Below are positions 1-64,000 of a stretch of DNA of 64,000 bases, one piece after another. Both the position numbers and the translations under genes were made by a program. The number at the start of each line of letters is the position of its first letter. Position 1 is the stretch's first letter. This DNA comes from a virus, in the IMG/VR virus record IMGVR_UViG_3300043548_000582, positions 25,235 through 89,234 of that record. One strand, written 5' to 3'. The notes under the pieces were generated by a model, which saw only the letters and a program-made list of their open reading frames with translations, did not search any database and was not told the DNA's origin.

Positions 1-1
1 G

Positions 2-565
2 TTTGCTTTGAGCAACACCGAACATCTCGCTGTGGTCTATAATAGAGCGATAGACGCCGCTCTTAAAGAAGATTGGGATGCTTTGGCATTTGTTCACGAC
101 GACGTTATTCTGGAACACGATCCAAGACCCAAATTATCGAAACTTTTCGACGAATACGATATGATTGGTGTTGCTGGAACATCTTCAATCGAGCTAAAAT
201 CTCCAGCGTTGTGGCATTTGATGGGTGGTGGCTTCGGTTCTGGTAAACTACATGGCGCTGTTGCTCATGGAGACGAAAAACGGAAACACATGACATCATT
301 TGGAGTGTACCCTCATCGTGTTGTCATGATTGATGGTGTATTTATTGCTATGAATAGAACTCTGATGGAAAAACTAAGATTCGATGAAACCAATCCGTCC
401 AAGTACCATTTTTACGACCTTGACATATCCTCTGCTGCCCATAAGATGGGTTGCCGAGTAGGAGTCGGTGACATCCACATCACACACCAATCAGAGGGAT
501 TGCGTGAATTCACTGATGATTGGAAAGCTGGCGAAAGTTGGTTCCTTAAAAAATATGAATCTTGA
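2..565 (+). CDS. Glycosyltransferase, GT2/StrF-like (5' truncated by window)
   Basis: The reading frame is open from base 2, so the gene very probably begins before the window; a TTG at base 8 is unlikely to be the real start. The product looks like a GT-A nucleotide-sugar transferase of the StrF-like GT2 group. HDDV near the visible N-terminus fits the metal-binding acidic motif, MIDGVFIAMNR fits the acceptor loop, and FYDLDISSAAHKMG fits the C-terminal acidic motif before a closing helix. It overlaps the helicase start by 11 bases. The sugar and acceptor are unknown; the dTDP-sugar genes elsewhere in the window make rhamnose a candidate, which is inference. Confidence 0.7.
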   Translation, partial: FALSNTEHLAVVYNRAIDAALKEDWDALAFVHDDVILEHDPRPKLSKLFDEYDMIGVAGTSSIELKSPALWHLMGGGFGSGKLHGAVAHGDEKRKHMTSFGVYPHRVVMIDGVFIAMNRTLMEKLRFDETNPSKYHFYDLDISSAAHKMGCRVGVGDIHITHQSEGLREFTDDWKAGESWFLKKYES

Positions 566-1871
566 TTTAGAATACTTTGAAAAAGTTATCGCCCGCCAAT
601 CGATGGTGGATTCGTCTTATTTGAACGCAATTGCTGATTATGTAAAGCCCGAATTCTTCGAAGACAAACGTATCGCCAAATATTTCGAAATTGTCAAGGA
701 TTTCCACGACAGGAGAAATGAACTTCCGACTATAACGGAAATAAAAACTTATCTAACTGATGATTCCTTGAAAGAAGGATTTAGACAGTTGGTGGCATCG
801 TTCAAAGAAATCGACAAAAATCTCAATAAGGATGAACTGTATGAAAATACAGAACGCTTTCTGAAAGAAAAGAGTGTGTATAATACTCTTCTGAAAGTTG
901 CATCTGAATTGTCCGAAGGAATTGTCGATACTTCGAAAATCCTAACACAATTTGAAAGCTCATGTAATATAAACTTGATATCCGACAAAGGTATGGAGTT
1001 GTTCTGCGATGCTTCGTTGTTAATCGATGACATCTTGAATGTTGAATCATGCATATCGTCTGGTTGGGAATGGTTGGATAATGCGTTGGGAGGCGGATAC
1101 AGGGAAAATGGTAAGGGGCTGTATGTATACGCTGGTCAGGCAAACATCGGCAAGAGTATTTTCTTGGGTAATACGGCTATCAACATAGCAAAGCAGAATA
1201 AGTCTGTTTTGGTCATTACTCTTGAGATGAGCGAAATGCTTTATGCCAAGAGAATGTCGTCGAATCTTACTTCAATTCCTTTGAATCAATTCGAAAGCTC
1301 AACTGATTCAATCAGAAGCATTCTAGCCAAACGAAAGAGGGAAATACCAGACGGTAAGATCTTCATCAAAGAATTTCCGCCAAGCACGATAACACCAAAG
1401 CAATTGGCGGCGTTTGTTAAGAAGTTTAAAGAGAGCGGCGAGCGTGTAGATGCGATAGTGATCGATTACATCAACCTATTGCATTCAACCATCGGATCTA
1501 ATTCATACGAGCGTGTGAAATACATATGCGAGCAAGTTAGAGCGATGAGTTATCAATTTGCTTGCCCTATAATTTCAGCAACTCAGCTCAATAGATCTGC
1601 CTACAATACAAACAATCCCGGAATGGAAGGATTGTCAGAATCGATTGGTCTTGCTGCTACAGCCGATGTTATTATATCCATCTTCCAAAACGAAGAAGAT
1701 CAGGATATGAATATCATCAGACTTGGTATGATGAAAAATCGATATGGTCCAAGAGGAATGGTTCAACTGATGAAAATCAATTATGATACTTTAACAATTG
1801 AACAAAGTGACGAAGACTGCACAATTCACGAAGATGAGAATATTTCATTACTTGAAAAATTTGCAAATTAG
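555..1871 (+). CDS. 41: DnaB-family replicative helicase (T4 gp41-like)
   Basis: This is the hexameric 5'-3' helicase that unwinds the fork and works with the gp61-type primase encoded downstream. The 438-residue product (T4 gp41 is 475) has a helical N-terminal domain and a RecA-like C-terminal domain with Walker A GQANIGKS at about residues 194-201. Walker B AIVIDYINLL has its aspartate near 304. The segment ISATQLNRSAYN matches the DnaB sensor region. I chose ATG 555 because the residues that follow read as a DnaB N-terminus; an upstream in-frame start at 468 would lie deep inside the glycosyltransferase gene. The family assignment is firm. Confidence 0.93.
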   Translation: MNLDLEYFEKVIARQSMVDSSYLNAIADYVKPEFFEDKRIAKYFEIVKDFHDRRNELPTITEIKTYLTDDSLKEGFRQLVASFKEIDKNLNKDELYENTERFLKEKSVYNTLLKVASELSEGIVDTSKILTQFESSCNINLISDKGMELFCDASLLIDDILNVESCISSGWEWLDNALGGGYRENGKGLYVYAGQANIGKSIFLGNTAINIAKQNKSVLVITLEMSEMLYAKRMSSNLTSIPLNQFESSTDSIRSILAKRKREIPDGKIFIKEFPPSTITPKQLAAFVKKFKESGERVDAIVIDYINLLHSTIGSNSYERVKYICEQVRAMSYQFACPIISATQLNRSAYNTNNPGMEGLSESIGLAATADVIISIFQNEEDQDMNIIRLGMMKNRYGPRGMVQLMKINYDTLTIEQSDEDCTIHEDENISLLEKFAN

Positions 1872-1886
1872 ATTAAATTGTGTTAG

Positions 1887-2738
1887 ATGAACGTTTTTGT
1901 ATGGGTAAATTCCGACTTGGATGGAGTGGGATCAACAGTATTACTTGGGAATATATTTAAAAATTTTGAATACAGACCTATATTCTTTGGCAATTTCGAA
2001 AAAGAATATCTGGAATGGTATGATGATAATTTCCAAAAATATGATAAGATATTCGTAGTTGGAATTCCATTATCTCAAGATATCGTCAACAAACTGGATG
2101 ATAAGAAAGTCGTATTTGTATCAGACAAACTTGAAACAGTGAAAGTCGGAGAATCGACATTGATACAAGAAGACACATCATCGTGTTCTAAATTGCTATA
2201 CAAAAAGTTCAGTAAAAAATTCGAATTTCCGAAACCTTTGAAACTTTTGATAACGATTATAGATGATTATAATAGTTACAATTTAAAGCTTTCGGAAAGT
2301 AAAATAATGAATGCTTTGTATAGAAGAAGCGGATCTAGACGGTTTTACAATTTTGTCAACAATTTCTGGAATGGATTTGAGCAATTCTCAGATAGTGAAT
2401 TGAAAATATCCGAGTCATTTTATAAAGATCTCCAAACGGAATTGGAAAATTTAGACCTTTACAAAGGTACATATCGAGGACATTCAATCATAGCCACATT
2501 CTCATCTTTCAGCGCGTCGGAGGTCGCAGCATCTTTGTTGGACAACTACAATCCTGATGTAGCGATTGTTGTGAATCTAGATACCAAATTTGTTTCTTTT
2601 AGAAAGAAAGCAGGATCACCAGCCGATATTATATTCATGGCTCAAAATTTATGCAACGGTGGTGGTAGTGAGTATTCATCGGGTGGTCAGTTGACATCGA
2701 AATTTTTAGAACTAACAACCCAATTATCTCCACTATGA
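1887..2738 (+). CDS. DHH-superfamily phosphoesterase-like protein (degenerate motifs)
   Basis: The 283-residue product begins with NSDLDGVGS, the position of the first metal-binding DxDG motif of DHH phosphoesterases such as NrnB and RecJ. Near the C-terminus NGGGSEYSSGGQL resembles the GGG-x-SGG substrate loop of the DHHA1 domain. The usual DHH triplet is not visible: the expected strand reads VFVSDKLE. Metal binding may be altered or activity reduced. A nanoRNase, cyclic-dinucleotide phosphodiesterase or 5' exonuclease role is possible. It lies between helicase and gp32 genes, so a role in nucleic-acid metabolism is likely. The next gene starts in its stop codon (ATGA). Confidence 0.6.
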   Translation: MNVFVWVNSDLDGVGSTVLLGNIFKNFEYRPIFFGNFEKEYLEWYDDNFQKYDKIFVVGIPLSQDIVNKLDDKKVVFVSDKLETVKVGESTLIQEDTSSCSKLLYKKFSKKFEFPKPLKLLITIIDDYNSYNLKLSESKIMNALYRRSGSRRFYNFVNNFWNGFEQFSDSELKISESFYKDLQTELENLDLYKGTYRGHSIIATFSSFSASEVAASLLDNYNPDVAIVVNLDTKFVSFRKKAGSPADIIFMAQNLCNGGGSEYSSGGQLTSKFLELTTQLSPL

Positions 2739-3034
2739 ACGCAGATCCATCCAACAGTATGATAGAAAATGAACAATGGCATTTGTTTTTATGCTATTGC
2801 ACATTTATAGTAAACATTCAAGGTAAGAAAATGTCTGTGCAGAATGTTTTCGTACATACGCTACAAAATGATAAAATGCGAAACTTATTGAAAAAATTAC
2901 TGTGCATGGACACTGACTTCGATGTTGTTAAAATGTTTTTGGATTTTGATCCCAGCCTTGTCAAGAGCAAGTATGTGACCAAATATCTAAATAATCGAAC
3001 TAAAACTTCGAAAAAAGTTGGGAAAACATCTTGA
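2735..3034 (+). CDS. Hypothetical protein, replication cluster
   Basis: The 99-residue product is not recognised. It starts in an ATGA overlap with the DHH gene, so it is probably translationally coupled to it. The first half is aromatic and hydrophobic. The C-terminus is strongly basic (KTSKKVGKTS), which would suit nucleic-acid contact. An internal ATG at 2831 would give a shorter 67-residue form. Confidence 0.6.
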   Translation: MNADPSNSMIENEQWHLFLCYCTFIVNIQGKKMSVQNVFVHTLQNDKMRNLLKKLLCMDTDFDVVKMFLDFDPSLVKSKYVTKYLNNRTKTSKKVGKTS

Positions 3035-3058
3035 CTTATCGAGTTTTTGGATTAAATT
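3031..3058 (+). promoter_or_regulatory. Possible sigma-70-like promoter upstream of the gp32 gene
   Basis: TTGACT at 3031-3036 is followed by a 16-base spacer and TAAATT at 3053-3058. It would drive the small membrane gene and gp32. The -10 match is poor and AT-rich DNA makes such hits common. Confidence 0.28.
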
Positions 3059-3083
3059 AAATGGGTAAGAAGAATCTGACCGA

Positions 3084-3263
3084 ATGAAAACTCTAATATA
3101 CTTTATTTTGATTTTGATACTACTGAAAGTGTTAAAATTGATTGAATTAAGTTGGTTTTGGATTTTGGCTCCGGTATTTTTACCAGTCTCCATCGTATCG
3201 GCACTTTGTCTAATTGCCGCTATTTGGACGACAATTCGCATATATAAACTAATAAAAGAATAA
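3084..3263 (+). CDS. Small membrane protein, hypothetical
   Basis: This 59-residue product starts MKTLIYFILILILL and contains two hydrophobic stretches (about residues 4-30 and 31-52) consistent with one or two membrane spans; the end IYKLIKE is basic. It fills the gap between the 99-residue gene and gp32. An 8-codon micro-ORF at 3061-3087 (MGKKNLTE) ends in an ATGA overlap with this start and could couple translation. No function can be assigned. Confidence 0.55.
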   Translation: MKTLIYFILILILLKVLKLIELSWFWILAPVFLPVSIVSALCLIAAIWTTIRIYKLIKE

Positions 3264-3267
3264 AAAA

Positions 3268-4158
3268 ATGAGTACTAAAAATAAATTCAATGCTAGCATG
3301 TTTGAAAAGATTAAGGACGCCCTTAATAAAACCACTGAAACTTCCAATAGCGCATTTTCGAATGTGATGAAGTTTCCCGCTGGGAAGACATACACGCTTC
3401 GTATAGTTCCTAATCTGGAAGACCCTGAGAAGACATTCTTCCATCACTATACACACGGTTGGAAGAGCAAGACTACCGGTAGTTATATCTCAACGCTATC
3501 ACTGCAAACATTCGGTGAGCGCGATCCAATCACCGAAACATTCTGGTCACTCATCAAGAGTGATGACAAGAATGAGAAAGAACTTGGTAAAGTTATTCGC
3601 CGCAAGGAGAATTGGTTTGTCAATGTTTATGTAATCGATGATCCATCAAATCCTGACAACAATGGAACTGTCAAGATTTTGAAAATTGGACCACAGATCA
3701 AAAAGATCATCGATGATGCCCTTACCGGAGATGGCGCAGAAGAATTCGGTTATCGAATCTTCGATCTTGGTGAAGATGGTGCAAACCTCAAGATCAAAGC
3801 TGAAACCAGTGGAGATTTCGTAACATTTGCATCTTCTGGCTTCTACAACAAGCCTCAGATCAAGCTATCAGATGAACAAATCGATAAGATTTACGAATCT
3901 GCACATGATCTGGAAGCCATCTATCCCAAGAAGACAGTTGATGAGCTTCAAGAAATCTTGGATGTTCATTTTTACGGAAAGAGTGGTGGAAAGACTTCCA
4001 CACCCAAGACTACAAATGCAACACTGAAGCAACCACCAGTTCTAGATGATGACGATGTGAATGATGATATTCCATTCGATTTCCCATCCAAAACAAGTGG
4101 TTCAAGTGAACCAAGTGAAGATGATATCGATAAAATGCTAGCCGACCTAGAAGACTAA
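3268..4158 (+). CDS. 32: Single-stranded DNA-binding protein (T4 gp32-like)
   Basis: The product coats single-stranded DNA at the fork and organises replication, recombination and repair. Its 296 residues compare with 301 in T4 gp32. The N-terminal part has the OB-fold region beginning FPAGKTYTLRIVPN and continuing FHHYTHGWKSK. A Ser/Thr-rich linker leads to a very acidic C-terminal tail (DDDDVNDDIPFD and SEDDIDKMLADLED), the part that recruits partners in T4. The cysteines of the T4 zinc site are absent: after HHYTHG the sequence reads SLQTFGERDPITE with no Cys. Its place beside helicase, clamp and primase genes supports the call. Confidence 0.85.
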   Translation: MSTKNKFNASMFEKIKDALNKTTETSNSAFSNVMKFPAGKTYTLRIVPNLEDPEKTFFHHYTHGWKSKTTGSYISTLSLQTFGERDPITETFWSLIKSDDKNEKELGKVIRRKENWFVNVYVIDDPSNPDNNGTVKILKIGPQIKKIIDDALTGDGAEEFGYRIFDLGEDGANLKIKAETSGDFVTFASSGFYNKPQIKLSDEQIDKIYESAHDLEAIYPKKTVDELQEILDVHFYGKSGGKTSTPKTTNATLKQPPVLDDDDVNDDIPFDFPSKTSGSSEPSEDDIDKMLADLED

Positions 4159-4161
4159 TAT

Positions 4162-4602
4162 ATGTTAACACCTGAAGATAAAAAAGTATTATTGGATTTT
4201 GCTGGCCCACTCTTTGCTCAAAGTAAAGAGATCGATTCGATGTATTACAACGACTCGAAGCCAAAAACTGATGGTATTGAAGATTCAGGTATCGCGTATG
4301 GAATTCAAAAGGCGCTTGAGAGAGATTTCGCAAACTCTCAAGCGCCTCGTCGCGTCGAAGCTGCTCATGTACCCATGCCTCAGTATATTCCAATTCCACA
4401 GCATATACCAGCTCCGATGCCTCAATACGCGCCTCCTGTTCCTCAACAAGATCCAGACCAGTTGGAGTTTAAGTTCAACGTAACCGAGCAAGAAAAAACA
4501 AACACGTTGTTGGAAGCTCAAAATAAACTCATCAAACAGTTGATAACCAAGATCGATAAGCTAATATCCATTTCAAATGAAAGCACAAAAGCTAAAACTT
4601 AA
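4162..4602 (+). CDS. Hypothetical protein with proline-rich linker and coiled coil
   Basis: The 146-residue product has an acidic N-terminal half, a Pro/Gln-rich linker (MPQYIPIPQHIPAPMPQY) and a helical C-terminus rich in Leu, Ile and Lys that should form a coiled coil. It lies directly between gp32 and the sliding clamp and overlaps the clamp start by 26 bases. The layout suggests an adaptor or a loader-type accessory protein, but no family was recognised and a helicase-loader (gp59) role is only a positional guess. Confidence 0.6.
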   Translation: MLTPEDKKVLLDFAGPLFAQSKEIDSMYYNDSKPKTDGIEDSGIAYGIQKALERDFANSQAPRRVEAAHVPMPQYIPIPQHIPAPMPQYAPPVPQQDPDQLEFKFNVTEQEKTNTLLEAQNKLIKQLITKIDKLISISNESTKAKT

Positions 4603-5302
4603 CAAATCTGATTTCTTATTCTTTCTGGATTCACTATCCAAGCTCAGCGATTCCGCCATTCTAACTATTAAAGATGGCGGAATTTCCGCATTAAGTACTA
4701 ATATAGATGCGTCGTTGTTTTTGTGGAATTCAATGCCAGTCGAGTGTGACGATGATATAAGCACTCTCAATATACCTTCACTATCAAAGCTTAAATCAGC
4801 GTTGGATTTGTGTGAATCGTCCGAGTTTATTGAGTTGACCCTCAATAGAAACAACCTTGAGTATCGGGGATCTTCTGTGAAGTTTAAATATCACCTCCAC
4901 GAAGATGGGGTTCTCATGAAGAGCAAGACCAGTCTGGAAAAGCTCAAGAGTTTGAAGTATGATATATCCACAGTCTTTTCAAGAAGCTTTTTGAAATCTT
5001 TCTTGAAGGCAGCTACTTCTTTTTCAAAAATCACCAAATTACACTTGTATACTGATGATGATCATCTGATGTGGTCATTAAAGGATTCAACCATAGCAAA
5101 CAGCGATGTATTCACTATGAAAGGCAACGAAGTTGACTTTGAGTTGGATTCTTTAATTCTGAACATAGACAATATACGTCTAATGCAGTTCCCAACTGAT
5201 AATATCAATTTAAAAATAAACACATCACTTGGAATTGCTAAAATTGAGTTGAAATATGGGAGCGTCGATCTAAATTATACTATATCAAGTTTAATAAAAT
5301 GA
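4577..5302 (+). CDS. 45: Sliding clamp, DNA polymerase processivity factor (gp45-like)
   Basis: The trimeric ring tethers DNA polymerase to DNA and, in T4, also activates late transcription. The 241-residue product (T4 gp45 is 228) shows two clamp-like repeats. Each has alternating strands and a helix: LSKLSDSAILTIKDGGISAL starts repeat one and SFLKSFLKAATSFSKITKLHL starts repeat two. Identity to T4 by eye is low, so the call rests on length, fold pattern and position between gp32 and primase. A cognate clamp-loader gene is present at 31135. The next gene overlaps by an ATGA. Confidence 0.7.
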   Translation: MKAQKLKLNKSDFLFFLDSLSKLSDSAILTIKDGGISALSTNIDASLFLWNSMPVECDDDISTLNIPSLSKLKSALDLCESSEFIELTLNRNNLEYRGSSVKFKYHLHEDGVLMKSKTSLEKLKSLKYDISTVFSRSFLKSFLKAATSFSKITKLHLYTDDDHLMWSLKDSTIANSDVFTMKGNEVDFELDSLILNIDNIRLMQFPTDNINLKINTSLGIAKIELKYGSVDLNYTISSLIK

Positions 5303-5637
5303 TTAAAAACAAAGTATCAACACTGGGTTATTTTTTAAAGCGTCTGCGTGATTGTGGATTCATAGCTATAAAAGTATATGACAAGTATTCATTTCAAGAT
5401 TCACGAAAGTGGACTGTTATGGTCGATCCCGGTGGCAGAAGCGTTGGTATAACTTGCTACCAAAACAAAGATTACAAGGGTGATGTGTTTTTTGAAATAA
5501 ACGACGGCGGCACCCTCTTTCCAAAGAATTACAATTTGAAAACAAATTCCATGGAAATTGTGATTACTTCTCTTCTGGAAAAGGGAGTAAATCAAAAGAG
5601 CGAGGATAATGAATTTCTAAAAAAAGAAAAGGTTTAA
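5299..5637 (+). CDS. Hypothetical protein, replication cluster
   Basis: The 112-residue product starts in an ATGA overlap with the clamp gene. It is beta-rich in the middle (KWTVMVDPGGRSVGITCYQN) and ends in a charged tail (EDNEFLKKEKV). No motif was recognised. The position is that of T4 clamp-loader and RegA genes, but it resembles neither. Confidence 0.6.
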   Translation: MIKNKVSTLGYFLKRLRDCGFIAIKVYDKYSFQDSRKWTVMVDPGGRSVGITCYQNKDYKGDVFFEINDGGTLFPKNYNLKTNSMEIVITSLLEKGVNQKSEDNEFLKKEKV

Positions 5638-5639
5638 TT

Positions 5640-5651
5640 TAAATACTATTA
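5640..5651 (+). promoter_or_regulatory. Late-type promoter box TAAATA before 5651 gene
   Basis: TAAATA at 5640-5645 lies 5 bases before the ATG at 5651, the same geometry as the structural genes. It is the only such box found inside the replication module. Confidence 0.5.
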
Positions 5652-5935
5652 TGAACGATGACGAATCGGATTATACGGAAGACGATATAAAGAAACTTTT
5701 AATTGATTCGTTAAAAATAAAATTAAAAGATGATAGGAAAAAACCTAGTCGGGTTAAAATGAATCAGGCTATAATTTCGTCTTTAAGTGAGTTCATGAGT
5801 TGCTTTGCCCTCATAGGTTATGATTTAGAAGGCAATTACGTCAATCTAAGGATAAGCAAAACACCTATGGATAAATCTGCTTTGGAGCATTCCTTTATAA
5901 AGGAGTTTAGTAAATTTATAAATGAGTCAATGTAA
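5651..5935 (+). CDS. Hypothetical acidic protein
   Basis: The 94-residue product begins with an acidic segment (MNDDESDYTEDD), followed by a basic helix and a mixed domain ending KEFSKFINESM. No family was recognised. It is linked to the next gene by a TAATG stop-start overlap and has its own late-type box upstream. Confidence 0.6.
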   Translation: MNDDESDYTEDDIKKLLIDSLKIKLKDDRKKPSRVKMNQAIISSLSEFMSCFALIGYDLEGNYVNLRISKTPMDKSALEHSFIKEFSKFINESM

Positions 5936-6216
5936 TGTTGAAGGGTTTATTCAAGAAAAAACTAAGATTTGGAGACGCATATGCGGTGCAAACTGGTGAT
6001 TATGCGGGTCAAATGTACATTTTCATAGAAAAAACAAAGGACAGCTATGAATTCTTGTCAAGTCCGCTGATGGAAAATCGATCAGTGCCTGTGGAAAAGT
6101 TTGACTTTGCGTTGCAGGAAGGTATAATTGAGTATGTCGAAAGGTTGCCTAGATATGTCCGCAATATTACGCGGGCTAAATTCAAAGAAAACGAATCATT
6201 TTATAAATCTGCCTGA
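5935..6216 (+). CDS. Hypothetical protein upstream of primase
   Basis: The 93-residue product begins with a basic stretch (MLKGLFKKKLRFGD) and has a small beta-rich core (VQTGDYAGQMYIFIE) that looks like an SH3 or KOW-like barrel, though no family is certain. Its 3' third overlaps the proposed primase start in another frame, indicating tight translational coupling. Confidence 0.6.
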   Translation: MLKGLFKKKLRFGDAYAVQTGDYAGQMYIFIEKTKDSYEFLSSPLMENRSVPVEKFDFALQEGIIEYVERLPRYVRNITRAKFKENESFYKSA

Positions 6217-7222
6217 GAGTTATGTGGTTTCCAAGTTTTTTGAACTGGGACCATATCCAACGCAGAACGCATACAACAACACATATCAATGTTGCTGCCC
6301 TATATGTAAAGAAGGTAAAAGTTTTGGAAAAAAACAGAGATGTTTCTACATCCCATCAAACGATTTGATATTTTGCCACAATTGTGGATGGTCTAGCAAG
6401 CCTCTGAAGTGGATTACCACAGTCTCCGGGATGTCGGTATCTGAAGTTTATGCAGAAATACAACAGGGTGAGTTTGATATGATTAATATATCAGATGGCG
6501 AAGTTCCAACCTCTGTTGAAGTGCCATCATTACCTCAAGATTGCATCAATTTATACGACAAAACTCAAGTCTCGTTCTACATTAAAAATAATATAGTTGT
6601 AAATGCCTTCAAATATTTAAAATCTAGAAATCTGCTGAAGGCCATCAACAAACCAGACTCCATGTATATATCTTTGAAGGATTATGGACACAAAAACAGA
6701 TTGGTTCTACCATTCAAGGACGTTGATGGTAAAATTGTATTCTACCAAAGCCGTAAAATATTTGATTGGGACGAAAAATGCAGATACTTATCAAAGCGTG
6801 ATTCAGATAAATCGCTATTCAACATAGATAAGGTCGATTCATCGAATGGTGATGTCATTTACATGTTTGAAGGCCCGATTGATGCGTGTTTTATAAAAAA
6901 CGGAGTCGCGGTCGCTGGCATTAATGAAGGTAATGTGCTGTTTACAAATAAACAAGAAGAACAACTAAGGCAGTTTAAGTTTTTCAAAGTTGTTTGGTGT
7001 TTGGATAGCCAATATTTGGATTCAGCGAGTAGAGAAAAAACCAAAGTGTTGCTAGAATCTGGACAAACTGTATTTATTTGGCCTGAAAATTACGGCAAAA
7101 GATACAAAGACTTCAATGAAATGTGTATAGATAGAGATATTTTTGAAATAGATCAAGAATTTGTCAATAAAAATACATATTCTGGTAAATTGGGTCTTAC
7201 AAGATTAAGAATGATCAATTAA
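6134..7222 (+). CDS. 61: DNA primase (T4 gp61-like)
   Basis: The primase makes short RNA primers for lagging-strand synthesis with the gp41-type helicase. An N-terminal zinc-binding domain has the CCCPIC and CHNC cysteine pairs at about residues 53-58 and 81-84. The catalytic core has NRLVLPF and the TOPRIM motif FEGPIDACFIKNG around residue 245, close to the T4 gp61 motif. The product has 362 residues (T4 gp61 is 342). ATG 6134 overlaps the previous gene by 83 bases; ATG 6155 (MSAILRGLNS) is an equally plausible start. A terminator follows the stop codon. Confidence 0.9.
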   Translation: MSKGCLDMSAILRGLNSKKTNHFINLPESYVVSKFFELGPYPTQNAYNNTYQCCCPICKEGKSFGKKQRCFYIPSNDLIFCHNCGWSSKPLKWITTVSGMSVSEVYAEIQQGEFDMINISDGEVPTSVEVPSLPQDCINLYDKTQVSFYIKNNIVVNAFKYLKSRNLLKAINKPDSMYISLKDYGHKNRLVLPFKDVDGKIVFYQSRKIFDWDEKCRYLSKRDSDKSLFNIDKVDSSNGDVIYMFEGPIDACFIKNGVAVAGINEGNVLFTNKQEEQLRQFKFFKVVWCLDSQYLDSASREKTKVLLESGQTVFIWPENYGKRYKDFNEMCIDRDIFEIDQEFVNKNTYSGKLGLTRLRMIN

Positions 7223-7228
7223 ACAAAA

Positions 7229-7257
7229 AACCCATGGATAACCATGGGTTTTTTTTT
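7229..7257 (+). terminator. Rho-independent terminator after primase gene
   Basis: AACCCATGG at 7229-7237 pairs with CCATGGGTT at 7242-7250 around an ATAA loop, and T residues run on to 7257. An A-run precedes the stem, so it could also stop the opposing 7279 gene. It marks the end of the replication module. Confidence 0.85.
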
Positions 7258-7278
7258 GATTTTTAGGGTTTTTAAAAT

Positions 7279-7722
7279 TCAGACATACTTGTATTTCGCA
7301 TTCTTGGTCTGCGCCATGAATCCGAGGAATCCTTGGTGCAACGCAGCCAAGTCAGAAGCAACACGGGATATCTTCGTTTGCTGTGATTGTTTCATCTTAT
7401 CAAACACTGTATCAGGCTCCGCATTAGCTAATCTGCTTTGAATGCTTGTTGGGTCTTCGCTATTCAAGACCTTTAAGAATTGATCGATTGAATCAATCCA
7501 TGTTTGCAGTTCACCTACGATTTGCTGGTTTCTTTTTGAGAGGATATCAGCTAATTCGCTTTGTGTAGTGTCCATATCAGTCGATGCGTCGAATGCAGTT
7601 GGGTCAGTTCCATCATCTAGAGAGTTTTCCATAGCATCTCTTTCGAGATCGTCATCCATCATATCAATATCATCGGCTTCTAATAAAACCTTCTTAAATC
7701 TAGCAGCGTATAGATTGGTCAT
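7279..7722 (-). CDS. Hypothetical acidic helical protein, possible internal head protein
   Basis: The 147-residue product begins MTNLYAARFKKVLLEADD. Such a short amphipathic N-terminus ending in Leu-x-Glu resembles T4 capsid-targeting sequences and gp21 protease sites. A very acidic stretch (DDIDMMDDDLERD) follows, then long helices (ELQTWIDSIDQFLKVLN). The start at 7722 is preferred over an in-frame one at 7779 because a TAAATA box sits 5 bases upstream of it. It is divergent from the 7758 gene. An internal or scaffold role is inference. Confidence 0.65.
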   Translation of the reverse strand: MTNLYAARFKKVLLEADDIDMMDDDLERDAMENSLDDGTDPTAFDASTDMDTTQSELADILSKRNQQIVGELQTWIDSIDQFLKVLNSEDPTSIQSRLANAEPDTVFDKMKQSQQTKISRVASDLAALHQGFLGFMAQTKNAKYKYV

Positions 7723-7733
7723 AGCAGTATTTA
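7723..7733 (-). promoter_or_regulatory. Late-type promoter for the 7279-7722 gene
   Basis: TAAATA (minus strand, 7728-7733) stands 5 bases before ATG 7722. It forms a divergent pair with the box at 7747. Confidence 0.65.
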
Positions 7734-7746
7734 GTGCTTTGATGAA

Positions 7747-7758
7747 TAAATATACACA
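7747..7758 (+). promoter_or_regulatory. Late-type promoter for the 7758 gene
   Basis: TAAATA at 7747-7752 lies 5 bases before ATG 7758. Confidence 0.65.
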
Positions 7759-8120
7759 TGGCAAGCAAAGATTCCCCATATTCTACAGGTTTCATGTCTT
7801 CAAATATTAATTTTGATACTGATACCGAACAAATGTTTAGACAGATCAAAAGAGAAGAAAACGAAACACACGAAGCTATTCCAACTTTGCCATATGAAAT
7901 GACAATGTTGCCACAATACTGCGCGAATATTGTCGATAATGCCATGAATGCATCAATTAACATAGAAAATGTACTAAAATCTAAGAATTTTAAAAATAAA
8001 GACGACCTTTTAAAGTTAAAGAACAATTTGGATAAAATGATAAAATATCTCATCAGAAATGTCGATCCAACTCTTGACAAATTCGCAATAAGGCGTAGTA
8101 TGGACTCAAATGACGAGTAA
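7758..8120 (+). CDS. Hypothetical helical protein
   Basis: The 120-residue product starts MASKDSPYSTGFMSSN and is predicted mostly helical, with a Lys-rich middle (KNFKNKDDLLKLKNNLDKM) that could form a coiled coil. No family was recognised. It has its own late-type promoter and overlaps the following membrane-protein gene by 11 bases. Confidence 0.6.
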   Translation: MASKDSPYSTGFMSSNINFDTDTEQMFRQIKREENETHEAIPTLPYEMTMLPQYCANIVDNAMNASINIENVLKSKNFKNKDDLLKLKNNLDKMIKYLIRNVDPTLDKFAIRRSMDSNDE

Positions 8121-8598
8121 AACAGTGTATAGTTCCATACTGGCATCGCTAGTATCCATCGTATTGTTATCATATGGACTCAGTACTTGGGTTCCTTTTA
8201 CAAACACATTATCCTTACTTGGATCGATTTTGATCATCGCTGGTTGCGTTGTATATGCCAAATATACGGGGGTTCTTTCAAAGAAAGAAGAAAAACCATC
8301 CAGTGATATGGATGATATTGCAAATATGATTTCTGAAATGGATGAAGTCATATCTGAATATGAAAACATGCTTTCAGAGCAACTGGTAAAACTTCCATGC
8401 AACTGCGGTCAGACTTTATTCGAGGGTATTTTGATACCAAATGCCGAGAATATGTGTAAATGTCCATCTTGCAAAGAGACATACAAGGTTATGGTAAGCT
8501 ATGATTCAATTCTGGTTACAGAACCTCTGGAACCAGCTACCATTTATGAAAATTTAACAAAAGCTGCTTCGACCGACATTAATAAAACGCTAGAGTAA
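8110..8598 (+). CDS. Membrane protein with zinc-ribbon-like C-terminus
   Basis: The 162-residue product has two hydrophobic helices near the N-terminus (about residues 8-28 and 33-50), then an acidic helical segment (DMDDIANMISEMDEVISEYE). A C-terminal domain carries two cysteine pairs, CNCGQ and CKCPSC, arranged like a zinc ribbon. It is probably an inner-membrane protein with a soluble metal-binding tail. The role is unknown. It is co-transcribed with its neighbours from the 7747 promoter. Confidence 0.65.
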   Translation: MTSKTVYSSILASLVSIVLLSYGLSTWVPFTNTLSLLGSILIIAGCVVYAKYTGVLSKKEEKPSSDMDDIANMISEMDEVISEYENMLSEQLVKLPCNCGQTLFEGILIPNAENMCKCPSCKETYKVMVSYDSILVTEPLEPATIYENLTKAASTDINKTLE

Positions 8599-8607
8599 AC
8601 TGGTCGC

Positions 8608-8847
8608 ATGCAAAACGTAAATATAAAACTGAAAAACGGCAAAGTCGAAATCATGGATGCAGTTTCATTCTCCAGATGGGTTTGTCTGGTCGAAGCTTTC
8701 GACATTATTTTTGAAAAAGCCGCTCAGCTCAATTTGGATATTGAGAGCTTTATAAAACCCGTCGCCATCGAACACTACATCAACGAAAGATTCGATTCTG
8801 TTCTGTGTGATGTGAAGTATGAATTGGAGAATGGTTTATTGAACTGA
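8608..8847 (+). CDS. Hypothetical small protein
   Basis: The 79-residue product (MQNVNIKLKNGKVEIMDAVS...) has an N-terminal beta hairpin and a helical remainder. Its 3' end overlaps by 12 bases the end of the convergent glycosyltransferase gene. No family was recognised. Confidence 0.55.
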   Translation: MQNVNIKLKNGKVEIMDAVSFSRWVCLVEAFDIIFEKAAQLNLDIESFIKPVAIEHYINERFDSVLCDVKYELENGLLN

Positions 8848-9663
8848 TAACTCTCGCTCAATTCGTTCAATTGTCTCTTTACCAAGAGAAGGTTCGAAGT
8901 GTGCTTTTAGTTCAGTTGTATCCAAATCTAGTTCTTTGAATCCGATGAGATAATTTTTGAATCTTTGGTCTAGCTGATTTGGGTACGACACACCTTCTGG
9001 TCTATAAAATCGATGGCACCACCTTAAAAACGGCAGGCATAGTGTTCGCTTGCCGTTTTTTCTGTATTTTTCGTGGATGTATCCTTCTTCACCACCAAAT
9101 CCCCTGAACTTTGTATTGAATCCTAACCATGAATCTTTTCTACATGAAAATAATCCAAGACCCTGCGCGGGTATCTCAAAAGGAACTCCGTTAGGATCTT
9201 CGCCTCGCTCATCATTACCCCACACCCCCCACATATTTGACCTCCAAACGAGATCAAAATGGGTAGAAGTTCCTTTAAGATTGTCATAAACCAATGGTCC
9301 TTGTAATAAATTGCCGTCATCTTCATTGTTATCATAAAAGTCTATTAATTTTTTAAGAGATCCCGGTTCTAGAAGAACATGACTGTCTATACTTAGCACA
9401 TAAGGTGTCTCAGCAAGATCAAAAATTTTATTTCTGACAATAGTCGATTTATAATTTGTGAAAGGAAAGTATTGCACTGGTTCATCAACCCAATCTAAAA
9501 ATTCCCGTATGCATTTGGAATGTGTTCCAGATGGATTATTGTCAATCACGACAAATTCGACATTATCCATCACTTCTTTGTGAAATAATCTGATTGATTG
9601 TATTGTGAAATACAAACCGTCCAGATCATCATGAACTGCCATCCCAATTGTAAGTTTCCTCAT
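8836..9663 (-). CDS. GT2-family glycosyltransferase
   Basis: The 275-residue product has the GT-A fold signature: TIGMAVHDDLDGLYFTIQSI at the N-terminus, VVIDNNPSGTHS for nucleotide binding, and YVLSIDSHVLLEPGSL with DSH in the place of the DxD metal motif. FRGFGGEEGYIHEKYRKNGK fits the acceptor and catalytic segment. It is the last gene of a minus-strand tail operon and lies 11 bases after two Thr/Pro-rich tail genes. That position suggests it modifies a virion protein; donor sugar and acceptor are not shown by sequence. Confidence 0.8.
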   Translation of the reverse strand: MRKLTIGMAVHDDLDGLYFTIQSIRLFHKEVMDNVEFVVIDNNPSGTHSKCIREFLDWVDEPVQYFPFTNYKSTIVRNKIFDLAETPYVLSIDSHVLLEPGSLKKLIDFYDNNEDDGNLLQGPLVYDNLKGTSTHFDLVWRSNMWGVWGNDERGEDPNGVPFEIPAQGLGLFSCRKDSWLGFNTKFRGFGGEEGYIHEKYRKNGKRTLCLPFLRWCHRFYRPEGVSYPNQLDQRFKNYLIGFKELDLDTTELKAHFEPSLGKETIERIERELSVQ

Positions 9664-9674
9664 ATTTTAATTTA

Positions 9675-9989
9675 TTAAAAATTGAGTTTTTTGCAAGTAT
9701 TTTCAACACATTCAGATGTTGTCGATGTGTTTAATGGAATTATCGTGGTGGTTGTAGTTGTGGTAGTAGTTGCTGGGAGGGTTGTGTTTATAGTCGATGG
9801 ATCTGTTAATGAAGGAGACGGGGGGATTCTTACTTTCATTATCGGAGGTAGTGGAAACGGTGATTTTGTTGTATTTTCGACCGGAGGAGGGAATATATAC
9901 TTTATTTTAGGAGGACAGCACGGTATTTTTGGAGTTGCCGTTGTTGTCGAAGTAGTGGTCGGTTCTGGTGTTGTACCTGTCGTTTCCAT
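9675..9989 (-). CDS. Thr/Pro-rich mucin-like protein, copy 2
   Basis: The 104-residue product is low complexity, with a Thr-rich head, an uninterrupted run of nine threonines near the C-terminus and a Cys-containing core (IPCCPPKIKYIFPPP). The segment MKVRIPPSPSLTDPSTI matches TVKVPPSYPLTDPSSI in the neighbouring gene, so the two are tandem paralogues. Thr/Pro-rich stretches are extended and are typical O-glycosylation substrates; a glycosyltransferase gene follows directly. Probably a tail-associated decoration; the function is inferred. Confidence 0.55.
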   Translation of the reverse strand: METTGTTPEPTTTSTTTATPKIPCCPPKIKYIFPPPVENTTKSPFPLPPIMKVRIPPSPSLTDPSTINTTLPATTTTTTTTTIIPLNTSTTSECVENTCKKLNF

Positions 9990-9991
9990 AA

Positions 9992-10465
9992 TTAATATCC
10001 TAATTTATTAACACATGGTTTGCAAATTATACTGACTGTTGTGGATGTTGATGTCGATGTTGTAGTTATCGGCTGTATCGTAGTTGGAGTGATAGTTGTA
10101 GTTGATATAATCGAAGATGGGTCCGTCAATGGATAGCTCGGAGGAACTTTGACGGTTATGGCTTCAGGAAGAGGCGTCGGGGTTTTCGTAGTTACTATTA
10201 CCGGTTCAGGAGGATGCTCTATAATCAACTCAGGGCAACTTAAACATGGGTAGCATGTCGTAGATCCCGGAATTGGGGGTGGTGTCGTGGCTGTAGTTCC
10301 AGTGGTAGTACTTGTTGTTGTACTTGTGAGTGGGGGGGTAGTTGTAGTGGTAGTAGTTGTAGTGGTAGTAGTTGTGGTACTACCTGAAGGTGGCGGGGTA
10401 GTTGTAGACGAACCCTCTGGTGGAGGTGTAGTTTCGTCTGGTGGAGGTGTAGTTTCGTCTGGCAT
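9992..10465 (-). CDS. Thr/Pro-rich mucin-like protein, copy 1
   Basis: The 157-residue product starts with Pro/Thr/Glu repeats (DETTPPPDETTPPPEG). A run of 14 threonines follows, then a short core with cysteines (TCYPCLSCPELIIEHPPEP), the shared segment TVKVPPSYPLTDPSSI, and a second Thr-rich stretch ending IICKPCVNKLGY. It is paralogous to the 9675 gene, which starts two bases after its stop in a different frame; both copies contain the core, so they are duplicates rather than halves of a frameshifted gene. A surface-exposed, possibly glycosylated stalk is the best guess. Confidence 0.55.
   Translation of the reverse strand: MPDETTPPPDETTPPPEGSSTTTPPPSGSTTTTTTTTTTTTTTPPLTSTTTSTTTGTTATTPPPIPGSTTCYPCLSCPELIIEHPPEPVIVTTKTPTPLPEAITVKVPPSYPLTDPSSIISTTTITPTTIQPITTTSTSTSTTVSIICKPCVNKLGY
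10327..10400. repeat. Trinucleotide-rich tract coding for poly-threonine
   Basis: On the plus strand the tract reads as runs of GTAGTTGTAGTGG-type triplets, coding for threonine on the minus strand. Because units are three bases, slippage would change the length of the Thr run without a frameshift. Confidence 0.75.
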
Positions 10466-10467
10466 AC

Positions 10468-11232
10468 TTACATCCTGTTAAATTCGACTGTTTCTACAGT
10501 TGTTGCATTTTCGGTTCCTTGTGTGTGAAAATTTTTCAAAAACAAAACACTTGGAGCACTTAATGACGAGATAGGAGATGAATATGAAAAACCGGGTCTA
10601 AATATGTCAGCGGAATCAGGATTGAAATTTATATTAATCGAAGTTAATTCTATGAATTCAGTTGATCCGTCTGGTTTAAAATCTATAGTGATCTTATCAG
10701 TGTTTGTATATTTAAATCGCATGGTTTTGTACGACTTGCCACTTGATAATATCTTAAATTCTGGATTTATATTTGAAAGTTCATTATAGTATGTAACATT
10801 ATCATTAAAATCTCTTATAATTAAACTATTTCGTTTTATACTACCTAAACCAACACCGCTTCGAGTATTTGATGATAAAGCAAACAATCCAGTGGTGTCA
10901 AATGCTATACAAATCCCTAGAATTGAATCACTTTCCCCATTACCTTCGAGTATTATGCGTTCATAATTTTCAGTTAATATGTAATTTCCATCTTCATCTA
11001 GTAAAAAACCAGATAAGGGAACAGTTCCGCTATATCCCAAATAATGACCCGGAATTGAAGACAGAGATGGTTTTGTTGATGTTAAGAAAGTTGCAAATGC
11101 AGCTTCATTACCAGATATAGCATACTGAAAACTCCAAATTATGTCATAATTTGGGTTGTAGTTCTTTTTTTCATCTACAAATGCTATATATTTTGCATTT
11201 GCTGGTAATTTAACATCAGATGGAAAGCTCAT
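10468..11232 (-). CDS. Tail-tip protein, possible lectin-like fold
   Basis: The 254-residue product is beta-rich. IIWSFQYAISGNEAAFATFL and ILGICIAFDTTGLFAL resemble the strands of concanavalin-type (L-type lectin) domains, where a similar strand carries the metal and sugar site. The segment DEDGNYILTENYERIILEG recurs in the 21896 gene and resembles short repeats in phage fibres. It is the third of five small tail genes, so a receptor-binding or decoration role is likely but unproven. Confidence 0.5.
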   Translation of the reverse strand: MSFPSDVKLPANAKYIAFVDEKKNYNPNYDIIWSFQYAISGNEAAFATFLTSTKPSLSSIPGHYLGYSGTVPLSGFLLDEDGNYILTENYERIILEGNGESDSILGICIAFDTTGLFALSSNTRSGVGLGSIKRNSLIIRDFNDNVTYYNELSNINPEFKILSSGKSYKTMRFKYTNTDKITIDFKPDGSTEFIELTSININFNPDSADIFRPGFSYSSPISSLSAPSVLFLKNFHTQGTENATTVETVEFNRM

Positions 11233-11233
11233 A

Positions 11234-12778
11234 TTATAAAGTATAACCGATTAGTCGCACGCTACCATTCTCGTCAGAGTTTCCTATCGACACTCGAAGT
11301 GCAAAAGATGAAGAATTTCCGTTTGAACTCAGGGGAATCATGCATTGAGTGGTTGAAGTGGAACCTCCGTAAAATTTTGTGCTTGATTTATTTATCAAAT
11401 ATTCATTTACACCAACAACGTAGAGATTTGTTGGTGTATTTAAAAGTGATGTATTTAAAGCAGCACATATTATGCCTTGCTGACCATTATTCGTTAAATT
11501 CAACGTACTTTCCAGCAAGACCGTTTTCGCATTCGCTGGTAATGTTTGCGGCAATGCTAATATGGTAGGATAAACTGTAATAGTTGACGTTTCAGACATA
11601 TTACTAGTTACAGTTTTTACAGTGATTGGAGTTTTCAAGAATTTCACATATCCTGAAGAATTTACTATCTCTGTACCTGAAAGCGTGGTTACAACACCAG
11701 CTGATACAAATGGAACTGAGCTTACTCTTCCATAATCATCAACAATAAATGGAGTTTCCACAGTTGTTGATGGTATAATTGGCGGTAAACCAATTTGTAT
11801 ATTGCCACTCAACGTGCTGACAGGAGTTCCAGTTACAGTAACTCCATTCAATGTTCCAGATAGTGTATTTCTAACAGTGAGGGTCGATGTTACTAAATTA
11901 TCAGCGATAGCTTTGATAATGAAATTGGTCCCGACTGCACTCAAGGATACATTAGTTCCACTGTTCAAGCTAAACGTTGTCGAAGATGCTGGGTCTCCAG
12001 TTACCCCATACAATGTTTTATTTGTTAAATTAGGAACATTGAAGTTTCCACCAGAGCCTCCGTAAGTGGTGCCTATGGCGGCGGATAGATCTGGGTATAC
12101 TGATCCTGAAACACTCTGACCATTGCATAGAAGCCATCCATAAGGAACAGTTCCTCCAGAAACAAACGGTGTTATCATACCTACAGGTATTCTGGATGCA
12201 GAATTACTTACATAAAATGTATTAAGAGAAAGCGGAGTCGCCCAAGATAGATTTCCATAGATATCTGTTGATAAAAAGAAATCATTTTGTAATCCACCAG
12301 ATGGCCATTTATAATTGACAGATTCTATCGATAGTTTGGACGGCAATGATAGATATTCAGAGTTATATGGTGAAATTCTGTTTGTTGAGATCCCACCACC
12401 GCTCAAGTTTAAAGTATTCGTGGATGCGTCGATGTCAATACTGTTACCTGCTGTGTAAACAGATCCTACAACTCTCCAATTATTGATATCTGTATATAAA
12501 TTCCCATTGAATTTACATAAAGTTTTGTTCACAGTATTGAATACCAAGTCTCCTACCTGTGCATATGAGAAAGTAATGGGATTACCTTCGCCCAAATATT
12601 TATTACCAGCGACTAGACCACCGAGAGTTGAGCCATCTCCGATAAACAATCTATCAATGTCGGTTGCATATCCAAGTTCACCGCTATCTAGAAGTATAAG
12701 TTTTCTGTCTGAATCCTGTCCTTGACGAACGATGAGTTTCAGAAGAGTATTTTGGAGGATTTCAATTGAATTTGACAT
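11234..12778 (-). CDS. Tail fibre / collar-domain protein with Mtd-like N-terminus
   Basis: The 514-residue product has an N-terminal module (IVRQGQDSDRKLILLDSGEL ending IGDGSTLGG) typical of the fold at the base of phage tropism determinants and fibres. Around residues 200-260 is a phage tail collar domain: PVGMITPFVSGGTVPYGWLL followed by CNGQSVSGSVYPDLSAAIG and FNVPNL. The rest is a Ser/Thr/Gly-rich beta fibre. Together this suggests a short tail fibre comparable to T4 gp12. Its neighbour at 12790 has the same N-terminal module. Confidence 0.8.
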   Translation of the reverse strand: MSNSIEILQNTLLKLIVRQGQDSDRKLILLDSGELGYATDIDRLFIGDGSTLGGLVAGNKYLGEGNPITFSYAQVGDLVFNTVNKTLCKFNGNLYTDINNWRVVGSVYTAGNSIDIDASTNTLNLSGGGISTNRISPYNSEYLSLPSKLSIESVNYKWPSGGLQNDFFLSTDIYGNLSWATPLSLNTFYVSNSASRIPVGMITPFVSGGTVPYGWLLCNGQSVSGSVYPDLSAAIGTTYGGSGGNFNVPNLTNKTLYGVTGDPASSTTFSLNSGTNVSLSAVGTNFIIKAIADNLVTSTLTVRNTLSGTLNGVTVTGTPVSTLSGNIQIGLPPIIPSTTVETPFIVDDYGRVSSVPFVSAGVVTTLSGTEIVNSSGYVKFLKTPITVKTVTSNMSETSTITVYPTILALPQTLPANAKTVLLESTLNLTNNGQQGIICAALNTSLLNTPTNLYVVGVNEYLINKSSTKFYGGSTSTTQCMIPLSSNGNSSSFALRVSIGNSDENGSVRLIGYTL

Positions 12779-12792
12779 ATTTTATATATTTA
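12779..12792 (-). promoter_or_regulatory. Late-type promoter for the 11234-12778 gene
   Basis: TAAATA (minus strand, 12787-12792) lies 8 bases before ATG 12778, a slightly longer spacing than usual. Confidence 0.45.
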
Positions 12793-13872
12793 AAACTTGA
12801 ATACTGGTATCGCATATGAACCAGTCCCATATGAGGTTTCTATAACTATAAATCCAGCGGATGATAATAAGATATTATTACTAGTCAACCCGTTTGATGA
12901 GATTGCACTTATAAGGGTTTGATTTGTGTATGTTGTCTGTAAAGGATTCCCGTTGAATACAGATAACATGGAAGTGTTTGTCTCATTTCCAGTAAACGAT
13001 TGTGTTATAGTCGAAGACAGTGATGTAATTTGACCCTTTGAATTGTATGTGAAGTTGGAAAAACTAGCATTTCCTCCACTACCCAATATGTCTTTCAATG
13101 AAATTACATTGGAGTTATTTTGAATAGTTGCGCCATCAACACTTGCGATGATGGAGACTAACTTCCCAGCACTTAAACTTAATCCATTTCCAATAGCGTC
13201 AGGGCCGATGGAACTCAAACCAACAGAACCCAAAGGCACGCTCGTCAAGGACAGAACACCACTATTGAACGAGAAACCAGATCCCACATTTAATCTTATG
13301 GTATTGCCGCTTCCACCTGTCAATCCGTCGCCAAATGAGCTTGATGCTATGTGGTTTTGATTGATTTGAAGGACGGATAATTGATTTGTTGTGGAAATCG
13401 TGAGGGTAACTCTATCTACATTGGCAGATAATCCATTGGAAGCGGTTGCAACCAACCCACCTTGGTTATAGGCAGCGCTTTGATCAAAATTAGCGCCACT
13501 TATCGCGTTATTTTTGATGCTTAATTGTCTCGATGTGTTATAGTATAGACTTGTGTTATCAGGATTGGTTCCAATAAATACCCAAGAAGACAATTGACTA
13601 TAATCCGATCCAGATAATTGATACAAGAACCCGTTTTCATTTACAATATCCCCTCGAACTGCATTTTGGAGAGTGTTTCTTGTATTTGAAACAGTCAAAG
13701 GATCGTGATTTAAGTTGCCAGCAACCACACCTCCAGATAGAATACCATTCCCTATGAATAAACGTTTAGTATCAACTGTAAATCCAAGCTCTCCTTGCTC
13801 AAGTATGATTCTCTGACGTTGTGAATCCGTTCCTCTTCTTACTTTAAGTTTGATTATTGAAATATCTGCCAT
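12790..13872 (-). CDS. Tail fibre protein with Mtd-like N-terminus
   Basis: The 360-residue product begins with IIKLKVRRGTDSQRQRIILE, then GELGFTVDTKRLFIGNG, the same N-terminal module as the neighbouring 11234 protein and as major-tropism-determinant-like phage fibres. The body is a Ser/Asn/Gly-rich beta fibre (SSIGPDAIGNGLSLSAGKLV), with no collar domain. It starts two bases after the 13875 stop and belongs to the same transcription unit. A trimeric tail fibre or connector is the likely role. Confidence 0.7.
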   Translation of the reverse strand: MADISIIKLKVRRGTDSQRQRIILEQGELGFTVDTKRLFIGNGILSGGVVAGNLNHDPLTVSNTRNTLQNAVRGDIVNENGFLYQLSGSDYSQLSSWVFIGTNPDNTSLYYNTSRQLSIKNNAISGANFDQSAAYNQGGLVATASNGLSANVDRVTLTISTTNQLSVLQINQNHIASSSFGDGLTGGSGNTIRLNVGSGFSFNSGVLSLTSVPLGSVGLSSIGPDAIGNGLSLSAGKLVSIIASVDGATIQNNSNVISLKDILGSGGNASFSNFTYNSKGQITSLSSTITQSFTGNETNTSMLSVFNGNPLQTTYTNQTLISAISSNGLTSNNILLSSAGFIVIETSYGTGSYAIPVFKF

Positions 13873-13874
13873 AA

Positions 13875-14558
13875 TTATGAAATTCTATTCCAAACATACA
13901 CACCGTATGATGGATTTGTTAGTGTTATAGGGGTTATTTGTGAAGCTCCAACCACTCCAGAAGTTCTTCCAACAGAAGGTACCACTGCGTTTCCCTCTAA
14001 TCTATAAGAAACTGGGTTGGTTTGTAACCTTCCACCTCTCGCTAAGTAATTTGTAGAAATCAAAGAATCTTTATCTGCGGAAAAGTCTTCAATTTCGTTT
14101 GCTATGAAGTGAAAGTGATCCGGTATATTAGAAGAAGATAATGTTTGTTGATAAAAACCCCCAGTATTAGCACCTACGGTCACAGTTTTGGAAACACCCC
14201 CAGCATCAGTTCCGGTGCCGACTCCTGTTATCACCATTCCCTGTGATACTTGAACCCACGACGTTCCTATAAAGCGGGTAGCGGGGTTTGTGGAATCCAA
14301 TGTTAATAAGCACGACCCTACTGGATAAATGTAATCAATTAATTTGATTAGATTTGGCTGAGATGGGAAAATTATGTTTCCTGCGCTCAAGGAACCCGTT
14401 ACGACAGCCCCATTGTTCTCCATACCCAGAGAAAGAGATGATTTGTTGCCTAAACCGTCATAAACATCGGTTATATTTGCAGATGAAAGCGATTCTGCTT
14501 CCACATGCAACAAAGATCCGTATAAATCAGATATGAACTGATCGGTGAGTGATTTCAT
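13875..14558 (-). CDS. Tail fibre tip / baseplate fibre protein
   Basis: The 227-residue product contains IDYIYPVGSCLLTLDSTNPA followed by TRFIGTSWVQVSQGMVITGVG, close to the IYPVGSIYxSxxxTNPxxxFGGTWxxI signature of many phage tail fibres. SSSNIPDHFHFI matches the His-containing strand usually found near the tip of these domains. The C-terminus YGVYVWNRIS is a typical fibre ending. It is the first gene after its own late promoter and precedes the two Mtd-like fibres. Confidence 0.75.
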   Translation of the reverse strand: MKSLTDQFISDLYGSLLHVEAESLSSANITDVYDGLGNKSSLSLGMENNGAVVTGSLSAGNIIFPSQPNLIKLIDYIYPVGSCLLTLDSTNPATRFIGTSWVQVSQGMVITGVGTGTDAGGVSKTVTVGANTGGFYQQTLSSSNIPDHFHFIANEIEDFSADKDSLISTNYLARGGRLQTNPVSYRLEGNAVVPSVGRTSGVVGASQITPITLTNPSYGVYVWNRIS

Positions 14559-14570
14559 TAGTTATATTTA
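14559..14570 (-). promoter_or_regulatory. Late-type promoter for the 13875-14558 gene
   Basis: TAAATA (minus strand, 14565-14570) lies 6 bases before ATG 14558. Confidence 0.6.
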
Positions 14571-14587
14571 TGCTTAAAAATTGCTTT

Positions 14588-16297
14588 TCAAGATAAATCC
14601 ACTAGTTTCTTTTGCAGATCATTTATCAATGTGAATATTCGCTGCAAAGATACAACATTTACATTCTCGTTACCGTTTAATATCAAGTTAGTCAACTCAT
14701 AAGTTAATTCAGGCGTTGGAATTACAGATAATGTTGGATTTGCCAAATCTCCAGTGCTTGATTTCACCTTTTCAACGATGGTTGCGATGTTGATGGTATC
14801 AATTAGGAGATTTGTGATGATTGAATTGAAAGAAATACCAACGCTGCTCGTATTACATTTTATCCCCGTGAATGCTTTTGATACATTTAATGGCACATAG
14901 GTTTCATACAACGAAGATCTGGTTTTAGATATGTATATACGCCCGATGTTATGCATTATGTAATACAGATATCCATTTTTTTGGATTGTATTGTACGTCA
15001 AGTTGTTGTAACTGTTTGACAACATCTTGTTTGAATTGAACTTTATTTGGATATCGTTTATGTTTTCTTCGGTTTTGTTTATGATATAATCATTTAAATA
15101 GAAGAAATTTGAAGATCTAGCTTTAGCCAATCTGTTATTTATGTTTAAAAGCGGGCGAATTTCGGTTTCCGCTCTAGGTTGATCCGATTGTTCTATCTGG
15201 GTGATGGTCTTTTTCAGATAAAAGAAGTCAGAGTCCTCTGTTGAAAACTCAATTCCTGTAGCTTCGTCGGCATATAACAATTCTTCACGACGAAATGTGT
15301 TTGTGTAATCATCGCTATCGAAAAATATGAAATAATAGAGTCCATTCTTCTGACCGACTGCTATTACATTGTCGTCTTCTTTTCTTATGTCAATTGCTAT
15401 GAGATTATCTAGATCCAAATCACTCAATGATAGTTGTAATAGGATTTCATTTGAATATTTGTTTTTCAAATACAGAACATTCCCACTGTATTCTGTTCGC
15501 TTGTTGAATCCTATCGTATATAATCCTATATTTTCAGAGTTGGCCGAAATTGAAATGCTATCTTTTAAAAATAGATTGCTACAATCTTCGTATTTTGATA
15601 AATTATATATTAAAAGTTCAGAATTTGTATAAAAATACAATTCATCAGAATCATAATCCTGTTCAATTTTTAAATTTACTGAGTTTTCAGCCTGACTGAC
15701 TATTGTTAATTTCTTAGATGGATCGTTGAAAGTCCCGCTTAGAGCGTATGTGATATTATCAGACACACAATAGTATATGAAATTGTCATTGGCGTCTATT
15801 ATGAAAGAACCAGACTCCACTCTATCCAAGAATGCCCATTCTTTAGAATAACTAAATGGATCGCTGTGTGTATACACGTTTTTCCCATACATTTCATCAT
15901 CCGGTGTTCTAGAATCAGCCTCTGTTGAAGTTAATGTATAAAAGTAGGTGTTTTTGTAGTCGTAAGGAACATTGTTTGGATTTATGAAAATTGAATTTTT
16001 ATAAATTTTCAAATTATTCTCATCAATGCGTCCGAATAACTCATTCAAGGTGTTGTCGTTTAGTATATCCAACGCATTTGGAACTGCTAAATCGATAGTT
16101 GGTGTGATTCCATCGAAAACAGCATAATTTAAATACAAATCACTTAAAAAGTTTGATTTTGGAGTCAATTCTCTGGATTCATAGCTTGGTTTTTTACCAG
16201 AATATGCAACGCCGCTCAACACATGGAAATAGCCACTGTAAGGAGCTGAATCCAGTGTGAATGCATTGCCATCATCATATTTGAAATAAGAAATCAT
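14588..16297 (-). CDS. Virion structural protein (baseplate/tail module)
   Basis: The 569-residue product was not assigned to a family. It is rich in Asn, Ser, Tyr and beta-strand patterns, with repeated segments such as LLYADEATGIEFSTEDSDFF that resemble propeller-like blades. The last 70 residues are helical (LQRIFTLINDLQKKLVDLS), possibly for trimerisation. It overlaps the 16294 gene by 4 bases and is therefore in the same operon as other baseplate-periphery genes. Position after gp6 matches T4 genes 7-11. Confidence 0.6.
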   Translation of the reverse strand: MISYFKYDDGNAFTLDSAPYSGYFHVLSGVAYSGKKPSYESRELTPKSNFLSDLYLNYAVFDGITPTIDLAVPNALDILNDNTLNELFGRIDENNLKIYKNSIFINPNNVPYDYKNTYFYTLTSTEADSRTPDDEMYGKNVYTHSDPFSYSKEWAFLDRVESGSFIIDANDNFIYYCVSDNITYALSGTFNDPSKKLTIVSQAENSVNLKIEQDYDSDELYFYTNSELLIYNLSKYEDCSNLFLKDSISISANSENIGLYTIGFNKRTEYSGNVLYLKNKYSNEILLQLSLSDLDLDNLIAIDIRKEDDNVIAVGQKNGLYYFIFFDSDDYTNTFRREELLYADEATGIEFSTEDSDFFYLKKTITQIEQSDQPRAETEIRPLLNINNRLAKARSSNFFYLNDYIINKTEENINDIQIKFNSNKMLSNSYNNLTYNTIQKNGYLYYIMHNIGRIYISKTRSSLYETYVPLNVSKAFTGIKCNTSSVGISFNSIITNLLIDTINIATIVEKVKSSTGDLANPTLSVIPTPELTYELTNLILNGNENVNVVSLQRIFTLINDLQKKLVDLS

Positions 16298-18507
16298 ATG
16301 TAATTTGTGAATTTTATGTTATTTATAATTGAAGTTGCTGGAATGTTTTGTTGGATCTTGTCCAACATGACGTTTTTCAGATATTCCAGAGTATCAGAGT
16401 TACTGATTCCTAAATTATCAATCGATACATTGATATAATTACTCTTATTTGAATTCCCATTGCAAATTGTCTGGATATGTTTGATATCATCGAGAGAATT
16501 TCTCATTCCACATGGTAGAGTGATAACAATATCATCAACCGCTTGCCTGTTTTGTATAAATGGAATTATAAATGCTAAATTCTCATCAATTTTTTGATCT
16601 GCTATTATTATATCGGTTGTTATACCATTCGGCTCTAAAAGATCTTGATCGTTGTAATAAAATTTACCATATATGATCGATTTGTTGGAAAATTGAGCGA
16701 TTTCAGTTGATATATCCAACACTTTGGCGTTATTTAAAAAGAAGAATCCTTTTCCAGTCAGGGCATCATAACTGAAACAAACGAAATTATCTTTGTACTT
16801 CTTATAAAGTGTCGTTGCGTCGAATATCAAGGTTTGATTATTTGAATTATTGAATAATTTCAATTCAAATGTTATATCATCCGCTGTTTTTGTAATTTTT
16901 ACCCCAGCATCTATATTATTTCGAAGACTTTGGATAGTCCACTCTGGATCAGATCCATTAAAGTAAAACGATAGCGTTATCTTGCCAGCATCATTGATCA
17001 AATTTTGATAATTTAATGGGATTTGATTTGCTCCACCACAATCGACAGTGTTTGTTGCTGTAATAATATCGAATAATTCATTGTTATTGAATCTGTGGTA
17101 TTCGTATTTTCTATTAGGTTGAAAGCTCAGATCACTACGCTTGTCAAAAATCACATATTTCGAAACATTTGAACTCAATGTTGCGTTTGTTGTGATTAAA
17201 TTTTCAATTGCCTGATCATATGTGATATCAAACACGCCTTTTTCAGACAATGCATTCTTCTTGGATATCAAATCCGGGTAGAAGTATCGATCAACCCATG
17301 TTTTAGTTTCACCTACACCTGATAACCATGTGCATAGATAAACCTTTCCATCTTCTGAATAGTTGTTTGTGTCTATTTGATAGATTTTATCAGCATATTG
17401 TGGAGTGTCGTATCCATATGATCCACAATCCACGAATCTGGTGTCATTTATATTCAGATTGCTGAATGGATACATACTTGAAGGAGCCTGAAATTCAGTG
17501 ATACCTCGTCTTATTAAATAAGGTTTGTTGTAAAATACGTAATTTAAAGAAAGTTCAGATGAATTTTCAGAATCAATTGTGTTTGTTATATTTGTATAAT
17601 TTCTGAAATCATCAACCGCTATGTCATATCCAGATGATAGAAGATTCTGACCGTTTGTGAATACATCACTTACAGTTAGTTGATTTTTTAAAACGATAAT
17701 GTCTTTATATTCAGATGAGTATGGAGAATGAATTAAAAAGTTGTTGCTTAAATCAAACTCACTTTTAGAAGAATCGATTATATTCGAAGCATTCTGATAT
17801 GTCACGAATGATGTGTTTGGAGATACTTCAAGTTTATATTCTTTAGGTCTAGCGACTTTGAAATTGCTTGTTAGGATTGTATTTTTGTTTTCATCATTCA
17901 ATTCAATCAATACAAGCCCATCGCCTTCTTTCTTTACCAGTTTATTACTGGAAAGAGCCTTTATAAGAAATAGTTCTTTCTTGTCGTTGTATATGTATTT
18001 GAAAAATTGAGGATTTTGCTCATCCTCTTCATCGGGAAGTAGAACATCCCATTTAAATAACAGATCGCCACTATCTTCACTTAGTAGATAAGTTTTTCCA
18101 GATTCTATAAATGATATTGTGCATAAATTATTTTGATAAAAGTCCAAATCAAAATATGTTCGTTCGCTTAATTCATCATCGAATGTTATGGAATAAGTAT
18201 TTGCATTTGCAATCGGTGTTGATCTTGACAAATAAACAGATCCAGATTGCAAATAAGTCAGAAGTTTTTCTGATTTTAAAGTATTTGTGTTGAATTTTAA
18301 AAAAGTATCTGCTCTTGTATTATTCGTCAGATAAAAGTTTGAATATTCTTTGGTTTTGAAATCATTAAAACCGGAAAGCGCCAAAGGGAAATTGAAAGAA
18401 AATCCGTTTTGATATGTTCGTCTTACTTGTTTATAAGAAGTATTATCCATCGTTGACTTCCATGATTTAGAAGTCAACGATGATAGAGATTTTATGATCG
18501 TTTCCAT
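16294..18507 (-). CDS. Large virion structural protein with LamG-like region
   Basis: The 737-residue product is a beta-rich tail protein. Around residues 520-650 the pattern KITLSFYFNGSDPEW, then NFVCFSYDALTGKGFFFLNN and VLDISTEI, resembles a LamG/concanavalin-like jelly roll that may bind carbohydrate. The C-terminus (NLGISNSDTLEYLKNVMLDK) is helical. It has its own late promoter overlapping the preceding stop codon and is coupled to the 14588 gene by a 4-base overlap. The specific T4 equivalent is not clear. Confidence 0.6.
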   Translation of the reverse strand: METIIKSLSSLTSKSWKSTMDNTSYKQVRRTYQNGFSFNFPLALSGFNDFKTKEYSNFYLTNNTRADTFLKFNTNTLKSEKLLTYLQSGSVYLSRSTPIANANTYSITFDDELSERTYFDLDFYQNNLCTISFIESGKTYLLSEDSGDLLFKWDVLLPDEEDEQNPQFFKYIYNDKKELFLIKALSSNKLVKKEGDGLVLIELNDENKNTILTSNFKVARPKEYKLEVSPNTSFVTYQNASNIIDSSKSEFDLSNNFLIHSPYSSEYKDIIVLKNQLTVSDVFTNGQNLLSSGYDIAVDDFRNYTNITNTIDSENSSELSLNYVFYNKPYLIRRGITEFQAPSSMYPFSNLNINDTRFVDCGSYGYDTPQYADKIYQIDTNNYSEDGKVYLCTWLSGVGETKTWVDRYFYPDLISKKNALSEKGVFDITYDQAIENLITTNATLSSNVSKYVIFDKRSDLSFQPNRKYEYHRFNNNELFDIITATNTVDCGGANQIPLNYQNLINDAGKITLSFYFNGSDPEWTIQSLRNNIDAGVKITKTADDITFELKLFNNSNNQTLIFDATTLYKKYKDNFVCFSYDALTGKGFFFLNNAKVLDISTEIAQFSNKSIIYGKFYYNDQDLLEPNGITTDIIIADQKIDENLAFIIPFIQNRQAVDDIVITLPCGMRNSLDDIKHIQTICNGNSNKSNYINVSIDNLGISNSDTLEYLKNVMLDKIQQNIPATSIINNIKFTNYI

Positions 18508-18518
18508 TTAAATATTTA
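18508..18518 (-). promoter_or_regulatory. Late-type promoter for the 16294-18507 gene
   Basis: TAAATA (minus strand, 18513-18518) lies 5 bases before ATG 18507 and shares bases with the stop codon of the 18516 gene. Confidence 0.65.
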
Positions 18519-19157
18519 AGGCGGTAGCGTAGTTGTTGTCGTAACCGGACCCGGTGTGGTTGTTGATGTTGGACCCGGTGTGGTTGTTGGGGACGGTGTG
18601 GTTGTGGATGCTGGTATCGGGGGTGTTGGTGGTGGGGTTGTCGTATTTAAGCTTTCAGCTTCTACTAAGAACCCTCCTTTATCCACAGAAAATATAAACT
18701 GTTTGTTGTTATCAGATACTTGCATAATATTTGCATATATATGCTTCATATCCCCGATACTTTCAAAATAATCGGATGTTATTATTTTGAAAGGTTGCAC
18801 TATTGAACATTTGTCACCATTTATATATTCTATATTGACTTCGGCAGATAATAATTTATATCTGGATGTTTCTGATGGATAATAGAGGTGGGATACTTCA
18901 TTTGAAAGTATTGAACTTATTTTATTATAAAGTATTTCTGGAATTATACTGTCAACTCTGTAGTCTTTACTGAATGAATTTTCAAAAATAGCAGACTCTC
19001 CATCACCCCAATTGATTCTTAGATACATGGGAATTTCAGACTCTGATATCCCACTCAATACAAAGGTCACAGAAGTCAAATCATACAGTTTGACTTCTGG
19101 TAATGTTGAAGATAGTGCGGTTGCTGAACTAGCAAATCCAATTGTGTAAGTATTCAT
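18516..19157 (-). CDS. Tail protein with Thr/Pro-rich C-terminal tail
   Basis: The 213-residue product has a beta-rich N-terminal domain of about 165 residues, perhaps PKD/Ig-like (LRINWGDGESAIFENSF contains the WGDG turn typical of PKD folds). It then has a C-terminal tail of about 45 residues made almost only of Thr, Pro, Ser, Gly and Val, with repeats such as TTTPGPTSTTTPGPV. Like the 9675 and 9992 proteins, the tail is a likely O-glycosylation target or flexible stalk. It starts in an overlap with the end of the 19154 gene. Confidence 0.6.
   Translation of the reverse strand: MNTYTIGFASSATALSSTLPEVKLYDLTSVTFVLSGISESEIPMYLRINWGDGESAIFENSFSKDYRVDSIIPEILYNKISSILSNEVSHLYYPSETSRYKLLSAEVNIEYINGDKCSIVQPFKIITSDYFESIGDMKHIYANIMQVSDNNKQFIFSVDKGGFLVEAESLNTTTPPPTPPIPASTTTPSPTTTPGPTSTTTPGPVTTTTTLPP
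18545..18600. repeat. Short tandem DNA repeat in Thr/Pro-rich tail
   Basis: GGACCCGGTGTGGTTGTTG occurs twice in direct orientation about 24 bases apart, encoding the TTTPGP repeats of the 18516 protein. Unequal recombination could change tail length. Confidence 0.7.
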
Positions 19158-21862
19158 AGAGTTAATTCTTCGTTTATCAATGATACTGGTCCTGATGATA
19201 GATAAACATTCAGTATAGTGCTATAATTAGTTGTGAATAGGTTTGAGTAACTCTCAAACGATCCAAAATACACATCGTGTTTCAAGAATGACACATTCGG
19301 ATTAATGATGAAATCATATTCATTCAATGCGATCATTTCATTTTGATCTTTTATCAAAAACGAGATGTTGTATATATTATTGGTGCTATTATACACCAGA
19401 ACTGGTTTATCTACAATATCAAACCGAACATTGCCACCAGAAACACTGAAAAATTGAGTGTTTGAAGTGTAATCTGTGTCATTTATTGGGAATATTTTCA
19501 AGTTTTTACTTGTCAACGTATCATACTTATAAATCTCTGGATATATGATGTAATTATTTGTTGAGATTGTCGGAGTTGTACTGTTGAGAACACAATAATA
19601 TACATCGGTTCCCACTTTAAATCTATTCGACAGTTGATTTACATCATTTGTTGAGTGTTCGATCACATAAGCTGTCGTATTTGGATTTACGAAACTTGAA
19701 TTTTCATATTTTATCTTTTCGAAAATGAGATAATTGTCGGTTTCGATGGATAGTGTATCATATGCAATCTCAAATTTATTAACGCTTGATAATTGAGCGA
19801 ATACAGCGGAATTGTACTTGGAACTGAGATAAGAAAATTCACTCAGAAGAGCTGATACTCTATTGGTAGAGCCGTTTCTCACAAAAATCTTACCATTCAA
19901 GTCAATTCTGTCGTTGTAAGTGTTTCTATCAAAAGAATCCACTTCAAATGAGGTAGCATTATCGGTTTGATTGATATATGTGTAATTTACTTTATCAAAT
20001 TGATAATCATAGACAAATTCTGTTGTAAATTTACCTCCATCCACATTCAAGACTGAATTTCCAGAAAGTGGTCGTAGTGTTTGTGTAAAATCGGCTGTTA
20101 ATGTTGGATAAGCGGCATCTAAAAGAGCGCGTTGGAGCGGTGATTTCGTATTTAACGCAGCTTCAAACAGAGTATTGTAGTAATACACTCCAGAACCCGG
20201 AAAACTGTTTAAATCGGAGTTTATAGGATCACTTAGAAACTCCGTATCATTTTTCATGAAGAGTCCGCCATCTCTTATTTTAAATGAAGGTTTTAAATTG
20301 GACTCCGTTGGCGCTTTTAATTCTTGATAAGGTGAGAAAAACCTGAAGAAGAGGGTCCAAGCACCTGAAGTTGAAGAAAATGAATTGGTGTATGATGATA
20401 ACCCAGATCTTATTGTTTCGGTATATGATGTATCATCATATGTGAAATAATTAAAAGCATATTCTTCACCATATAAATCATCGTAGAACTGATAACCATT
20501 TAATATCAGACTTTTGATGTATGATGGTGTCCTTACTTGGATGTTTGATTTGAAATTGTCGTCTATTTTAAATAGACCAAACTTATTTCCATACACATCT
20601 CCTTTTTGATCTGCAATATATCCAGATTCGAATATTGATTCGAATGATTGATCAAACGAATCGGATTTCTCAGCAACATATCCGTAGTATTTTGTATCTG
20701 ATTTATTAGATATCGCTTGATTGACAGCGTTTCCAGATGATGTGTTTCGTTTTAGATATTCACCATCTACGAAAAATGTCAAAACCTCATCATTACTTCC
20801 AAATATGTTTGGATCAGGGAAAAAGTATAACGAATTTGGTTGTAAATTGGCGGTATTTATTAAAAACGATTCGTTTTTACCATCTACAAAGACAATACTT
20901 GTTTTACTTGGCTTGAAGAACCCCAAGTCTTCTTTAGTTATTAAAGATCCTTTGTGTGTGGATGCTGTCGTCGGGTAGTTTCGGTTTAATACATTGCCGC
21001 TTTTAGCAGAAGCTTTGAAAAGCTGACCTGATACAAAATCGGTTGATGTCGAACCAGTTGAAATGTAATAAAAATCACTACTGACGCTCTTTTCAGTTAG
21101 TTTTCTTTTATTATCAAAGAGCTGATCAACTTCTTTCAGAGCTTTAATTTCATCCGATACACCTACAAATACTTCAGAAATCAATTCTTCATTTGATTTA
21201 AGGAAAATGTTTTGATTATAATCCAAGTCCTTGTAATCATATACATATTGATCAGGGGTTTGATCGAAATATGTGCCATATACATTGTATAGCTCTTCAA
21301 TATCAATTTTCAGCTTTGTTTTTATCGCTTCGATATCATATTCTATTGGTCCAAGCTCTTGATTTTCTAAGAATTCGAGGGTTTTTTCAAAAATTACCTT
21401 TTCAACTCCAAGTACGCTACCCTTTAGCTTTTTTCTAGTTATTTCGTATTTTACATCACTTCTTTTAGAATTGTAATATTTGCAAATATCTACAAGTTTT
21501 CTACTGTAAAACCCTAAAACTGTATCAAGATCGTACTCATCATTGAAATCAATCTTGGAAATGAATTCTTTTTCTTCCAGAGTTGTATATTTCAGATTTA
21601 TATCCTTTATAAACTCTCTGTATTTCTCAACTATCAGGTTGTTTTCCGTGGAATTTGAGTTTTTCTTTTTGGTATTCCAACGCTTCAAGTATTCATTGTA
21701 ATACGTTTGTAATACATCGGGTTCAAAGCTTATCGAAACGGTTTTGATAAACAATAAAAACGACATTGGAGTACTAACATCCAATGCATTAATTTCTAAA
21801 ACGTTTGGGTTTGTTATACTCTTTGGTACTTCGGGATACCCGTACTGTAGCGTCGATGACAT
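19154..21862 (-). CDS. Very large virion structural protein, probable baseplate wedge component
   Basis: This 902-residue protein is the largest in the window. Its first 260 residues are helical and charged (YNEYLKRWNTKKKNS, IEELYNVYGTYFDQTPDQYV). The remainder is beta-rich with many Tyr, Asn and Ser residues, as in baseplate proteins. It lies two genes after gp6, the place of T4 gp7, but no sequence motif proves equivalence. It has its own late promoter and overlaps the following gene by 4 bases. Confidence 0.6.
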   Translation of the reverse strand: MSSTLQYGYPEVPKSITNPNVLEINALDVSTPMSFLLFIKTVSISFEPDVLQTYYNEYLKRWNTKKKNSNSTENNLIVEKYREFIKDINLKYTTLEEKEFISKIDFNDEYDLDTVLGFYSRKLVDICKYYNSKRSDVKYEITRKKLKGSVLGVEKVIFEKTLEFLENQELGPIEYDIEAIKTKLKIDIEELYNVYGTYFDQTPDQYVYDYKDLDYNQNIFLKSNEELISEVFVGVSDEIKALKEVDQLFDNKRKLTEKSVSSDFYYISTGSTSTDFVSGQLFKASAKSGNVLNRNYPTTASTHKGSLITKEDLGFFKPSKTSIVFVDGKNESFLINTANLQPNSLYFFPDPNIFGSNDEVLTFFVDGEYLKRNTSSGNAVNQAISNKSDTKYYGYVAEKSDSFDQSFESIFESGYIADQKGDVYGNKFGLFKIDDNFKSNIQVRTPSYIKSLILNGYQFYDDLYGEEYAFNYFTYDDTSYTETIRSGLSSYTNSFSSTSGAWTLFFRFFSPYQELKAPTESNLKPSFKIRDGGLFMKNDTEFLSDPINSDLNSFPGSGVYYYNTLFEAALNTKSPLQRALLDAAYPTLTADFTQTLRPLSGNSVLNVDGGKFTTEFVYDYQFDKVNYTYINQTDNATSFEVDSFDRNTYNDRIDLNGKIFVRNGSTNRVSALLSEFSYLSSKYNSAVFAQLSSVNKFEIAYDTLSIETDNYLIFEKIKYENSSFVNPNTTAYVIEHSTNDVNQLSNRFKVGTDVYYCVLNSTTPTISTNNYIIYPEIYKYDTLTSKNLKIFPINDTDYTSNTQFFSVSGGNVRFDIVDKPVLVYNSTNNIYNISFLIKDQNEMIALNEYDFIINPNVSFLKHDVYFGSFESYSNLFTTNYSTILNVYLSSGPVSLINEELTL

Positions 21863-21874
21863 TGATAATATTTA
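21863..21874 (-). promoter_or_regulatory. Late-type promoter for the 19154-21862 gene
   Basis: TAAATA (minus strand, 21869-21874) lies 6 bases before ATG 21862. Confidence 0.6.
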
Positions 21875-21895
21875 CTTGTCAGATGCCGACTTTGA

Positions 21896-24022
21896 TCATA
21901 TTGACAAAGATTGATAAAGAGAATCCAAGAACATATTATTAAACACGCCATCCGAAGCAAATAAATAAGAATTATCAACTGTCGGACCAAGTATTGTTGT
22001 TTTTGAATTTTCGAAATTTATGATGTTATCAGTCACGGTGCCATCATAACCATCAACATATTCAAAAAACACATAATATTTTTCGAAATCTTGTGGGCTG
22101 AATGATGATGGCAGAACGAGCGGCCAACCCCAGTCTGATGTATATTGAGACAAGTTGTATGTTTGTCCTGATCCAGCACACAGCGGTTGATATGTATTCA
22201 GCAATGTGTAAGAATTGCTGAATTTCTCCAGAGCAACGATTGGAGTTCCAGCGGTTATGGTATAAGTCAGTGTATCTATCTGATCACCAATGTTCGTTCC
22301 ATATTTGTCTTTTTGAGTGTATCCTCTGGTATCGAAATTTTGATTGAATTTATTCGTTGTTCCGATTAGTTTGTTTAGACTGACAGATGCCAGATTCGCA
22401 ATTCGATCTATGTCTTCAGGATAATTCGTGGATGCTCTGTTGAATACAAGCTCTTCATTATCAACAAGCCTCATATCTGAAATAAGAGCCTGAATGTTTT
22501 TAGTGTCGATATCTGTATTGTTTGCTATGAAGTTTGCTATCTTTTCATAAGTCTTGACACCTATTGAATTGTGATCATAGTTATCAGATCCAAATATACT
22601 TCCTAAGAAATCATTAAACAGTATAGGATTGTTTTTGATTTTTTCTTGGAAAGCTAAATCGGTGAACGTTTGAGCAGCATTGAAATCCTCATTGACTTTG
22701 TATATGTCGTAATAATTATGTGAGTATATATCAAAGTAACTTGAACTTGCACTCAGTGTGAATGCTGATAGATTATCATTTGTGAGCGTTGCGACACAAG
22801 ATAACTGTACTGCTGTTGTTATCGAGCTAAGATATGGGAATTGGATATATCCTCTGAAAGATCCACCGTGATCCAGTTGATCTATAGTATAGTTTAAAGA
22901 AGATATTGTATAATACGTTGATGGTATCAATGCTGTATTCGCTACAAGTCTCTCGTTGGCTTGGGTTAATATATAGAATCCGTTATTATCGATTAGATAA
23001 TCTCCAGATAATACACTTATAGAAAGAGCCGATAATTGAATATTATTGAAGTTTTTGAGAGAATATTGAGCTGAATCTTTAACCTTTACAACAAATGGTA
23101 TCTTGCTATTGATAAATTTTGTATGATATATATCGAATGAGCTTATGGGGGTGCTTTCCCCATCGATACCATTGGATGTTATGCTGAGTCTGAACGCATC
23201 ATTGTTGGGGGTTATATTTGCACTCAGCAAGACTCCCAGATTGTTTAGGTAATCGGTTGTTTTTTCTGCAACTATTGTGTTTGTATTGCTAAACTTGAAT
23301 AATATCGATGTATTACCAACCGTATCATCTTTGTAATACACGTATTTCGTAGCTGAAGTTCCAACAAAGAATGAACCAGCATCTGTTTTAGAGCATGGAA
23401 CTATTGATCCGTTGTCAATCTTGGCGTACAATGCATCTCCTGATGTTATTTTGATATCTGGAACCTCGTAATATTGCACATTTTGTATTGCAATATTTGA
23501 TGTGGAATCAAATATGGAATATGTTGGACGTAAATGTACGAATTTATCAGATTGAATTTCGAAGAAGTTCGTACTTCCCGAATTATTCACTGAATATACA
23601 ACATTCGTTATGGGCTGATACCACGGATATGTGACATTCAAGGTCCAAGGACCGTGAATAACACTCTGTGTCAATTCCAAGTAGCCTTTATTGGATGATA
23701 GATTGGTAAATTCGAGAGTGTATGGTATGTAATCTTTAACTTCTACGTTTTGAGAATAAGACGATATCAATGCATTGTTTTGGCAGTCGAATACCAATAG
23801 ATTTACTGTGTAAACCCCCGGAAAATTGTAATATTTGATTGCTGTGAGCGCTTTTGATGTTGTACCATCACCAAAAGACCAAACAACATCTTTGTTTGGA
23901 AACAAATCCAAATCAGGTATGAACTTGAATGGTGTTGACGATAAGCTATAAGAACTCAATACATTCTCATTCTTGAAATCGTATACATCAAAAGTCGTAT
24001 ATGTTGTTTTTAAATCAGGCAT
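21896..24022 (-). CDS. Baseplate structural protein with N-terminal PKD-like domain
   Basis: The 708-residue product contains a PKD-like domain around residues 40-95: VVWSFGDGTTSKALTAIKYY followed by FPGVYTVNLLVFD. The middle is a long beta-rich region including DYLIDNNGFYILTQANERLV, a motif echoed in the 10468 gene. The last 250 residues are mixed helical. It overlaps the gp6 stop by 8 bases, so it is probably a wedge partner translated with gp6. The exact T4 counterpart cannot be given. Confidence 0.65.
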   Translation of the reverse strand: MPDLKTTYTTFDVYDFKNENVLSSYSLSSTPFKFIPDLDLFPNKDVVWSFGDGTTSKALTAIKYYNFPGVYTVNLLVFDCQNNALISSYSQNVEVKDYIPYTLEFTNLSSNKGYLELTQSVIHGPWTLNVTYPWYQPITNVVYSVNNSGSTNFFEIQSDKFVHLRPTYSIFDSTSNIAIQNVQYYEVPDIKITSGDALYAKIDNGSIVPCSKTDAGSFFVGTSATKYVYYKDDTVGNTSILFKFSNTNTIVAEKTTDYLNNLGVLLSANITPNNDAFRLSITSNGIDGESTPISSFDIYHTKFINSKIPFVVKVKDSAQYSLKNFNNIQLSALSISVLSGDYLIDNNGFYILTQANERLVANTALIPSTYYTISSLNYTIDQLDHGGSFRGYIQFPYLSSITTAVQLSCVATLTNDNLSAFTLSASSSYFDIYSHNYYDIYKVNEDFNAAQTFTDLAFQEKIKNNPILFNDFLGSIFGSDNYDHNSIGVKTYEKIANFIANNTDIDTKNIQALISDMRLVDNEELVFNRASTNYPEDIDRIANLASVSLNKLIGTTNKFNQNFDTRGYTQKDKYGTNIGDQIDTLTYTITAGTPIVALEKFSNSYTLLNTYQPLCAGSGQTYNLSQYTSDWGWPLVLPSSFSPQDFEKYYVFFEYVDGYDGTVTDNIINFENSKTTILGPTVDNSYLFASDGVFNNMFLDSLYQSLSI

Positions 24023-25829
24023 CGATTACTTCTATTTTATTTATTAGCGATTGAGGAGAATAGAAATATGGGAATTTATAAAACGGAAGCGTTGTCGTTT
24101 GATTTACGATATCATTGTCACTATCGACATATATCGGATTCCATGATAAGAAAGATACTCCGTTGAAGAATGTATTTTCCTTTGTATTTTCCGTTCTTAT
24201 TGAAGATACACCCTCAATTCCCAATATCGATGCTGTCAAGTCTGTTAAGTTTAATGTCTGCCCCAATACGTTATTGGATGGCTTGAAAAAATTCAAGATT
24301 GTATCATTTATCTTGGATTTCAACACCCCTTTGTTGATTTTATTCGTTTTACTTCTAACAACAACGAGTTTTGATTCATCAACAACACTTCGAAGTGAAT
24401 TTATTGTACTGAATCCAATATCAAATGCCACGTAGATAGGATCTCTAGGTACAATTTCATTGGATATCATCTTTTTGTCTCTGGTGATGTCAATTATGAG
24501 ATTTTTAAATGATTCACTGAGATAATTCGGATATGTACCATCTTGCGTTACTTCAAATTTCGGCACACAGAATATGTTGACGTTGTTGAAATCACAACTA
24601 TCTGCAAAGTTGACCTGATTTATTAAAACACGGTTGACTTTATTCGGATCTACACATATGCGGTAGTAATAGTCGATGTATTCGTTTATAAATCTGTCAT
24701 TATCAACAACCTTGACAGTATTCAAGATGTTTGGTATGCTCTTGCTCAAGAATTTCTCATAGTCGGCTTCAGTTACAAGTCTGTTTTGTGCAGCGATCAG
24801 GAACGGTGCATTGTTTTTGATAGACTCAACAGTTTCAGCTTCACTTATGGTTGTTGAATTCAGAGGATTGTTGAATGTCAATGAAGGACTCAGAACAGTT
24901 GTTATGATTTGAGAGTTTGAAGATGTTGTATCCTCATAGATTTCGCTGAATGTATTTGAAGCGTATGTAAAGAGCTTATTTCCATTGATTGCGTTTTTGC
25001 TTATGATACCTTTATCACCATCGCTCAAGATATACATTATCTTAACCTCATCACCGGATTCCAGTCGTTTTCCGAATGTGTTGTTTCCGAATTTTACTTC
25101 GTAATGTCCATTTTCATTCAATCTAAGCTCATATGCTCTCTCGGTTGCATTTGAAAGATACAAGCTGTCGCTTTCTTTGTATTCATACCAAGTATCGGTA
25201 TTCACTTCCTTGACATACACGCTTATTGTACCATCTGCTATGAATCTACTGTCATTTGTGTTGACCAAGTTATCAACAACAATCGGAAGAGTTTCAAAAT
25301 CCAGACCTTCTGATGTATAAGTCGGATATTCTTGAACTGTACCTTGATATAAGATCAGATTGTTGTTGATCGAATCTATAGTTTCATTCGATGTTGTGGT
25401 TTTTTCAAAAAGTGTATCTTCCAAAACGGTGTATTGGATATTATCCACTAGAAAGTAGCTGTACTTTCTAATCATATAGCTACCAACAGCCAGATTGGAT
25501 GATGCGGTGCAGTTGATTGGAACAATTGATGTTTGTCTGCCTGTAGGCTTGTATCCTATCAGTTTAACAATACGATTCATGTTCTCATAAATCGAAGCCT
25601 GATCAAAAAGCGATTCTGAGCTATTTTGATTCAAATAAAACATCAATACATGTGTGTAATATGCCAATATCTCGATGAGAAACGACATGTTACTACCTTC
25701 ATAATTTTGATCTGTGAATGTTGAGTTCTCATTCAGTCTCTGGATTATGAAATTCTTTAAAGAAACAGCATCGAAATTGATGTATGCGTTTTGTGGAAGA
25801 TTATATTCCAATGTATCTTTATCGCTCAT
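24015..25829 (-). CDS. 6: Baseplate wedge protein (T4 gp6-like)
   Basis: gp6 forms the inner ring that holds the baseplate wedges together. The 604-residue product (T4 gp6 is 660) has the conserved N-terminus FTDQNYEGSNMSFLIEILAY followed by THVLMFYLNQNSSESLFDQA and KLIGYKPTGRQT. The central region, YELRLNENGHYEVKFGNNTF followed by GKRLESGDEVKIMYI, matches the Baseplate_J-like core. It follows the gp25 gene in the same orientation. Strong call. Confidence 0.9.
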   Translation of the reverse strand: MSDKDTLEYNLPQNAYINFDAVSLKNFIIQRLNENSTFTDQNYEGSNMSFLIEILAYYTHVLMFYLNQNSSESLFDQASIYENMNRIVKLIGYKPTGRQTSIVPINCTASSNLAVGSYMIRKYSYFLVDNIQYTVLEDTLFEKTTTSNETIDSINNNLILYQGTVQEYPTYTSEGLDFETLPIVVDNLVNTNDSRFIADGTISVYVKEVNTDTWYEYKESDSLYLSNATERAYELRLNENGHYEVKFGNNTFGKRLESGDEVKIMYILSDGDKGIISKNAINGNKLFTYASNTFSEIYEDTTSSNSQIITTVLSPSLTFNNPLNSTTISEAETVESIKNNAPFLIAAQNRLVTEADYEKFLSKSIPNILNTVKVVDNDRFINEYIDYYYRICVDPNKVNRVLINQVNFADSCDFNNVNIFCVPKFEVTQDGTYPNYLSESFKNLIIDITRDKKMISNEIVPRDPIYVAFDIGFSTINSLRSVVDESKLVVVRSKTNKINKGVLKSKINDTILNFFKPSNNVLGQTLNLTDLTASILGIEGVSSIRTENTKENTFFNGVSFLSWNPIYVDSDNDIVNQTTTLPFYKFPYFYSPQSLINKIEVIDA

Positions 25830-25842
25830 TAAGAAATATTTA
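25830..25842 (-). promoter_or_regulatory. Late-type promoter for the gp6-like gene
   Basis: TAAATA (minus strand, 25837-25842) lies 7 bases before ATG 25829. Confidence 0.55.
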
Positions 25843-25843
25843 A

Positions 25844-26329
25844 TCAGGAGATCGTGTAACCCGTTGCGGCGAGTTCTGATTTTATACTCAATCCGTAAAC
25901 ATCCAACGAAGGCACATCAATTTTAAGTTCGATGTTGTATTGATTATTATCTTCATCTGCAACAACCACAACATCTTGCAGTGTTATTCTGGGTTCCATC
26001 AAAGGAAGCTTCGTTTCAATGTCATCTTGTATCAATTCCGTTGTGAAATCGTCGATTGGCTCGAAGAGATATTGTCTTAAATCGACACCGTAAGTCGGAT
26101 TGAGTAGTTTTTCTCCGGGTGAAGTGAGTAATGCATTTACAATGCTATTTTTAACAGCTTCTATGTCAAAAAGAGCTTGTACATCTTTCAATACTTCATT
26201 TCGATTGAGTTGACTGTTGTAACTATAGGATGGAGATAAATCCAATGCTATATCTTTGTATAAAAACCCGCTTTCAAGCGCTTTTTTAGATACTGCTGGT
26301 GCTTCTAGTGATTTTATCTTAATAGCCAT
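25844..26329 (-). CDS. 25: Baseplate wedge protein (T4 gp25-like)
   Basis: gp25 is a small wedge subunit of contractile baseplates, built on a gp25/lysozyme-like fold, and it contacts the sheath. The 161-residue product (T4 gp25 is 132) has the family core: AVKNSIVNALLTSPGEKLLN followed by PTYGVDLRQYLFEP, where the E and the GVDLRxYLFEP motif are characteristic. It lies directly before gp6, as in many contractile systems. Confidence 0.9.
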   Translation of the reverse strand: MAIKIKSLEAPAVSKKALESGFLYKDIALDLSPSYSYNSQLNRNEVLKDVQALFDIEAVKNSIVNALLTSPGEKLLNPTYGVDLRQYLFEPIDDFTTELIQDDIETKLPLMEPRITLQDVVVVADEDNNQYNIELKIDVPSLDVYGLSIKSELAATGYTIS

Positions 26330-26341
26330 CGTTAATATTTA
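26330..26341 (-). promoter_or_regulatory. Late-type promoter for the gp25-like gene
   Basis: TAAATA (minus strand, 26336-26341) lies 6 bases before ATG 26329. Confidence 0.6.
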
Positions 26342-26351
26342 ACAGATGGAC

Positions 26352-28160
26352 TCAATCAGATTTCTTTTTGCGTTTTTCCCAGCTAACTCTTTTAGAGCTT
26401 TTCTTTTTATACATTCGGCCTTTGATTTTATTGCATTCAGCTTTTGTTGCCCTACAAGCTGGATAACTTCCTTTTGAAGTGTCATTTCTTCCACAAGGAC
26501 CGCCTGTTTTGCAATTAATCCAACCTCTGAATTTGCGACCTTTTTTATCTGTTTGAGGAGCGAACCAATCACGAAGATTTTCAAGTAGTTCCAATTGAGT
26601 AAATTTGCGGTTTTCTTTTAGCATGGATTTGGCCTTTTTGATACGGCTTTCTTCCATAGCTTCTTCTATATCTTCGCTAGAAAATTCAACCCCGTTTTTT
26701 TGTGGAGAGCAATCGAAAGTTCCTTCTACGCTACTTGGAGCACCTTCTAAACTAGTTAAATTGTTGCCGCTGCAATCGAAATATCCTCCAACACTACTTG
26801 GAGCACCTTTTAAACTAGTTAAATTGTTGTAGCTGCAATCGAAAATTCCTTCTACACTATCTGGAGCACCTTTTAAACTAGTTAAATTGTTTTTTTTGCA
26901 ATAGAAACCCTCTCCAACACTACTTGGAGCACCTTCTAAACTAGTTAAATTGTTGTCGTCGCAATAGAAACCCTCTCCAACACTACTTGGAGCACCTTCT
27001 AAACTAGTTAAATTGTTGCCACCACAATCGAAAATTCCTTCTACACTATCTGGAGTACCTTCCAAACTAGTTAAATTGTTGTTGTTGCAATGGAAATTTC
27101 CTTCTACGCTACTTGGTATATTCTCAGGCAACTTAATAATAAACAATTTGCTAAGATTAAAATAACCCTCAGCGACACGATCATATGCTTCTTTTTGACC
27201 TTCATTAATACGATCTTTGATTTTTTGAACATTTATATCATGTTTATTAAATTTATAGTACTGGGTGGTATCCAACTGATCATAAGATATTTCTCTTGTT
27301 TTAACATATCTCTGAACTTGATTCGGTTTTAAAGAATCTGCCTGATGTGGAGTTAAATTAGGACCAATTGATAAAAATTCATTTATTAAGTATGAATCTA
27401 ACACATCAAAAATATCATCAGGCAAATTAATAGTCGATTTCAGAAGTTTTGATTGTGTTTGATAATCAACCGATTTAAACTTTTCAAGGGTTGGTTCTCT
27501 AGTAAAATCTTCAATAGTTTCGATTTCTTTTTTTTCAGAATCGTCCAGTTTTTTATTTACAAGTAATTTTTCATACGGTTTTAATTCAGGATATTTTGAA
27601 ACAATTTCATCCCAACCACCTTCAACATGTTTTGTATTATTATTTTTAAATGTCCACATGTATCCATTTTTTGTATGATCCAATACCATTATATGGTCAT
27701 TTTCAGTTACTGGTTTTTTCTTAAAGTAAATAAAGTAAAATGTTGACTCTTGGCCAAGTCTATAGTTGGAATACATATTACCACCAGCGGATCGAGATAT
27801 ACAAAAAGTGTATCCTCTCCCGTATAATATACACTTATCTTGTGAATCACCTCTATAAATAACTACATTTTCGTCTTCGGCTACGATATCATCTTGTTGA
27901 ACATCAATTTCGACTTTTTTCTGATCTCCCTTCTTAACATTTCTTTTACCTTCAGCAGCATCAACTGCTTGCTCAAGCTCTTGGAATGTTTTGTATTGAA
28001 ATGGATCTTTCTTTTCAAGTGCGTTTTTAAATATTTCAAATTTATCCAAATAAAAGCGAACGGTTTGTTCTTCAGTATCAGAAAATTTCGCTATTAATTT
28101 TTTAATAGCTCCTTCGCTGAATTCTAATAAAAGATTAGTATACAATTCGTTGAAATTCAT
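26352..28160 (-). CDS. Leucine-rich-repeat protein with Cys/Lys-rich C-terminal domain
   Basis: The 602-residue product has four parts. (a) MNFNELYTNLLLEFSEG, a short amphipathic start ending in Leu-Leu-Glu, like capsid-targeting sequences. (b) A domain around 95-200 with NVVIYRGDSQDKCILYGRGY and TFCISRSAGGNMYSNYRLG. (c) About seven 21-residue repeats of the form SVEGxFxCxxNNLTSLEGAP from about residue 345 to 495. (d) A basic Cys-containing end: LRDWFAPQTDKKGRKFRGW followed by INCKTGGPCGRND. Part d resembles the DUF5872-type domain of marine phages and large viruses. It may be packaged and injected; the activity is unknown. Confidence 0.7.
   Translation of the reverse strand: MNFNELYTNLLLEFSEGAIKKLIAKFSDTEEQTVRFYLDKFEIFKNALEKKDPFQYKTFQELEQAVDAAEGKRNVKKGDQKKVEIDVQQDDIVAEDENVVIYRGDSQDKCILYGRGYTFCISRSAGGNMYSNYRLGQESTFYFIYFKKKPVTENDHIMVLDHTKNGYMWTFKNNNTKHVEGGWDEIVSKYPELKPYEKLLVNKKLDDSEKKEIETIEDFTREPTLEKFKSVDYQTQSKLLKSTINLPDDIFDVLDSYLINEFLSIGPNLTPHQADSLKPNQVQRYVKTREISYDQLDTTQYYKFNKHDINVQKIKDRINEGQKEAYDRVAEGYFNLSKLFIIKLPENIPSSVEGNFHCNNNNLTSLEGTPDSVEGIFDCGGNNLTSLEGAPSSVGEGFYCDDNNLTSLEGAPSSVGEGFYCKKNNLTSLKGAPDSVEGIFDCSYNNLTSLKGAPSSVGGYFDCSGNNLTSLEGAPSSVEGTFDCSPQKNGVEFSSEDIEEAMEESRIKKAKSMLKENRKFTQLELLENLRDWFAPQTDKKGRKFRGWINCKTGGPCGRNDTSKGSYPACRATKAECNKIKGRMYKKKSSKRVSWEKRKKKSD
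26690..27120. repeat. Tandem 63-bp repeats encoding the leucine-rich repeats
   Basis: About seven copies of a 63-base unit containing AAACTAGTTAAATTGTTG and ACTACTTGGAGCACCTT, with small differences. The unit length is a multiple of three, so copy-number change keeps the frame. Confidence 0.85.
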
Positions 28161-28161
28161 A

Positions 28162-28347
28162 TTAATTCATTTTTCCTTTTCTTTTAACGCACTTCTGAAC
28201 GTAACCACTGGCATAAGCACTAGGCCAGACATCGTACTTAGCTTTCGCTTTTGCTTGACACTTAGATCTTAAAGGAGATACCTTTTTCTTCTTTTTCTTT
28301 GAAAATTTTTCAAGAAGAATATTGTAAAGTTCGTTAAATTCGTTCAT
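28162..28347 (-). CDS. Small Cys/Lys-rich basic protein with CTS-like N-terminus
   Basis: The 61-residue product starts MNEFNELYNILLEKFSKKKK, nearly the same as the start of the adjacent 26352 protein (MNFNELYTNLLLEFSEG). It ends in a basic core SKCQAKAKAKYDVWPSAYAS followed by GYVQKCVKRKGK. This VWPSAYASG core recurs in small proteins of marine phages and large viruses. It lies one base before the LRR gene and is co-transcribed with it. Probably a DNA-associated internal virion protein; that is inference. Confidence 0.65.
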   Translation of the reverse strand: MNEFNELYNILLEKFSKKKKKKVSPLRSKCQAKAKAKYDVWPSAYASGYVQKCVKRKGKMN

Positions 28348-28375
28348 AATTTGGTTATAGTATTACAACTATTCC

Positions 28376-28381
28376 TATTTA
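28376..28381 (-). promoter_or_regulatory. Possible late-type promoter, long leader
   Basis: TAAATA (minus strand) lies 28 bases before the 28347 start. It is the only candidate here and breaks the 5-6 base rule, so confidence is low. Confidence 0.3.
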
Positions 28382-28449
28382 ACACAATTGAAGTCTGCAT
28401 TATAAAAAATAATATAGCAAAAGTTTATTTAATACCAATCTTCACATGC

Positions 28450-28461
28450 TAAATAATGGTA
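28450..28461 (+). promoter_or_regulatory. Late-type promoter for the first GIY-YIG gene
   Basis: TAAATA at 28450-28455 lies 5 bases before ATG 28461. It favours 28461 over an in-frame ATG at 28446. Confidence 0.6.
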
Positions 28462-29258
28462 TGGATAATAAATATTATGTCTATGGTTTATATGAAGAAG
28501 GAAACGAATTTCCATTTTATATCGGTAAGGGTAGTGGTAGACGAGTTGAACGATATGCTCTAGATGATACTAGACATGGGTATATGCTAATATGCAAATT
28601 TAAAAATTTAAAAAATAAAAATATTAAATTGGAGCGCAAAATATTACATGATGGGTTATCTGAAAGTGAATCATTGAAAATTGAAATGGATTTAATAAAG
28701 CACTACGGTAAACGATGTGATAATACTGGGATATTGTTTAATTTTACAGATGGTGGAAATCAACCACCATCTGTTGAGGTAGTTCGAAAATTATACGGAG
28801 AAGAAAAATATATTCAAATGCAAATGAGACGTAATAAAACATTTTATGAAAATCATTTTGTTAAAAATTTTGAAAATATTGCAAGGGTTCAAGAATTATT
28901 AAATCAAAATTTTTTAATTAAAGAAGTCGCAGAAATTTTAGGGTTTGATAGAAATACCATTTCTCGCTGGATTAAATTGTATGATTTGAATTACGACGAC
29001 ACCAAAAAGAAGGTTTTGGAAATTGAAAGATTGGTGTCTTTTCGCGAATCTAATAGTAAAAAAGTTCAAAAAACAGCAAAAAAATATTTAGTATTATGTC
29101 CTGATGGAGATGAAGTTTGGGTATCGAAATTGGTCAATTTCTGCAAAGATAATCAATTAGATTATAGAGGATTGAGGAATACATTCAATAAACGTAAAAA
29201 GAACGGAACCCGATGTGCGTATAAGGGGTATTCTATAATAAATGTTATAGACCCCTGA
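28461..29258 (+). CDS. GIY-YIG homing endonuclease, free-standing
   Basis: The 265-residue product has the nuclease domain at the N-terminus: KYYVYGLY then PFYIGKGSGRRVERY, with a conserved Glu in IEMDLIKHYGKRC. A resolvase/homeodomain-like helix-turn-helix follows: LIKEVAEILGFDRNTISRW. The C-terminus (CKDNQLDYRGLRNTFNKRK) is a typical second DNA-contact region of this family. The gene sits in opposite orientation between two related minus-strand genes and carries its own late-type promoter, as mobile endonuclease genes often do. No interrupted gene is evident here. Confidence 0.88.
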   Translation: MDNKYYVYGLYEEGNEFPFYIGKGSGRRVERYALDDTRHGYMLICKFKNLKNKNIKLERKILHDGLSESESLKIEMDLIKHYGKRCDNTGILFNFTDGGNQPPSVEVVRKLYGEEKYIQMQMRRNKTFYENHFVKNFENIARVQELLNQNFLIKEVAEILGFDRNTISRWIKLYDLNYDDTKKKVLEIERLVSFRESNSKKVQKTAKKYLVLCPDGDEVWVSKLVNFCKDNQLDYRGLRNTFNKRKKNGTRCAYKGYSIINVIDP

Positions 29259-29265
29259 TTGGATA

Positions 29266-29598
29266 TCACCAATCGCGACAACTTTCGTAATTTGCAGTTC
29301 CAGCCTTGGCACTTGAACATTTATGCCTTGCACGGAATGATTTTTTTCTCTTGGTATTGCCACTCTTACCAGTCACACGAACACCTGCTTGTCCCCAGTG
29401 TATTCTCTTATAAGAACCATCGGGTTGACGAGCACACTTGGTCCACTTTTTACCTTTTCTGTCACTACTGGCCTTTTTGGTTGGCCCTGTGCATTTGTTG
29501 GATTTCTTTTCCATGATCTCAATTAGATCAATATCAAATTCGTCTTGATCAAATTCCAGCGATTCCAAAATTGATGATGCTACTTTATCAAAATTCAT
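29266..29598 (-). CDS. Small Cys/Lys-rich protein with CTS-like N-terminus
   Basis: The 110-residue product begins MNFDKVASSILESLEFDQDE, then an acidic stretch, then a basic Cys-containing half: NKCTGPTKKASSDRKGKKW, GSYKRIHWGQAGVRVTGKSG and HKCSSAKAGTANYESCRDW. Start 29598 is preferred to 29613 because a TAAATA box lies 5 bases upstream. It belongs with the 28162 and 26352 proteins, from which the endonuclease gene now separates it. An internal, DNA-binding virion role is plausible but unproven. Confidence 0.65.
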   Translation of the reverse strand: MNFDKVASSILESLEFDQDEFDIDLIEIMEKKSNKCTGPTKKASSDRKGKKWTKCARQPDGSYKRIHWGQAGVRVTGKSGNTKRKKSFRARHKCSSAKAGTANYESCRDW

Positions 29599-29609
29599 AA
29601 CTTTATTTA
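29599..29609 (-). promoter_or_regulatory. Late-type promoter for the 29266-29598 gene
   Basis: TAAATA (minus strand, 29604-29609) lies 5 bases before ATG 29598, in a divergent pair with the box at 29620. Confidence 0.65.
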
Positions 29610-29619
29610 CCATTTAGGC

Positions 29620-29632
29620 TAAATAATTTGCA
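29620..29632 (+). promoter_or_regulatory. Late-type promoter for the 29632 gene
   Basis: TAAATA at 29620-29625 lies 6 bases before ATG 29632. Confidence 0.65.
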
Positions 29633-30192
29633 TGGGAAAGCTATTTGATGAAATTTTTGAAAGCGTTGTGGGTCGTTATGAGGCGGGTGGTTATTTACCC
29701 GGTGATCTTGTAAAGTTCAGATCCAACTACAAGACATGCGCTGCTTATAAAGCAATGCCAACTGATATGCAACGAGAAGTTGATGATTTAGCCAACTGCA
29801 AGCTCAATATATCAGTTATCCAAGTTGGTGATAAGTTATCAGGCAACAGTGCTGGCAACCAATTCAAAACCGCTGACAATGCAGTTATCACAATCGCCGC
29901 TGATCAGGGTGGTGGTAGAACTTATGGCAGAGTTACAGTTTCTCCTGAAATGATTGACCGAATTCAGATGGATAATATCAATCATCCTCCGGTTCCAGAT
30001 GAATGGAAGCGCAAAGACAACATCAACATCAAGCCAAAACCAGTTGAAGATTTCAGCAACGCCGATAATCGCAAAACGGATAAAGGAAATGGTAAAAATA
30101 CCCCAACCGATCTTAAATTAGCAGGTGAAAGCACCGTCATAAGAAAAGATATGGATAACCTTGCTGCGATATATGAACAGACAGTTCAATAA
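29632..30192 (+). CDS. Hypothetical virion-associated protein
   Basis: The 186-residue product starts MGKLFDEIFESVVGRYEAGG, an amphipathic N-terminus like those of the other proteins in this cluster. The central part (YLPGDLVKFRSNYKTC, then GGGRTYGRVTVSPEMIDRI) looks like a small beta barrel. The C-terminal third is polar (DNRKTDKGNGKNTPTD). No family function is known to me. It heads a plus-strand unit of three genes. Confidence 0.6.
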   Translation: MGKLFDEIFESVVGRYEAGGYLPGDLVKFRSNYKTCAAYKAMPTDMQREVDDLANCKLNISVIQVGDKLSGNSAGNQFKTADNAVITIAADQGGGRTYGRVTVSPEMIDRIQMDNINHPPVPDEWKRKDNINIKPKPVEDFSNADNRKTDKGNGKNTPTDLKLAGESTVIRKDMDNLAAIYEQTVQ

Positions 30193-30196
30193 TATT

Positions 30197-30454
30197 ATGA
30201 AAACCGAAATTGAAGAATTATCAGACATATACGAGGAATCTGTGTTGGAAGAAGGATTACTCAGAAGAGTAGGGAATAAAATAGTCGGGAGTCTTTCCAG
30301 ATCCTCTCTCAAAGATACAAACAAAAAGCATGAATTTGCAAAATCTGTTGCATATGATGTTGGAAAAGATATATCCAAAGTGTTTGGGGGAGATTTAAAC
30401 ACTCATACTCAAAATATATACAGCATGATTTTAAATTATACAAAAACACTATAA
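30197..30454 (+). CDS. Hypothetical small protein
   Basis: The 85-residue product starts MKTEIEELSDIYEESVLEE; the MKTxxEx start and VLEE recall T4 internal proteins. The rest is basic and helical. I prefer ATG 30197, four bases after the upstream stop, over an in-frame start at 30161 inside the previous gene. Confidence 0.6.
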   Translation: MKTEIEELSDIYEESVLEEGLLRRVGNKIVGSLSRSSLKDTNKKHEFAKSVAYDVGKDISKVFGGDLNTHTQNIYSMILNYTKTL

Positions 30455-30461
30455 TAATAAC

Positions 30462-30473
30462 TAAATAATCTCA
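30462..30473 (+). promoter_or_regulatory. Late-type promoter for the 30473 gene
   Basis: TAAATA at 30462-30467 lies 5 bases before ATG 30473. Confidence 0.65.
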
Positions 30474-31138
30474 TGAGTAAATTTACTAAACTTGACACCA
30501 TGCTTATTTCAGAAGCATATTCATCACAACTACTAATGGAATCTGCACCAAACATGACAATTGAAGAAATTCAAAGCAGATTACCAAACATGACAATTGC
30601 AGAAGCTCAAGTAATTGAAGAATTATTTGGAAAAATGGGTCAAAAACTTGGAAGAATTGGCTCAGGTATCGCCAATGTCGGTGGGGCTGCTGCAAAAGGA
30701 CTAAAAGCAGCAGGCCAATCCGCTGTGGGTGCTATTGATAAAGGTATTCAATCTGCTGTTGATGTAGGCAAGGGTGTTGCAGGAGCCGCTTCAAATGTTG
30801 CACAAAATGTTAGTAACATGTATAGAGCAGGAGCTAATGAAAAGGAAGCCGCGCAGGCAATCGAACAGGCTCAAGCTTCAGTTGAAGAACTCGTCAATCT
30901 GATCAATTCTGCAAAATCCAAATATGGTCCCGGAAGTGCTTTTAATAAGTATTTTTCAGACGATCCTATGAAGATGACTCTGAACACCATTGCAAATCAA
31001 TTGAACATGGCATCACAAACCGCGCAAGATGTGAATGCGGATGTCAAGGACAGAGGATTCTTCGGCGGAACAAAAGCAGCATACAGCGCTGGCAAGCAAG
31101 GTGCAGGTGCTCCACAAGGAGTTCCAGTCGTTCCTTAA
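30473..31138 (+). CDS. Ala/Gly-rich helical protein, possible internal head protein
   Basis: The 221-residue product begins MSKFTKLDTMLISEAYSS and SQLLMESAPN, giving two possible T4-type prohead protease sites (Ile-Ser-Glu and Leu-Met-Glu). The body is amphipathic and Ala/Gly-rich (IGSGIANVGGAAAKGLKAAG, VGKGVAGAASNVAQNV), a composition that fits membrane-active or injected proteins. It ends convergent with the clamp-loader gene; both stop codons lie in the same TTAA. Confidence 0.6.
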   Translation: MSKFTKLDTMLISEAYSSQLLMESAPNMTIEEIQSRLPNMTIAEAQVIEELFGKMGQKLGRIGSGIANVGGAAAKGLKAAGQSAVGAIDKGIQSAVDVGKGVAGAASNVAQNVSNMYRAGANEKEAAQAIEQAQASVEELVNLINSAKSKYGPGSAFNKYFSDDPMKMTLNTIANQLNMASQTAQDVNADVKDRGFFGGTKAAYSAGKQGAGAPQGVPVVP

Positions 31139-32049
31139 TCCACAACATTCTCAAGGGCGAGGAGACAGGCAAATGCATTGATCTCCTTGTCCATGACAAT
31201 CGAACTTTTAAACAGGCTATCTGCTATCTGCAAGATAGCCTGTTTCTTTTGAATCTCATCAAAATCTACATTGTAGATGTAGTTCAATAGACCACTAAGC
31301 AACTGCTCGTAATCATTATCAAACAGAGCATCATTTTCAATGAGATACTTTCTAGTTTGTAATGATGATTTGTTTTGTATGCCAGCCCAAATGTAAGAAT
31401 ATAGATCTTCTGAGCTTGTTTTTACACCAATGTTCAGGGTTCCTGACACTGAATGCTTTTGAAGCTCATTGATGCACTTTCTCAAGTCTGGAAAGAAACC
31501 CTTAACTAATCTTACAACCTCTTTATTCTGCTCTGGGGGAACAACAACACCTTCATTGTTCAGAATATACAGACATCTCTTTACAGCACCTTTAAGAGTC
31601 GGCTTGACATCGACGCTTTGACATCTGGATTGCAATGCATCCATGATTTTGTGTCGATAATTGGCTGTTAGAATGAATCTCGCAACCGCAGAGTATTCTT
31701 CGATCAAGTTTCGCAGGCATTTCTGTGATTCTTTCGAAAGACCATCCGCTTCATCGAGAACAACAACTTTAATTCCCCCGTTAAAGCTTTTGGTCCTTAT
31801 GAAACCCGTTACTTTAGTTCGAATGTTATCAATACCAGTCTCATCTGAAGCGTTTATATACAAATAATCACACTTCAAGATGTCTTGGACCAAGATTCTT
31901 GAAATTGTCGTTTTCCCTGTGCCTGCTGCCCCTGTAAAGAGGAAATGTGGTATTTCATCAGTGAATGACTCGAAGAATTCTCTGGTATTATCAGAGATGC
32001 ACATGTCATTCAATGTTTGCGGTCTGTATTTTTCAATCCATAAATTCAT
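31135..32049 (-). CDS. 44: Clamp-loader large subunit, AAA+ ATPase (T4 gp44-like)
   Basis: This ATPase opens the sliding clamp and loads it on primed DNA. The 304-residue product (T4 gp44 is 319) shows WIEKYRPQTLNDM at the N-terminus and Walker A TGAAGTGKTT at about residues 39-48. The VVLDEADGL box is near 96-104 and the SRC motif (ALQSRCQSVDV) near 141. It is the last gene of a minus-strand unit that also encodes two sugar-nucleotide enzymes, overlapping rmlA by ATGA. A gp62-type small subunit was not found in the window. Confidence 0.92.
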   Translation of the reverse strand: MNLWIEKYRPQTLNDMCISDNTREFFESFTDEIPHFLFTGAAGTGKTTISRILVQDILKCDYLYINASDETGIDNIRTKVTGFIRTKSFNGGIKVVVLDEADGLSKESQKCLRNLIEEYSAVARFILTANYRHKIMDALQSRCQSVDVKPTLKGAVKRCLYILNNEGVVVPPEQNKEVVRLVKGFFPDLRKCINELQKHSVSGTLNIGVKTSSEDLYSYIWAGIQNKSSLQTRKYLIENDALFDNDYEQLLSGLLNYIYNVDFDEIQKKQAILQIADSLFKSSIVMDKEINAFACLLALENVVD

Positions 32050-32795
32050 AGTTCTTGCAATCCTAGTTTTTTGTCGGATCTATTCTCGATAGTGCGCACC
32101 AGATTGGCACAATCTAACAAACTATCGAATGATCCTACGTCGAACCAGAGGATATCATGAAGACAGCATACGTCAACCCCTTCTTTCTCATTCAATGCCT
32201 TGATCAGATCAACGATTTCAAGCTCGCCTCTCTTAGAGGGTTTGAGATGCTTTGCAATCGAGACTGCTTCTTTTGTGAAGACATAAAGACCAACAACAGC
32301 ATCATTTCCAATGTATGTTTGGGGCTTTTCGATGATATCAATCAGTTCATTCTCTTCATTCAGTGTTGCAACGCCGTAATCATTTGGATTTTTAACTTTA
32401 TAAGTAAAAATGGTGTTGGCAGGCGCATCTAGATTTTGATCTCCGATGAAAATATTATCCCCCAATATCAATGCAAGACGATCAGCATCATTTGCCCAAT
32501 CCCCAGCTATCGTAAAGGCTTCAGGTAATCCATTTGGCTTATCTTGTATCTTGTATTGAAAGTTCATGCCATATTTGGCACCATTTCCAAGATAATTGTA
32601 ATACATCACCAGTTGTTCCTTGTCAGCACATATAATCAAAACATCGGTGTATCCCATCTTTTGCAACGTTCCCAAACTGTATGAAATTACAGGTTTGTTG
32701 TATACTGGCAGCAATTGTTTTGATATACCGAACTGTGTTAGTGGATAGAGTCTAGTTGCTCGTCCTCCCGCTAAACATATCGCCTTTTTAATCAT
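32046..32795 (-). CDS. rmlA: Glucose-1-phosphate thymidylyltransferase (RmlA-like)
   Basis: The enzyme joins glucose 1-phosphate and dTTP to give dTDP-glucose, the first step to dTDP-sugars. The signature CLAGGRATRLYPLTQFGISK followed by QLLPVYNKPVISY is at residues 7-40, with LILGDNIFIGD carrying the metal-binding Asp and IIEKP near the sugar site. WFDVGSFDSLLDC matches the WLDTGT-type motif. At 249 residues it lacks about 40 C-terminal residues of bacterial RmlA, the part linked to allosteric control. It overlaps the upstream epimerase/reductase gene by 8 bases. Confidence 0.88.
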   Translation of the reverse strand: MIKKAICLAGGRATRLYPLTQFGISKQLLPVYNKPVISYSLGTLQKMGYTDVLIICADKEQLVMYYNYLGNGAKYGMNFQYKIQDKPNGLPEAFTIAGDWANDADRLALILGDNIFIGDQNLDAPANTIFTYKVKNPNDYGVATLNEENELIDIIEKPQTYIGNDAVVGLYVFTKEAVSIAKHLKPSKRGELEIVDLIKALNEKEGVDVCCLHDILWFDVGSFDSLLDCANLVRTIENRSDKKLGLQEL

Positions 32796-33687
32796 TTAAT
32801 ACCTCCTCTAAGATTTCTTGTTCGTCTCGCATTTTCATAATGGTGGATGCTTTTGTGTTATCCAAAACACAATTGCTTCGACCAGCGATTATTGGAATTT
32901 CCGTGATATTTACGAATTCCCATTCCGGGTTGTTCCTGCGGAACTTTTCCATTATGTTTACAACTTCCTTGGTTGTTAATGGATTTGGATTCACTACATT
33001 GTATATCCTATGTGGGCAACCCATATTATATGATTCATGTATAAACAAGTCATGTATAAGTGTGTTTGTGAATTCGCAAAGATCAGGAATGTAAGTCTTG
33101 CTGTTTTTATAATCGATCAAAGTATTATACTTTTTGATTTTTGATAGATAGCTGCGAGCATCATGCAATCCGCTGATTGGCATCCTAATTCGGAGGATGC
33201 TGATCGGCAAGTGTTTTGAAAGAACCTCAAATGCGTGTTTGGTTTTGCTGTAGAATGAACTTTCATCATTATACAATCCGAAGTTTGGAGCGTCGTCTTC
33301 GGTGAATTCTTTTTCGTAACCTGTGTATATACATCCGCTACCGATATGTATGTATCGTTTGCCCAAGTCTGTAGTCAATTTGGCACACATCAATGGAGAT
33401 GTCACATTCAGCCGCCAACACTCTTCTTTTTTGCTTTCAGCTTCGTCGATGTTTGGTCTACCGGTGAATCCACTGCAATTGACGACAACATCTGGTTCAA
33501 AATTGAAATTTAATTCATACCAGAATGTTTTCGGATCGTGGTAATTGAGGGTTTTAGAGTCTAGGACTTTGACAGTGTGACCCTCTGACATCAGATGGTT
33601 GCCAATATGATTTCCGATGTATCCGTTTCCTAGAATTAAAATCTTACGCTTGATCGTATTCTTCTTCAATAAATTCTTTGATGTCAT
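32788..33687 (-). CDS. Bifunctional 4-keto-6-deoxyglucose 3,5-epimerase/4-reductase-like (NRS/ER type)
   Basis: This extended short-chain dehydrogenase has a Rossmann motif GNGYIG at residues 20-25. It also has NCSGFTGRPNIDEAE (70-84), GSGCIY (116-121), FYSKTK (145-150, with the catalytic YxxxK), RIRMPIS (166-172) and AGRSNCVLDNTK near the end. From memory, these match the plant and giant-virus NRS/ER enzymes (GVTGRPNVDWCE, GCIF, FYSKTK, RVRMPIS, PRSNN) better than bacterial RmlD. That family performs both epimerisation and reduction to L-rhamnose, which would explain why no RmlC gene is seen. Plain RmlD or another reductase remains possible. Confidence 0.65.
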   Translation of the reverse strand: MTSKNLLKKNTIKRKILILGNGYIGNHIGNHLMSEGHTVKVLDSKTLNYHDPKTFWYELNFNFEPDVVVNCSGFTGRPNIDEAESKKEECWRLNVTSPLMCAKLTTDLGKRYIHIGSGCIYTGYEKEFTEDDAPNFGLYNDESSFYSKTKHAFEVLSKHLPISILRIRMPISGLHDARSYLSKIKKYNTLIDYKNSKTYIPDLCEFTNTLIHDLFIHESYNMGCPHRIYNVVNPNPLTTKEVVNIMEKFRRNNPEWEFVNITEIPIIAGRSNCVLDNTKASTIMKMRDEQEILEEVLND

Positions 33688-33865
33688 GTATGTTTACATT
33701 ATCATTCGTTTGGAGAAAGTCAACCATCGCAGATGCCAATTCATTGCCCATACTTGAAAGCTCCTCATCTTCAGTGCTGTCCAAGAATATTTGCAGTTCT
33801 TCAATAGCATCTAGGATCTTGTCCTCTTTTTGATTGATAGTTTTCAACAGTTTGATTTTATTCAT
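33644..33865 (-). CDS. Small acidic helical protein
   Basis: The 73-residue product (MNKIKLLKTINQKEDKILDA...) is acidic and helical, ending IKEFIEEEYDQA. It heads the minus-strand unit that continues into the epimerase/reductase, rmlA and clamp-loader genes, and overlaps the epimerase start by 44 bases. No function was recognised. Confidence 0.55.
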   Translation of the reverse strand: MNKIKLLKTINQKEDKILDAIEELQIFLDSTEDEELSSMGNELASAMVDFLQTNDNVNIHDIKEFIEEEYDQA

Positions 33866-33880
33866 AATTTGCAGTATTTA
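33866..33880 (-). promoter_or_regulatory. Late-type promoter for the sugar-nucleotide/clamp-loader unit
   Basis: TAAATA (minus strand, 33875-33880) lies 9 bases before ATG 33865, the longest spacing among the accepted boxes. Confidence 0.45.
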
Positions 33881-33894
33881 CTTTGAGGGGTCAC

Positions 33895-33906
33895 TAAATA
33901 TAGTCA
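33895..33906 (+). promoter_or_regulatory. Late-type promoter for the 33906 fibre gene
   Basis: TAAATA at 33895-33900 lies 5 bases before ATG 33906; it fixes the start over an in-frame ATG at 33834. Confidence 0.65.
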
Positions 33907-35195
33907 TGGGTTTAAAAATTTCAAGTCTGCCGGTAAATTCTCTGCCTTATTCAGGTTCAGAAAAACTACCTTTAGTTCAATCAGGTGTTACAAAAGCAGG
34001 CACTCTCAGTTCTTTTGTAAATTATTTGTCGGGAGCTTTACCTTCTGGAGGCAGCAATGTGTCGTCTTTAACTGGTAATTGGCAAAGTACATATACCACA
34101 TTTAGTTCAAACAGCGCTAATTATGCTGTTAAAAATGCTGATAATAATTTTAACACAAATCAAACATTTACTGACGATATCACTATAGGTACAGGCACAT
34201 ATTTGAAAGAAATACCTGCCCCGTCTACAATCGATGCATATTCACTTATATTAGGTTATAATGCAGGTGCTAATGACGGTTCATCTACTACATATGATGA
34301 TAATGTATTTATAGGGTATCAGAGTGGTAATGATAGCGGAAGTATTTTTGGAGCAACTTCTAAAAATATAGGCATTGGTTACGGATCTTTGGATTCTGCT
34401 GGCTCTGGTACTTACGGATCCGCATCTAATAATATTGCCTTGGGAGAAAGTTCTGGTATTAATATTGGTTCCAATAACGTGTCTACCCCTAACACAACTA
34501 ACAATATAATTTCTATTGGATCGAATGCTGGTAGTAATATAGGTTCTGGTAATGATAGTTCAAACGGAAATGCTGTAAATGTAATAGCGATAGGTAATAC
34601 TGCTGGAACAGGTGTAGGATCAGCTACAAGCTATTCGGGTGATGCAGTAGATGTAATAGCAATTGGTTCAGAAGCTGGTATCGATGCAGGTAGCGGCGGT
34701 GTTGATAATAGTGGTAACATAAATTATTCAGTTTTCTTAGGTGTACAAGCTGGTCATAGCGTAGGTAAAGGGGATATTCTCGCTGGTAATGCTAGTGATA
34801 TTATTGCTATAGGTAGACAATCTGGTTATGAAAGTAATATAGGCGCAACCACAAGTGATAATATCTATATCGGTAGAGAGTCTGGTTATCGGAACGGATA
34901 TAGTACTAATTCTCAGAATAACATTTTCATCGGATTATCTTCCGGCTATAATAAACAAGGCAGTAGAAATACATTCATCGGAGACCTAACTAATACAACA
35001 CCAACAGACTCTGTAAATCTCAGTGGTTGTATAGCTATCGGTTATGGCGCTCAGCCAACAGCGAGAAATACCATCGCTCTTGGTTCTGCTTCAACTCCTT
35101 TGAGCGTTGTTCCCGGTGCATCAACGTATCAACAATTATCTGGATTGAAAGTGATGATAAACGGTACTTATTACACGATACCGCTATTCTCTTGA
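33906..35195 (+). CDS. Tail fibre with YadA-like head repeats
   Basis: The 429-residue product has an N-terminal anchor (ISSLPVNSLPYSGSEKLPLV, then GTLSSFVNYLSG) that is repeated in the 35602 fibre. From about residue 110 to 400 it consists of repeats such as NVIAIGNTAGTG, DVIAIGSEAG, DIIAIGRQSGYE and NIYIGRESGY. These are the pattern of the left-handed beta-roll head of trimeric autotransporter adhesins (YadA). A trimeric distal fibre that contacts the host surface is likely. Gene orientation differs from the neighbouring units. Confidence 0.75.
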   Translation: MGLKISSLPVNSLPYSGSEKLPLVQSGVTKAGTLSSFVNYLSGALPSGGSNVSSLTGNWQSTYTTFSSNSANYAVKNADNNFNTNQTFTDDITIGTGTYLKEIPAPSTIDAYSLILGYNAGANDGSSTTYDDNVFIGYQSGNDSGSIFGATSKNIGIGYGSLDSAGSGTYGSASNNIALGESSGINIGSNNVSTPNTTNNIISIGSNAGSNIGSGNDSSNGNAVNVIAIGNTAGTGVGSATSYSGDAVDVIAIGSEAGIDAGSGGVDNSGNINYSVFLGVQAGHSVGKGDILAGNASDIIAIGRQSGYESNIGATTSDNIYIGRESGYRNGYSTNSQNNIFIGLSSGYNKQGSRNTFIGDLTNTTPTDSVNLSGCIAIGYGAQPTARNTIALGSASTPLSVVPGASTYQQLSGLKVMINGTYYTIPLFS

Positions 35196-35218
35196 TTTTT
35201 CATTTCTTTAAAATTTAA

Positions 35219-35230
35219 TAAATACATATA
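35219..35230 (+). promoter_or_regulatory. Late-type promoter for the 35230 gene
   Basis: TAAATA at 35219-35224 lies 5 bases before ATG 35230. Confidence 0.6.
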
Positions 35231-35589
35231 TGAGTATACTTAACAGCACCCCAACAGTCCAGACTGTATTAACAGATGAGCAAATTTTAAATAGCTTAGC
35301 AGCTGAAATTAAAAGATTTTCAAAAAGATCTTATGATTCTGTATTAGAAATACAAAACAAAGGTATAAATCTTGTATGGAAACGTGGTAGATTCACACCG
35401 CAGCAAATTATAGATGCTCTTGGTCCAGATGCCGTTAAAATATTTCAAATGCATGCTATTTTAACAGATGCAATCAAACAAATAGCTGCCATTGATGGTA
35501 TAGAAGCTCCAGTAGCATTACCAACAAATGCTTTTGAGATTGTAGATGGTGCTATTGTTGTATCTGAAGATCCATATATTACTCAATAA
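35230..35589 (+). CDS. Hypothetical protein between tail fibres
   Basis: The 119-residue product (MSILNSTPTVQTVLTDEQIL...) is helical, with a small domain around GRFTPQQIIDALGPDAVKIF and the end FEIVDGAIVVSEDPYITQ. Its place between two fibre genes, each with its own promoter, suggests a fibre accessory or chaperone, but no family is recognised. Confidence 0.6.
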   Translation: MSILNSTPTVQTVLTDEQILNSLAAEIKRFSKRSYDSVLEIQNKGINLVWKRGRFTPQQIIDALGPDAVKIFQMHAILTDAIKQIAAIDGIEAPVALPTNAFEIVDGAIVVSEDPYITQ

Positions 35590-35591
35590 CT

Positions 35592-35602
35592 TATAAATTT
35601 TA
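35592..35602 (+). promoter_or_regulatory. Possible late promoter (TATAAAT variant) for the SGNH fibre gene
   Basis: TATAAATT at 35592-35599 is close to the T4 late consensus TATAAATA and lies just before ATG 35602, but the final A is missing. Confidence 0.4.
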
Positions 35603-38052
35603 TGACAGGTATCAAAATTATAGACTTACCAAGCAGCACACTGCCTTATACGGGAACAGAACGTATTCCTATAACACAAGATGGCGAAACACGAAATGGT
35701 ACATTAAATTCATTCGTTAATTATATATCAGCTTTTACACCACCTCAACCTCCACTAACACAAGATGGAATAGAGTCCGCAATCACTGATAACTCATCAT
35801 TTCTAACTAATTTAGGCGCTGTTAGTTCTAACGGATCTGGTATTGTAGATAGTTCCAATTTTCGTGAAACTCTGCTATTAAATGATACAGCAATACCGGA
35901 TTCACTTAATTGGCAACCGAATTGTTTTAATAAACTTGTATTATCAGGCGCACCTATACATGTATTGATTGCAGGTGACTCATTATCTACCCAACTAAGA
36001 ATGCCTCCAAACGCAGCTTCCGCAGGTATAATAGGCGCTTCAAGATTAGCAGGATCTGTTAATGTCAGTGATTATAACGGACAAGATGGTAGACCTAGAT
36101 TTGAGGATGTATGGTTAGCTCCTTATCATGTGATTTCAGCCGGTGGTAGTGCTGTTTATCATATAGGCGGTCAAGGAGCAGTTAGCCCTGTTGCTACAAG
36201 AGCTAACACAATATCCGTAATGTATATTGCTGAAAGTGGAGCTGCTACGTTTAATTTGATGTACTCTACAAACTTGGGTACCAATTGGACGATTGTATCG
36301 AGTATTAGTGCTAACAATGGTGGATCAAGAGAAGGTAAAGTATATATCAATTCTTCTTTACCTGCATCAAATTCACCGACGTTCGTTGCAGGCATTAGCG
36401 GTGTTACAGGTGGTAATGTTCGTATTATAGGTGTTGGACTTTACCACAATACAGGATTGGGTGTTGTAGAGCTTCGAGCATTGGCAAATCTTGGAGGTAT
36501 TGATATAACAAACTTTGGCGCTGTGCCTGATTCTATATTTACCCCGCTATGGTCTCACATGTCTCCTGATCTTGTAGTAAGTCATTTTGCTGATTCGCCA
36601 GAGGATTGGAAAGACGTTAAGTTAACACTTAATAATGTGGTTACAAATGGTACTAATACTATAACATTTGATGCATATCCACCTACAGAGTATGCAAATG
36701 GAAATGCATATAGACCTTATCCTTTGGTAGGTGACTATATAACAGGTACTAATATACCGCCTAATACTAGAATCACAGCACATACTAAAAACTCGCAAAC
36801 AGCGACAATAAGCAACTCAGCTACAGGAAGTGGCACAAACTCTGCTAATATTCGAGGAGCGTTTGTATCATTTTACGAACGCTGTAGTAGTATTAAGAGT
36901 AAAACGGATTGGATTCAGTTTTCAATGAATCCAACAATGTCACCAGCTCTCTCTCAACACCCTCGATGGGAAAGTGGTGTGTCTTACCCTGTAGGTACTC
37001 GCGTTACTACATATAATGCAGATGCTACTATTGCAGTAGGTAGACTTGAACGAGTTTATGTTTCTAAAGCTAACCATACATCAGATTCAACCACGCTACC
37101 TAATGTAGGGGCATCTTGGCAAACAGTATGGGATGAAGACCTGCTTGATGCAGCATCAATATCTGCGGGGACAGGAAGAGCGAGACAGCAAGCAAAAGCT
37201 CAAAGAGAGTGGGCAATTAGATCTGGCCATTCATTCATCAACGGTTTTGATATTTTTAGAGATTACAGATCAGCGTCTAGTGCAGGGTTAATGTCACCAC
37301 CTGACATGATTCATCCTAATGACGTAGGACATCCATTTAAAAATGTTATGTTTTGGTCTAAAATCCCACTTGCTCAAATGAATTTGGGCTTAATTGGGAA
37401 TGTCTACTCTAAAGATGGTAATGTACCTTTAATTTACACAACACCGGCAAGTAATATTTATGCTCCCGGAGATGCAGGTTTAGTTGAAATTAGCCGTCCG
37501 CTAAGAATGTCAGGACCGGGGGCTCAAATTAATTTAGGAGACCGTAATACCCCTGTTAGTTTCAACGCTGATGTGGCATTTTCAAACACCGGTGGAGTTT
37601 TAACTATAAGTAACTTTAATACTAGTATTGTCGCTATTGGCGGAACATCTTCTTTTCTTGGATGGCACCCCGGTTCTAATGGTGCTGTATTAGGCGGTCG
37701 TGGATCAAATTGGTGGAATCTTGGAGGAGCTGGAGTCAGACTTGAATATACACCTACGACAACAAATTATACTATCGCTGCTACCGACTATACTGTTAAT
37801 GTAACAAGTAATTCTGTAACCGTTCAATTACCACTAGCGGAAGCGCTAAATTCAAATACTAGTAATTTCACTAATACTAGAGCAGGTGTAGAAGGTAAAC
37901 TATATTGTATTAAAAATTCTGGAACAGGCACGACAGTTACATTATCAGCAAATGGTGCACAATTAATTAATTCAACAAATACATTGTCAATATCATCAGG
38001 TCAAATGTTTAAAGTTCAATCAACAGGAACTGGTTGGATAACTGTAATGTAA
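35602..38052 (+). CDS. Tail fibre/tailspike with SGNH (GDSL-type) hydrolase domain
   Basis: The 816-residue product starts with the same anchor as the 33906 fibre (IIDLPSSTLPYTGTERIPIT, GTLNSFVNYISA). A hydrolase domain follows: HVLIAGDSLSTQL has the block I nucleophile Ser in GDSLS at about 125-129. Block V DMIHPNDVGHP supplies Asp 568 and His 571. Between them is an inserted beta-rich region (about 160-540). The C-terminal 200 residues form a fibre ending. SGNH domains on phage spikes usually remove O-acetyl groups from surface polysaccharides, so host-glycan deacetylation is the likely role. A strong candidate receptor-binding depolymerase. Confidence 0.82.
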   Translation: MTGIKIIDLPSSTLPYTGTERIPITQDGETRNGTLNSFVNYISAFTPPQPPLTQDGIESAITDNSSFLTNLGAVSSNGSGIVDSSNFRETLLLNDTAIPDSLNWQPNCFNKLVLSGAPIHVLIAGDSLSTQLRMPPNAASAGIIGASRLAGSVNVSDYNGQDGRPRFEDVWLAPYHVISAGGSAVYHIGGQGAVSPVATRANTISVMYIAESGAATFNLMYSTNLGTNWTIVSSISANNGGSREGKVYINSSLPASNSPTFVAGISGVTGGNVRIIGVGLYHNTGLGVVELRALANLGGIDITNFGAVPDSIFTPLWSHMSPDLVVSHFADSPEDWKDVKLTLNNVVTNGTNTITFDAYPPTEYANGNAYRPYPLVGDYITGTNIPPNTRITAHTKNSQTATISNSATGSGTNSANIRGAFVSFYERCSSIKSKTDWIQFSMNPTMSPALSQHPRWESGVSYPVGTRVTTYNADATIAVGRLERVYVSKANHTSDSTTLPNVGASWQTVWDEDLLDAASISAGTGRARQQAKAQREWAIRSGHSFINGFDIFRDYRSASSAGLMSPPDMIHPNDVGHPFKNVMFWSKIPLAQMNLGLIGNVYSKDGNVPLIYTTPASNIYAPGDAGLVEISRPLRMSGPGAQINLGDRNTPVSFNADVAFSNTGGVLTISNFNTSIVAIGGTSSFLGWHPGSNGAVLGGRGSNWWNLGGAGVRLEYTPTTTNYTIAATDYTVNVTSNSVTVQLPLAEALNSNTSNFTNTRAGVEGKLYCIKNSGTGTTVTLSANGAQLINSTNTLSISSGQMFKVQSTGTGWITVM

Positions 38053-38060
38053 TTGTGTGA

Positions 38061-38861
38061 TTAATAATAAGTGCCGTATATAGACGTGTCGTTGACGCTG
38101 TTGTCGAATATATTATCCTTAGAATATTCATCAACATCAAACGGATATGTTTTAGGATTGCTGCTCAATTGCACACTGGACAACTGATCAAGTAGAGTTA
38201 TGCTGCTGCTCAATACACCACTGAATGAGTTATCATACACCTGAACGTTGTTATCTTCATCAGGAAATCCAGCTTCAAAGCTGTAATCATATCTCTTCGC
38301 TGTAACTTTCCATATATAGTGGCCCATCAGTGGATTCAATGCCCCTCCATCTTCATCAATAACTTCAGTCACAACAAAAGTTTTCGGACCTCTACCACCC
38401 GGTCTATCACAACCAAAAGGTGTTAGAACAAAGCCATCATCAGCTTTCGGCTCCACCCTCTGACCATTATTCGAGTGTATGTTTATTTGATTGAAAGCTG
38501 TTGTGAATGAGTCTATGTGGAAATACAGGGTGACACTATCATCAGGCTCCCATCCGTATGTTTGTAGAGGAACTCCGTTGTGTTGATATTCCACGTAAGC
38601 TCTTATAGCAACAGGTCCATAGTATGGCGTGACTGTATGTTCCCCGTAAAAGTTATTAGCAGCTGATAAATTATACGTGTTGACGTAATAATTGATATCG
38701 ACTCCGAAATTATTTATAAGTTCAGAAAATCCGCTGTTGTATAAAGCGCGTTCAGCTTGAAATTTAGATGGATCTGCAAAACCACCACACGCTGGTTTAA
38801 ACACTCCCGCAAATATATTAGACGGAGTTAGACATGACAATGGAGTTACAGGACATCCCAT
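38061..38861 (-). CDS. Probable neck protein (T4 gp14-like)
   Basis: The 266-residue product (T4 gp14 is 256) has the pattern of neck proteins: FSELINNFGVDINYYVNTYN, then a GE-containing loop (FYGEHTVTPYYGPVAIRAYV) and GWEPDDSVTLYFHIDSF. This corresponds to the YGxDixY, GEd and f.v...f elements I recall from gp13/gp14-type proteins. The C-terminus is polar. It lies near the terminase gene, as neck genes do in T4. The call is by pattern and position, not strong identity. Confidence 0.5.
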   Translation of the reverse strand: MGCPVTPLSCLTPSNIFAGVFKPACGGFADPSKFQAERALYNSGFSELINNFGVDINYYVNTYNLSAANNFYGEHTVTPYYGPVAIRAYVEYQHNGVPLQTYGWEPDDSVTLYFHIDSFTTAFNQINIHSNNGQRVEPKADDGFVLTPFGCDRPGGRGPKTFVVTEVIDEDGGALNPLMGHYIWKVTAKRYDYSFEAGFPDEDNNVQVYDNSFSGVLSSSITLLDQLSSVQLSSNPKTYPFDVDEYSKDNIFDNSVNDTSIYGTYY

Positions 38862-38872
38862 GGTATTATTTA
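38862..38872 (-). promoter_or_regulatory. Late-type promoter for the 38061-38861 gene
   Basis: TAAATA (minus strand, 38867-38872) lies 5 bases before ATG 38861, inside the 3' end of the upstream gene. Confidence 0.65.
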
Positions 38873-39207
38873 ACCTTTACAACTCTTGCAACCGGTTTAT
38901 TTTCTGGAGTCAGATACATTTGCAAACCGAACGGGCTATTTTTAATTTTCGACACTTTGTTGTTTTTAAACTCCAGATTGTATGTGACCAATACATCGGT
39001 AAGTTCTGGTCCTTGAAACATATAACCCAATACATTTATTTTAGGGTTGAGTTGTTCGTATGGTCCTTTGGTTGTTATATTTTTACGTGTTATTGGTTTC
39101 ACAGCGTCTCGACTTCCTTTTTTATTACTAGCAAATGCTGTAATTTTTGGAGTACCATCTGCCATATTATGTGCATATTCCAGAAAGAATGTTTCAAAAG
39201 ATTTCAC
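38866..39207 (-). CDS. Small protein with T4 internal-protein-like N-terminus
   Basis: The 113-residue product starts with GTG and reads MKSFETFFLEYAHN, very like the T4 capsid-targeting sequence MKTYQEFIAEA; Phe-Leu-Glu could be the prohead protease site. The rest is a basic beta-rich domain (KGPYEQLNPKINVLGYMF, FGLQMYLTPENKPVARVVKVK). It has its own late promoter and a terminator upstream. It is probably packaged in the head; the activity is unknown. Confidence 0.6.
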   Translation of the reverse strand: MKSFETFFLEYAHNMADGTPKITAFASNKKGSRDAVKPITRKNITTKGPYEQLNPKINVLGYMFQGPELTDVLVTYNLEFKNNKVSKIKNSPFGLQMYLTPENKPVARVVKVK

Positions 39208-39219
39208 TATATCTATTTA
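39208..39219 (-). promoter_or_regulatory. Late-type promoter for the 38866-39207 gene
   Basis: TAAATA (minus strand, 39214-39219) lies 6 bases before a GTG start at 39207. Confidence 0.6.
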
Positions 39220-39221
39220 AC

Positions 39222-39253
39222 AAAAAAGGGGAGTCATTTAAGACTCCCCTTTT
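39222..39253 (-). terminator. Rho-independent terminator after the 39279 gene
   Basis: A 12-base-pair stem (39224-39235 with 39242-39253; AAAAGGGGAGTC) encloses an ATTTAA loop and ends on the minus strand in a T-run (complement of 39222-39227). It separates the 39279 unit from the promoter at 39214. Confidence 0.85.
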
Positions 39254-39278
39254 CGGTTTGATTTTTATTGTTGAAAAA

Positions 39279-39821
39279 TTACTTGATATACTCAGCACCC
39301 GCTTTGTAGTTTCCAACTTTGTTGTTGGAACCAGCACCGATGTTTGGTTGTTTAGCGTTGTAGAGAGCGTGGCCGTAATCTCCGTCATCACCGACTTTAT
39401 CAGTTACAGCGGATGTTGCTTTTCCACCCTTGGCTTTGACTTTACCAACTGTGTTTGGCTTGCCAGTGAGTTTGCCGATAGCTGGGGTTTCTTCGTCTTC
39501 TTCAAAGTCTCCACCCATTTCATCTTCACCTTCGTCGCCCATGTCAAAGTCAAGGTCTTCTCCTTCGGTATCGCCTTCTCCTTCGCCTTCACCACCGTCT
39601 AGGACAGCCATGAGAACATCGTGAAGTTTTTGAGCGGTTGCTCTATCGAGGGTGAAAGTAACTTCATCTTCTCCACCGAAATCGGAATCCATTTCGTCAT
39701 CGGTAGGTTCATCTTCAAGGCCAAATGCATTTACATCGTCCTCGGCATCTTCCATACCCATGTAATTCTCATTAACGACGGATCTAAACAATTTATCGAA
39801 ACTAAGTGTTTTTCTAGTCAT
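39279..39821 (-). CDS. Nested acidic protein, internal start of the 39279-40232 ORF
   Basis: Inside the 317-codon frame, ATG 39821 (MTRKTLSFDKLFRSVVNENY) is preceded at exactly 5 bases by TAAATA, the arrangement seen before most late genes. The 180-residue product would start with an amphipathic FDKLF-type N-terminus like other proteins of this phage and carry the acidic C-terminal domain. Both forms may be made from two promoters. Chance occurrence of the box cannot be excluded. Confidence 0.45.
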   Translation of the reverse strand: MTRKTLSFDKLFRSVVNENYMGMEDAEDDVNAFGLEDEPTDDEMDSDFGGEDEVTFTLDRATAQKLHDVLMAVLDGGEGEGEGDTEGEDLDFDMGDEGEDEMGGDFEEDEETPAIGKLTGKPNTVGKVKAKGGKATSAVTDKVGDDGDYGHALYNAKQPNIGAGSNNKVGNYKAGAEYIK

Positions 39822-40232
39822 AACTGTATTTAGTATTTGTTTTCCCATTTTTCTACTTTCCTGCAATTCTTTTTCTTCTTCAGATTCACCTGCTTCCATG
39901 GCATCCAGTTGATCTTGGATGTTTTTGCGTTGTTCATCTGAAAGATTTGGCTTTTTAAGAGCATCACGAAGTTTATCTTCTTTCTTTTGTGCTTTGGTAA
40001 GTTTTTCTTCGTTGTCTTCTTCCTTGCAACCACACTTGCAATCAGATGGGTGATCGTCATTCAAAGCTTTTGTAGCGCCTCCTTTTTCATCCAATCCACC
40101 ATCTTGTTTTGGAAAATTTCCATCAAAAGCGTTTGGTGGTAGGTTTTTGGATTCCTTTACAATTTCTCTCTTCAACGCATTTAGCATGTCACCATAAGCG
40201 TCCCCTATATTTTGAAGATCTCGTTTGATCAT
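39279..40232 (-). CDS. Acidic head/scaffold-like protein, long form
   Basis: The 317-residue product is very acidic. Residues 1-137 are charged and helical (KEEDNEEKLTKAQKKEDKLR) with a small Cys cluster (DCKCGCKEED). Residues 138-317 form a unit that also has its own start (see the nested gene). The middle is a run of Glu, Gly and Asp (GGEGEGEGDTEGEDLDFDMG), and the end NNKVGNYKAGAEYIK is basic. The composition fits a prohead core or internal protein, as T4 gp67/gp68/gp22. Not assigned by homology. Confidence 0.6.
   Translation of the reverse strand: MIKRDLQNIGDAYGDMLNALKREIVKESKNLPPNAFDGNFPKQDGGLDEKGGATKALNDDHPSDCKCGCKEEDNEEKLTKAQKKEDKLRDALKKPNLSDEQRKNIQDQLDAMEAGESEEEKELQESRKMGKQILNTVMTRKTLSFDKLFRSVVNENYMGMEDAEDDVNAFGLEDEPTDDEMDSDFGGEDEVTFTLDRATAQKLHDVLMAVLDGGEGEGEGDTEGEDLDFDMGDEGEDEMGGDFEEDEETPAIGKLTGKPNTVGKVKAKGGKATSAVTDKVGDDGDYGHALYNAKQPNIGAGSNNKVGNYKAGAEYIK
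39822..39832 (-). promoter_or_regulatory. Late-type promoter inside the 39279-40232 ORF
   Basis: TAAATA (minus strand, 39827-39832) lies 5 bases before ATG 39821; the codons read CTA AAT ACA in the long frame. Confidence 0.5.
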
Positions 40233-40243
40233 ACCCTTATTTA
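40233..40243 (-). promoter_or_regulatory. Late-type promoter for the 39279-40232 gene
   Basis: TAAATA (minus strand, 40238-40243) lies 5 bases before ATG 40232, divergent with the gp17 box. Confidence 0.65.
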
Positions 40244-40255
40244 ACTACATTGTAA

Positions 40256-40270
40256 TAAATATATTCAATA
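40256..40270 (+). promoter_or_regulatory. Late-type promoter for the gp17-like gene
   Basis: TAAATA at 40256-40261 lies 8 bases before ATG 40270. Confidence 0.5.
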
Positions 40271-42042
40271 TGGCGAAAAACCAAGAGAAGTTCTATATGG
40301 GAAATCAAAATCTCCCATCTAAAGGAACATTAATAGCATATACTCCAGAACAGGCCAAAGAAATGCAAAAGTGCGCCAAGAATATATTGCATTTCGCTGA
40401 AAAGTATTTTTATATCTTGAATGTTGACAAGGGCAAAATGCCGATTGAATTATACAAGGCTCAAAAACGAGTTTTGAAAAAAATGATGGAGAATAGATTC
40501 TTTTGTCTATTGGCAAGTCGTCAGGTGGGTAAAAGTACTCTTATGACAATTTATATATTGTGGATGGCCAATTTCTTTGAGAATCAAAGAATTCTACTTG
40601 TCGCCAACAAGGAATCAACAGCTATTGAAATTTTCAGTAGAGTTAGAATGGCTTATGAAATGCTTCCAAATTGGCTAAAATCCCCTGTGGTTGAATATGC
40701 GAAGACAAGCATGGAGCTTGAAAACAACAGCCGCATAGCTATTACAACAACAACCGGAACCGCCGCCCGTGGTCAGTCCGTTAGTGTTTTAATTATTGAC
40801 GAATGTGCTTTCATCGAACCTCATCTCATGGAACCTTTTTGGGCATCTGTATTTCCAATTGTATCGTCTTCCAAAAAAGCGAAAGTTTTCATGTGTTCCA
40901 CCCCAAATGGAACCGGGAATCTTTTTTACGACATATATACAGGGTCTGTTGAGGGTAAAAATGGATGGGCTAATGACAAAATTTTATGGAATGAGATACC
41001 CGGAAGAGATGAAAAGTGGGTTAAAGAAATCAAAGGTGGGCTAGCATCTGAAGAGAAATGGGAGCAAGAATTCAATTGCCATTTCTTGAATTCAGGAACT
41101 GGATCGATGGGCGAAGACGCATATAACCACATGAAGTCTTACGTATCGAAACCGGTTGAGATTTTGATGGATGGAAAATATAAAATATTTGAACACTATC
41201 AAGAAGGCAGGATATATGTCGCTGGTGTCGATACCGGCGAAGGTATTGGAGGTGACTTCAGTTGTATAAAGATACTAGATATAACCGATCTTAAAGAAAT
41301 CACTGAGGTTGCGGAGTATTATGATAATACAATACCTGTCGCTGAATTTGCCAACAAGGTGTATGAGATTTTATGCCACTGGGGTAAACCTCTGGCTTGT
41401 ATTGAGAGAAATAACCAAGGCGGTCAAGTTGTTGACAGGCTTGGACTTGATATGGGATACATGGATAAAATCGTTTGTTGGGGTAGTAAATTGGCAGGTA
41501 GAAAAAACACCCAATTGTTGGGTATGATTGCATCAAGAAACACCAAATACAACGCTGTTGCAAACGCTCGATATTTCTACAACGACAAAATGGTGGTTCA
41601 ATTCAGAAACGAAGATTCATTACTCGAAGTGTTTAAAGATTTCGTCAAACTTCCAAATGATAGCTGGGGAGCGATATCTGGAAAGCATGACGACCGAACA
41701 ATGGCATTGGTTTGGGCATTGATGGTTCTTCACGATGATATCGTCGAGCAATATTTCACGGTTGATGAGTATGATGATTGCGGTAAGCCTTCCAAAATAA
41801 CGCCGAACGAGAATTTATTCGGTTCATTTGAGCCAGCGACATCTATATACACAAATGAGTACATAGATGGTATTGAAAATAGCCAGATCGCACCTATACA
41901 TTTCGGAACTACTACGCAACAAGCATCGGAATTTGCAGAATTGCAAGCTGACGGATGGGTTCCACTAAATGGTGATCCTTTCTACACTATGGACGCTGGG
42001 TTATCTGATGCGCAATCCGATTTCATAGCCAAGTATTTTTAA
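40270..42042 (+). CDS. 17: Terminase large subunit (T4 gp17-like)
   Basis: The DNA-packaging motor ATPase and headful nuclease. In the 590-residue product (T4 gp17 is 610), Walker A SRQVGKST is at 83-90 and Walker B VLIIDECAF at about 173-181. The coupling motif is CSTPNGTGN. The RNase H-like nuclease starts with AGVDTGEGIGGDF (Asp near 321) and includes CIERNNQGG and GKHDDRTMALVWALM with the last acidic residues. ATG 40270 follows a late-type box; an upstream in-frame start at 40225 would overlap the divergent promoter. A firm assignment. Confidence 0.95.
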   Translation: MAKNQEKFYMGNQNLPSKGTLIAYTPEQAKEMQKCAKNILHFAEKYFYILNVDKGKMPIELYKAQKRVLKKMMENRFFCLLASRQVGKSTLMTIYILWMANFFENQRILLVANKESTAIEIFSRVRMAYEMLPNWLKSPVVEYAKTSMELENNSRIAITTTTGTAARGQSVSVLIIDECAFIEPHLMEPFWASVFPIVSSSKKAKVFMCSTPNGTGNLFYDIYTGSVEGKNGWANDKILWNEIPGRDEKWVKEIKGGLASEEKWEQEFNCHFLNSGTGSMGEDAYNHMKSYVSKPVEILMDGKYKIFEHYQEGRIYVAGVDTGEGIGGDFSCIKILDITDLKEITEVAEYYDNTIPVAEFANKVYEILCHWGKPLACIERNNQGGQVVDRLGLDMGYMDKIVCWGSKLAGRKNTQLLGMIASRNTKYNAVANARYFYNDKMVVQFRNEDSLLEVFKDFVKLPNDSWGAISGKHDDRTMALVWALMVLHDDIVEQYFTVDEYDDCGKPSKITPNENLFGSFEPATSIYTNEYIDGIENSQIAPIHFGTTTQQASEFAELQADGWVPLNGDPFYTMDAGLSDAQSDFIAKYF

Positions 42043-43997
42043 ATAACAACTTCTCCCATATACCCTATTAAGTTTTTAGATATCCCGATAATTTTAATTA
42101 TCGCACCGTACATCTCTTTTATCGATTCTAGCGAATCTTTTGTTATGTTTTCAGTTCTTGATATTTCGCGGAAATTGTTGTAATTCCACTCGCTCGCCAT
42201 GTTGTTTTTATAATCCATCAAATCAACGCCAAATGCTGTTTTGAACCATTCATAGATAATATTTTGTTTCGCTTCTATGAATTTTGGATTTTTACTTATC
42301 ACAGTTGGCACTATTCTATCACTGAATGTATATATAGCGCCCTGTAATAGCATCATACTTCTCCAAATGTTGTGCAATTCTCTATAAGTTTGTTCGTTTT
42401 GATCATCATCGTATGTTAAAACCTGTTTCAATGGTATGAATTTTAAATTTTTAAGATTTGCAATATCCACTTTTTTAGGCATATCATTCAAACCTTCTTG
42501 GAATTTTGCCAAAAGTTTTTCTATTTCTTGGTTGGTTTGAGTTTCTTCTGAATCCCAATCATAAGATTTTAAAATACCATATAGTTTGTTTTTAAGGTTG
42601 GTATAGTTGAAATGTTTGAAATCATCCAATTTATATTCCAGTGTGCTCCACAGATATTCATTATCGATGCCTTTGTCATCTTCTTGATATAGTCTGATTG
42701 TGAAATTTATAGTTGCATTTAAACTATCCGAAGTGTTTGTTATTGTTATTTTAGGATCTAGGCTTTCATATGTGTATCCACCGGGACGTAAGCTAGACAC
42801 AACAGCGGCTGCTACATCCTTTTCGATAGGCGAGTGAATAGATGGCAATTCCCGCTTTCTGAAGTAATCCAATTCTTCGAACTCTTTTTTGATAATGTCT
42901 TCTTTGAACTCGAATTCCATTATCATTTCAAAATCTACAATTTCTGTTCCACTTGTTTTGAATGATAATAAATTACCCAATTCTTTTTCATTGTTTCTGC
43001 TTAGTTTTTCTTTTAAAACTTCATCAGCTATTGCATTTCCCGGATTGAATTCGAAATTTACACCTTTATCCTCACCAGAGTCATCGTAGAGTTTTCTGTT
43101 TCTATATATAACCTCATCTCCAGTCAATTTATCGTTTAGAGTTTTTGAAATCCACTCTCTTACCATATCTGAGAATTCTGGGTATTTATTGCCATACATT
43201 GGCCCGATTGAATATGCATTTCCCTTATCCGAAGAATGAGGCTTTATTGTAATTCTAGATAATGGTTTTGCCAATCTCGCTTTTGTTTCTCCGTTTGCTC
43301 CTTTGTATAGCTCATTTTTTGGTATGACATAAGCAATTAAAGACCCCTCTTCTATATCTCCAGCGACGTATTTTTTATGCACCCCGACGTTTGGTTCTTT
43401 ATTTGGATAATTTATCTTTTCGAATCCAAGATCCATGCACGATGTCCAGCTTCTATCGGTGGAAGCTCCCGCCAAATCATAAGGGTGTCTGGATATTACA
43501 ACAGCGAATTCTCCATTTGCCGCTCTAATAGGATCGGTTTTGAATTCATGTAACAGTGGCTTTCCCTGAACCTTTTTTGTTGTTTTTTTACCGTTGGCTC
43601 TTTTTGTAACTTCAATTTCACCATCCGGTTCGTATTTTTGAAGCAGTTTTCCGATTTTAACCGGGTTCTTTGTATCAACTACATAAGATCCATCATTTGC
43701 ATGTTTGTATTTGTATGCAACTCCATCGATATACGATTTCATATTGCGAATGGTGTAGTTTTCTTTTTGTAAGACTTCACGGATCTTTCGCATCAATTCA
43801 TGTTCAATATTGCTATTATCAATAGTAAGATCGAAAAATAAGCGGTCTTTATTTCCGAAAATTTCATCCAATGCTTCGGTATATGCTCCTGAATATTTTC
43901 TGGAAAGTCTCGTCTTTTTTGCATTTTTCAATGAAATCGCTTCTTGCAGGCAATATTCATTGAAAAAAACGTCAAATGTCACTAGATTCAAATTCAC
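42039..43997 (-). CDS. Large protein with CTS-like start, possibly internal or injected
   Basis: The 652-residue product begins at GTG with MNLNLVTFDVFFNEYCLQEA, an amphipathic start ending in Leu-Gln-Glu. Around 165-250 is FAVVISRHPYDLAGASTDRS followed by WTSCMDLGF and EGSLIAYVIPKNE. A related Ser/Thr-Cys element (YTFCISRSAGGN, then FYFIYFKKKP) occurs in the LRR protein at 26352, so both may share a domain. Later regions are helical and acidic. Sequence alone gives no function; the gene lies next to terminase and convergent with it (4-base overlap). Confidence 0.6.
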   Translation of the reverse strand: MNLNLVTFDVFFNEYCLQEAISLKNAKKTRLSRKYSGAYTEALDEIFGNKDRLFFDLTIDNSNIEHELMRKIREVLQKENYTIRNMKSYIDGVAYKYKHANDGSYVVDTKNPVKIGKLLQKYEPDGEIEVTKRANGKKTTKKVQGKPLLHEFKTDPIRAANGEFAVVISRHPYDLAGASTDRSWTSCMDLGFEKINYPNKEPNVGVHKKYVAGDIEEGSLIAYVIPKNELYKGANGETKARLAKPLSRITIKPHSSDKGNAYSIGPMYGNKYPEFSDMVREWISKTLNDKLTGDEVIYRNRKLYDDSGEDKGVNFEFNPGNAIADEVLKEKLSRNNEKELGNLLSFKTSGTEIVDFEMIMEFEFKEDIIKKEFEELDYFRKRELPSIHSPIEKDVAAAVVSSLRPGGYTYESLDPKITITNTSDSLNATINFTIRLYQEDDKGIDNEYLWSTLEYKLDDFKHFNYTNLKNKLYGILKSYDWDSEETQTNQEIEKLLAKFQEGLNDMPKKVDIANLKNLKFIPLKQVLTYDDDQNEQTYRELHNIWRSMMLLQGAIYTFSDRIVPTVISKNPKFIEAKQNIIYEWFKTAFGVDLMDYKNNMASEWNYNNFREISRTENITKDSLESIKEMYGAIIKIIGISKNLIGYMGEVVI

Positions 43998-44008
43998 TAA
44001 ACTATTTA
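43998..44008 (-). promoter_or_regulatory. Late-type promoter for the 42039-43997 gene
   Basis: TAAATA (minus strand, 44003-44008) lies 5 bases before GTG 43997. Confidence 0.6.
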
Positions 44009-44043
44009 TCTGTCCTCGTAGCTATATATAGTCTTTTCACGCT

Positions 44044-44055
44044 TAAATATCTCCA
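44044..44055 (+). promoter_or_regulatory. Late-type promoter for the 44055 gene
   Basis: TAAATA at 44044-44049 lies 5 bases before ATG 44055, divergent with the box at 44003. Confidence 0.65.
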
Positions 44056-44633
44056 TGGACGAAATAAGACAAAGCCCATTGAACCAAGCAGCGAAGGACA
44101 AGTTCCTTTTGGTGTTTGACGTCCCTCCGATTCTTAAAAACTTTTCATCGAAATCAGTAAGAACAAACGACACTGTTATACCAGATACCGTGCAGTTTAC
44201 AATATGGGGAACAGCAGTTCCCGATATAACAGTTCCGGGAACCGAAGTTCGTTATGCTGGGTCTACATTGTATGTATCATCCCACAACAAAGCAAGTTAT
44301 CCACCAGTCGAAGTCAATTTCGCTGTGGATAGCATGTATAATAACTATTGGACGATATACCAATGGTTGAATTTGCTACATGACGAAAAAACAGGAGAAT
44401 ACAATGCAAGAAGAGAATTTGTCGATGCTAATTTCAATGATTACCAAACAGATCTGACGATTTATGGTTTGGATGAATATGGCAAAAAACGTGTCAAGTT
44501 TACCTACAAAAAAGCATTTCCCACAACTCTGAAAGGTTTGACTTACGATTATCAACAATCCGGTGACATGCGACTGGTTTCAGGATTTGTATTTATATAC
44601 AGTCAAATGCACATCGAGCTTTTAAATTCATGA
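44055..44633 (+). CDS. Tail-tube-fold protein upstream of sheath
   Basis: The 192-residue product has the look of a tail-tube-type beta sandwich: AAKDKFLLVFDVPPILKNF, TVQFTIWGTAVPDITVPGTE, and NNYWTIYQWLNLLHDEKTGE, followed by VSGFVFIYSQM. The pattern resembles gp19/gp54-type tube or tube-initiator proteins. A tail-terminator or completion protein (gp3 or gp15) is an alternative because of its place just before the sheath gene. Confidence 0.5.
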   Translation: MDEIRQSPLNQAAKDKFLLVFDVPPILKNFSSKSVRTNDTVIPDTVQFTIWGTAVPDITVPGTEVRYAGSTLYVSSHNKASYPPVEVNFAVDSMYNNYWTIYQWLNLLHDEKTGEYNARREFVDANFNDYQTDLTIYGLDEYGKKRVKFTYKKAFPTTLKGLTYDYQQSGDMRLVSGFVFIYSQMHIELLNS

Positions 44634-44682
44634 TAATGGGATTTAAAACATATCAAAATTAAATTTTCTTGTTGAGAAAGAT

Positions 44683-44694
44683 TAAATAGAAATA
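44683..44694 (+). promoter_or_regulatory. Late-type promoter for the sheath gene
   Basis: TAAATA at 44683-44688 lies 5 bases before ATG 44694. Confidence 0.65.
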
Positions 44695-47009
44695 TGGCAA
44701 CAAGAACAATTAACAGCCCCGGCGTGGAAATTTTTGAAAGAGATTTATCTCTTAGAATTCCACAAAATATCGGGACAAACGTTTTCGTAACAGGGTTTGC
44801 AAATCAAGGACCAACAGACGAAGTTTTAAAAGTGACAACCCGTGATGAACTGGAGCAAATTTATGGTGTTCCTACCAACAGTTCAGAGCGTTACTTTTAT
44901 TACACAATCAGAGAGCTTTTAAACTCCCCAGCAAACATTTATACTTTCAGACTTCCTTATGGTGAAGGAACAGGTAATGGATTCGGCAGTCAATATTCCG
45001 CCCTTGTTTATCCAGTTAGAAACTATACAAATAACGCACTTTCAACAAATTTAGACACAGTTTCCGGTTCTTATTTCTTAGGAGAACCAGTTCACTTCAA
45101 TTTAACCGAAACAGAATATAGACAAGCTCTTGAAGGAAGCTTGTTCGACTGGTCTACAACAAGTGCTGATCCATCCGATTTAAGTACATTGAGTACAATG
45201 GGGAGCGCTGGTGTGATTATTCTCAACAAGGCTCAAACAACAATCAATGGACAATTTGAAGGTTATTATGTCGGTATAGCTGATAATACTAACATCAATC
45301 CAGCTACCAACTATGATGCCATCTTGAGCCTGAAGACTGTATCAACAAGTGCGAACAGAGTTGTTGGCACCTCATATACAAACATTCCAAATGGAACCCT
45401 CCAGTTCAACTTATCTTCCACACCATCAGATGGTGCTAACAGCATCTCTGAAATCATGGAGAATCTCACCGATTACAACATCGATGATCCTGAAGATGAT
45501 GATCTTCTTAACATCGGCGTGTTTAAGATTCGTAAGAGTCTGTATGCCAACGAAGCATTCAAGCTCGACTTCGTTCTTGATGATGCAATCGTTGGATCAA
45601 TCGACACTTTCAGAACACAACTCAATCCAAGAGGTGGTCCTGCAATTCCATTCTTCTTAGAATCCGTTGATAACAATAGCAGAAACGTTGAAATCTTGGT
45701 CAACCCATTCATTTCAAATAAATTCCGCGAAAGCAGCCTGAATACAGCAGGTATTCCACAGAAGAAGATCAGAGTTCTTACTAATGGAGCAATCAGTAAC
45801 TACAGCAACATCTCAGCGAGTGTTGGAATTCCACTAAGTAGCTTACAATCTCTATCAAGTATTATCGGTTATGCAGATAACCTTTACCCACTTGGTGCAT
45901 TCAGCGACACTGTTATCAAACAGAAGACTATTGGTAATATTCCAACCAAGATAAACCGCGCTCTTGAAACAATCAAGAATGATGAAGTGTATGACATCGA
46001 TGTGGTTGTCGAAGGTGGTCTCGGCACTATCTTTGCAATGGCATGTGCAGCAGGTACAACATACTACGATGATACGTTGTACTCCAGCACATTAAACAGC
46101 AAGCTGTCAACTCTCAGAACATCAAACGATATCTCAAACAACAGTGTAGCAACTGATATCAGAGGTAACTACAGCTCGATATTCAACCAGTTTGAAAACT
46201 TCTGTAACCTGCCAAGCAACACAGGCGGTCGTGGAGATTGCATCTTCATTGCAGATATTCTTCGCCACATCGTTGTAACTGGTAGAAACACCAAGATTCT
46301 GTCAGATAAGACCAAGAACTTCCAAACCGATGTTTACTGGCCTATTAGACACCAATTTGGACTTGAAAACACCTCATATGCAGCTGTATATGGAAACTGG
46401 GTTCAAGTTTACGAAGAGTTCTCTGGTGAGAAGATCTGGGTTCCATTCTCTGGATATGCGGCTGCAACTTATGCAAGAACCGACGCCAATGATTTCCCTT
46501 GGATCGCTCCAGCGGGATTCAATCGTGGGTTGCTGACAACATCAGCCCTTGATATCGCGGTTAATCCTAACCAGAAGCAACGTGATGAATTCTACAAAAC
46601 CAACATCAACCCAGTATCATTCAGCGCAAGCGATGGTATGGTTATCATTGGTCAGAAGACACTTAGCCGTAAACCAAGCGCATTCGACAGAATCAATGTT
46701 CGTAGATTGTTCTTAGCTCTGGAAAGACCGACCAAGAAAGTATCCAAGTACTTCTTATTCGAGCCTAATACAGAGTTCACAAGAACCAGATACATCAATA
46801 CTCTAACTCCTCTGTTTGAATTTGCTAAACAGAACGAAGGATTGTACGATTATCTGATCGTGTGCGATGAAAGAAACAACACTCCTGAAGTCATCGACAA
46901 TAACGAACTCAGAGCGGATATCTTCATCAAACCAGTCAGAGCAGCAGAATTCATTCTTGTTCAGTTCACAGCAACAAGAACAGATGCAAGCTTCCAAGAA
47001 CTTATCTAA
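44694..47009 (+). CDS. 18: Tail sheath protein (T4 gp18-like)
   Basis: The contractile sheath subunit. The N-terminus INSPGVEIFERDLSLRIPQN and NVFVTGFANQGPTDEVLKV is the family signature of the strand that links neighbouring subunits; the C-terminal part KVSKYFLFEPNTEFTRTRYI is the conserved inner domain. At 771 residues it is larger than T4 gp18 (659), with the extra length in the middle domains that face outward. A strong hairpin follows and the tube gene comes next, as in T4. Confidence 0.93.
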   Translation: MATRTINSPGVEIFERDLSLRIPQNIGTNVFVTGFANQGPTDEVLKVTTRDELEQIYGVPTNSSERYFYYTIRELLNSPANIYTFRLPYGEGTGNGFGSQYSALVYPVRNYTNNALSTNLDTVSGSYFLGEPVHFNLTETEYRQALEGSLFDWSTTSADPSDLSTLSTMGSAGVIILNKAQTTINGQFEGYYVGIADNTNINPATNYDAILSLKTVSTSANRVVGTSYTNIPNGTLQFNLSSTPSDGANSISEIMENLTDYNIDDPEDDDLLNIGVFKIRKSLYANEAFKLDFVLDDAIVGSIDTFRTQLNPRGGPAIPFFLESVDNNSRNVEILVNPFISNKFRESSLNTAGIPQKKIRVLTNGAISNYSNISASVGIPLSSLQSLSSIIGYADNLYPLGAFSDTVIKQKTIGNIPTKINRALETIKNDEVYDIDVVVEGGLGTIFAMACAAGTTYYDDTLYSSTLNSKLSTLRTSNDISNNSVATDIRGNYSSIFNQFENFCNLPSNTGGRGDCIFIADILRHIVVTGRNTKILSDKTKNFQTDVYWPIRHQFGLENTSYAAVYGNWVQVYEEFSGEKIWVPFSGYAAATYARTDANDFPWIAPAGFNRGLLTTSALDIAVNPNQKQRDEFYKTNINPVSFSASDGMVIIGQKTLSRKPSAFDRINVRRLFLALERPTKKVSKYFLFEPNTEFTRTRYINTLTPLFEFAKQNEGLYDYLIVCDERNNTPEVIDNNELRADIFIKPVRAAEFILVQFTATRTDASFQELI

Positions 47010-47015
47010 AAATTA

Positions 47016-47045
47016 AAACCGGGGTAGTGAATGCTACCCCGGTTT
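47016..47045 (+). terminator. Strong hairpin between sheath and tube genes
   Basis: AAACCGGGGTAG at 47016-47027 pairs perfectly with 47034-47045 around a TGAATG loop. Only three T residues end the stem before AACTAAATAAA, so it may be a terminator, an attenuator or an mRNA-stabilising structure that lets tube mRNA be made independently. Confidence 0.7.
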
Positions 47046-47048
47046 AAC

Positions 47049-47060
47049 TAAATAAATATA
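47049..47060 (+). promoter_or_regulatory. Late-type promoter for the tube gene
   Basis: TAAATA at 47049-47054 lies 5 bases before ATG 47060, directly after the sheath hairpin. Confidence 0.65.
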
Positions 47061-47632
47061 TGCCAGCAAACATCCAAACATTCTTCACACAAGCTGCTCA
47101 AAAGCAATTCGCTAGAGATTTCTTGTTCAGAGTTAAGCAAATTTCATTCCCCGGCTTGAACTTGAACGGTGAAACCGACCTTGTTTATGCCAAAACTGGT
47201 AGCTTGCCAACAAGAACAATCGAAGACAAAACTGTTAATTATGCAGGACAGACTTTCCACTTGGGTGGTAAAGCTAATTATGGAGGCTCTGATGGTTATG
47301 CCATAACATTCTATTGCGATCAAAATCTTGATCTGAGAACAAAGCTTGAAAAAGCATCCAGAGTTGCTTTCAACAACGAAGACACCACGGCCAATATGTG
47401 TATGCCGGGACCAGAAAGCACTATCACTCTCGATCTTCTTGCAATTCCATGCACCAGAGACATTAATGCAACCAGTGGTAATCCTTTAGAAATTATCAAG
47501 ACTGTTAAATTGATTGGTGTTGGTATAAGAGATATCGGGAACATAGATTATGCAATTGCTGACGGTACTGGTGATATTCTCACCTTTACATCTACATTCT
47601 CATATCACTTCTACGAAGACTTTTCTAAGTGA
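47060..47632 (+). CDS. 19: Tail tube protein (T4 gp19-like)
   Basis: The 190-residue product (T4 gp19 is 163) forms the inner tube through which DNA passes. The pattern FARDFLFRVKQISFPGLNLN, LPTRTIEDKTVNYAGQTFHL and the C-terminal beta strands ILTFTSTFSYHFYEDFS are characteristic of gp19. It follows the sheath gene and has its own promoter. Confidence 0.88.
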   Translation: MPANIQTFFTQAAQKQFARDFLFRVKQISFPGLNLNGETDLVYAKTGSLPTRTIEDKTVNYAGQTFHLGGKANYGGSDGYAITFYCDQNLDLRTKLEKASRVAFNNEDTTANMCMPGPESTITLDLLAIPCTRDINATSGNPLEIIKTVKLIGVGIRDIGNIDYAIADGTGDILTFTSTFSYHFYEDFSK

Positions 47633-47650
47633 TATAATTGAATGCCTTGT

Positions 47651-47663
47651 TAAATATTTGATA
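47651..47663 (+). promoter_or_regulatory. Late-type promoter for the 47663 gene
   Basis: TAAATA at 47651-47656 lies 6 bases before ATG 47663. Confidence 0.6.
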
Positions 47664-48262
47664 TGGGCATTCAGATTAACGATTTCTTAAACGCATTCAG
47701 CAAGGAGGCTAAGTTTTGTCTTAGCCTCCCTGTCTTTTGGTCGGTGAGCATAGATGGTGTTAGCACAGGCTCTATAAATTCTGTATTGGAGTCCGCTCAA
47801 GAAAAGTGGAGAGCAACCACAAGTCCCGAAGAAATGACACGAAGTGGTAACATATTAGTAGCGCAAAACGTAACATTGCCGGGGGAAGGGTATACAAACG
47901 GTGTCGCTTCTTTCGGAGAAGGATCTGGGGGTTTTTTACCTGCTAATATTATGGATGCGAGAGATCACTTCGGGAGTCGTGATGTAGCTGTCAGCTTTTT
48001 AGAAACCAATGTTGACTTGGAGCATACTTTCTTCAGACCATGGGCAATAGCTGTTGGTATCAACGGATTTGTGGAATCCGGCCCTCCTCTAAAGGCTACC
48101 ATGGTAGTTAAACAGTATGATAATAAAGGAACTCTAAGAAAAGGGTTTAAATTCATGAAAGTTACGCCGATCAGAATGGAAGCGTTGAATTTGGATTACA
48201 CTGATACTACACATAAAGTGAAATCAGTAACATTCAGATGTCAAAACTACGAACAACTATGA
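47663..48262 (+). CDS. Second tail-tube-fold protein, possible tube initiator (gp54-like)
   Basis: The 199-residue product opens MGIQINDFLNAFSKEAKFCL and has a tube-like core: NILVAQNVTLPGEGYTNGVA, then RDVAVSFLETNVDLEHTFFR and LKATMVVKQYDNKG. It is related in pattern to the 47060 tube protein and probably caps or starts the tube on the baseplate. It leads an operon with hub-assembly genes; the next gene starts within its stop codon. Confidence 0.6.
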   Translation: MGIQINDFLNAFSKEAKFCLSLPVFWSVSIDGVSTGSINSVLESAQEKWRATTSPEEMTRSGNILVAQNVTLPGEGYTNGVASFGEGSGGFLPANIMDARDHFGSRDVAVSFLETNVDLEHTFFRPWAIAVGINGFVESGPPLKATMVVKQYDNKGTLRKGFKFMKVTPIRMEALNLDYTDTTHKVKSVTFRCQNYEQL

Positions 48263-49059
48263 AATTCACAGTTCACAATCCATTAAATTCAGAAGTTGTG
48301 AGTGTTTCTGAATTTACCATGGAAGATATGAGAAGTATATCATTCATGGTAGAAAATAATTCAGATGACTTATTATTTCAGTTCCTAGAATCCAAATTAT
48401 CAGGGACCGCAAATTGTGTCACTAAATTCATAGCTTTATTCAAAGCCCGTGAACAATTCATAGCAGATACTATATCACTAAACAATGGGAATAGTAATGT
48501 TGATATACAATTATCATATTGGTTCGATGAATTTGTAAAAGGATTGAAAGACATATCAGGAGTTGTAAAGATCGATGATTTTGAAATAAAAATCGATTAT
48601 CCAGAATCTTTAATGTATAATACTTATGATGATCTTTTGGCAGGTATGATTCAAAATATTTCTATAAAATCACATTATGTTGATTTTAAGGATATTACAC
48701 ATTCTGAAAAATTAGAATTAATTCAAAACTTGCCATATAATGTGATTAAGGAAGTTCACAATTATATAGATCAAATAAATTATAACATTTTAATTTTTAA
48801 AGAACGTCTAGGAATACCCAACATATCGGTTTCTTTTTTTGATAATTCTGCATTTAATTTTATAAAGATGTTTTTCAATTACTACAGGTATGATGAAATC
48901 ATGGAAACTGTTTTTGGAATAAGCAGCAGAATATCAGATATTGGATTTTTAATGTCTAGAACCCCCAAAGATATCAACTTGCTTATAAAATTATACAGTG
49001 AAGAGGTTGAAAAAATGAACAACGAAGATAAATCATCAAATGAACAATACACCAGTTAA
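48259..49059 (+). CDS. Baseplate hub assembly protein-like
   Basis: The 266-residue product starts MKFTVHNPLNSEVVSVSEFT in an ATGA overlap with the previous stop; an upstream start at 48238 would give a 7-residue extension. It is helical, with YWFDEFVKGLKDISGVVKI, then NLPYNVIKEVHNYIDQINYN. Position between a tube-like gene and a gp26-like gene suggests a hub assembly factor such as T4 gp51. The assignment is positional. Confidence 0.5.
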   Translation: MKFTVHNPLNSEVVSVSEFTMEDMRSISFMVENNSDDLLFQFLESKLSGTANCVTKFIALFKAREQFIADTISLNNGNSNVDIQLSYWFDEFVKGLKDISGVVKIDDFEIKIDYPESLMYNTYDDLLAGMIQNISIKSHYVDFKDITHSEKLELIQNLPYNVIKEVHNYIDQINYNILIFKERLGIPNISVSFFDNSAFNFIKMFFNYYRYDEIMETVFGISSRISDIGFLMSRTPKDINLLIKLYSEEVEKMNNEDKSSNEQYTS

Positions 49060-49759
49060 AAGCTTTCTTTCTATTTTAGAAACCCAAAATCAAAAGTACA
49101 ACAAGGTCGATTTATTCGACACTGAAGTTGAACTCAAATCATTGTCTTTCAAACAGCAAAAGCAACTAATAACATCTGGATTGAATGGTGTGGTTGGCGT
49201 CCTATCATTTTTGAAAATATTAAATGATATTTTGATTGAAAATACAGGCGATGAAAATCTGAAAGTTTATCATAAAGTTCCTCTCGTCTTACATCTAAAG
49301 AAAGCCATAGGGGGCGCTGATTTAGTTAGAAATGACGTAACTGTAAAAATCGATGAAATCATCAAAAATGTAAAACCATTCAATCATAAAGATACAGCCA
49401 CCGTTGATGGTGTTGGGTTTTCCATCAATTTAAAAATACCAACACTCAAAGAGGAAAATAAAATCATATCTGCTTGTATTGAAGAAATTAAAAAATTATC
49501 AGCAGACGATATTAGCAAAAACGTATCCTTAATCATGTCGTATGAGTTGCCTAAATTCATTGATAGTATAACGTTTGGAGCGGAGACCATCATATTTAAA
49601 GATCTGTCTATGTCTGAAAGATCCAAGATAATAGATAATCTACCAGCAGACATAACAGCCAGTATTTCAAATTTCATAGCTATTGTAAGACAATATGAAG
49701 AAGATATCATGACTGTCGATGGCATCACACTAGATATCGATTCATCATTCTTTGAATGA
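49040..49759 (+). CDS. Baseplate hub protein/chaperone (T4 gp26-like)
   Basis: The 239-residue product (T4 gp26 is 208) has the layout of the T4 hub-subunit family: VELKSLSFKQQKQLITSGLN, then LSFLKILNDILIENTG, then KVPLVLHLKKAIGGADLV. It overlaps the upstream gene by 20 bases and precedes the tape-measure gene. In T4, gp26, gp28, gp29 and gp51 cooperate to build the hub. Confidence 0.6.
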   Translation: MNNTPVKSFLSILETQNQKYNKVDLFDTEVELKSLSFKQQKQLITSGLNGVVGVLSFLKILNDILIENTGDENLKVYHKVPLVLHLKKAIGGADLVRNDVTVKIDEIIKNVKPFNHKDTATVDGVGFSINLKIPTLKEENKIISACIEEIKKLSADDISKNVSLIMSYELPKFIDSITFGAETIIFKDLSMSERSKIIDNLPADITASISNFIAIVRQYEEDIMTVDGITLDIDSSFFE

Positions 49760-49768
49760 TCCATCTAT

Positions 49769-49781
49769 TAAATATATGTAA
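49769..49781 (+). promoter_or_regulatory. Late-type promoter for the 49781 gene
   Basis: TAAATA at 49769-49774 lies 6 bases before ATG 49781. Confidence 0.6.
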
Positions 49782-51544
49782 TGGATGATATTGTATCAGA
49801 TTTGATTATTTTAATGAAGAAAAGCACGGATCTTTTAGAGGATATGGCATCCAAAAAAGATCCAGCTAATGCTTTGGCAAATAAAAATATATCAAACGCT
49901 AGTCAAAGCGCAACCTTTGGAAACAAGGAAACTGGTGATTTAAATCAGAACGAAACAAAAAAGGTTAATAAAATAGCCTCTATTTTTATAACTAAATTTT
50001 TCGAACAGCAGGATCTTAGAAAAAAAGATACATTCGAAAAGACAACTCTAGCTCAAAAATCATCTGGTTCAGATAAAACAGGAACCGCAGCTAAAATCCA
50101 ACAGCAAATCACTCCTGATAAACCTTCCGGTGGATTGTTGGACACCTTATTAGGAATGCTTGGTTTATCTGGCTTGTTTAAAAAACTGAAAATCGACACC
50201 ATTCTAAAGTCTATCAAAAAAGTGATAGGCAAAGTCACAAATGCTATAAAAACTGTAGCTAGTAAGGTTTGGGGAGCATTGAAAAAGGTTGTATCATCGA
50301 TTGGAAACTTTTTCAAAAATGCATTTTCAAAATTGAAAAATTCCAAGATATGGAATTCATTCAAAAACGCTCTGAGTAAAGGCAAGGATATAGTTAAAAA
50401 GCTTTTAACATCCGCCAAAAACATGATTTTGAAAACCTTGGAATCTGTTGGTAAATTTTTCAAAAATATACTATCCAAAATTCCCGGTATATCAAAGCTT
50501 TTCCCTGCTCTAGCAACTCCAAAAACAGTGCCTAAAGTCGCTGCACCGACAACTCCAAAATCTGCACCACCTAAATCCGGTGGATTTTTCAATTTCATAA
50601 AATCCACAGCATCAAAGGTAGCTTCTGGAGTAAAAAGCACAGCTAATGTAGTTGCAACAGGCGCTACAAAGTTAGGAAAAGCTACAGTTTCTGGATTGAC
50701 AAGTGCTGGAAAAGCGGTTGCATCAGGCGCTAAAGCAGTTGCCTCATTTGCAGTTGGACCAGCTAAAAAAGCAATATCAAGCGCAGTATCAGGAGCCGTG
50801 AAATCCGCTGGTGGCGTTGCTAAATTTTTGAAGGTTTTGAAGGGCGTCCCATTGCTCGGCGGTATAATAGAAAGTGTTCTGTCGTATAATGATATTCAGA
50901 ATTTAAAAGCTGATTATGAAGCTGGTAAAATATCAATCGATGATCTCCAACAAAAAGCTGGAAAACGAGGTATACAGGGCGTGACAGCCCTTATAGGAAC
51001 AACTGCTGGGGGAGCATTGGGAGCCGCACTTGGATCAGTTGTACCTGTCGCTGGTAATTTGATAGGTGGTCTTCTTGGTTCTGTTGTTGGAGATAAAGCG
51101 GGTAGAATTTTGGGTGAGATTATTGTAGATAATGTAATTCCTGAAAAGTATACAAAATCGGTTGGTGCATTCTTCACGAATACAACACCTCCAAAAGAGG
51201 AAATGCAGGACTTTATTATAAGAGGCAGAAATGTGTACCCATTCAGCAGTAGAGATGATGTCATGGGAATGAAGAGTGATGGCGCTATTGCGAAGTTTTT
51301 AGGATCATCTGGTAGCAATAAAGGAACATTTATGTTAGCTCAAATAATGAAAATGTCTAACAGATATCTAAGAGCTATTGAAATAAACACCAGAAATCTT
51401 TCAAATCCATCATCATCTCCGTCACAGCAAGTCGTATCCAATAACAATGTTAGTGTAATGTCTCCCGTGAAAGATCAAGGATCTCAAACAGCAGCATTCG
51501 GTAATAATAGAATGGGATATGCCGACAGTGTATACACGTTCTGA
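49781..51544 (+). CDS. 29: Tape measure / baseplate hub protein (gp29-like)
   Basis: The 587-residue product is almost exactly the length of T4 gp29 (590), the tape measure. It is Lys/Ala-rich and helical through the first half (LKKVVSSIGNFFKNAFSKLK, VGKFFKNILSKIPGISKLF). It has Gly/Ala-rich hydrophobic segments later (GTTAGGALGAALGSVVPVAG, LIGGLLGSVVGDKAG) as in many tape measures. It lies between hub-assembly and tube-cap genes. The call is from length, composition and order. Confidence 0.7.
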   Translation: MDDIVSDLIILMKKSTDLLEDMASKKDPANALANKNISNASQSATFGNKETGDLNQNETKKVNKIASIFITKFFEQQDLRKKDTFEKTTLAQKSSGSDKTGTAAKIQQQITPDKPSGGLLDTLLGMLGLSGLFKKLKIDTILKSIKKVIGKVTNAIKTVASKVWGALKKVVSSIGNFFKNAFSKLKNSKIWNSFKNALSKGKDIVKKLLTSAKNMILKTLESVGKFFKNILSKIPGISKLFPALATPKTVPKVAAPTTPKSAPPKSGGFFNFIKSTASKVASGVKSTANVVATGATKLGKATVSGLTSAGKAVASGAKAVASFAVGPAKKAISSAVSGAVKSAGGVAKFLKVLKGVPLLGGIIESVLSYNDIQNLKADYEAGKISIDDLQQKAGKRGIQGVTALIGTTAGGALGAALGSVVPVAGNLIGGLLGSVVGDKAGRILGEIIVDNVIPEKYTKSVGAFFTNTTPPKEEMQDFIIRGRNVYPFSSRDDVMGMKSDGAIAKFLGSSGSNKGTFMLAQIMKMSNRYLRAIEINTRNLSNPSSSPSQQVVSNNNVSVMSPVKDQGSQTAAFGNNRMGYADSVYTF

Positions 51545-51547
51545 CGT

Positions 51548-51559
51548 TAAATAATAGTG
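51548..51559 (+). promoter_or_regulatory. Late-type promoter for the gp48-like gene
   Basis: TAAATA at 51548-51553 lies 5 bases before a GTG start at 51559. Confidence 0.6.
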
Positions 51560-52431
51560 TGGCTAAGTACAATATAATAAAAGACTATGATTGGACTACA
51601 ATACCTAGAGGCGCTCCCTTACGTAGCAAGGCTCCTAGAGTATTGGTCAAATCGTATAAGTTGAAATCAAACGCTCTTTTAAACAGATTAAAAAATTACA
51701 TACAGGTAGGTACGGCAGCATCATCGAAAGAATTCTACGAAAAAATGTATGGTGAAGCCACAGAACAAGAAGATTCATTTAACTTTCCATATTTTGACAG
51801 TGCATTGAGAACCGTAGGAAACTCGTTTGATGATACATTCAGAGGTAGTGATAGATTAAATGGGGTTATGCAAGAGTTGGAGGGAATTGCTGATAAGGCT
51901 GCTGGAGCCTTTAGATTTGGTAGAGATGTCTATAATGAATCTTCTACAGCTAATTTAGCAAAGCAAGCGTTTAGTTTTAGTGCAAGTTTTAACAACCGTG
52001 ATGCTAAAGGAATGGGTTCTGCTATCAATGCTGCAATAGGTGATGCTGGAGGTGCTGCTGGATCATATATAGAAAAACCAAAGTTCTATGATTATTCAAG
52101 CGCTACTGAAGGACCATTAACAGTTAATTTTAAACTGGCAAACACAATCAATTCTGATTTTATGAAAAATTATGAATTGGTTAAAAAACTGGTTGAGATA
52201 AACAAACCAAAGAGAAATGATGCCATTTCCTTAGATCCTCCTAGAATATACAGAGTTAAAATGTTTGGGTATAGATATATGCCATGGGCGTATGTTGATA
52301 ATTTGGCAATTTCCATGGAAGGAACCAAACGCATGATAGATGGTGTTATCATACCGGAAGCTTATAATGTAAGCTTATCATTCAAACCATTAACAATCGA
52401 AGTTTCAAACTTCTTAGACGAGGTAAAATAA
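51559..52431 (+). CDS. 48: Baseplate tube-cap protein (gp48-like)
   Basis: The 290-residue product starts with GTG (AKYNIIKDYDWTTIPRG). Its C-terminal half has a tube-fold pattern: PLTVNFKLANTINSDFMKNY, then PPRIYRVKMFGYRYMPWAYV, and VIIPEAYNVSLSFKPLTIEV, as in gp48/gp54 proteins that sit between the baseplate and the tube. T4 gp48 is 364 residues. It is followed directly by the gp53-like gene. Confidence 0.62.
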   Translation: MAKYNIIKDYDWTTIPRGAPLRSKAPRVLVKSYKLKSNALLNRLKNYIQVGTAASSKEFYEKMYGEATEQEDSFNFPYFDSALRTVGNSFDDTFRGSDRLNGVMQELEGIADKAAGAFRFGRDVYNESSTANLAKQAFSFSASFNNRDAKGMGSAINAAIGDAGGAAGSYIEKPKFYDYSSATEGPLTVNFKLANTINSDFMKNYELVKKLVEINKPKRNDAISLDPPRIYRVKMFGYRYMPWAYVDNLAISMEGTKRMIDGVIIPEAYNVSLSFKPLTIEVSNFLDEVK

Positions 52432-52434
52432 TAT

Positions 52435-52833
52435 ATGATTGATGTAGGCGAATATAGAAACCAAATACCATCTTTGAGTGCTCTCGATATCACGGATTAC
52501 GAGCGTATATTCAAAGTGTTTAAACTGTCTTTGGATGATAAGGAGTTTTATACATATAATACCCTCAAGAAAATAGAGTTCCCAACCCTAGACAGTCAAT
52601 ACATAGAATACTACGAGGTCTCATCAAGAACAGCGCTGACAACAATTTCATATAAAATATACGAAGATATTAAAAGTTGGTGGATATTATACTTATTAAA
52701 CAAGGATAAATTTAGCGGAGCACCATTTTACGTTGAAGGCGGTACACAGTTAGCATACATAAAGCCATCCATTCGCGGATTGCTTTATATAGACATAACA
52801 AACGCGACAATATTCGGAGGAAGACATTTTTAA
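52435..52833 (+). CDS. 53: Baseplate wedge protein (gp53-like)
   Basis: The 132-residue product carries SSRTALTTISYKIYEDIKSW followed by WILYLLNKDKFSG, matching the IYGNxxLYWxLL core of T4 gp53 and its LysM-like relatives. It is shorter than T4 gp53 (196). A TAATG overlap links it to the gp27-like gene. Good by motif and context. Confidence 0.65.
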   Translation: MIDVGEYRNQIPSLSALDITDYERIFKVFKLSLDDKEFYTYNTLKKIEFPTLDSQYIEYYEVSSRTALTTISYKIYEDIKSWWILYLLNKDKFSGAPFYVEGGTQLAYIKPSIRGLLYIDITNATIFGGRHF

Positions 52834-54149
52834 TGGCTCAGGTATATAAAATAAATGATGTAGAGTATGAATGTGAATTCAAGCTTACCAATGCGGATAA
52901 GCAGGAGATTGAATTCACAAAGTCTGCTATTCGTGGAATGACAATCATTTGCAATATATTCGAACCGTTTGAAAGCGGAACCATATCAATCGCAAACCCA
53001 TACGATTTCATAGAAAACGAATTCCTTCTTCGTGGAGACGGTAGAGATGAAATCAAAATAATGTTTCGTGCCAAAGATCAACCAGAGATTAAAAAATACG
53101 AAAACACGTTTATTATAACTGAAGACCAGAATGCTGGTGATCCAAATACAAGAGCTGAAAATATCAAAATCTATAACTTGGTAGATAAAAAAATATTACC
53201 ATTTCTAGAAGAAATTCCATATGGAAAGGTATTTTCTGGAAAGATTGGAGACATCATAAAAGATATTTTCAAAGAATTATTGGGAGAAGATCTGGTAAAC
53301 GAAGATGAGTGGGAATCCGGTGATTTTGATATAGTTTACTCCCCAAATGTTTCTTGGAGATACATAGATTTTATAAACGAAATGTTGCATTATTTTTATG
53401 CAAAAGACGGGGATTTGCATGTCAAGGCATTCTTGAACTACAATCCTGAAATTGGTAAATTTGAATTTCCCCTTGTTTCAAACATATTCAAGGACAACAA
53501 AAAACACCTGTTGGAAGCTTTCGCTCTTGGGGATTTAACAAATAAATTTGAAACTGAAAACGAAAACAACCCACCGCCAGATGCAGAAACTGGAGAATAC
53601 ATAAGCGGTAATAGAAATTTCGCATGCTCTACACCAGCGCATGATGTCAACAATAACTTCTTTATAAGCAGACTCGTTCATGGATATGATAGCATATTGG
53701 GTGAGATGCTCATCAAAAAGATCGATATCAAGGACATCAAAGATAAGTGGACTAAGAAGTTTGTCGATGTATTCAGTTCAATAGGGGGCAAACCGAAACC
53801 TTTCATTGTTTTAAACAATACAGCCCCTAAAAAATTCAAACACTTCAAATTACCATATCCACTTGAAAACAACATCGGAATAGTCGAATCTGAATTAAAT
53901 ATGAGTTTGATATTCTATAACCTACAGGTGTATTTTTCAAATATCGGAGATACCTTTAGAAAAGCGGGTAAGTTTATAGATATATACAAAACCAAAAAGC
54001 AAAAACTGAAAAGCGATGAAAAACTTTTGGGTAGATGGCTCATAACTGAAGTCAGACATATATTCGTTGTTGATACATATTTCAACGAATTGTACTGCAC
54101 GAAGACTTATGTTGGAACAACAAGCAAAATTGACGATAACGTAGACTAA
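52833..54149 (+). CDS. 27: Baseplate hub protein (gp27-like)
   Basis: The 438-residue product (T4 gp27 is 391) is likely the torus under the tail tube. IRGMTIICNIFEPFESGTIS and NPYDFIENEFLLRGDGRDEI are typical of the first tube-like domain. WRYIDFINEMLHYFYAKDGD and RWLITEVRHIFVVDTYFNEL match the later domains of T4-type hubs. It precedes a lysozyme gene, just as hub and spike-lysozyme genes go together in T4. Confidence 0.68.
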   Translation: MAQVYKINDVEYECEFKLTNADKQEIEFTKSAIRGMTIICNIFEPFESGTISIANPYDFIENEFLLRGDGRDEIKIMFRAKDQPEIKKYENTFIITEDQNAGDPNTRAENIKIYNLVDKKILPFLEEIPYGKVFSGKIGDIIKDIFKELLGEDLVNEDEWESGDFDIVYSPNVSWRYIDFINEMLHYFYAKDGDLHVKAFLNYNPEIGKFEFPLVSNIFKDNKKHLLEAFALGDLTNKFETENENNPPPDAETGEYISGNRNFACSTPAHDVNNNFFISRLVHGYDSILGEMLIKKIDIKDIKDKWTKKFVDVFSSIGGKPKPFIVLNNTAPKKFKHFKLPYPLENNIGIVESELNMSLIFYNLQVYFSNIGDTFRKAGKFIDIYKTKKQKLKSDEKLLGRWLITEVRHIFVVDTYFNELYCTKTYVGTTSKIDDNVD

Positions 54150-54152
54150 TAT

Positions 54153-55001
54153 ATGAAATTCACACAACAACAAATAGATGAAGGAGTAAAAGATTTGGTG
54201 GCTGCATTACTTGGAATGGCTGCTAGTGGTGCTGGTATAAAGTATAGCATAGATCAGTTCAAGGCTAGTCAAGAGCCAATCGAAGTAAAAGTTCAAGCAG
54301 CGGAACAAGCTAAGAAAATATCGAAAAGTCCTGAGTTTGATAGAGCGATGACCGCCATTTTAAAACAATACAAGCCAGAGTACAAACCGAAGGAGGAAGC
54401 CCCTAAAAGGGAACCTGCGATATTGGTAAAGCCGAACAAAACATACGATTTATCAAACGAACCAAGCGTTGATGAATATTCTGCATATATTATTCCAAGT
54501 GAGATATACGGCGATGATTTGAGCGATCCTTCAAATAAAAAATTCCTAAGTCCATACAAAGACGATGTTGGTTTGTGGACAATAGGAATCGGCCATTTGA
54601 TCGGTAAAGGTTCGTATAATGATATGATCAAGTTCGTAGAGCAAAACGGACGTACCATCACAATACGCCAGCTTTTAAACATGTTTAATAAAGATGTGGA
54701 AAAACACATCAAGATAGCGAAAAATAAATTCGGAAAGCAATGGGATGATTTCAGTCCTGATTTAAAAAAGGCTCTTGTTGATATAAGTTTTAGAGGGGAC
54801 TTATTAAAGCCCAACAGCAGAGATGATTTTAATTTCGTTAAACAGATTAAACTGGGAGATTTCAAAAAAGCAGCCATCTCATATTTGGACCATACTGAAT
54901 ACAAAGCCCGGAAATCCAAAGGTGGGGCTGATGGAGTCGTGAAGAGAATGAATAGAAATGCTAGATACATAGCTGATGAAAAGCCGAATACGTTCGATTG
55001 A
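54153..55001 (+). CDS. Lysozyme (GH24-like), probable tail or internal muramidase
   Basis: The 282-residue product has an N-terminal hydrophobic segment (VKDLVAALLGMAASGAGIKY, about residues 12-31) and a polar linker. A C-terminal domain from about residue 105 contains KKFLSPYKDDVGLWTIGIGH followed by LIGKGSYNDM, the T4-lysozyme-type core with the catalytic Asp in the YKDDVG turn. Ser and Ile-Gly-His-Leu follow as in GH24 enzymes. It may locally cut the host wall during injection, since it sits in the gp5 place but without a gp5 spike domain. Lysis by it is a second possibility. Confidence 0.72.
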   Translation: MKFTQQQIDEGVKDLVAALLGMAASGAGIKYSIDQFKASQEPIEVKVQAAEQAKKISKSPEFDRAMTAILKQYKPEYKPKEEAPKREPAILVKPNKTYDLSNEPSVDEYSAYIIPSEIYGDDLSDPSNKKFLSPYKDDVGLWTIGIGHLIGKGSYNDMIKFVEQNGRTITIRQLLNMFNKDVEKHIKIAKNKFGKQWDDFSPDLKKALVDISFRGDLLKPNSRDDFNFVKQIKLGDFKKAAISYLDHTEYKARKSKGGADGVVKRMNRNARYIADEKPNTFD

Positions 55002-55007
55002 TGCAAA

Positions 55008-55940
55008 ATGAGAAATAAAGTTGAAATATTAAGATCTATTGAATTTACAAAAGATGATTTGGATAAAATCATCAATTTGGACGATATTGTCCAATTTTCG
55101 GATAAAGAAAAAGAATTCATGGAAGAATTCAAAAAGGTGTATGAGCTGGGTCTTAACCAACTTGAACTTTTCATAAATAAACTGGATGAAGAAGGTGATG
55201 AACTTGATGAGTACAGCATACAGTATTATGTGTCTCAGTTATTGACAGGGCCATTTGGACAGTATGCAAGGAAATTAGGAGAAGGTAAAAAATATTTCAA
55301 AAAGAGTCCTATTATGATGGGTCTCAACGGAAACATTGAAACCACAACAGCAAATACAGCCATCATTCAAAACACAAAAGCTCCAACTGGAGTTAAAAAT
55401 GATGTTTACAATAAACTTCCATTATTCTTACAAAAACAAATAGCTGATTGTGTGTCGAAATCTGAAGAGATTTTCAGAAGTGGCATGGTGTCCACAGTTT
55501 TTATGGATAATACCTTGACAATTATTGATAAAAATCCACAACTGAGATATGATACAGAACCCAGTGGAGAATGGCAGAAAAAAGCCCACGGATCTTATTG
55601 TGTTCGTGATGTGGACTTCAGAAATGTTGCAACTGAAGTCAATCCAAAAATATTTGAAAAGGTTAAAGAATATCTGGAGGAGGAAGACTTCAGATTATAC
55701 GTTGACAAAAAGACATACAATCCTTTCGATCCTGAGAAAAATACATCGACAAGCGCGAATTATCAATTCAAGAGAATCCTTAATGAAGGTGACGAAGTTG
55801 AGGAAGAAGTTGACGTTGACATACTTGGTTCTATTAATGACACATTTGATCGCAGAGAAAGCGTGTTGAAGGTTGACAACGGTGATAAGAATGTTGAATA
55901 CAAACTCAACACAAACCAAGGACAACTTGGCATAAAGTGA
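55008..55940 (+). CDS. Hypothetical virion structural protein
   Basis: The 310-residue product starts MRNKVEILRSIEFTKDDLDK with an acidic helical N-terminus (EELDEYS-type repeats). A Gly-rich segment (PIMMGLNGNIETTTANTAII) and an acidic C-terminus (DEVEEEVDVDILGSINDTFD) follow. No family is recognised. It ends the tail operon and is convergent with the small-terminase-like gene, with no gap. Confidence 0.55.
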   Translation: MRNKVEILRSIEFTKDDLDKIINLDDIVQFSDKEKEFMEEFKKVYELGLNQLELFINKLDEEGDELDEYSIQYYVSQLLTGPFGQYARKLGEGKKYFKKSPIMMGLNGNIETTTANTAIIQNTKAPTGVKNDVYNKLPLFLQKQIADCVSKSEEIFRSGMVSTVFMDNTLTIIDKNPQLRYDTEPSGEWQKKAHGSYCVRDVDFRNVATEVNPKIFEKVKEYLEEEDFRLYVDKKTYNPFDPEKNTSTSANYQFKRILNEGDEVEEEVDVDILGSINDTFDRRESVLKVDNGDKNVEYKLNTNQGQLGIK

Positions 55941-56429
55941 TCAGATGTCAATAACCGGAGTTTCCTTTTTGGATTTCTTAGGCTCTTCTTTTTGTTGAGT
56001 TATAAGCAGTTTGAATAATTCCTCGCGGCTCATTATAAGTTTTGTATTGTCACCGGCCTCTTGGATTTCCTTCTTACTTTGGATATCCATGGTTTTTATC
56101 TTGACGGCTGTTTCATTTTTCTTGTCTGCTATGCTTCTTTTTTGCAGGACTTCCAAATTGCCTTGGAACGATCTGGCAAGTTCTGAAAGAGCCAATACTT
56201 GGTCGGCGTCTCCTGTTTGACGAACCACTTCAGCTTGCTCCTTCAAAGCCTCTGAGAGGTCAATAACAGCCATTGAACCGTATTTCAGAACAAACGCATC
56301 CACATCATCCGCTGATAATTCAGGGTAATCTTTTTCAATGCTCTTCAAACTTTTCCCTTGATTTTTTATTTGGTCGATGATAGAATCAGCCACCTTGTCA
56401 AGGGAATTATCATCATAGTAATCATCCAT
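55941..56429 (-). CDS. 16: Probable terminase small subunit (gp16-like)
   Basis: The 162-residue product (T4 gp16 is 164) has the central pattern of that family: AVIDLSEALKEQAEVVRQTG followed by LALSELARSFQGNLEVLQKR, i.e. two long helices that form the oligomerisation coiled coil, and a polar C-terminus (EEPKKSKKETPVIDI). The start at 56429 is set by a late-type box 5 bases upstream; an in-frame ATG at 56462 is less likely. It lies about 14 kb from gp17, unlike the adjacent T4 pair. Confidence 0.55.
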   Translation of the reverse strand: MDDYYDDNSLDKVADSIIDQIKNQGKSLKSIEKDYPELSADDVDAFVLKYGSMAVIDLSEALKEQAEVVRQTGDADQVLALSELARSFQGNLEVLQKRSIADKKNETAVKIKTMDIQSKKEIQEAGDNTKLIMSREELFKLLITQQKEEPKKSKKETPVIDI

Positions 56430-56440
56430 TACTATATTTA
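56430..56440 (-). promoter_or_regulatory. Late-type promoter for the gp16-like gene
   Basis: TAAATA (minus strand, 56435-56440) lies 5 bases before ATG 56429. Confidence 0.65.
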
Positions 56441-56455
56441 ATGGAATAAATCCAA

Positions 56456-56491
56456 TTGACAATCCACAAGACCACTATATAATACAATATA
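56456..56491 (+). promoter_or_regulatory. Sigma-70-type promoter for rmlB and following genes
   Basis: TTGACA at 56456-56461, a 16-base spacer and TATAAT at 56478-56483 form a near-consensus host promoter. The ATG at 56491 is 7 bases after the -10 box, so the transcript would start at or next to the start codon. It would drive an early operon on the plus strand. Confidence 0.75.
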
Positions 56492-57516
56492 TGCTTAATT
56501 TAAATGATAAAACAATCCTAGTAACAGGAGGTAGAGGATTTATTGGTAGTAATTTTATAGAATATATTATAGAAAATTATGATAATGTATCTATAATAAA
56601 TGTTGATAAACTAGGGACTGGTTCTAGACAAATATATCCAGATGAGGACTCATATAATTATGAGTTCTTAAATATTAATAATTGTAAATATCAATTTATT
56701 AAAATTGATTTAGTTGATAAAAAAGAACTGGATTATGTTACAAATAAATACAAGTTTGATTACATATTCCATTTTGCTGCTGAATCTCATGTTGATAGAA
56801 GTATTGCTGATCCAACATATTTCATTAAAAATAATGTAGTTACAACTGCAAATCTGATGCAATCTATTTTGGAAAATCAAACACATAATCCAAGGATTGT
56901 TAATATCTCAACAGATGAAGTTTATGGTGATTTGGACTATGATGATGATCCATTCGATGAGGATTCACCCTTGAATCCAAGAAGCCCATATTCTTCATCC
57001 AAAGCGGCCAGTGATCTTGTATCCCTTTCATACTACCATACATTTGGCATGGATGTTGTTGTTACCAGATGCTGTAATAATTACGGAGAGCATCAATATG
57101 ATGAGAAGTTTATTCCCACAATCTTGAGAAAATTACTGAACAAAGAGAAAATTCCGGTTTATGGCAAGGGAAATAATGTCAGAGAATGGATTCATGTCAG
57201 GGATCATAATAAGTGTCTCTTGGAAGTTGCCGAAAGAGGAATGTCAGGAGAGGTTTACAACATCGGCAGCGGTTTCGAACTCTCGAATTTACAATTGATC
57301 GAAAAAATCCTTGACGAACTCTATGGGCGTGGTAAAGTCCCCCTGTCGAGTGTGATCGAACATGTCACAGACCGTAAGGGTCATGATCTCAGGTACGCCA
57401 TACACTCGAAAAAAATGAAATACAAAACCAAACTGGTGGATTTTGAAACTGGTTTGAAAGGAACAATTATACACTATAAAGAAAAATACTATCATGGGAC
57501 TCTTCGATTACATTAA
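56491..57516 (+). CDS. rmlB: dTDP-glucose 4,6-dehydratase (RmlB-like)
   Basis: This NAD-dependent enzyme turns dTDP-glucose into dTDP-4-keto-6-deoxyglucose. The 341-residue product has TGGRGFIGS (12-20), FAAESHVDRSI (95-105), the catalytic STDEVYGD (140-147) and PYSSSKAASD (166-175, with YxxxK). It also has RCCNNYGEHQY and RKGHDLRYAI, all as in RmlB. It is separated by 23 kb from rmlA and the epimerase/reductase. The first half of the gene looks more AT-rich than the second. The next gene overlaps by 23 bases. Confidence 0.92.
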   Translation: MLNLNDKTILVTGGRGFIGSNFIEYIIENYDNVSIINVDKLGTGSRQIYPDEDSYNYEFLNINNCKYQFIKIDLVDKKELDYVTNKYKFDYIFHFAAESHVDRSIADPTYFIKNNVVTTANLMQSILENQTHNPRIVNISTDEVYGDLDYDDDPFDEDSPLNPRSPYSSSKAASDLVSLSYYHTFGMDVVVTRCCNNYGEHQYDEKFIPTILRKLLNKEKIPVYGKGNNVREWIHVRDHNKCLLEVAERGMSGEVYNIGSGFELSNLQLIEKILDELYGRGKVPLSSVIEHVTDRKGHDLRYAIHSKKMKYKTKLVDFETGLKGTIIHYKEKYYHGTLRLH

Positions 57517-58144
57517 ATGTGAAATGCCTCTACCTGAATGGCCAGAGGATATGTCTGTGGGAACGTTTCAGACAAAAAGCCTACCAGCAATGTGTATGGC
57601 TACATACAAGATTGCCGCTGATGGTTATCTATATCTGAAGATGGAAGAATCAGAGTGGATTAATGATCCCAATGACATCCTTGGGGGTTATTTCAAATAT
57701 GGTAAAGCGGAATGGTGTCGGTGTGATGAATTCACAGGTGTGATTACATTCTATGAATATTTTCAACATCGTAATTATACAACGGATAGATCTAATTATT
57801 TTGAAATTGGGCATATCGACTACCAAGCTAAAATTGTAAACGGTAAAGTTGAGGCTATTGTTTGCTCCGAGAATGTTGAACCAAAAGAGCTTTCAGAAGA
57901 AGAGCTAGCAAAGAAGCTAGCTGAGAGTGCTGAACGTGTGAAAGAGTATCGGCAACGTAATATTAAATACCGTAAAGAAAATCCATCACCAACTCAAAAG
58001 TTGATAGATGACATTGACAATCTGATCAAGAATAAACCAGCTATTGCCGATCAGTCGGATTACATTCAAATTATTAACAATATTCAAAAGCTCGTCGCTG
58101 GTTGGCGGGAAACAAATGATCCATGGTATGAAAAAGAAGTATAA
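57494..58144 (+). CDS. Conserved phage protein (MGLFD/FQTKSL type)
   Basis: The 216-residue product starts MGLFDYIKCEMPLPEWPEDM and FQTKSLPAMCMATYKIAADG, a pattern I recognise from a widespread but uncharacterised phage family. A beta-rich N-terminal domain is followed by a charged helical part (EELSEEELAKKLAESAERVK). It is in the early operon and overlaps the rmlB stop. Confidence 0.65.
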   Translation: MGLFDYIKCEMPLPEWPEDMSVGTFQTKSLPAMCMATYKIAADGYLYLKMEESEWINDPNDILGGYFKYGKAEWCRCDEFTGVITFYEYFQHRNYTTDRSNYFEIGHIDYQAKIVNGKVEAIVCSENVEPKELSEEELAKKLAESAERVKEYRQRNIKYRKENPSPTQKLIDDIDNLIKNKPAIADQSDYIQIINNIQKLVAGWRETNDPWYEKEV

Positions 58145-58244
58145 ATTTAGAGGTAAGGTTTTTGTTTGTGATGAGCATACAATCAGATATTTAAACTATG
58201 CACTAGCACTGAATTCTTCAAAAGAAAGGTATATAGAGGTTTAA
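58128..58244 (+). CDS. Small hypothetical protein
   Basis: A 38-residue product (MKKKYKFRGKVFVCDEHTIR...), basic with a short beta hairpin. It starts inside the end of the previous gene (17-base overlap) and is followed after one base by the 58246 gene. Too short to classify; the ORF fills the operon spacing, which supports it. Confidence 0.45.
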   Translation: MKKKYKFRGKVFVCDEHTIRYLNYALALNSSKERYIEV

Positions 58245-58245
58245 T

Positions 58246-58542
58246 ATGGCAACGAGAAACGATATAACGGGCGATGAAATAAAGTCCAAAGCACTGTCTG
58301 AAAAAGGTAGAGCAAATTGGGATAATATTTTCAAAAAGCAATCAGCATGGGATTGGCTCAAAGAACTTGATTATGGTAAGTATACCATTCTCGATCCTGA
58401 TGGATGGCGACAAAATGATGGCGTGACAATGGATACACCAATTACCAAGAGTGATTTTCATAATAGATTCAGTCAATCTACTGTAATGTGTCATTTTATT
58501 CCTGAAGAAGACTTATCTATTTTAAAAAATGAAAACGAATAA
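58246..58542 (+). CDS. Hypothetical protein
   Basis: The 98-residue product (MATRNDITGDEIKSKALSEK...) contains WDWLKELDYGKYTILDPDGW followed by FHNRFSQSTVMCHF, a pattern seen in small conserved phage proteins of unknown role. GAGGT at 58236-58240 gives a weak Shine-Dalgarno match. It overlaps the following gene by 14 bases. Confidence 0.6.
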   Translation: MATRNDITGDEIKSKALSEKGRANWDNIFKKQSAWDWLKELDYGKYTILDPDGWRQNDGVTMDTPITKSDFHNRFSQSTVMCHFIPEEDLSILKNENE

Positions 58543-58942
58543 CTTTAAACTCTTCTTGGATGATATCCGATTTCCTAAAGATGCATGGATTTATTCTGAA
58601 AGAGTGAAACTTTTGGATAAGAGCAACACCCACAATTGTGAGTGGGAGGTCGTGAGAAATTATAATGATTTCTGTGAATTCATCAACAAGTATGGTATTC
58701 CAGAAGTTGTCAGTTTTGATCACGATTTGTGTCAGGAACACATGGAGCATTATTTCAATGTCACTTCAAAAATCGGTGTGATTGAATATGGAAATCTGAA
58801 AACTCCGACTGGCAAGCACTGTGCTGAATTCTTTGTTGACAAATGGAAAGAAGCTGGTAAACCAAAGGTATACGTTTTCGTTCACAGCGCCAATCGCTGG
58901 GGACAGACAGAAATTAAGAGTGTATTAAAGGAACTACTTTAA
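58529..58942 (+). CDS. Cyclic-phosphate-processing receiver (cREC) domain protein
   Basis: The 137-residue product is one compact domain: FKLFLDDIRFPKDAW at the N-terminus with the acidic LDD, PEVVSFDHDLC with a second acidic/His element, and TPTGKHCAEFFVDKW. This fits the cREC family, a receiver-like fold proposed to act on cyclic-phosphate RNA or nucleotide ends. In phages such genes may take part in RNA repair or counter-defence, which is inference. A HAD phosphatase gene follows. Confidence 0.65.
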   Translation: MKTNNFKLFLDDIRFPKDAWIYSERVKLLDKSNTHNCEWEVVRNYNDFCEFINKYGIPEVVSFDHDLCQEHMEHYFNVTSKIGVIEYGNLKTPTGKHCAEFFVDKWKEAGKPKVYVFVHSANRWGQTEIKSVLKELL

Positions 58943-58951
58943 AATAAATTT

Positions 58952-59485
58952 ATGATAAACCGAATATTTTTTGACATCGACGAGACTCTCATTCATACAA
59001 CCTTGAGAGATCCGAATCAAGAGCATATTGTTCTTGCTTTGGATGATTGTATGTATTACACTATTGTCAGACCGTGTGCTAAGGCTCTTATCGATTTTGC
59101 CAGAGATCTCGTAGGAGCAGATCGTGTTCATATTCTAACTACAGCAACAAAAGATTATTCACAAGAAGTGAATCGTTTAGCTGGTTGGGGATTCAAGAAT
59201 GAAGATATCTTCGCCAGAGAAGATATGGCCAGCCATTTCCGATCATTCCCTTCTGCATATGGTGGCTACCACACAGAGTGTGATCCTCATATCTATGCTC
59301 ATAAGGATAATGTTATTATTGATAATCTTCGTCCAAGAGATAACGAACGGAAGATCGCTTTCATTGGAATCAATAGTACTTATGAAACAAACTATCTGAA
59401 AATCGATGACTATTATGGTGTGGAATTCAAGGATTCCACCTTCGAACAAGACGTAAAGAATTTCCTACTAGAAAGAAACAAATAA
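58952..59485 (+). CDS. HAD-superfamily phosphatase (FCP1/NIF-like)
   Basis: The 177-residue product has the nucleophile motif FFDIDETLIHT (DxDET) near residues 6-16, VHILTTATKDYS as the Thr/Ser motif II, and VIIDNLRPRDNERK as the acidic motif. This matches the FCP1/NIF-type branch that hydrolyses phosphoester substrates. The substrate is unknown; protein, nucleotide or polynucleotide ends are possible. Its closeness to the cREC gene suggests a shared pathway. Confidence 0.72.
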   Translation: MINRIFFDIDETLIHTTLRDPNQEHIVLALDDCMYYTIVRPCAKALIDFARDLVGADRVHILTTATKDYSQEVNRLAGWGFKNEDIFAREDMASHFRSFPSAYGGYHTECDPHIYAHKDNVIIDNLRPRDNERKIAFIGINSTYETNYLKIDDYYGVEFKDSTFEQDVKNFLLERNK

Positions 59486-59486
59486 T

Positions 59487-59846
59487 ATGACACTTAATTT
59501 AACCGTATTTTTCACAGTTCTAAACACTTTAAAAATCGATCACTGGCAAACCACAAGCCATGCCGAGCATGCTGCATTGGGAACAGCATATGAAAAATTG
59601 GATGAGTTGTTTGATACATTTATTGAATATTTTTATGGATCGAGAGGACTCCCAACGAATCCAACTGCATATAAAGTCTCATTATCATCCTATTCAGGGG
59701 ATTTGATTTCATCTTACTCGAAATTGAAATTTGAAGTGGTTAGCTACTTGCAGTCGATTTCAGAAAATTATGGAGATTTGAAAAACTTATGTGATGAAAT
59801 CGAGGGCGAATTTAGTCATTTGCTCTATAAACTAAATCAGAAGTGA
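59487..59846 (+). CDS. DUF5856-like small helical protein
   Basis: The 119-residue product contains LKIDHWQTTSHAEHAALGTA followed by YEKLDELFDTFIEYF, which matches a small ferritin/Dps-like helical family (DUF5856) found in phages and large viruses. The histidines and glutamates could bind metal. Function is unknown. It starts one base after the HAD stop. Confidence 0.55.
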   Translation: MTLNLTVFFTVLNTLKIDHWQTTSHAEHAALGTAYEKLDELFDTFIEYFYGSRGLPTNPTAYKVSLSSYSGDLISSYSKLKFEVVSYLQSISENYGDLKNLCDEIEGEFSHLLYKLNQK

Positions 59847-60055
59847 TTCTTCAGCTAAACCCCCCGCTTCCTCTTGAAACACCCAGAGGAAGCGGGTTTG
59901 CTCATTTCTTAATAGATTATTCCCAAGAGCATAATCTTCTTTGGGTTGTTTTTTTAAACGAAAGCGGAGAATGTTGGACTTTTCAAAATTCAGAAGTGAG
60001 ACTTGAAAAAAATCTCTCATTAGGACGAAGCGCAACATCATTAATTAAACGCTAG
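59843..60055 (+). CDS. Conserved small phage protein
   Basis: The 70-residue product reads MILQLNPPLPLETPRGSGFA, then HFLIDYSQEHNLLWVVF and VRLEKNLSLGR. This proline/glycine start with IDYS...WVVF recurs in many phages as a short protein of unknown function. It starts in an ATGA overlap with the previous gene. Confidence 0.65.
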   Translation: MILQLNPPLPLETPRGSGFAHFLIDYSQEHNLLWVVFLNESGECWTFQNSEVRLEKNLSLGRSATSLIKR

Positions 60056-60069
60056 GATAAGATCGGGGC

Positions 60070-60111
60070 ATGCAAACAAAGCAAGTAATCGTAGTCCGTA
60101 AGGATAAATAA
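60070..60111 (+). pseudogene. Truncated 5' end of peptidyl-tRNA hydrolase gene
   Basis: ATG 60070 opens a 13-codon frame MQTKQVIVVRKDK that ends in TAA. VIVVRK is the conserved first strand of the Pth2 fold and is repeated in the intact gene downstream (KMVIVVRKFPN). The remnant sits immediately before the endonuclease gene. Its stop codon is the first TAA of the endonuclease promoter box. Read as the original N-terminus cut off by the insertion. Confidence 0.65.
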
Positions 60112-60116
60112 TTATA
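60105..60116 (+). promoter_or_regulatory. Late-type promoter for the second GIY-YIG gene
   Basis: TAAATA at 60105-60110 lies 5 bases before ATG 60116. It is the only such box found in the early operon and seems to have come with the endonuclease gene. Confidence 0.6.
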
Positions 60117-61000
60117 TGATTGTTTACTTATGCACTAATATAATTACAAAAAAACATTACGTTGGAATAACATCTCAAACTCTTCAAAAAAGAAAAAGAG
60201 TCCATAAGCACAACGCTCTTACAAAAAATCTTCCAAATTATTTTTACAGATCTATTAGAAAATATGGATGGGATAATTTTATATGGAACATTATAGAAGA
60301 TGATGTGTATGACTTTGCAATTTTGAATTCTAAAGAGATAGAGTATATTGAAAAATACAATGCCTTCACTAATGGTTATAATATGACGATTGGAGGTGAT
60401 GGTACAGTTGGTTACAAGCATACAGAAGAGGCTAAAAATAAAATATCCAACGCAACCAAAGGAATTGCAAAAGGTCCAATGTCAGAAGATCATTACAATA
60501 AAATTTCTAAAATTAATAAATCTAGATGTGGAAAAACATATGAAGAATTGTATGGCGTGGAAAAAGCAACAGAATTAAAGGCGGGTTTATCTAGATATGC
60601 TAAAGAATTACATGATAATCAGAATCATAAAGAATGGCTGAAAATGTCATACGATGAGAAATATAATGAAAAAGCAGAACAAATTAAATCTAAAATGTCC
60701 ACAACGCATAAAAATAAATTAGTAAACGGAAAACGTGCGAACATTAGTGAAGCTGGCCTACAAAGAATGAGAGATTCTAAACTTGGATCAAAAAATAATA
60801 ATTATGTTGAGGTTGATATCGAATCACAGGAATTAATAATTCGTTTATATAAAACATATGGAAAAATAGTTCCAGAAATTTTACACGAATCTGGATATAG
60901 TAAACATGTAATTAAAAGATTTTTAAAGGATATAAAAATATATGCAGGAAGAAAAAAATACAAAGATGGTAATTGTAGTAAGAAAATTCCCAAATCTTAG
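60116..61000 (+). CDS. GIY-YIG homing endonuclease with NUMOD3-like repeats
   Basis: The 294-residue product has MIVYLCTNIITKKHYVGITS at the N-terminus (the GIY-YIG pair as VYL and YVGI), RSIRKYGWDNF with a conserved Arg/Lys, and IEYIEKYNAFTNGYNMTIGG with the catalytic Glu. GYKHTEEAKNKISNATKG is a NUMOD3 DNA-binding motif, and a final helix-turn-helix-like segment ends GYSKHVIKRFLKD. It is inserted between the 5' stub and body of the Pth2 gene, and its last 59 bases overlap the new 5' end of that gene in another frame. Confidence 0.88.
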   Translation: MIVYLCTNIITKKHYVGITSQTLQKRKRVHKHNALTKNLPNYFYRSIRKYGWDNFIWNIIEDDVYDFAILNSKEIEYIEKYNAFTNGYNMTIGGDGTVGYKHTEEAKNKISNATKGIAKGPMSEDHYNKISKINKSRCGKTYEELYGVEKATELKAGLSRYAKELHDNQNHKEWLKMSYDEKYNEKAEQIKSKMSTTHKNKLVNGKRANISEAGLQRMRDSKLGSKNNNYVEVDIESQELIIRLYKTYGKIVPEILHESGYSKHVIKRFLKDIKIYAGRKKYKDGNCSKKIPKS

Positions 61001-61373
61001 GACTGGAAAATATTGTAGTCAAGTCGCCCACGCCTCAATGGCCTTCCTTACAAAAGGTGGTGGCGTTTACTGCAATCTTGGAACTGGTATCCCACAAGTC
61101 AATTACTTTATGTCTTCAGTTGAAGACTATCATGAGATGGAGATCAACCACTGGCTTCGTAACTCCTTCCGTAAGATCTGTGTCTATGTCAACAGCGAAG
61201 AGGAACTTGAAGCAGTTCATCAGAAAGCTCTTGACTCTGGATTGGTTTCACATATGATTGAGGACAACGGAGCAACTGAATTCAACGGTGTGAAGACCAA
61301 GACCTGTTGTGCAATTGGTCCACATGTTTGCTCTAAATTCGCTGATATTACCGACCATCTGCCATTACTATGA
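60942..61373 (+). CDS. pth2: Peptidyl-tRNA hydrolase (Pth2 family), rebuilt N-terminus
   Basis: Pth2 enzymes free tRNA from prematurely released peptidyl-tRNA. The core begins KMVIVVRKFPNLRTGKYCSQ followed by VAHASMAFL, with the catalytic Lys and the GK...QVAHA motif. TCCAIGPHVCSKFADITDHL is the C-terminal signature. The annotated start (143 residues) has an AAAGGA at 60925-60930; ATG 60966 (135 residues) begins exactly at the family core. Both lie inside the endonuclease gene, so residues before FPN are encoded by the inserted element. Confidence 0.82.
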   Translation: MQEEKNTKMVIVVRKFPNLRTGKYCSQVAHASMAFLTKGGGVYCNLGTGIPQVNYFMSSVEDYHEMEINHWLRNSFRKICVYVNSEEELEAVHQKALDSGLVSHMIEDNGATEFNGVKTKTCCAIGPHVCSKFADITDHLPLL

Positions 61374-61558
61374 AAGAAAAAACACTATACTATCTTGTGG
61401 CATGGAGCGATGACCGATCCACATCATATTCATATGTATCGGTCGAGGATATTCAGAAAGATTTTGATAAGTACTCACACAATCGTTGCACAATCTACAA
61501 AAAAGTGGATAAAGAAGAACTACTAAATTTTGATCGTGAAGAACTGCCATTACTATGA
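61370..61558 (+). CDS. Hypothetical small protein
   Basis: The 62-residue product (MKEKTLYYLVAWSDDRSTSY...) has a beta strand and helix, with FDKYSHNRCTIYKKVDKEEL. It begins in an ATGA overlap with pth2 and overlaps the next gene by 4 bases. No family is recognised. Confidence 0.6.
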   Translation: MKEKTLYYLVAWSDDRSTSYSYVSVEDIQKDFDKYSHNRCTIYKKVDKEELLNFDREELPLL

Positions 61559-61791
61559 ATAATCCACATATCAGCAAAGAAGCTTTCCAAAAAATCTGGA
61601 ACGAAACATTAGGTCAAGTTGAAGATTTGGAATTTGAATGCTCTCCTGAAGTTAAAGAACATCTTATAAAAATTTCAAATGGTGAATACACCGATGAAGA
61701 AATTATAGAACATCTACAATTAGACATTTATATTAAACTGCCAATGCCTCAGAAATTTATTACGGTTGATTTCGATGTTAAGGAACTCTAA
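61555..61791 (+). CDS. Small protein with VbhA-antitoxin-like helices
   Basis: The 78-residue product has ISKEAFQKIWNETLGQVEDL, then SPEVKEHLIKISNGEYTDEE. The order (helix, 'SPEV', helix, 'G-E-Y-T-D-E-E') resembles the antitoxin VbhA motif that blocks Fic toxins. The C-terminus is a short beta part (KFITVDFDVKEL). No Fic gene lies in the window, so a solitary anti-toxin is only a suggestion. Confidence 0.5.
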   Translation: MNNPHISKEAFQKIWNETLGQVEDLEFECSPEVKEHLIKISNGEYTDEEIIEHLQLDIYIKLPMPQKFITVDFDVKEL

Positions 61792-61802
61792 TAAAATAAA
61801 TT

Positions 61803-62015
61803 ATGAAACCAGTAAAAGGACAGAAATACGAAATCTCTTACAAGGGACCATTCTTTTATAATGATTATTTCGGGGAAGCTGTTTGTAATGGCAAAACCGA
61901 ACAGAATGTGAACCCTGATGGCAGCACTGAAACTTGGTATGGTTTTGATCTCCCCACGGAAGATGAAACCACATGGTTTGCTGAACAGGATATTGTTGGA
62001 ATGGTAATTGAATAA
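61803..62015 (+). CDS. Hypothetical small acidic protein
   Basis: The 70-residue product (MKPVKGQKYEISYKGPFFYN...) is a single beta domain: YFGEAVCNGKTEQN, TETWYGFDLPTEDETTWF. It looks like a small SH3-like fold. No family is assigned. Confidence 0.6.
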   Translation: MKPVKGQKYEISYKGPFFYNDYFGEAVCNGKTEQNVNPDGSTETWYGFDLPTEDETTWFAEQDIVGMVIE

Positions 62016-62019
62016 AATT

Positions 62020-62349
62020 ATGAGCGAAATTAACTACAAAACACACAAACGAGTAAGACTAGAAGATCTCCCAGATGTCGAATACTTTGATTGGGGTAAT
62101 GGAGAAACTCTCGAAGAGTTCATCGAATACTTCGTAAAACTCAATGAAGCTGCTAAGAAAGCAGGAGTAGTAAAAACCTTGGTTGATATTAGTACTGGTG
62201 ATGGATATCGTGATATCGATGGTTGGATTCCAAAAACTCCAGAAGAACTTGAACAAGATCGTCTTGTTCAAGAAAGATATGATGCTACTCTCCGAGAACG
62301 AGAACTGAAGGAGTTGAAACGTCTGAAAGAAAAGTATGAAGGAGCGTAA
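62020..62349 (+). CDS. Hypothetical acidic helical protein
   Basis: The 109-residue product starts MSEINYKTHKRVRLEDLPDV; ATG 62020 is preferred over TTG 62008. It is acidic and helical, with GETLEEFIEYFVKLNEAAKK and a coiled-coil end (ERELKELKRLKEKYEGA). The same LKRLKEKYE-type end occurs in the 62614 protein. Confidence 0.6.
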   Translation: MSEINYKTHKRVRLEDLPDVEYFDWGNGETLEEFIEYFVKLNEAAKKAGVVKTLVDISTGDGYRDIDGWIPKTPEELEQDRLVQERYDATLRERELKELKRLKEKYEGA

Positions 62350-62614
62350 ACCTACTGACTATGGTGACTTCACCGAATATCAAGTTCGATGCTTGATTGC
62401 TGAATATTGTAAGAGTGTGACTCTTGGAACTACAGGGTGGGGAGTATCATTCAAAGATTGGGTGGAACTCCGAGGCATTGCTAAACACGATGGTATGTTT
62501 CGATTGATTGCTCTAAGTCATGAAGAGAAGTGTGAAATAGTCGAACCAGCAATTGAAAACAGCGACGAAAAAAAGACCATATTCTCCCCTTTTGGATTTG
62601 AAATTAAAGAGTAA
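62336..62614 (+). CDS. Hypothetical protein
   Basis: The 92-residue product has TEYQVRCLIAEYCKSVTLGT followed by FKDWVELRGIAKHDG, a helical domain, and an acidic tail. It overlaps the previous gene by 14 bases and the next by one base. No function is recognised. Confidence 0.55.
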   Translation: MKERKPTDYGDFTEYQVRCLIAEYCKSVTLGTTGWGVSFKDWVELRGIAKHDGMFRLIALSHEEKCEIVEPAIENSDEKKTIFSPFGFEIKE

Positions 62615-63009
62615 TGAAAAAAAAGACTAAACCAGCCGATGCTACAGAACGACAGCTAATTGTCGAAGAGTTACTTCATATCGGAACATGTTTTGATGCT
62701 ACTAAACTTTCGGAAATCATTTCTTTCCTACAAGAGCAACAAGATAAATTCACCAAAGAAGGATTTAACAACATTCAGCTAAAGTTTGATTGGGCTGGTT
62801 ATGATTCTCCATATGAACTTTGTATTTATGGAGAACGGTTAGAAACTGATAGTGTTTACTATGAACGATTAGCTCGACATCAAGAAAAACTTGAGAAGGA
62901 AATCCTCAAAAAACAAAAACAAGAAGAACAGAAACGTAAAAAGGCTGAAAAAGAAAAAGAATCTGAACTTGCTCTTCTAGCAAAACTGAAGGAAAAGTAT
63001 GAAAAGTGA
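62614..63009 (+). CDS. Hypothetical coiled-coil protein
   Basis: The 131-residue product has an N-terminal helical part (ERQLIVEELLHIGTCFDATK), a small beta segment (NNIQLKFDWAGYDSPYELCI) and a Lys/Glu coiled-coil end (EILKKQKQEEQKRKKAEKEK). The last residues LALLAKLKEKYEK resemble the end of the 62020 protein. Confidence 0.6.
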   Translation: MKKKTKPADATERQLIVEELLHIGTCFDATKLSEIISFLQEQQDKFTKEGFNNIQLKFDWAGYDSPYELCIYGERLETDSVYYERLARHQEKLEKEILKKQKQEEQKRKKAEKEKESELALLAKLKEKYEK

Positions 63010-63181
63010 TATCATCTGGCCCCCAGATGGAAGTCTCATTTCTTATAGGAATGAGATATACTTTATTAGTAGAGGACTGGATGGCAGAATTGTAACAAAT
63101 AAAGATGGAAATTGGTATTTTATTAAACGGTTAAAATGGAAAACTTTTAAAATTTTATATTTAAATGAAAAAACCTCGTAA
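62999..63181 (+). CDS. Hypothetical small protein
   Basis: A 60-residue basic beta-rich product (IIWPPDGSLISYRNEIYFIS..., ending KTFKILYLNEKTS). It overlaps both flanking genes, as usual here. Unclassified. Confidence 0.5.
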   Translation: MKSDIIWPPDGSLISYRNEIYFISRGLDGRIVTNKDGNWYFIKRLKWKTFKILYLNEKTS

Positions 63182-63698
63182 ATTAACACCACCTCCAGTA
63201 GATACTCGTAAAGAACTTTATTTTGAAATTAAAGAAAGCGTTCAACGAGATTATCATAGCAATGAACAATTTGGAGAATGGGAAACCATCAAGAATTGTC
63301 GATTGACTAAAATTTCTCGTAATAAAGATCTATTGAGCAAATATGACTTCTCAGCATATAAGGTAAATGATGAAGTATATAATGCTCAGAATCTTTATGT
63401 TGTAGTTGTAACATACAGTAGCGGTGATTCATTTGGTCGTTCGGAGGGTAATTTAGCAGTTGCTTTTGTCACTGAAAATTCTCAGGAAGCAATTGAATGC
63501 CGAGATGCTATCCTCGAACAGGAAGAGTATGAGTATGAAAATCGATATTCTTTCATAGATAAAACTGGAAAGAAACCAAAGTGGGATGATGTGTTTAGTG
63601 ATCATCCGAAGAGTGTGTGTGATGGATACTCTCCTTGGAGCGGTCATTTTGAGCATGTGACTTCTGTTGACATTGAATTTTTACCTGTGATGGGGTAA
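63165..63698 (+). CDS. Hypothetical protein
   Basis: The 177-residue product has a basic N-terminus (MKKPRKLTPPPVDTRKELYF), a beta-rich middle (NLYVVVVTYSSGDSFGRSEG) and a C-terminal part with WDDVFSDHPKSVCDGYSPWS and GHFEHVTSVDIEFL. The GDSFGRSEG and DGYSPWSGHFE elements recur in a small phage family of unknown role. Confidence 0.6.
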   Translation: MKKPRKLTPPPVDTRKELYFEIKESVQRDYHSNEQFGEWETIKNCRLTKISRNKDLLSKYDFSAYKVNDEVYNAQNLYVVVVTYSSGDSFGRSEGNLAVAFVTENSQEAIECRDAILEQEEYEYENRYSFIDKTGKKPKWDDVFSDHPKSVCDGYSPWSGHFEHVTSVDIEFLPVMG

Positions 63699-63702
63699 CT
63701 CT

Positions 63703-64000
63703 ATGAGCACTGAAATCTACTACACCTACGCTTCCAAAAAAGAACTCCTTGACATTGGGGTGAAAGAGGATACAATCTTCGAAAACATCAGCGAACTCTC
63801 CGAGCTTGATAATTCATCAACTGGCTTGAATCAAGCAGAACTCACAAATGAACAATGCATTGCTTTAATTCCTGTTGGTGAATATTGCTATACTAGAGTC
63901 GCTGACGAACATAGTAAATATGACGGATTCTTAAGAACTAAAATTTGTCCTTTCTGGGATAAGATTATTGACTTCCCCAAACAAAACAATGGATACTGTC
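63703..64000 (+). CDS. Hypothetical protein, 3' truncated by window
   Basis: The frame is open from ATG 63703 to the end of the window (99 codons seen): MSTEIYYTYASKKELLDIGV and CIALIPVGEYCYTRVADEHS. No family is recognised. It starts four bases after the previous stop. Confidence 0.5.
   Translation, partial: MSTEIYYTYASKKELLDIGVKEDTIFENISELSELDNSSTGLNQAELTNEQCIALIPVGEYCYTRVADEHSKYDGFLRTKICPFWDKIIDFPKQNNGYC

What the first reader, a model, noticed from the sequence alone, without database searches (positions are those of the whole stretch)
60044..61373. Homing endonuclease gene inserted in pth2 and rebuilding its N-terminus
The start of a Pth2 gene (MQTKQVIVVRKDK) lies at 60070 and stops in the endonuclease promoter. 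At the other end the endonuclease gene overlaps a full Pth2 frame that again encodes MVIVVRK. The two versions are similar in protein but differ at synonymous and other positions (GTAATCGTAGTCCGTAAG versus GTAATTGTAGTAAGAAAA). Insertion therefore seems to have split the gene while the element's 3' end supplies a working substitute for the lost segment.
Basis: seen in the sequence. Interest (0 to 1): 0.82.

Follow-up and report, generated by a model that had tools for sequence, protein, structure and literature searches.

The report
Selfish gene repairing its target gene
In this uncultured phage, and at the same codon of the same gene in at least two other phage lineages, a selfish DNA-cutting gene has inserted into the peptidyl-tRNA hydrolase gene pth2 while its own tail supplies a new ribosome site, start codon and first codons, so the broken gene still encodes a full protein.

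Summary
Confirmed and extended. A GIY-YIG homing endonuclease (HEG, 60116-61000) separates a 13-codon pth2 stub (60070-60111) from a complete Pth2 frame (60942-61373) that begins inside the HEG's 3' end. Relatives make this an insertion: about 250 viral pth2 loci were scanned, and nearly all have one uninterrupted pth2. A second phage (L032; identical in a second IMG/VR record, L033) and a divergent third (L071) carry a stub, an HEG and a rebuilt start. Joining their flanks gives clean Pth2 at the same point (VIV|xRK). The 3' tail (MQEEKNTKMVIV) is nearly identical in the window, L032 and an HEG-less scar-like allele (L011), although the pth2 bodies differ. All its substitutions are silent for Pth2 and change the HEG frame. 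The HEG's last ~17 residues there are predicted disordered. I infer that the HEG cuts pth2 near codons 8-12, inserts there, couples its translation to the stub, and hands over a Shine-Dalgarno site, start codon and recoded N-terminus. Cleavage and expression are untested. The nearest precedent is fungal mitochondrial HEGs that replace C-termini; this is the mirror image. I found no phage precedent, but the paper search was limited to open-licence texts.

The parts
60070..60111 (+). 5' stub of the resident pth2: MQTKQVIVVRKDK*; homologous to the normal first ~9-12 codons of pth2 in relatives
60094..60105 (+). left junction zone of the element. By comparison with L032 the insertion point is after GTAATCGTA (60093); the stub keeps up to 4 more codons (V R K D, where D may be formed by the element)
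60116..61000 (+). GIY-YIG homing endonuclease gene (294 aa): GIY-YIG catalytic domain ~2-89, NUMOD3 99-122, C-terminal helix-turn-helix ~235-272, disordered tail 278-294
60925..60931 (+). AAAGGAT, Shine-Dalgarno-like site inside the HEG for the rebuilt pth2
60940..60977 (+). 38-nt 3' tail of the element encoding the new Pth2 N-terminus MQEEKNTKMVIV; 37/38 identical in L011 and 35/38 in L032 although the pth2 bodies differ
60942..61373 (+). complete pth2 (143 aa) read from the element-supplied start; Pfam PTH2 PF01981, E 2.3e-24
60978..61373 (+). pth2 body downstream of the element's right boundary (VRKFPNLRTGK...)

Best explanation
A free-standing GIY-YIG HEG has inserted into pth2 at about codon 8/9. 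Its 3' end carries a ribosome-binding site, a start codon and a recoded first 12 codons, so the gene is re-formed as a complete Pth2 frame downstream, while the resident first codons remain upstream as a dead stub. Inferred cycle: the HEG cuts HEG-less pth2 in its conserved 5' region (VIVxRK). Repair from the HEG-bearing copy inserts the element, sometimes with some flanking pth2 sequence. The stub's translation then feeds the HEG (its start lies close to, or overlaps, the stub's stop), and the HEG's tail starts Pth2. Because the site is split on the left and recoded on the right, the occupied allele should no longer be cut. Shown by sequence: anatomy, insertion at the same codon in three lineages, mobility of the tail between different pth2 bodies, and selection on the Pth2 frame of the tail. 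Inferred: cleavage, translational coupling, expression of Pth2, and immunity.
For: Nearly all relatives have one uninterrupted pth2 starting M(N)TKQVIVxRK. Joining flanks gives clean Pth2 at the same point in the window (MQTKQVIV|VRKFPNLRTGK), L032 (MNTKQVIV|MRKFKGLRTGK; 734-bp element) and L071 (MGVKQVIVV|RKDLNCRKGK). Residues 1-12 are 92-97% identical in DNA to L032/L011 against at most 79% for other alleles, while the next 26 codons fall to 65%/54%, so the right boundary of the mobile segment is the codon where the L032 stub stops. All three tail substitutions are silent in Pth2 and change the HEG frame. The HEG model has an I-TevI-like domain (E 8.4e-4) and a confident C-terminal helix-turn-helix, with the overlap disordered. 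I-TevI-type catalytic positions are conserved (Y, R26, H30, E74, N89). The rebuilt start has a Shine-Dalgarno site in the window, L032 and L071. L071's HEG start overlaps its stub's stop (ATGA) and the window's is 4 nt after it.
Against: No cleavage, RNA or protein data. The window's left junction is about 9-12 nt further into pth2 than in L032, so stub and body overlap by V-R-K(-D), which needs co-conversion or an imprecise junction. In the window the stub's own AAGGAT could act as a Shine-Dalgarno site for the HEG, so coupling is not proved. The window pth2 is mosaic, with a breakpoint near codon 45, but an HEG-less allele (L001) is mosaic too, so that is not diagnostic. The tail's origin is unresolved.
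Confidence: 0.82

Rival explanations
1. Cassette replacement rather than site-precise insertion: a donor HEG+pth2 unit, with the HEG just 5' of an intact pth2, recombined into a resident pth2. The right crossover lay somewhere in the body and the left end was joined illegitimately, leaving the stub.
For: L157/L158 has an HEG followed by a pth2 with its own complete 5' end and a longer, decayed stub-like relic (MDT*LVIMLKGKLSAQVA). L308 has an HNH HEG directly 5' of an intact pth2 with no stub. The window body is mosaic with a breakpoint near codon 45.
Against: In L032 the junctions are clean with no codon lost or duplicated. In the window, L032 and L011 the shared DNA stops at the same codon.
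Confidence: 0.15
2. The HEG sits in an intron, or the ribosome or mRNA bypasses it, so that the stub is joined to the body.
For: Stub and body would join in frame at VIV|VRK.
Against: No Rfam intron match. The HEG starts 4 nt after the stub and its ORF runs into the Pth2 frame. The tail is conserved at protein level in the Pth2 frame and has its own Shine-Dalgarno site. The stub decays in L157.
Confidence: 0.03
3. A tandem duplication of pth2 came first; the HEG later landed between or in one copy and the upstream copy decayed.
For: It would also give a partial upstream copy and a complete downstream copy (anatomy).
Against: Stubs end exactly at the HEG in three lineages, at the same or nearly the same codon. 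No stub-like or tandem pth2 copy was seen upstream of pth2 in HEG-less loci. The downstream 5' end is not the closest relative of the stub; it belongs to the HEG tail family.
Confidence: 0.03

Closest known systems
Fungal mitochondrial mobile ORFs (mORFs) in Allomyces atp6 and Glomus atp6/atp9/cox2/nad3 (PMC3630166)
   Same: An HEG ORF inserted into a protein gene; the element brings a foreign terminal coding segment that replaces the resident one; the resident segment is left behind as a diverged duplicate; clues to horizontal transfer
   Different: There the C-terminus is replaced, with the segment at the element's 5' side. Here the N-terminus with start codon and ribosome site is replaced, at the 3' side, in phages, and partly overlaps the HEG's coding sequence. 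mRNA was shown there, not here
Free-standing seg/mob endonucleases of T4 (intronless homing; PMC2988022)
   Same: Free-standing GIY-YIG genes next to their target genes, often without their own ribosome site and overlapping the upstream ORF (translational coupling); promoters for downstream genes can lie within them
   Different: T4 seg genes lie between genes; no duplicated 5' stub plus rebuilt N-terminus is described in the passages read
mobE in nrdA of Aeromonas phage Aeh1 and mobA in T4 topoisomerase (PMC2988022; PMC5009743)
   Same: An HEG inserted inside an essential phage gene
   Different: Those genes are split into two working polypeptides (T4 gene 60 also carries a bypassed 50-nt insert). 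Here the downstream gene is complete and the upstream piece is only 13 codons

Membership tests
GIY-YIG homing endonucleases | GIY-YIG catalytic domain with the conserved Y, R, H, E, N positions | tested here: met
   PHROG homing endonuclease hits (3.3e-21); Pfam GIY-YIG E 2.1e-4, just under the gathering score (22.0 vs 22.6); invariant Y4, Y15, G17, H30, E74, N89 and near-invariant R26; I-TevI catalytic domain best PDB match
GIY-YIG homing endonucleases | site-specific cutting of the HEG-less allele and homing | not testable with these tools
   Only the insertion pattern is seen
Mitochondrial mORF-type terminal-replacement elements | HEG inserted in a protein gene, with the resident terminus left as a diverged duplicate | tested here: met
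   Stub in the window, L032, L071
Mitochondrial mORF-type terminal-replacement elements | the substitute segment travels with the element | tested here: met
   Tail 92-97% identical between window, L032 and L011 with different bodies
Mitochondrial mORF-type terminal-replacement elements | the C-terminus is replaced, by a segment at the element's 5' side | tested here: not met
   Here the N-terminus is replaced, from the 3' side; so it works like them but is not filed as a member
T4-type intronless homing (seg/mob) | free-standing, outside any intron or intein | tested here: met
   No Rfam intron hit; the HEG ORF fills the insert
T4-type intronless homing (seg/mob) | HEG-bearing allele resistant to cutting | not testable with these tools
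   Only indirect: the site is split and the residue before VIV changed from the usual Q
Split genes (Aeh1 nrdA type) | both pieces encode parts of the working enzyme | tested here: not met
   The downstream frame alone covers all of PTH2 (profile positions 2-115 of 115)
Group I/II introns | ribozyme core in the insert | tested here: not met
   No Rfam intron match in 59400-61800

The most novel reading that the evidence does not exclude
Phage HEGs repeatedly and independently evolve a self-healing 3' end (ribosome site, start codon, recoded first codons of the target). The new start keeps the target gene working, and the changed codons make the occupied allele immune to the enzyme. This would be a general route by which free-standing HEGs colonise coding sequences without introns or inteins.
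Probability: 0.45. Interest if true: 0.72.

Novelty: new variant of a known kind. Interest (0 to 1): 0.6.

Why it matters
Homing endonuclease genes usually avoid harming their host gene by hiding in introns or inteins, or by sitting between genes. Here is a fourth way, seen in sequence: break the gene but bring a new beginning for it. Because occupied, empty and possibly post-loss alleles are all present in public viral contigs, one can test directly how a free-standing element can enter a coding sequence without destroying it. Annotation pipelines would record only an HEG upstream of an intact pth2 and drop the 13-codon stub, so such cases may be common and overlooked.

Tried and rejected
Intron or splicing: no Rfam match. 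Split-enzyme reading: rejected, the downstream frame is complete. A natural MQEEKNTKM N-terminus unrelated to HEGs: M at this place does occur in three HEG-less pth2 (L098, L100, L178), but MQEEKNTKM was found only in the window, L032/L033 and L011. A pattern scan for the HEG C-terminus in its own frame gave, besides L011's contig, two unrelated methyltransferase-like genes (L026, L027). L104, the next-closest HEG, has its own AGGAGG site and its apparent stub match is chance. HEGs from bacterial and archaeal genome contigs (L229-L238): no pth2 was found in the three looked up. Seven pth2 loci of named phages or complete metagenomic phage genomes showed no HEG directly upstream. Mosaicism of the window pth2 was rejected as proof of homing because a control allele is mosaic as well. 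A promoter for pth2 inside the HEG: hits at chance level.

Full report
What was checked. The window is part of an 89,234-base IMG/VR virus record. No RNA family of intron type was matched in 59400-61800. The HEG and pth2 each occur once in the record.

Empty sites. About 250 viral loci encoding Pth2 were fetched (169 distinct proteins). Nearly all have one uninterrupted gene beginning M(N)TKQVIVxRK or a close variant. Loci that share window genes around pth2, such as L006 (58952-, pth2- and 63165-type genes in order), have no HEG at pth2. So the stub is the ordinary start of pth2, not a separate gene.

Second case. L032 (IMGVR_UViG_3300048016_000135), whose locus is identical in a second IMG/VR record (L033, IMGVR_UViG_3300046327_000130), has a stub ATGAATACTAAACAAGTCATTGTG, then a 244-aa HEG, then a Pth2 frame whose first 12 residues are again MQEEKNTKMVIV. 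Joining the flanks of the 734-bp element gives MNTKQVIV|MRKFKGLRTGK with no codon lost or duplicated. The same join gives MQTKQVIV|VRKFPNLRTGK in the window. Syntenic loci L009 and L029 are HEG-less at pth2.

Third case. L071 is a more distant phage (Pth2 38% identical). Its stub MGVKQVIVV runs on to a TGA that overlaps the HEG's ATG. The HEG (about 30% identical to the window's) ends in a TAA that overlaps the new Pth2 start MSIKAVIVF, preceded by GGAGG. Joined flanks: MGVKQVIVV|RKDLNCRKGK. The tail differs from that of the window and L032, so the trick is either old or arose more than once.

The tail is part of the mobile unit. Over Pth2 residues 1-12 the window is 97% (L011) and 92% (L032) identical in DNA, against 57-79% for the other alleles. 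Over the next 26 codons it is only 54% and 65% identical to them. L011 carries this tail without an HEG. It has no ribosome site at the tail ATG, and its frame now opens at an ATGA overlap with the upstream gene, which reads best as a scar left after loss of the HEG; an ancestral source cannot be excluded.

Which frame is selected. The substitutions in the tail among window, L032 and L011 are all silent for Pth2 (MQEEKNTKMVIV in all) and change the HEG frame (DGNC, NGDS, DGDC). The HEG structure model is confident for the GIY-YIG domain (best PDB match I-TevI, E 8.4e-4, TM 0.76 by target length) and for a C-terminal helix-turn-helix at 235-272, but disordered from 278 on, the part encoded in the overlap. 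So the useful HEG protein ends where Pth2 begins, and the overlap serves Pth2. Between the window and L032 the HEGs are 45-53% identical over residues 1-242 but 91% (DNA 93%) over 243-275, so the DNA-binding end and tail seem to have been exchanged recently as a block.

Translation signals. The rebuilt starts have Shine-Dalgarno sites (window and L032 AAAGGAT, -5.4 kcal/mol; L071 GGAGG, -9.3), while the HEG starts in L032 and L071 have none (0.9 and 2.0). For scale, random positions in the window reach -5.9 at the 5% and -4.1 at the 10% quantile, so the AAAGGAT site alone is only moderately unusual. The window's HEG has an AAGGAT that lies within the stub's last codons. Position and lack of own sites suggest that the HEGs use the stub's translation, as is described for several T4 HEGs (PMC2988022); this is inference.

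Other HEGs at pth2. L157/L158 has a GIY-YIG gene with a zinc-finger tail directly 5' of a full pth2, preceded by a decayed relic reading MDT*LVIMLKGKLSAQVA. L308 has an HNH gene with a related zinc-finger tail at the same place and no stub. These support the rival that some cases are replacement by a whole HEG+pth2 cassette.

Immunity. The residue before VIV is Q in about 161 of 169 distinct Pth2 proteins. It is M, M, M, A in the window, L032, L011, L071, and non-Q otherwise only in L098, L100, L177 and L178. A changed K-Q codon pair together with the split site could prevent self-cutting. This is suggestive only; the cases represent two lineages.

Against what is known. The nearest kind is the fungal mitochondrial mORF that inserts into atp6, atp9, cox2 or nad3 and brings a foreign C-terminus, leaving the resident one downstream (PMC3630166). 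The present case is the mirror image, in phages, with start codon and ribosome site included. Aeh1 nrdA/mobE and T4 mobA split genes into two working parts, which is not the case here (PMC2988022, PMC5009743). The paper searches found no phage report of a rebuilt N-terminus, but only open-licence papers are held, so absence there is weak evidence.

Verdict. Insertion of an HEG into pth2 with an element-supplied new 5' end is well supported by sequence. Homing, coupling, expression and immunity are inferred.

Noticed in passing
L136:2056-3641: GIY-YIG HEG (2900-3583) near the 3' end of a gene with homologs in Lak phages; the gene now ends ...VKVKKLEKRMTNIQIPWVEENMIKWKKKNGII* and a second diverged C-terminus (REVKKLETKIHKFEVPWGKKKD*) follows the HEG: a possible phage case of C-terminal replacement.
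   Followed up: partly
L308:1732-2905: An HNH HEG whose NUMOD/zinc-finger tail is ~50% identical to that of the GIY-YIG HEG of L157; both lie directly 5' of pth2: different catalytic domains sharing one targeting tail.
   Followed up: partly
L011:3944-4423: HEG-less pth2 with the HEG's 38-nt tail; its start overlaps the stop of the upstream gene: likely scar of a lost HEG.
   Followed up: partly
60978-61130 and pth2 of L001, L005, L012, L032 versus L002, L010: Phage pth2 has two alternative N-terminal blocks (RKFPNLRTGKYCSQ and RKDLNMRKGKMIAQ) that are shuffled against the C-terminal part, breakpoint near codon 45.
   Followed up: partly
59863-59896: 12-bp perfect inverted repeat CCCGCTTCCTCT/AGAGGAAGCGGG with a 10-nt loop followed by a T-rich stretch just after the 59487-59846 gene: probable terminator, missed by the scan because of its loop length (read by eye).
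   Followed up: no
window 60843-60980 versus L032:3900-4040: HEG residues 243-275 and the tail are ~93% identical in DNA while the rest of the two HEGs is 55-59%: recent block exchange of the DNA-binding end.
   Followed up: partly
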